NCBI GenBank assembly: GCA_025357975.1 | Contig: JANYKY010000277.1 | Location: forward strand, 1 to 15,343 | From: Gemmatimonadaceae bacterium | Lineage (GTDB): Bacteria; Gemmatimonadota; Gemmatimonadetes; Gemmatimonadales; Gemmatimonadaceae | DNA length: 15,343 nt | Direction: 5' to 3' | Shown here: piece by piece, positions 1 through 15,343 of the stretch | How positions within the stretch are numbered: the stretch's first letter is position 1 | Layout: every line of letters starts with the position of its first letter | The notes under the pieces: generated by a model | Databases searched by the model: none | Told to the model about the DNA's origin: nothing | The model's input: the letters and a program-made list of their open reading frames with translations, nothing else | Translations under genes and position numbers: made by a program

Positions 1-576
1 TGTGACTTCTGCCCGCCGCGGCTCCACGCTCGTGGCAAATTGCCGCAGGGCGTCGTTGACCATCGTTTGCGTGCACCAATGCGCGTAGTAGCCGCCGAAA
101 ACGCGGCCGAGCCAACGGTCCGGCCACTGAGGCGGTAAGGCGTAGTCGATGAAGACTCGAAGGAGGTAGCCACTCCCGGCGGGAGTCACCTCGAAATGCA
201 TCCGGTACGAGCCGATGACCAGAAGCCTGGGCGAGCCCACGGTCTGCCAAGCTTTCCGTGTTGGGGGGTCGCGCTCAGTCACCACCTCGTCCAGCGACAG
301 CTCGAGGCCGAAGACGTGGCCGTTAACTCGAATGCGTGATCCCACTTTCTGGCCGCGGCCTTCATCCAGGATGGTCTCCATTCGGCCTCCGCCCATACGC
401 CACGAAGACCGGCTCATGTGGGACGAGAGGCGCTCGTAATCATCGATGTGCGCAAACACACGCTCGGCAGAAGCCGGCACAACGGCACTGCTCTCATTGT
501 GATGAGGCAATTTTTCGAGACTTTGATAGGGCGTTGCGTCCATCGACTCGAGCACGGGCGTTGCACCATGGGTCAT
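1..576 (-). CDS. SRPBCC-family (polyketide cyclase/START-like) protein, partial at left edge
   Basis: An open frame of 192 codons runs to the window edge without a stop, so the C-terminus is missing. The ATG at 576-574 overlaps the TGA of the upstream fusion gene as ATGA, which fixes the start and implies translational coupling. Residues 25-45 (VPASAERVFAHIDDYERLSSH) have the pattern of the first strand and helices of SRPBCC ligand-binding domains. A run of beta strands follows (GSRIRVNGHVFG, LSLDEVV, GSYRMHFEVTP, YLLRVFIDYALP), and then the start of the long C-terminal helix (YAHWCTQTMVNDALRQFA). No signal peptide or membrane segment is seen, so it is probably cytosolic. SRPBCC proteins bind hydrophobic ligands or act as cyclases, and the ligand here cannot be read from sequence. 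The coupling suggests it serves the same process as the epimerase/VKOR-like fusion. Confidence 0.8.
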   Translation of the reverse strand, partial: MTHGATPVLESMDATPYQSLEKLPHHNESSAVVPASAERVFAHIDDYERLSSHMSRSSWRMGGGRMETILDEGRGQKVGSRIRVNGHVFGLELSLDEVVTERDPPTRKAWQTVGSPRLLVIGSYRMHFEVTPAGSGYLLRVFIDYALPPQWPDRWLGRVFGGYYAHWCTQTMVNDALRQFATSVEPRRAEVT

Positions 577-3077
577 CTGATGTACGGCTGCCACGTTCCG
601 TAACGCTCGCCCACCGGACCTTTACGCAGGCTCAGCAGGATCACGAGCACTCCAGCGGCGAGATTGCTCCACCTCGATGTGACCGACGCCCCATCGAGGA
701 TCCACGGGGCAACGATCACCCAGGCTCCCATCACGATATTGAAGAACCGACCGGCGCGGCCGACGTCGGCCAGCACGATAACCGCTACCGTAACAATGAG
801 GGCGCCGAAGAGATGGTCACTGTGTGCGACTGTGTCGGCACTGCCGAGCAAATAGGGAGTCAGCATCAGCCACACGCCTAGTGCAGCGCTCAGCAGCAGG
901 TTCCACGGCAGCGCTACTCCCCAGACCATCGCCTTTGCACTCACCACGTCTGGTCGACTGGCAACGGCTTCGGGAGTAGAGCGCAGTTTGCCGCCAAGCC
1001 AGAATATTTGCCATAGCGGCTGTCCCTGACGCCGTGCCTGTACCAGGAACTGGACCATGGCCACCACTTCGTCGAGCGTCAGCGCGATCATGATGATCAT
1101 TGCCAATGCGGCAACGAGACACGGAGTGCACCAGGCGCCGACGGCGAGTGGCTGAAGGATGATCAGCGTGATGCTGACGATCCCGAGGGGAACAACGAGA
1201 ATACCGAAGAACGTGACCATCCACGGCATCGTTCTCCACCGGCGCTTGTCTCCCATAAATCCCATCAGAAACTCGATCATGTATGCAACAGCGCCGAGCC
1301 CGGCATCGGCAATCGGAAATGCGCGAGAGACAGTGGAAGTCAGCACGCTCACTGTGCCAGTCCCGAAAATCGGATCGCGAAAACTGGTGATGTGGCCAAG
1401 CTCGAAGGACGCCATCTGTCGCGACAGGAAGAACCCCAGAAGTGCAAGCGCGATGATCGGCGCACGCTGCGGCCAGCTCGACGGGTTGTAGGACCAGCCC
1501 TGAGGGACTTCGGGGTCGGGGTCCATGTTCATGCCGGGTGCCATTGGCATCCCGGGCGCCAGCACTGCGAATACGATAACCAGGATGCCAATGAGTGTGT
1601 CGTTGGCATAGGCCGAAGCCGTCGGTGCCCAGAAGATGAGAGGCGCGAACATGAGCCAGACACCGACGAGCGAATTCGCCCACGGGGCCCATAGTTTCAA
1701 GAATGGCCGTTTAGAAAGTGAGAGTCGCGCCAGCAGCATCACGAGCCCGCCGCTCACGATATCCGCCATCTGCAATTGTCTGCCGCTGCTGTGAGCGAGC
1801 GCGAAAATTATCAACCAGGCCCCGAGAGCCATGTTGGTAGCGTGCGGCCAGGTGACTTGTGGTTTGTGCGCCATGCCCATCGCCGCGTGATCTGCGTGAT
1901 CTGAGTGATCTGTCTGTTTGGCGTGTTCAGGCATCGCAGGCATCGGATTCTCGGGCGGCGGAGCTGTTGGACCGTCTGTCGGCTCTTTGGCGTTGTCTGT
2001 GTTCGGTGTTGGCGGGTTATCGAGCTTGTTTTCCTTGTACCACTCCACCGGATCTGCCTTGAGCAACGCTATCATTTTCGGCAGAGTTTCTCGAAGCGAC
2101 CGTTTCGGCTCCCATCCCAGTACCGTTCTGGCGCGCGTGATGTCGAGCGCGTAGTGGTCGTTCGCACGGTCGATCATCCACGGCTTGATGAAGCCTTCCT
2201 GACGCGGAACATGGTCCAGCACCCACGCGCCCGCCTTGGCCATCGGTGCCAGAGCACCAGGAATCTCTATCGTTTCCTTGCTTTCGCCTCGAATGAGGCG
2301 AGCGATAGTGTGTTGAAGCTCGTCGTAGCTAAGCGCTTCGGGTTCGCCGAGCAGTATGGCCATCTCTGGTGATAGTACCGCGCGGCGGTCGACCACCATT
2401 TCAATCGCATCAACCAGGTCATCCATGTGCATGAATGACTGGCCGTGTGCGGTCGAGCCTGAATAGACCCGGCTCGTGAGATCGCGCTCGTAAATGCGTT
2501 GGATCTGATGCGCCAGCGGGATCGAGTGACAACCGTCATCGTAGACACCGGAGATGCGGAGGATCGCTGCGGGTATGGAGCCGCGCTTTTCGCGGATGAG
2601 CTTTTCGGTACGAACCTTTGACTCCGGGTACGCCCACGTAGGCTCGATCGGCCAGTCTTCGGTTATGAACTCGCCGGGCTCACCTGGCTTGTGAACGAGC
2701 ATTGTGCTCGAGAACACGAACTGCTCGACCTGGAAGGCCTGTTCATGAAGCGCGTGCAACAACCGGCCGGTGCCTCGAACGGTAATCTCGTCGTACTTGG
2801 GGCTTGGCTCGCCGAAGAAATCGTAATACGCCGCGAGGTGGATGACCGACGCGATGTGTGATCCATGATGATCGAGAACGGTGCGGAGCCCGTCCCGTAC
2901 ACCATCGTCGGAGGTGACGTCGACCGCGACTGCCACGCAGCCTTCCGGTGGCGGCGTCGGAGCTTTCCGGTCGAAGCCAACGACGTGCTCGAAACGCGCG
3001 GCGAACCGCCGCATCACCGCGGTGCCTATCGAACCATTGGAACCTGTGACAAGGATGATTCCCTTTTCTGGCGTCAT
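573..3077 (-). CDS. Extended SDR epimerase fused to SPW-repeat/VKOR-like membrane domain
   Basis: Protein of 834 residues. The N-terminal third is an extended short-chain dehydrogenase/epimerase: NAD-binding TGSNGSIG at 11-18, the IHLAA strand near 79-83 and catalytic Y150/K154 in YPESK. Residues 350-410 form a low-complexity linker rich in Pro, His, Met and Asp (HSDHADHAAMGMAHK). The C-terminal half is membrane-embedded. Two SPW-type repeats lie at about 410-507, a VKOR-like region at about 535-680 with one redox pair C650-T-P-C653, and two more SPW-type repeats at about 718-818. A Met-rich loop (PGMPMAPGMNM) lies at 508-518. The second cysteine pair of canonical VKOR is not visible. The frame stays open to an ATG at 3185, but the added residues do not look like SDR. 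The ATG at 3077, preceded by GGAG, or the one at 3098 fits better. The likely role is disulfide or quinone-linked redox at the membrane tied to an NAD(P)-dependent step; the substrate is unknown. Confidence 0.88.
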   Translation of the reverse strand: MTPEKGIILVTGSNGSIGTAVMRRFAARFEHVVGFDRKAPTPPPEGCVAVAVDVTSDDGVRDGLRTVLDHHGSHIASVIHLAAYYDFFGEPSPKYDEITVRGTGRLLHALHEQAFQVEQFVFSSTMLVHKPGEPGEFITEDWPIEPTWAYPESKVRTEKLIREKRGSIPAAILRISGVYDDGCHSIPLAHQIQRIYERDLTSRVYSGSTAHGQSFMHMDDLVDAIEMVVDRRAVLSPEMAILLGEPEALSYDELQHTIARLIRGESKETIEIPGALAPMAKAGAWVLDHVPRQEGFIKPWMIDRANDHYALDITRARTVLGWEPKRSLRETLPKMIALLKADPVEWYKENKLDNPPTPNTDNAKEPTDGPTAPPPENPMPAMPEHAKQTDHSDHADHAAMGMAHKPQVTWPHATNMALGAWLIIFALAHSSGRQLQMADIVSGGLVMLLARLSLSKRPFLKLWAPWANSLVGVWLMFAPLIFWAPTASAYANDTLIGILVIVFAVLAPGMPMAPGMNMDPDPEVPQGWSYNPSSWPQRAPIIALALLGFFLSRQMASFELGHITSFRDPIFGTGTVSVLTSTVSRAFPIADAGLGAVAYMIEFLMGFMGDKRRWRTMPWMVTFFGILVVPLGIVSITLIILQPLAVGAWCTPCLVAALAMIIMIALTLDEVVAMVQFLVQARRQGQPLWQIFWLGGKLRSTPEAVASRPDVVSAKAMVWGVALPWNLLLSAALGVWLMLTPYLLGSADTVAHSDHLFGALIVTVAVIVLADVGRAGRFFNIVMGAWVIVAPWILDGASVTSRWSNLAAGVLVILLSLRKGPVGERYGTWQPYIR

Positions 3078-3206
3078 GACAGTCTGTGCTCCGCTCATGC
3101 TGGGCTGGCAAACGGCCCGGGCTTTGCGCAGCGTAAAGCGCGCAGGAATTCGGCATTGTTGTGAACACCGCTCGAGCATTACCATAGTCGACGGTAGATC
3201 CTCATC

Positions 3207-3224
3207 GGCAGGCTCGGAAACTAC
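3207..3224 (-). promoter_or_regulatory. Left copy of 18-bp shared element, candidate operator
   Basis: Read on the minus strand this is GTAGTTTCCGAGCCTGCC. It matches 17 of 18 bases of the element at 5681-5698. It lies in the divergent intergenic region between the epimerase/VKOR fusion and the hybrid kinase, 130 bases upstream of the fusion's chosen ATG. A possible -10 hexamer, TATGGT at 3186-3181 (minus), begins 38 bases after the first base of the element. This would put the element near -50 to -33, a usual place for an activator. It may also control the kinase, whose start is 54 bases away. The function is inferred from position and repetition only. Confidence 0.5.
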
Positions 3225-3277
3225 TCACCAAACATGAACAGCTTACCCGAACACGAAGTGCCCATCGGCGTGTCTGT

Positions 3278-5680
3278 TTGAAATCGAACCGACGTTCCGG
3301 TTCAGGTGCTCGTCGGGATAGGAAGACACCGGACTATTCGGCGACGCCTAGTGGCGACTTGGCATCGACAAGTAACGAGCTAGAATCCTCTACCCAACAA
3401 TTGCAGTCGCTCAATGAGGCGCTGGGTGCACTCAATGACAAGCTGGAACAAGCTCTGGAATTGCAGCGCACGACTTCGGACGACTTGCGAAATGTCCTTT
3501 ACAGCACTGACGTAGCGACCCTCTTCCTCGATACGGCGTTCAACATTCGCTTCTTTACGCCCGCGACGCGGTCACTCTTCAGCGTCATTCCGGGCGATGT
3601 CGGGCGTCCCCTCGCCGACCTGAGTTCGCTCTCCGACGACGACGCCCTCATGTCGGACGCCATTAAGGTGCTGGAGACCCTCACACCGATCGAAAAGGAA
3701 ATCAACGCGCGGACAGGTGCATGGTACATTCGCCGCATCTTGCCATACCGCACCAGCGACAACGGCGTGGACGGCATTGTCATTACCTTCGTCGACATCA
3801 CGGAACGGCGGCGCGTGGCCGATGCTCTCGAAGTGGCCGAGCGGCGGGCACAGTCAGCCAACACCGCAAAATCTCGCTTTCTGGCGGCTGCAAGCCACGA
3901 CCTTCGCCAGCCTCTCCAGACCCTCGTCCTGCTTCAAGCGCGCCTGGCAAATACTGTAGAAGGAGAGCGCGCACAAAAACTCGTCGTACGGCTCGACGAC
4001 ACGCTGGGGTCGATGTCGGGAATGTTGAACGCACTCCTGGACATCAACCAAATCGAGGCGGGGACGGTCCGGGCCGAGATGGTCGATTTTCCGGTAGATG
4101 ATCTCTTTGACCAGATGCGAGATGATTTTACCTATCACGCGCAAGCACAGGGACTCTCGTTGCGAGTGGTCTCAAGCGGCCTTTCAGTTCATAGTGACCC
4201 CCGCCTGCTCGAGCAGATGATTCGCAACCTGCTTTCAAACGCACTCAAGTACACGAGGACCGGGAAGGTGCTGCTCGGCTGCCGCAGACGCGGGAGCGTT
4301 ACCCGCATTGAAGTCTGGGATACGGGTGTTGGCATTCGCAATTCGGAGCTCGAAGCAATTTTCGACGAATACCATCAGCTCGACAATGCTCCGCGCGAAC
4401 GCAGTCGCGGCCTGGGACTCGGACTCTCCATTGTGCAGCGTCTCGGTACTTTGCTCGGCCACCCCGTACACGCTCGTTCGTTACAGGACGTAGGCTCGGT
4501 ATTCAGCATTGAAGTGACCATCGGGCACGACGCGCTTCGTCCAAGGGTAGAGCCTCCTCAACACGTTACGATGAGTTCAAAGCCCGATGGTGCCAATGCC
4601 CGCGGGATGGTTCTGATCGTCGAAGACGATCACGCGATACGCGAGCTTCTCGGGCAGTCACTCACCGACGATGGCTACAAGGTGGCGGCTGCTCCGGACG
4701 GTTTTACCGCGCTGGAACTAACGGCGGCTGGGAAGCCGCAGCCAGACCTCATCCTGGCAGACTACAATCTGCCAAAAGGTTTGAACGGCCTGCGTCTCAT
4801 CGCAAGATTGCGGAAGGGATTCCGGCGAGAGGTTCCGGCCATCATTCTGACGGGCGACATATCGACAGATACTTTGCGCGAAATTGATACTGAGAGGTGC
4901 GTCCATCTCAACAAGCCGGTGAAGATAAAGGAGCTTAGCCGAGTCATCGAACATCTCCTCTCGGTATCTCAACTATCGGCGCAGGCGCTCGCTCCGAATC
5001 TGCCCAACGCCGCGTCTATCCCTCAATCGCCAGTCATCTTCGTAGTTGATGATGACGCGAACGTGCGCGAGGCGATTCGCGGCGTGCTGGAAGACGACGG
5101 GCAAACGGTGGAAGACTTTCCTTCGTGCGAGGCCTTCCTCGAGGCGTACAGTCCGGACCGCGAAGCATGTCTCCTGATTGATGCCTATCTGCCCGGAATG
5201 AGCGGGCTCGAATTGTTGAAGCGGCTTGGGGGTGCGGGCGGGCGCCGTCTGCCGGCGATAATGATCACTGGCGACAGCGATGTGCCGATGGCGGTACAGG
5301 CGATGAAAGCGGGCGCGTTGGATTTCATCGAGAAGCCGATCGGCAGCGCTGATCTGCTCGCAAGCGTGGCGCTCGCGCTCGAAACAGGGCGTGATTCGCG
5401 GCGTCTGGTCGCATGGCAGGAAAGCGCTGCCACACAGCTAATGGGTTTGACACCGCGGCAGCGTCAGGTGATGGAAATGGTTCTTACTGGCAGCCCAAGC
5501 AAGAAGATCGCGCTAGAGCTTGGCATCAGCCAGCGCACGGTAGAGAACCACCGTGCGACGATTATGAAGAAGACAGGCGCCAAGTCTCTTCCGGCGCTCG
5601 CACGACTAGCCATTACAGCGCTGGCCAATGGGGGAGTTCCCTCTAAGGGGACTGGCGATTCGCCTGTCAAAAGTCGCTAG
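3278..5680 (+). CDS. Hybrid histidine kinase with two receivers and a FixJ/LuxR-type HTH
   Basis: An 800-residue phosphorelay and transcription factor in one chain. Residues 32-72 form a coiled coil (NELESSTQQLQSLNEALGAL). A PAS domain at 73-180 is of the type found in the C-terminal part of CheB-CheR hybrid kinases. The HisKA domain at 195-262 carries H207 in AAASHDLRQPLQ. The HATPase has an N box (N317, N321), a G1 box (D348-TGVGI) and a G2 box (GLGLGLS, 378-384). Receiver 1 (443-560) has E449/D450/D451, phospho-acceptor D495, T525 and K546. Receiver 2 (585-700), FixJ-like, has D591/D592, D635, T664 and K686. The LuxR-type HTH is at 720-780 (GLTPRQRQVM to TVENHRATIMKK). There are no membrane segments, so it senses in the cytosol through PAS. 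The start is a TTG with no clear ribosome site, and no ATG or GTG lies between it and the upstream stop at 3185, so the N-terminus is uncertain. It sits alone between the two operons it probably controls. Confidence 0.92.
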   Translation: MKSNRRSGSGARRDRKTPDYSATPSGDLASTSNELESSTQQLQSLNEALGALNDKLEQALELQRTTSDDLRNVLYSTDVATLFLDTAFNIRFFTPATRSLFSVIPGDVGRPLADLSSLSDDDALMSDAIKVLETLTPIEKEINARTGAWYIRRILPYRTSDNGVDGIVITFVDITERRRVADALEVAERRAQSANTAKSRFLAAASHDLRQPLQTLVLLQARLANTVEGERAQKLVVRLDDTLGSMSGMLNALLDINQIEAGTVRAEMVDFPVDDLFDQMRDDFTYHAQAQGLSLRVVSSGLSVHSDPRLLEQMIRNLLSNALKYTRTGKVLLGCRRRGSVTRIEVWDTGVGIRNSELEAIFDEYHQLDNAPRERSRGLGLGLSIVQRLGTLLGHPVHARSLQDVGSVFSIEVTIGHDALRPRVEPPQHVTMSSKPDGANARGMVLIVEDDHAIRELLGQSLTDDGYKVAAAPDGFTALELTAAGKPQPDLILADYNLPKGLNGLRLIARLRKGFRREVPAIILTGDISTDTLREIDTERCVHLNKPVKIKELSRVIEHLLSVSQLSAQALAPNLPNAASIPQSPVIFVVDDDANVREAIRGVLEDDGQTVEDFPSCEAFLEAYSPDREACLLIDAYLPGMSGLELLKRLGGAGGRRLPAIMITGDSDVPMAVQAMKAGALDFIEKPIGSADLLASVALALETGRDSRRLVAWQESAATQLMGLTPRQRQVMEMVLTGSPSKKIALELGISQRTVENHRATIMKKTGAKSLPALARLAITALANGGVPSKGTGDSPVKSR

Positions 5681-5698
5681 GTAATTTCCGAGCCTGCC
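5681..5698 (+). promoter_or_regulatory. Right copy of 18-bp shared element, candidate operator
   Basis: GTAATTTCCGAGCCTGCC starts at the first base after the kinase stop codon. It matches the inverted left copy at 3224-3207 except at the fourth base. It reads towards the downstream operon, 87 bases before that operon's first ATG. A possible -10 hexamer (TATTCA, 5719-5724) starts 38 bases after the first base, the same offset as at the left copy. As I recall, the GTAATTTCC core resembles a FixJ site described in Sinorhizobium; this would have to be verified. The function is inferred. Confidence 0.5.
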
Positions 5699-5709
5699 CC
5701 TCCGGCGTA

Positions 5710-5733
5710 GCGGACTGATATTCAGATATCCGC
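5710..5733 (+). repeat. Inverted repeat/hairpin after the kinase gene
   Basis: GCGGACTGA (5710-5718) pairs with TCAG (5722-5725) and TCCGC (5729-5733), giving a nine-pair stem with a three-base loop and a three-base bulge (ATA). No T-run follows, so it is a weak terminator candidate. It overlaps the possible -10 region of the next operon and could equally be an operator dyad or mRNA leader structure. Confidence 0.35.
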
Positions 5734-5785
5734 CGAAACACCGCCTGCCCAATCGTTCCGGCCACGCCCATCAAAGGAACGGCTC

Positions 5786-5986
5786 ATGGTATGGCTCACC
5801 GCAAACTGGTTCTGGGTGCTGATCTTCATCGCTTTTATCTGGATGCACGTTGGCGGTCACGGTGGTCACGGTGGTCACGGTGGTCACGGGCAGCGTACCA
5901 ATCGATCGAGCAGCAATGGTGAAGGAGAGGATGGCGATGCGGAGACGATCCCGGCAAATCCTTCCGCCGGCGGGCATCAACACTGA
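5786..5986 (+). CDS. Small membrane protein with GGH metal-binding-like repeat
   Basis: A 66-residue protein with ribosome site AAAGGA eight bases before the ATG. Residues 4-20 (LTANWFWVLIFIAFIWM) form one membrane helix. They are followed by a fourfold Gly-Gly-His repeat (residues 23-34) and a hydrophilic tail ending HQH. The plan of one short helix followed by a His/Gly-rich segment is that of DUF2933-like mini-proteins found in bacterial heavy-metal clusters. The family match is from general resemblance, not a profile search. The His repeat could bind Cu, Zn or Ni at the membrane surface. It is first in a compact plus-strand run; the DUF5676-like gene begins 55 bases downstream. Confidence 0.72.
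   Translation: MVWLTANWFWVLIFIAFIWMHVGGHGGHGGHGGHGQRTNRSSSNGEGEDGDAETIPANPSAGGHQH
5852..5887 (+). repeat. Four tandem 9-bp units GGTGGTCAC
   Basis: Four head-to-tail copies lie in frame inside the small membrane protein gene and encode Gly-Gly-His four times. The first copy is GGCGGTCAC and the other three are identical. Near-identity at the DNA level suggests recent slippage expansion, so copy number may vary between strains. Confidence 0.9.
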
Positions 5987-6041
5987 AAGGCTGGAACGCG
6001 TCGTACCTGACATTCGACTCAAAGGCCTAAAGGACTTGGAC

Positions 6042-6341
6042 ATGCTGAATATCAAAGTCGTAAGCTGGTCGCTGGGAGTATTTACAAGCATCAGCTTCCT
6101 GCTGTGCGTGATTTACGGATTGATCGTCCCGCCCTCCCTGCACATGGCGCCCTTCCTGGAGCTCGTTTTACCAGCGTTCAAATGGCTGACCCTACCTGGC
6201 TTCTTCCTCGGGCTGATCGAGAGTTTTCTCTGGGGAGCATACGCGGGCTTGGTGTTCGTACCGATTTACAACTTTTTTTATAAATCCGGACTGCACAAGG
6301 CGACGTTCAGCCCCGCCAGTCAGGAAAGGGGTCAGCGATGA
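6042..6341 (+). CDS. DUF5676-like membrane protein
   Basis: A 99-residue protein. The ATG at 6042 has AAGGA seven bases upstream and opens directly into the conserved part (MLNIKVVSWSLGVFTSISFL). The frame is open further back to 5850, but that stretch only mirrors the GGH repeat of the preceding gene in another frame. Two hydrophobic segments are seen, at about 6-28 and 48-75. Between and after them are LHMAPFLELVLPAFKWL and GLVFVPIYNFF, the pattern of DUF5676-type small membrane proteins that accompany metal-resistance genes. The molecular function of that family is unknown. The gene ends in an ATGA overlap with the cupin gene, so the two are probably translated together. Confidence 0.75.
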   Translation: MLNIKVVSWSLGVFTSISFLLCVIYGLIVPPSLHMAPFLELVLPAFKWLTLPGFFLGLIESFLWGAYAGLVFVPIYNFFYKSGLHKATFSPASQERGQR

Positions 6342-6730
6342 CGGCCTTCGTCGGGCCGATTGAGTCGCTGACGCTGAAGAATGCGTGTTTCCGGAAAGTG
6401 TTGTTCACGGGTGCGCATTCCCAGTTGGTCGTGATGTGCCTTCAACCCGGCGAAGAGACCGGGAACGAGATGCATCCGGAAGTCGATCAATTCTTTCGCG
6501 TCGAGCAGGGAGAAGCGGGATTTGTGTTGGAGGGGAAGGAACAGCGCCTGGTGCGCGATGGGGACGCCGTTCTGATCCCGTCCGGGACCTACCATAATGT
6601 TCTCAATACTTCAAAGACCACAGCGCTGAAGATGTATACGATCTACTCGCCACCGAACCACCCCGACGGAACAGTCCACAAGACCAAGGCGGACGCTGAG
6701 ACGGCGGAGGCCGCGGCGCATCATCGGTGA
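6338..6730 (+). CDS. Single-domain cupin
   Basis: A 130-residue protein starting inside the stop codon of the preceding gene. Cupin motif 1 is recognisable as PGEETGNEMHPEVDQFFRVEQGEA (residues 37-60). It has E44 and H46 but lacks the usual HxH, a form seen in cupins with MHPxVDQFFRV. Motif 2, PSGTYHNVLN (81-90), supplies H86. The two motifs are separated by the usual beta-hairpin stretch (GFVLEGKEQRLVRDGDAVLI). It is a small cytosolic beta barrel, probably metal-binding, but the ligand or reaction cannot be assigned. The C-terminal tail is charged and ends AAAHHR. The MFS gene begins four bases after its stop, so the two share a transcript. Confidence 0.88.
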   Translation: MTAFVGPIESLTLKNACFRKVLFTGAHSQLVVMCLQPGEETGNEMHPEVDQFFRVEQGEAGFVLEGKEQRLVRDGDAVLIPSGTYHNVLNTSKTTALKMYTIYSPPNHPDGTVHKTKADAETAEAAAHHR

Positions 6731-6734
6731 CGAA

Positions 6735-7997
6735 ATGAAGAAGCATTTGTTCGTGCTGCTTGCCTGCCTCTTCGTCGTAATGGTCGGTTTCGGTATCACA
6801 CTGCCAGTACTTCCTTTCTATGTCGAGAGGCTCGCATTGAGAGGCGGCGAGTCGCGACAGTCAGTTGTGCTGCAAGTTTCGCTTTTGACAGGTGTCTATG
6901 CACTGATGCAGCTTGTCTTTGCGCCTTTGTGGGGACGCTTGTCGGATCGCATTGGCCGAAGACCTTTGATTCTGATCGGCATCGCCGGCTACGTCGTGGC
7001 ACAAGTGATGTTCGGACTGTCCACGTCATTGCCGCTGCTTTATGCAGCACGAACTATCGGAGGCGTTCTCTCCTCCGCGACGTTACCTGTCTCGGCGGCT
7101 TACGTGGTCGATATGACCACAAAGGAAGAACGCAGTCGTGGAATGGCATGGCTCGGAACCGCGGCAAGTCTCGGTGTGGTAGTCGGGCCCGCGCTCGGCG
7201 GATTGCTGTCGCGGCGCGACTGGCATTTCAACTGGAGCTCCGGACATTTCAGGCTCGACGGTTTTTCGACTCCGTTTCTTGCTGCTGCGTTGCTGGGCCT
7301 CGTAACGCTGCTTGCGGCACTGCGATGGCTGCCGGAATCGATCCCTAAGACTTCGCCGCAGGCAAAGAATCCGGCAACAGGCACAATCGGAAAAACGAAG
7401 GCCGATTGGCGAACGCTGGTGGAGAGTCTCCTTCCACTACTCGTGCCGACGCTGGCGGGACAATTTGCCCTGACGATGTTCGAAGCCACGTTCGCGCTTT
7501 TTGCGCAGGCGAAGTTTGCCTTCGGCCCCGCTGAAGTGGGCTACGTGTTCGTCATCTGCGGCCTGGTGATGACAATCTTTCAGGCAGGAGCGGTCGGTTT
7601 CCTCGCCGGTAAAATCAGCGAGATGATTCAGATCGGCGTGGGTTTCGCGCTGATGGGAGCGGGCATGGTTCTATTGGCGACGGCACAAACCAGGCTGCTC
7701 ATTTTCGCCTTTGTCGCGCTGCTGTCCCTGGGCATGGCGTTCATCGCGCCGAATCTGTCAGCGCTCGTTTCAAAGCGGGGAGGCGAGCGACAGGCAGGTG
7801 CGTCGCTTGGCGTACAAAACGCGGCTAACAGCCTTGGCCAGGTGGCCGGACCAATGCTCGGCGGCGTGCTTTTTATCTGGGAGGCAAACGCGCCGTATTT
7901 TTTCAGCGGAGCGGTATTACTCGCGCTGGCTCTGGCCATTGGGTGGAAGGTTCTCAGCGGACAGGGCACCTCCATAGCCCAGCGTGCGTTTCGTTGA
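6735..7997 (+). CDS. MFS drug/H+ antiporter-like exporter
   Basis: A 420-residue inner-membrane protein with about twelve hydrophobic segments. Motif A (GRLSDRIGRRP, 67-77) follows helix 2. Motif C (GVVVGPALGGLL, 147-158) lies in helix 5 and marks the antiporter (DHA1) exporters, the group of TetA-like and multidrug efflux proteins. The N-terminus (FGITLPVLPFYV, 19-30) also fits that group. The central loop at about 201-235 is hydrophilic. The substrate cannot be told from sequence. Tight linkage to the cupin and the metal-associated small proteins hints at export of a metal chelate or toxic organic compound, which is inference. GGTGA just before the ATG is a weak ribosome site, so translation may depend on the upstream cupin. 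Confidence 0.9.
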   Translation: MKKHLFVLLACLFVVMVGFGITLPVLPFYVERLALRGGESRQSVVLQVSLLTGVYALMQLVFAPLWGRLSDRIGRRPLILIGIAGYVVAQVMFGLSTSLPLLYAARTIGGVLSSATLPVSAAYVVDMTTKEERSRGMAWLGTAASLGVVVGPALGGLLSRRDWHFNWSSGHFRLDGFSTPFLAAALLGLVTLLAALRWLPESIPKTSPQAKNPATGTIGKTKADWRTLVESLLPLLVPTLAGQFALTMFEATFALFAQAKFAFGPAEVGYVFVICGLVMTIFQAGAVGFLAGKISEMIQIGVGFALMGAGMVLLATAQTRLLIFAFVALLSLGMAFIAPNLSALVSKRGGERQAGASLGVQNAANSLGQVAGPMLGGVLFIWEANAPYFFSGAVLLALALAIGWKVLSGQGTSIAQRAFR

Positions 7998-8042
7998 AGC
8001 ATGGAAACTTTCACACGCAATCACAATCACAAAGGAGAGCAT

Positions 8043-8417
8043 ATGAGTTGCTGCAGCGATGTAATGAAACCAGTAGAGGCGTCTTCATGTTGTACGCCCC
8101 AGGACACCGCGGCTGACGCTGCGCGCGCAATGCGCCATTCAGGTTGCGGATGCGCGCCAGTGGTAGAGGATACCGAACACCTCAAGCTTGTCGGTGTCGT
8201 TACTGAGCGCGACGTGTGTTGCGGTGTAGCAGCAGATGACAAACGGGCTTCTGAAGTTCGCGTGAAGGAGATCATGAAGCCCGTGTCGGCATGCTGCGGC
8301 GCTGACGAATCAGTGGAAGACGGGCGCAAAAAACTTCACCAGCACCGCGCGACCAGCTTGCCGGTTGCCGACAAGATGGGTAGCTGCTGCGGAACAGTTA
8401 GCGCTCACGAGATCTAG
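8043..8417 (+). CDS. Cysteine-rich tandem CBS-domain protein
   Basis: A 124-residue protein. The ATG at 8043 has AAAGGAGAG just upstream; an ATG at 8001 in the same frame has no such site and adds only charged residues. Two CBS units are seen: residues 7-62 (DVMKPVEA to GVVTERDV) and 77-120 (EIMKPVSA to SLPVADKMGSCCGTV). CBS pairs bind adenine nucleotides and act as sensors. Twelve cysteines occur in six close pairs: C3/C4, C16/C17, C35/C37, C59/C60, C84/C85 and C115/C116. This is far above normal for the fold. The pairs sit at equivalent places in the two units, which suggests a thiol-based metal or redox site added to the nucleotide sensor. It lies 45 bases after the MFS gene and is probably the last gene of that run. 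Confidence 0.88.
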   Translation: MSCCSDVMKPVEASSCCTPQDTAADAARAMRHSGCGCAPVVEDTEHLKLVGVVTERDVCCGVAADDKRASEVRVKEIMKPVSACCGADESVEDGRKKLHQHRATSLPVADKMGSCCGTVSAHEI

Positions 8418-8480
8418 ACCTGCTCAGACAGCACAGTCTCGCGTTATCACCGACTTGTCGTAGATGAACCAGGAGAGTGT

Positions 8481-8954
8481 ATGACGTGGGATCATCAGCT
8501 CGTTCTACTGCTCGTGCTCCCGATTCCGATTGCGTCCATCGCGTGGACGGTGACGCACGAAGAACTGTTTCGGGAGCCGCGTGACTGGTGCGCGTCGAAA
8601 AGCAAAGCGTGCCGGCGTCTGTACTCGCGCAAGTTTTTCTACGTGTTCACCTGCGAATATTGCTTCAGCCATTACGTGACAGCGTTCTTCCTGTACATCA
8701 CGCGCTTCACGTTGATGTTCGACGGGTGGCGAGGCTATCTCATCGCAGGCTTCTCCCTGGTATGGCTGGCCAACATCTACATGAGCTTCTTTGGCCGGCT
8801 CCGCCTGGAAATTCGGGAAGATCGGTTGGAAATCGCCGCGGCAGAATCGCGAGAACGCACCGAAACCGCAGGGCAACTCCCTACGGCGAATCGGGAGGAC
8901 ACCCGACATCGTGATTTACACGCTGCGGCCACCTTACCCTCGGGGCGCATCTGA
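8481..8954 (+). CDS. Small membrane protein with CxxC, unknown function
   Basis: A 157-residue protein with AGGAG a few bases before the ATG. Hydrophobic segments are at about 5-24, 62-80 and 84-104. Between the first two lies a basic, Cys-containing loop (C37, C44) and the motif TCEYCFSHYV with C58-xx-C61 at the mouth of the second helix. The layout recalls DUF1360-type proteins, which place a CPxC-like motif at the same spot, but I cannot confirm membership. The tail (107-157) is charged and has no recognisable domain. The CxxC could be a metal or disulfide site, in keeping with the thiol-rich CBS protein before it and the VKOR-like domain elsewhere in the window. It follows the CBS gene by 63 bases and precedes the porin-like gene by 54. 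Confidence 0.7.
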   Translation: MTWDHQLVLLLVLPIPIASIAWTVTHEELFREPRDWCASKSKACRRLYSRKFFYVFTCEYCFSHYVTAFFLYITRFTLMFDGWRGYLIAGFSLVWLANIYMSFFGRLRLEIREDRLEIAAAESRERTETAGQLPTANREDTRHRDLHAAATLPSGRI

Positions 8955-9008
8955 GCCGGAGCGCGTTCCTCCACCGCAGTTTCCATCCGTGCCTTCAGAG
9001 AGGATTGT

Positions 9009-10418
9009 ATGAAACGTTCCATATTTCGCCTGATGATGACGTTCGCCGCTGTGAGCTCGCCTGCCTTTCGCATGAGTGCGCAAACGGAAGCGCTGGTGCA
9101 AACGGCGGCAACAATAAAGCCGTCGCAGCCGCTGAAGGGCGATAGCGTGCCTGATGCCGCAGCCGTGCCGCAGAAGACTCCGTTCGCGAACTCTCTCTCG
9201 GCGCTGGTCATTCAGCATCGGCGTCCGCTCGACCAGCGGGGCATCAACGTGTTCGAGGCACCGAAGCGCGATACTGTCACCTTCCGCGGCTCGCGGCTCG
9301 CGTGGGGTGCAGCCTTCTCACAGCAATTCCAAAGTCTGGCGCACCACAACACCGCCGAAGCGCTGGTCGTTGACGGTGTAAATCGCAATGCACTGATGCC
9401 AATCGGCGCCGGTTTCAACAACTCTGTTGCAAATCTCTATCTGGATGCGCAGCTCTCCGAGGGAATCCGGGTGACGGTGACAACGTACATGTCGTCGGCG
9501 CGACACAAAGAGACGTGGGTCAAGGACGGGTACATTCTGATAGACAAGTCGCCCATTGACCTTCCCGTGCTGAACAGTCTGATGAAGGACATGACGGTGC
9601 GCGTTGGTCAGTTCGAGACCAACTATGGTGACGCGCACTTTCGTCGCTCCGACAATGGCCAGGGCTTTTACAACCCATTCATCGGCAATCTCATCATGGA
9701 TGCTTTTACCGTGGAGATCGGCGGAGAGGCCTACTACCGTCCCACCTCCGGACTGATCGCGATGGTCGGCATCACATCGGGTCAGGATGAGGGGACCGTG
9801 ACCAAGCCGGGCAATCGCGGACCTGCATACCTCGCGAAGCTCGGCTTCGACCGTCAACTCAGCCCATTACTTCGCGCTAGACTCACTGGGTCGCTTTACA
9901 GGGTGGCCAAGTCGCCGGAGAACGTGCTATTCGCCGGCGACCGCGCTGGCTCGAGATATCAGTACGTGCTCGAGAACAACGCGGCCGACGTCGGCGTTCA
10001 GTCGTGGGCGGGCAGCATCCAGCCGGGGTTCGGCTCCAAAGTCACCGCGGCTGTCATCAATCCGTTCATCAAGTATGGGGCACTCGAGCTCTTCGGCAAC
10101 GCTGAGCGCGTCACGGGTCTGGACGAGGGTGAGAGGGTCGTGCGAACTGTGAACCAATACGCCGCAGATCTCGTCTACCGTTTGTGGTCGGACCGGATGT
10201 ACGTAGCCGGTCGCTACAATTCGCTACACGGCAGCTTGCCGGGAAATGATGCGGCGCGCGTGACGCGTTCGCAGCTGGGCGCGGGCTGGTTTGTGAATCA
10301 GAACATGCTGCTCAAGGGAGAGTGGGTTCGCCAGCGCTACGCTGGGTTCGCGTCGACCGATATCCGCAGCGGCGGTCACTTCCAGGGTTTCATGCTCGAA
10401 GCAGCCGTTGGCTTCTGA
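9009..10418 (+). CDS. Outer-membrane porin-like beta-barrel protein
   Basis: A 469-residue protein with AGAGAGGA before the ATG. It has a classical signal peptide (MKRSIFRLMMTFAAVSSPAF) with likely cleavage SA-QT after residue 24. After a variable, Ala/Pro-rich N-terminal part (about 26-90) the protein is a long series of amphipathic strands separated by Gly/Asn/Asp turns (for example VANLYLDAQLSEGIRVTVTTYM). It ends in a C-terminal Phe (FMLEAAVGF), the usual barrel-assembly signal. The length and the late motif VRVGQFETNYGDAHFRRSDN suit a 14-18-strand porin, though I cannot assign a family. It probably passes small solutes through the outer membrane. It directly precedes an overlapping membrane-protein frame. 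Confidence 0.82.
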   Translation: MKRSIFRLMMTFAAVSSPAFRMSAQTEALVQTAATIKPSQPLKGDSVPDAAAVPQKTPFANSLSALVIQHRRPLDQRGINVFEAPKRDTVTFRGSRLAWGAAFSQQFQSLAHHNTAEALVVDGVNRNALMPIGAGFNNSVANLYLDAQLSEGIRVTVTTYMSSARHKETWVKDGYILIDKSPIDLPVLNSLMKDMTVRVGQFETNYGDAHFRRSDNGQGFYNPFIGNLIMDAFTVEIGGEAYYRPTSGLIAMVGITSGQDEGTVTKPGNRGPAYLAKLGFDRQLSPLLRARLTGSLYRVAKSPENVLFAGDRAGSRYQYVLENNAADVGVQSWAGSIQPGFGSKVTAAVINPFIKYGALELFGNAERVTGLDEGERVVRTVNQYAADLVYRLWSDRMYVAGRYNSLHGSLPGNDAARVTRSQLGAGWFVNQNMLLKGEWVRQRYAGFASTDIRSGGHFQGFMLEAAVGF

Positions 10419-10854
10419 CGACGGGCGCAAGTCGAATCGGACCAGGTCCGCAGGAGTGGTTTTTTTCGGCTGCGGCATCTGGCTGATTGGTCTCGGTATT
10501 TATTTCATGTTCCTGCGGCCGTCGTTCCTTCCCGAGGACTTGCGATACATGGGAGCGACGCCAAGCCAGATGCAATCCGCGTCGCCCCGCTTCGACAACT
10601 GGGTGCAGCTCATTTTCACTGTAATGGGCGGCTTCATGACTGGAGCCGGCTTACTGACTGTCCTGGCGGCAAGAAACTTGTCCCGGCTCCACAAGAAACA
10701 AACTCTGATCCTTCTCGCCTTAGCCGGGATAATGTCGGTTGGAACAATGAGCGTCACGAATTTTCAGATCGGTTCAGATTTCAAATGGCTCCTTCTCTTA
10801 CCATCGCTGCTGTGGGCTACCGGACTCGCGCTGGTTGCGGCTAGCGATGGATGA
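10408..10854 (+). CDS. Four-helix membrane protein of unknown function
   Basis: A 148-residue frame starting at a TTG that overlaps the end of the porin-like gene by 11 bases; a GTG at 10456 is an alternative start. Four hydrophobic segments are seen, at about 15-36, 65-87, 97-115 and 124-145. Between the first two is an extramembrane stretch, LRPSFLPEDLRYMGATPSQM, with a proline-rich turn. No catalytic motif is visible. The hydrophobic pattern with conserved-looking glycines (VMGGFMTGAGLLTVL) suggests a small integral membrane protein that may bind another subunit. It converges on the minus-strand gene that follows, with 32 bases between stops. Confidence 0.68.
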   Translation: MASDDGRKSNRTRSAGVVFFGCGIWLIGLGIYFMFLRPSFLPEDLRYMGATPSQMQSASPRFDNWVQLIFTVMGGFMTGAGLLTVLAARNLSRLHKKQTLILLALAGIMSVGTMSVTNFQIGSDFKWLLLLPSLLWATGLALVAASDG

Positions 10855-10886
10855 CTGAAACGGCAAACGTCGCCTTTTGACAGCGG

Positions 10887-11159
10887 CTACTGCGGTTTCG
10901 GCGAATTAGCGGTTGGAGTAGACTGGCGGCCTGTGGCCTCGTCGAGATGAATGCGGAACACCGGCTTGCCGCCCTTCGATGTGCATCCATAGATCCAGCC
11001 GTTCTTGTAAACGTAGTGAATCGGTCTCATGTCGACGCGATCATGAAAGGAGAACGCAATGCGTCCGACGTGATTGCGGCCGAGTATAGTTTCGATCTCC
11101 GAGCGCGGAAGCTCCTTGATGCAGGCTCTCTCGGGCTGCTCGATTGCACCCATATCCAT
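10887..11159 (-). pseudogene. Truncated pyridoxamine 5'-phosphate oxidase-like flavin-nucleotide-binding protein
   Basis: A 90-residue frame. Residues 13-64 (CIKELPRSEIETILGRNHVG to YVYKNGWIYGCTSKGGK) have the clear N-terminal pattern of PNPOx-like flavin/F420-binding split-barrel proteins: the helix before LGRNHVGRIAF and the MRPIHYVY and WIYG strands. Those proteins usually have about 140-150 residues. Here the similarity stops at about residue 65, and the rest (PVFRIHLDEATGRQSTPTANSPKPQ) is unlike the family and Pro/Thr/Ser-rich. Reading on in the other two frames does not restore the missing half, so this looks like a deletion or replacement of the 3' part, not a simple frameshift. It may be a dead remnant. 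It lies 30 bases downstream of the DUF305 gene. Confidence 0.6.
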
Positions 11160-11189
11160 ATCCGTTCCAGCTCGATTAGTTGTCAGCCT

Positions 11190-11732
11190 TTATTGCCCGG
11201 CGCCCGGCAACGTTCCAATCTCCTTGACATACTGCGAGCGCAGCCGCTTCGCCAGAGATCTGACCTCCGGCCGGCGGAGCTTCGCATGATCGATCATCTC
11301 GATCGCGGCCGTGTGGTGCCGGCGCGTAAACGCGGTGAGAGCAGTTTCGTAGTTCTCGCCTTCGAGAAGCATCAGCGAATCGACCTGCTGGCTGAGACGG
11401 GCCGGAGGAGACGGATCACGCACGTCGCTGAAGCGGGTTCGCAGCAGCGACACGAGCGCGGCTTGTCTGGAATCTTCAGCAATGTCTACGGCTCCCGCCG
11501 GGTCGGAGCCCAGGTGCATGCGATTCATCTGCATCGCCGAGTGCGCAAGGCGAACCATTGCTTCATTGTGATCGGCCAGATCACGAAGAAAATGATGATC
11601 CGGATCCATCCTAACGGAGTGCGTGTGTGGAACGGTATTCCCCGGTTGCCGGATCTGGGCTCCTGCCGGGGCAGCAAACGAAAAGAGCGCCGAGAGCGTT
11701 ACGATCCAGCCTGCGGTCGAGTGATGTGTCAT
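11190..11732 (-). CDS. Exported DUF305-family protein
   Basis: A 180-residue protein. The ATG at 11732 has a strong GGAGG six bases upstream and opens a signal peptide (WIVTLSALFSFAAPAGAQ, cleavage after A25). An in-frame ATG at 11795 would bury that signal and has no ribosome site. The mature part shows the DUF305 layout: a first helix with HH and NEAMVRLAHSAM (46-67, H46/H47, H55, H64), then DIAEDSRQAALVSLL, and a second helix pair with FTRRHHTAAIEMIDHAK (135-151) and VRSLAKRLRSQYVKEI. DUF305 proteins are ferritin-like helical bundles often found with copper or other metal-resistance genes; their reaction is not known. The many His and Met residues suit metal binding in the periplasm. Confidence 0.85.
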   Translation of the reverse strand: MTHHSTAGWIVTLSALFSFAAPAGAQIRQPGNTVPHTHSVRMDPDHHFLRDLADHNEAMVRLAHSAMQMNRMHLGSDPAGAVDIAEDSRQAALVSLLRTRFSDVRDPSPPARLSQQVDSLMLLEGENYETALTAFTRRHHTAAIEMIDHAKLRRPEVRSLAKRLRSQYVKEIGTLPGAGQ

Positions 11733-11877
11733 TGAGAACCTCCGAACGAGTGAATGAGGCCAGTTGGACGAATCTCCAATTGAAATCCCGGACATGCTTA
11801 TTTTATGCCGCGTAAAGTAAATGGTTCCCTTCCCCGCTGCTCATTGCCACAAGGGTTGACCCCCGGTACCTTTTTTG

Positions 11878-11894
11878 CCTGAGATAAAATCAGG
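11878..11894 (+). promoter_or_regulatory. Inverted repeat in the DUF305/cytochrome b divergent promoter region
   Basis: CCTGA (11878-11882) and TCAGG (11890-11894) form a perfect five-base dyad around the AT-rich GATAAAA. The right half overlaps a TAAAAT hexamer (11885-11890), and TTGACC (11856-11861) lies upstream. The spacing between the two hexamers is 23 bases. That is too long for an ordinary promoter but close in style to MerR-type promoters with stretched spacers. It may be an operator for the divergent pair. This is weak evidence. Confidence 0.3.
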
Positions 11895-11940
11895 ATGACC
11901 GCACGGTTATAGTCTGCGGCTAACGATCGAGGAGGTTGGC

Positions 11941-12999
11941 TTGACCGATGAGCGACAGATGAATTCAAAGGCACCCGGCGATGGTCTTGCGTTCCCTGAT
12001 ACTGCTCGGGCAGGAGTTATACGGGAGCGGCTCGCACTCGATGGGATCGATTATCCCATCGCGCCAAATGCCAATCGCCTGGCCTACATGCTGGGCGGAC
12101 TGACATTCGCCGGCATCGCGCTATTGATCGTCACCGGCGTAATGCTTGACCAGTTCTATAATCCGAGCCCGGTCGGCGCTCACGACAGCCTGCTTTACAT
12201 AATGACTCGCGTGAAATTCGGCATGTGGATTCGCGGGTTGCATTACTGGGCCGCAAGCATAGTCCTCGTGTCGGTGTTTCTGCACATGAGCTTCGTCTTC
12301 TGGCGTCGCAGTTACGTCAAGCCGCGCGAGGTCACCTGGTGGGCAGGCGTTGGACTCTTCGCGGTGCTCTTCGGCCTTGCATTCACCGGCACCGTGCTCA
12401 GAGCCGACCAGGAAGGTGGTGAAGCGCTCGAGCATGCCATTGCCGGAGCCAAGATGACCGGGCCGATCGGCATACCGATGAGCCCCGACTTCGCGCGTAG
12501 CACGAGCTTGCTCAGCCGCTTACATAGCCTGCACGTCAGCCTGCTGCCCTTGATCATGCTCGCGCTGATCGGCCTTCATTTCTGGCTCATTCGCGCAATC
12601 GGAATAAATTCGACCGAGCCAAAATCGAGCCGCTTCTCCGACCATCTGCCGAAGCTCGCTGGCTATTCTCTATTGCTGCTTGGCCTGGCGGGTACGCTCG
12701 CCGCGTTCTTCGCTCCCGGGATTGGTCACCCATCGGTCGAAGGCGTGGAAAAGACCAAACCGTTCTGGCCATTCCTCTGGATCTATGTCGTTGAGAACGA
12801 GTTCGGAATGCGGGGAATGGTGGTTGCGCCTGTGATAATCTTCGGGTTCCTGTTCATCATCCCGCTCATCGACCGCCCGCGTGACGGAAAGGGACGGCAT
12901 CAATTAGTGACCGCAGCCGCCCTGATCATGCTGGTCCTGTACGTCGGCGGAATCATTTACGGAGTGTTTGCTCCGCAACAACAGCACATGGGAATGTGA
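11941..12999 (+). CDS. Cytochrome b (b6-type diheme) membrane subunit
   Basis: A 352-residue protein starting at TTG with GAGGAGG five bases upstream. The N-terminal cytochrome b domain carries two heme pairs across helices B and D: H101 and H115 (13 residues between) in GLHYWAASIVLVSVFLHMSF, and H198 and H213 (14 between) in LHVSLLPLIMLALIGLHFW. The 14-residue spacing is that of the b6/menaquinol type, not mitochondrial bc1. G150-TVLR lies in the loop after helix C. From about residue 240 there are further hydrophobic segments resembling the subunit IV part (PFWPFLWIYVVENEFG, 274-289), so b6 and IV regions appear fused. It would oxidise quinol in the inner membrane. No Rieske protein or cytochrome c gene is present here. 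The tail ends QQQHMGM. The gene overlaps a possible GTG of the next gene. Confidence 0.9.
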   Translation: MTDERQMNSKAPGDGLAFPDTARAGVIRERLALDGIDYPIAPNANRLAYMLGGLTFAGIALLIVTGVMLDQFYNPSPVGAHDSLLYIMTRVKFGMWIRGLHYWAASIVLVSVFLHMSFVFWRRSYVKPREVTWWAGVGLFAVLFGLAFTGTVLRADQEGGEALEHAIAGAKMTGPIGIPMSPDFARSTSLLSRLHSLHVSLLPLIMLALIGLHFWLIRAIGINSTEPKSSRFSDHLPKLAGYSLLLLGLAGTLAAFFAPGIGHPSVEGVEKTKPFWPFLWIYVVENEFGMRGMVVAPVIIFGFLFIIPLIDRPRDGKGRHQLVTAAALIMLVLYVGGIIYGVFAPQQQHMGM

Positions 13000-13010
13000 G
13001 GAACAAACTG

Positions 13011-13577
13011 ATGAACAGAAATGTCGTTGTAATGGCTTCCGTATCCCTGGCTCTCTCGCTGGGTGTTTCGTCGATCGCTCAGGCCCACGGCGGCGGAGTG
13101 CTTCGAGTGGCACCGAAGCAGGTAGCCAGAGGCGGTACGGTCAACCTCTCGGGTGAGAAGCTCGAAAAGAGTTCCGATTTGAAAGCGGAGCTACGCGGAG
13201 TGCTGGACAGTTATCCGCTCGGCAGCGTTAGAACTTCGGCAACTGGAACTCTCTCGACATCTCTTACCATTCCTGTGGCGGTGCCACCCGGAGTGTTCAC
13301 GCTCGTAATCATTGCGGCCGACGGCGATGTTGCGGGCAGGACCGAAGTTACCATTGGGCCACCGGGAGAAGCAGCAGCCGTCGCCAGCGGCATGCCGCAC
13401 ATGGGGGCTGCCAGCGGGATGGCCAACATGCCTGGCATGGAGGCCACTGCCGAGATGATGAAAATCAAGGTGGATACCACTCCAACGGAGTGGGTGGTGA
13501 TTGCGATTCTTATTCTTCTGAGCTTCGCCGGCGGAGGCGCTCTTATCGCGCGCTCACGGCGATCGGTACACCGATAG
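13011..13577 (+). CDS. Exported, C-terminally anchored Met-rich protein with Ig-like domain
   Basis: A 188-residue protein. The ATG at 13011 follows GAGGA by eight bases and 11 bases after the cytochrome b stop; a GTG at 12996 overlapping that stop is possible but less well placed. A signal peptide ends IAQA, so the mature protein would begin with H26 (HGGGVLRVAP), as in CopC-like copper proteins. Residues 28-116 look like an all-beta IPT/Ig-like fold (GTVNLSGEKL, LSTSLTIPVAVPPGVFTLVI). Residues 127-151 are Met/His-rich (GMPHMGAASGMANMPGME). A membrane helix at about 161-181 is followed by a basic tail, so the domain faces the periplasm. Coupling to cytochrome b suggests a role as its metal or electron partner. 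No family is confirmed. Confidence 0.75.
   Translation: MNRNVVVMASVSLALSLGVSSIAQAHGGGVLRVAPKQVARGGTVNLSGEKLEKSSDLKAELRGVLDSYPLGSVRTSATGTLSTSLTIPVAVPPGVFTLVIIAADGDVAGRTEVTIGPPGEAAAVASGMPHMGAASGMANMPGMEATAEMMKIKVDTTPTEWVVIAILILLSFAGGGALIARSRRSVHR
13562..13575 (+). repeat. Perfect hairpin at a convergent gene end
   Basis: ATCGGT and ACCGAT are separated by AC and overlap the last codons and stop of the Met-rich protein gene. The gene on the other strand ends 26 bases further on. No T-run follows on either strand, so it is a weak terminator candidate. Confidence 0.25.
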
Positions 13578-13602
13578 TTGAACTCGAGTGCTCACGGCGT
13601 GA

Positions 13603-15237
13603 CTACTTCTTCGGTCCCATGTTCATCCCTGGCATGGGGGCCATCGGGTCTGGCTTCTTCTTCGTAACGGGTTTGGTCGCTGTCTTGCTCGCCGCCCTGC
13701 TTGCTGGCTTGCTCGGGGTCTTTGCCGACCGCGCCGCGCTCTTTTTCATCGTCGCTCCTTTGTGTGTAGTCCCCTTGCCCATCGGCATCCCTGCCATCGA
13801 CATCGCCCCGGTCGGCGCCATCATCGATGTCATCATCTGCCGCATTGCTGGATCTGCATCGACACGCGCACGAATCACGGGGTCCGCCATCATCTGCTTC
13901 TGAAGCGCCATCATCCGAGCCGAGTGACCAGCCGTCATTGAACTAGTCGTCGCGGCATCCATCTTCATGCCATCCATCTTCATGGCGGCATTGGGAGATG
14001 AGCCTTGCTCATGCGGTGCCGCGGCTGGCATCCCCGTCATCCCCGGCATCCCCGGCATCGACTGATTTGCTCCCGCCCGGACGCCCGTCGAAGATGCGCT
14101 GGAGCCGCCTGGATGACTCATCCCGCTCATTCCCTGCATGCCCTTCATCGAGCTCGCCAACGCTCCGCGCTCCATAGTCGGCTGCGGGAAGCCGGGAAGG
14201 AATCCTGTCGCCGGTCCGCCCATGTTCTCAACTCCCATACCTTCGGCCATCGCACGCCACTCAGGCGGCGTAATCACATACGACGTATTGTCGCGATACC
14301 TGCTCGCGGCGATCAGTATCTCAGTGCGTTTGCGATCATGGGGGACGGACGGATTAGCGAGGATGTCAGACACGACATCGTGCATTGAATGGAGATTGTC
14401 GAAGATGATCGCCGCCTCTGGATAGCGCGCAGAGAACAGCGGCGCGACGGCGGCTGTCATCGGCATCATGCGAGGCATAGACGTTGGTGGGCTCTCGATC
14501 ATCTGACGAAAGCGGGCCACCGTTGCCAGAACGCCCGTTTGTCTCTCGTCCTTGTTCTTACCAGCAAGAAGAGGCTCGTACAATCCGATCTGAAGCCAGT
14601 GGTATGCCCAGATCAGTCCGTTGAACTTTGGATAGTTCTTTCTGAATGCAAGCGAGTAGGGCTGGCCTTCCATAAGATCCATGCTCTTGGGTTGCGAGCT
14701 GAAAGCAAGGTCTTTGCGAGTTTTATAGTAGCGGACCAACTCCTGAACTCTGGCGTCCTTTTGAGCGACCGTCAGCCTTTCGTCCGCCCACGCGTCGTAG
14801 ATCTGGCGGTGAAGAAGATGCGCCCAGTCGAACATCATCTTGGCTTCCGGAACGAGCTTCGCATATTCGACTTCTATCGCGGCTTCCTGAAGCGGAAGAT
14901 CAGGCGGGTGAACGAGGAGCTCACGCGTTATGAAACGATACTCCTTGTCCTCGAGCAGGCTCACCGAAGCGCCCGGTTTGGTCCAGAGCTTCTCATATAG
15001 AATGGCGTGTCCGTAGTCGAAAGCGTTGAAGAGCCTGTCGCCAGCCGGGTAATTGTCTCGAAACTGCCAGTTCGAACTGCCCGGCAGGTAAAACTGTTCA
15101 TGCGCGGTGGACCATTGTGCGCCTGCCACGAGCGGAGACAGCACGCCCGCGGCGACTCCGAAGAGCAGAGCGGCCGTGATCACCATCTTCCCAGCCTGGG
15201 CGACCCGCATTCCATTTGGGATCATTGTCCTGAACAT
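13603..15237 (-). CDS. Large exported His- and Met-rich protein, unknown function
   Basis: A 544-residue protein. The ATG at 15237 has GAGGAG seven bases upstream and opens a signal peptide ending VAGAQ (cleavage after A40); an ATG further up at 15330 lacks both. Residues 60-320 form a helical domain with recurring His-bearing helices: FDYGHAILYEKLW (73-85), FDWAHLLHRQIYD (136-148), WAYHWLQIGLYEPLL (210-224) and LHSMHDVVSDIL (282-293). Residues 329-490 are Met-rich low complexity (MKGMQGMSGMSH, MPGMPGMTGMP, MKMDGMKMD) with a short helical piece DPVIRARVDADPAMRQMM. Residues 490-530 are Lys/Ala/Pro-rich like histone H1 tails, and the end is MAPMPGMNMGPKK. A periplasmic copper-binding or buffering role is inferred from the Met clusters. 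I recognise no named family. Confidence 0.8.
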   Translation of the reverse strand: MFRTMIPNGMRVAQAGKMVITAALLFGVAAGVLSPLVAGAQWSTAHEQFYLPGSSNWQFRDNYPAGDRLFNAFDYGHAILYEKLWTKPGASVSLLEDKEYRFITRELLVHPPDLPLQEAAIEVEYAKLVPEAKMMFDWAHLLHRQIYDAWADERLTVAQKDARVQELVRYYKTRKDLAFSSQPKSMDLMEGQPYSLAFRKNYPKFNGLIWAYHWLQIGLYEPLLAGKNKDERQTGVLATVARFRQMIESPPTSMPRMMPMTAAVAPLFSARYPEAAIIFDNLHSMHDVVSDILANPSVPHDRKRTEILIAASRYRDNTSYVITPPEWRAMAEGMGVENMGGPATGFLPGFPQPTMERGALASSMKGMQGMSGMSHPGGSSASSTGVRAGANQSMPGMPGMTGMPAAAPHEQGSSPNAAMKMDGMKMDAATTSSMTAGHSARMMALQKQMMADPVIRARVDADPAMRQMMTSMMAPTGAMSMAGMPMGKGTTHKGATMKKSAARSAKTPSKPASRAASKTATKPVTKKKPDPMAPMPGMNMGPKK

Positions 15238-15343
15238 TTTGTTGCTCCTCTTGGACTTCACAGAAACGTCAAATTCGATCGTTGCGCACAGAAAAGCCTT
15301 AAGGCACCGGGAAAAGAGACCGCAAAGCAAAAGCGCGGGCGAG

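Follow-up and report, generated by a model that had tools for sequence, protein, structure and literature searches.

A FixJ-like promoter box on both sides of a PAS-REC-REC-GerE hybrid kinase gene is a probable operator of the kinase in a Gemmatimonadaceae bacterium

A short DNA element flanks a hybrid kinase gene in a Gemmatimonadaceae bacterium as two near-identical copies that face outward into both neighbouring gene sets. We propose that this element is, with high probability, the operator or promoter box of a FixJ-type factor and that the factor is the C-terminal REC-GerE part of the kinase encoded between the copies. The box is very probably the kinase's own site, because the signal recurs at gene starts in other bacteria that encode related kinases, whereas few of the genomes examined that lack such a kinase have it.

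Results

The window, that is, the whole stretch of 15,343 nucleotides that was analysed, is one complete contig (G000:C452); the draft genome to which it belongs comprises 527 contigs and 3,132,365 bases. Its relevant features are the following.

3278..5680, plus strand: hybrid kinase gene, PAS_10-HisKA-HATPase_c-REC-REC-GerE, 800 aa (Pfam and relatives)
5444..5611, plus strand: GerE (LuxR/FixJ) domain of the kinase, the proposed box binder
573..3077, minus strand: epimerase-SPW-VKOR fusion gene, putative leftward target (Pfam; box-less orthologues in relatives)
5786..8417, plus strand: putative rightward target set as a whole, DUF2933-DUF5676-cupin-MFS-CBS
5786-5986, plus strand: DUF2933 gene, first rightward gene (Pfam)
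6042-6341, plus strand: DUF5676 gene, second rightward gene (Pfam)
6338-6730, plus strand: cupin gene of the rightward set (Pfam)
6735-7997, plus strand: MFS gene of the rightward set (Pfam)
8001-8417, plus strand: CBS gene of the rightward set (Pfam)
3207..3227, minus strand: leftward 21-bp box TGAGTAGTTTCCGAGCCTGCC, 33.9 bits of a maximum of 34.3 with a matrix from other species only
5678..5698, plus strand: rightward 21-bp box TAGGTAATTTCCGAGCCTGCC, 29.1 bits with the same other-species matrix (maximum 34.3)
3186-3181, minus strand: candidate -10 hexamer TATGGT, starting 38 bases from the G of GTA
5719..5724, plus strand: candidate -10 hexamer TATTCA, starting 38 bases from the G of GTA

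The initial annotation had described two 18-bp copies around the kinase gene, both intergenic and outward-facing, each followed by a possible -10 hexamer at the same 38-base offset. This description is accurate in its positions, strands, hexamers and offset. The copies, GTAGTTTCCGAGCCTGCC at 3224-3207 on the minus strand and GTAATTTCCGAGCCTGCC at 5681-5698 on the plus strand, differ at one base and lie outside the genes as drawn. A chance match had been considered very unlikely, and indeed a window search for the 18-bp element with up to three mismatches returns these two copies only, against a shuffle mean of 0.01 and no case of two matches in 200 shuffles. The full motif is 21 bp, TRVGTARTTTCCGANNCTGCC, and extends the 18-bp element by three bases at the 5' side; in the plus copy, this extension reaches into the kinase gene, and the leading three bases are its TAG stop codon (5678-5680). 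No window site other than the two boxes scores above 8 bits with the matrix.

The assignment of an epimerase/VKOR operon to the left and a cupin/MFS/CBS operon to the right is corrected at its two starts. Similarity to relatives sets in at ATG 3077, which is therefore the most likely start of the epimerase gene in place of 3185, and the DUF2933 and DUF5676 genes precede the cupin gene. The DUF2933-to-CBS genes probably form one operon, because the gaps between them are small. A generic scan of 3050-5850 for ordinary sigma-70 promoters finds none before either target gene set and two on the plus strand, both inside the kinase gene. The missing ordinary -35 element before the targets is expected under an activator model, yet it proves nothing. 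A Pfam scan of 16 window ORFs assigns an HTH domain to the kinase alone, and none of these ORFs is fixK or nifA. The recognition helix of the window GerE domain, named by comparison, is SQRTVENHRA.

The motif recurs in other bacteria. Twenty-one loci with kinase relatives, scanned with a 16-base pattern at up to one mismatch, contain 20 matches, compared with 0 for the reversed pattern and a mean of 0.15 for 20 column-shuffled patterns. A similar pattern yields 97 matches versus 20 reversed in 19 records (16 plasmids and 3 genomes; L008 and L032 were left out), and the excess is concentrated on a few replicons (16 vs 0, 17 vs 0, 15 vs 0 and 12 vs 0). Six of the 16 plasmid records (W02, W10-W13 and W16) display no excess over the control, and two of the three whole genomes display little or none (G061, 6 vs 5; G063, 2 vs 4). 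The plasmid matches to the kinase were fetched for 17 of 27 (all except H2, H4, H5, H10, H19-H21, H23, H24 and H26).

In five annotated stretches of four plasmids, a tolerance of one mismatch gives 41 sites, compared with none for the reversed pattern. Of these sites, 36 are intergenic and within 350 nt upstream of a co-directional gene; at up to two mismatches, this applies to 46 of 59 sites (reversed 3), all these counts resting on incomplete plasmid gene tables. Only one of the 41 sites is located in a coding region, which runs against a random scatter inside genes, the outcome named in the initial annotation as one that would count against the element. The genes directly behind the sites include those for phosphoketolase, alcohol dehydrogenases, an alternate ATP synthase operon, a universal stress protein, slipin, PRC-barrel and BON proteins, oleate hydratase, DnaK and a CBS protein. 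An acetate kinase gene comes second after a site, and arginine deiminase and polyphosphate-kinase genes are present in the stretches, not directly behind sites. In Caballeronia sp. SBC2, the boxes precede genes for a universal stress protein, a general stress protein, BON and HAD proteins; in Sphingomonas paeninsulae, they precede slipin-acetate kinase, alcohol dehydrogenase, PRC-barrel and oleate hydratase genes.

What does the complete site look like? Beyond the search pattern, the 41 sites conserve T at -3 (98%), G or A at -2 (100%) and C at 16 (59%), and a TA follows at offset 37 in 19 sites and at offset 38 in five. Information exceeds 0.4 bits at 18 positions over 20 bp, 14 of which lay within the search pattern. 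In 108 further sites, chosen by the matrix from 38 loci outside the training set, TA occupies offset 37 or 38 in 68; 59 of the 108 open with TGA and 19 with TAG. When only the left half (TRVGTARTTTCC) is used as the query, the five stretches yield 37 sites and other loci 48, with no reversed match in either set. CT follows at 13-14 in 36/37 and 45/48 of these sites, respectively, and GA at 9-10 in 34/37 of the former; the fixK-type CTTA follows in 0/37 and 0/48. Since CT is kept and CTTA is absent after the left half, the right half truly belongs to the site and differs from that of FixJ.

The layout around the kinase gene is also recurrent. For 49 kinase loci, with the training records L016, L019, L020 and L021 excluded, we examined the flanking 700-nt regions at a cut-off of 14 bits, 30 usable ones upstream and 48 downstream. 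Sites of at least 14 bits occur in 24/30 upstream and 21/48 downstream regions, compared with averages of 0.03 and 0.045 for column-shuffled matrices; these loci include two from one genome (L009 and L139), three with broken frames (L022, L137 and L142) and some close relatives. By hand count, the best site points away from the kinase in 20 of the 24 upstream cases and continues in the kinase direction in 19 of the 21 downstream cases, and an outward pair as in the window is present in 10 of the 29 loci with both regions. No site is found even at 10 bits in 6/30 upstream and 26/48 downstream regions. The claim that both window gene sets form one regulon gains support, at the level of sequence, from this outward layout elsewhere.

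Furthermore, the motif co-occurs with the kinase at the genome level. Among 96 genomes of a first order, the kinase (E <= 1e-150) is present in 13, the exact motif in 13 and both in 10. Among 200 genomes drawn from a second order, the corresponding numbers are 27, 14 and 13. The exact motif is thus found in 10/13 kinase-bearing versus 3/83 other genomes in the first order (Fisher 6.6e-9) and in 13/27 versus 1/173 in the second (Fisher 3.0e-12), values that overstate independence because the genomes and loci are related to each other. Exact-motif sites number 31 versus 5 reversed and 42 versus 3 reversed, respectively. Under this requirement for an exact pattern, 3/13 and 14/27 kinase-bearing genomes have no match. 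The kinase searches scored the best 16, 10 or 5 candidates per genome. The motif without the kinase occurs once each in G086, G115 and G267 and five times in G091. Six of the 27 second-order kinase matches have no HTH part. One of them, G291, bears six sites and was rejected as an HTH-less kinase, as its contig ends inside the match; the other five bear no site, and truncation at contig ends is possible for them. The recognition helix is strongly conserved among these kinases: by hand count, 39 of 51 rows contain the string QRTVENHR without a change.

The near relatives of the window organism give a matching negative picture. The exact motif is present in 0/60 of them, and among the candidates scored, none showed a kinase with the HTH part at E <= 1e-60, with one partial match in G057. 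The proposal that the kinase HTH binds the box is supported by co-occurrence in two orders and by this joint absence. The same-genus genome G013 encodes orthologues of the epimerase-SPW-VKOR (75-78%), DUF2933, DUF5676, MFS and CBS genes and no such kinase at E <= 1e-60. A motif search of G013 with up to three mismatches finds nothing in the 20-kb epimerase stretch and nothing up to 850 nt upstream of the DUF2933 gene. Absence of the element in relatives that keep the gene order had been named as evidence against a regulatory site; G013 keeps both gene sets without the box, but the kinase is missing too, and the proposal survives this comparison. Similarity shared by the window and G013 starts 18 nt upstream of the epimerase start codon (ATG 3077) on one side and 12 nt upstream of that of DUF2933 on the other; beyond these points, the scores for G013, G012 and G023 are within the range of random placements. 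From these edges and the absence of kinase and box in G013, it follows that the kinase and both promoters form one block missing from G013. A three-mismatch match 36 nt before the G023 orthologue was judged to be due to chance, without a TA at 37-38.

In the window organism's own genome (3.13 Mb), the 18-bp element at up to three mismatches gives six matches, namely the two exact window copies and four with three mismatches, versus three for the reversed control. The genome-wide search with few mismatches that had been advised as a check yields no excess (121 relaxed matches at up to two mismatches versus 125 reversed); the regulon there would therefore be small, or the draft lacks parts of it. 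A third full-looking site, TGAGTAGTTTCCGAATCTACC on contig C208 (29.9 bits), is the sole one besides the window copies among the matches listed. It faces the contig end, so the DNA that it would control is off the contig, and it adjoins an ABC1-kinase gene and a glycoamylase gene. Glucoamylase-family genes are also present in two box-bearing plasmids. A candidate on G000:C245 was dropped at less than 14 bits.

Discussion

The box in the window is, by its bases, FixJ-like and not a FixJ box. The excerpt of PMC4999443 quotes the S. meliloti fixK site TAAGTAATTTCCCTTA and the SELEX class GTAGTTTCCC, and the left half of the window boxes agrees with both; the plus copy departs from this half at one base, with TAG in place of TAA ahead of GTA. 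On its right side, the box reads GANNCTG and not the CTTA arm of the fixK site. The resemblance to a FixJ site that the initial annotation had noted thus extends to the left half, where the fixK site and the SELEX class in that excerpt agree, and not to the right half.

The kinase itself possesses the FixJ-type output, a receiver followed by a GerE/LuxR HTH (Pfam Response_reg and GerE; FixJ 5xso, E 5.3e-38), and FixJ (5xso; 1x3u for the HTH) is among the best solved relatives of its REC-GerE part. The position of the box just upstream of genes is likewise shared with FixLJ. However, FixLJ consists of a separate FixL kinase and FixJ regulator, whereas the window encodes one 800-aa hybrid with PAS_10 and two receivers. 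In FixLJ proper, the PAS domain senses oxygen through bound haem; the sensor domain of the window kinase is identified by Pfam as PAS_10. The FixJ regulon is defined by control of fixK or nifA, and neither gene is among the annotated genes behind sites in the five plasmid stretches, whose annotation is incomplete. StyR (1yio) is the top solved match for the window REC-GerE, but its recognition helix differs from that of the window in the alignment. In the StyR system, kinase and regulator are separate, and the target is catabolic. CheB/CheR-fusion hybrid kinases, annotated as 'chemotaxis protein CheB' or 'CheR family methyltransferase', share the PAS_10-HisKA-HATPase-REC-REC-GerE core with the window kinase at 44-68% identity, and many of them have the same boxes beside them. 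These proteins carry N-terminal CheB and CheR, both absent from the window kinase according to Pfam. CheR is missing in roughly half of 120 kinase relatives among the matches listed, some of which are perhaps fragments.

The box-bearing islands presumably resemble the lxa locus of Burkholderia cenocepacia in gene content. This locus is a low-oxygen-induced island tied to metabolism, transport and electron transfer, and the excerpt of PMC6127331 that describes it names Anr and FixK/FixLJ and not a kinase of the window type. Literature searches with the string GTAGTTTCCGA returned nothing on bacterial gene regulation by title, and those with FixJ-like strings returned PMC4999443 as the only relevant paper among the matches listed. 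Neither the kinase together with the motif nor the island genes gave a match; 'CheB CheR fusion' gave nothing relevant by title among the matches listed, and no paper on the targets of such kinases was found in these searches.

Could the box serve a different factor? Another regulator, for example a stand-alone FixJ/NarL-type protein phosphorylated by the kinase, may bind it, with the kinase's own GerE domain targeting other sites or acting as a co-regulator. Such an arrangement is suggested by response-regulator genes that are divergent to the kinase in several loci, with box sites facing them, and by G091, which has five sites and no such kinase. However, G091 encodes a 571-aa REC-GerE-PAS-HWE kinase whose helix, NQRTVENHRA, is almost the same as that of the window protein. 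FixJ-type genes are generally present in kinase-less genomes of this kind. The motif is nonetheless rare without the kinase (3/83 and 1/173), though G086 and G115 have FixJ-type genes, and the kinase is the sole HTH bearer among the scanned window ORFs. We thus regard a different binder as unlikely.

A sigma factor is a still poorer candidate. Under this reading, an alternative (ECF-type) sigma factor would recognise the element as the -35 portion of its promoter, with which the preferred spacing of 37-38 bases to TA and the partial overlap with the -35 region are compatible; the information spread over 18 positions and 20 bp (14 of these positions in the search pattern) exceeds a -35 hexamer, the co-occurrence tracks a GerE-bearing kinase, and the left half equals the FixJ sites published in the excerpted PMC4999443, all of which makes this reading very improbable. 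Chance, or a structural or repeat element such as an RNA structure, a repeat or a duplicated flank, would be in keeping with the presence of two strong copies only in the window and with the lack of excess of relaxed matches in the draft genome, and yet it is hardly credible given the shuffle mean of 0.01 and the recurrence upstream of unrelated genes in other bacteria. An RNA reading was rejected, as Rfam gives 0 matches at the gathering threshold and the plus-copy fold (z 0.05) is no better than shuffles.

With the GerE domain of the kinase as the preferred binder, a mechanism can be outlined. A signal at PAS_10 would alter autophosphorylation by HisKA/HATPase, the phosphate would pass to the receivers, and the last receiver would allow GerE to dimerise on TGAGTAGTTTCCGA. 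Binding is expected to cover TGAGTAGTTTCC and to depend on GTAGTTTCC. The box would extend from immediately upstream of a degenerate -35 (CTGCC, about -37 to -33) into this element, and the -10 follows at the offset measured above; from this placement, a class-II activator, hence activation rather than repression, is expected. In this way, a single regulator would activate divergent transcription of the epimerase-SPW-VKOR gene on one side and of the DUF2933-DUF5676-cupin-MFS-CBS genes on the other. In other species, boxes precede fermentation and stress genes, which hints at low oxygen or energy stress as the signal.

How did the kinase and its boxes come to this organism? A contaminant contig was rejected as an explanation, since G013 has 75-86% orthologues of epimerase-VKOR, orf8481, DUF5676, MFS, CBS and cytochrome b, with weaker orthologues of three more window genes, and the closest named epimerase-VKOR relatives (85%, 75% and 72%; best 120 of 1300) are Gemmatimonadaceae. 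The named records with kinase relatives come mainly from alpha- and beta-proteobacteria, and most of these relatives are CheB/CheR fusions of ~1450 aa. One kinase-relative record is titled Stygiobacter. The window kinase and its three closest relatives (81%, 795-811 aa, no CheB/CheR) form one clade with support 1.0; a midpoint-rooted tree places fused forms next to this clade, but its deeper nodes are weak (0.57-0.89). This suggests that the window kinase descended from CheB/CheR-fused forms. On a 70,230-base contig (P0001/P0122), an 81% kinase relative occurs together with an 87% epimerase-VKOR gene. Transfer with CheB/CheR loss, presumably out of proteobacteria, is the simplest reading, and the kinase probably entered this Gemmatimonadaceae lineage jointly with its boxes. 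A further, tentative idea, which we consider possible and somewhat doubtful, is that the kinase with its two outward box promoters is a portable cassette that lands between genes and takes over both neighbours. The similarity to G013 stops 12-18 nt before the start codons, as if the kinase and both promoters had come in as a single proteobacterial block and taken over two gene sets of the resident Gemmatimonadota.

This kinase has many relatives: 2614 proteins reach E <= 1e-100 among 8000 candidates scored, and many of the relatives are named just 'CheB/CheR fusion protein'. For the subfamily with the FixJ-like HTH, the present analysis offers a candidate DNA site together with a promoter geometry and a set of candidate genes, which may make regulons readable from sequence. 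The findings also suggest that a FixJ-like half-site has been reused with another right half and that a regulator and its sites have moved jointly between phyla.

The rightward copy of the 21-bp FixJ-like box, the proposed site of the GerE domain of the hybrid kinase, overlaps the end of the kinase gene: the stop codon (5678-5680) supplies the conserved TRV at the 5' end of the box. Boxes in loci L148, L092 (at 27088, a 2-mismatch box) and L095 (at 42431) likewise overlap the stop codon of the preceding gene. A third strong box of the draft genome is located at a contig end (G000:C208:143-163; locus L111) and adjoins ABC1-kinase and glycoamylase genes.

The kinase gene starts with TTG, and a coiled-coil stretch that resembles the post-CheR linker of its relatives is discernible by eye near the N-terminus (both in region 3278-3500). 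CheB and CheR are absent from the window kinase and likewise from its three closest relatives (81% identity). Elsewhere in the window, 10887-11159 encodes a short, apparently truncated fragment (90 aa) of a pyridoxamine 5'-phosphate oxidase-like protein, with a Pfam match spanning positions 2-48 of 140. The long protein encoded by 13603-15330 exhibits, by eye, a Met-rich tail with repeated MxGM, and a Pfam scan of this protein returned no match.

Locus L130 (419-2134) encodes a 571-aa REC-GerE-PAS-HWE kinase and comes from a genome that is rich in boxes and lacks the hybrid kinase. Its recognition helix is nearly identical to that of the hybrid kinase, and this protein is possibly a rearranged regulator of the same box. 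In plasmids of Roseateles, Neorhizobium, Shinella and Agrobacterium (L026-L029), the kinase relative is located within polysaccharide clusters, and a box is oriented toward a divergent response-regulator gene. Therefore, this kinase relative may have been recruited to control a different output.
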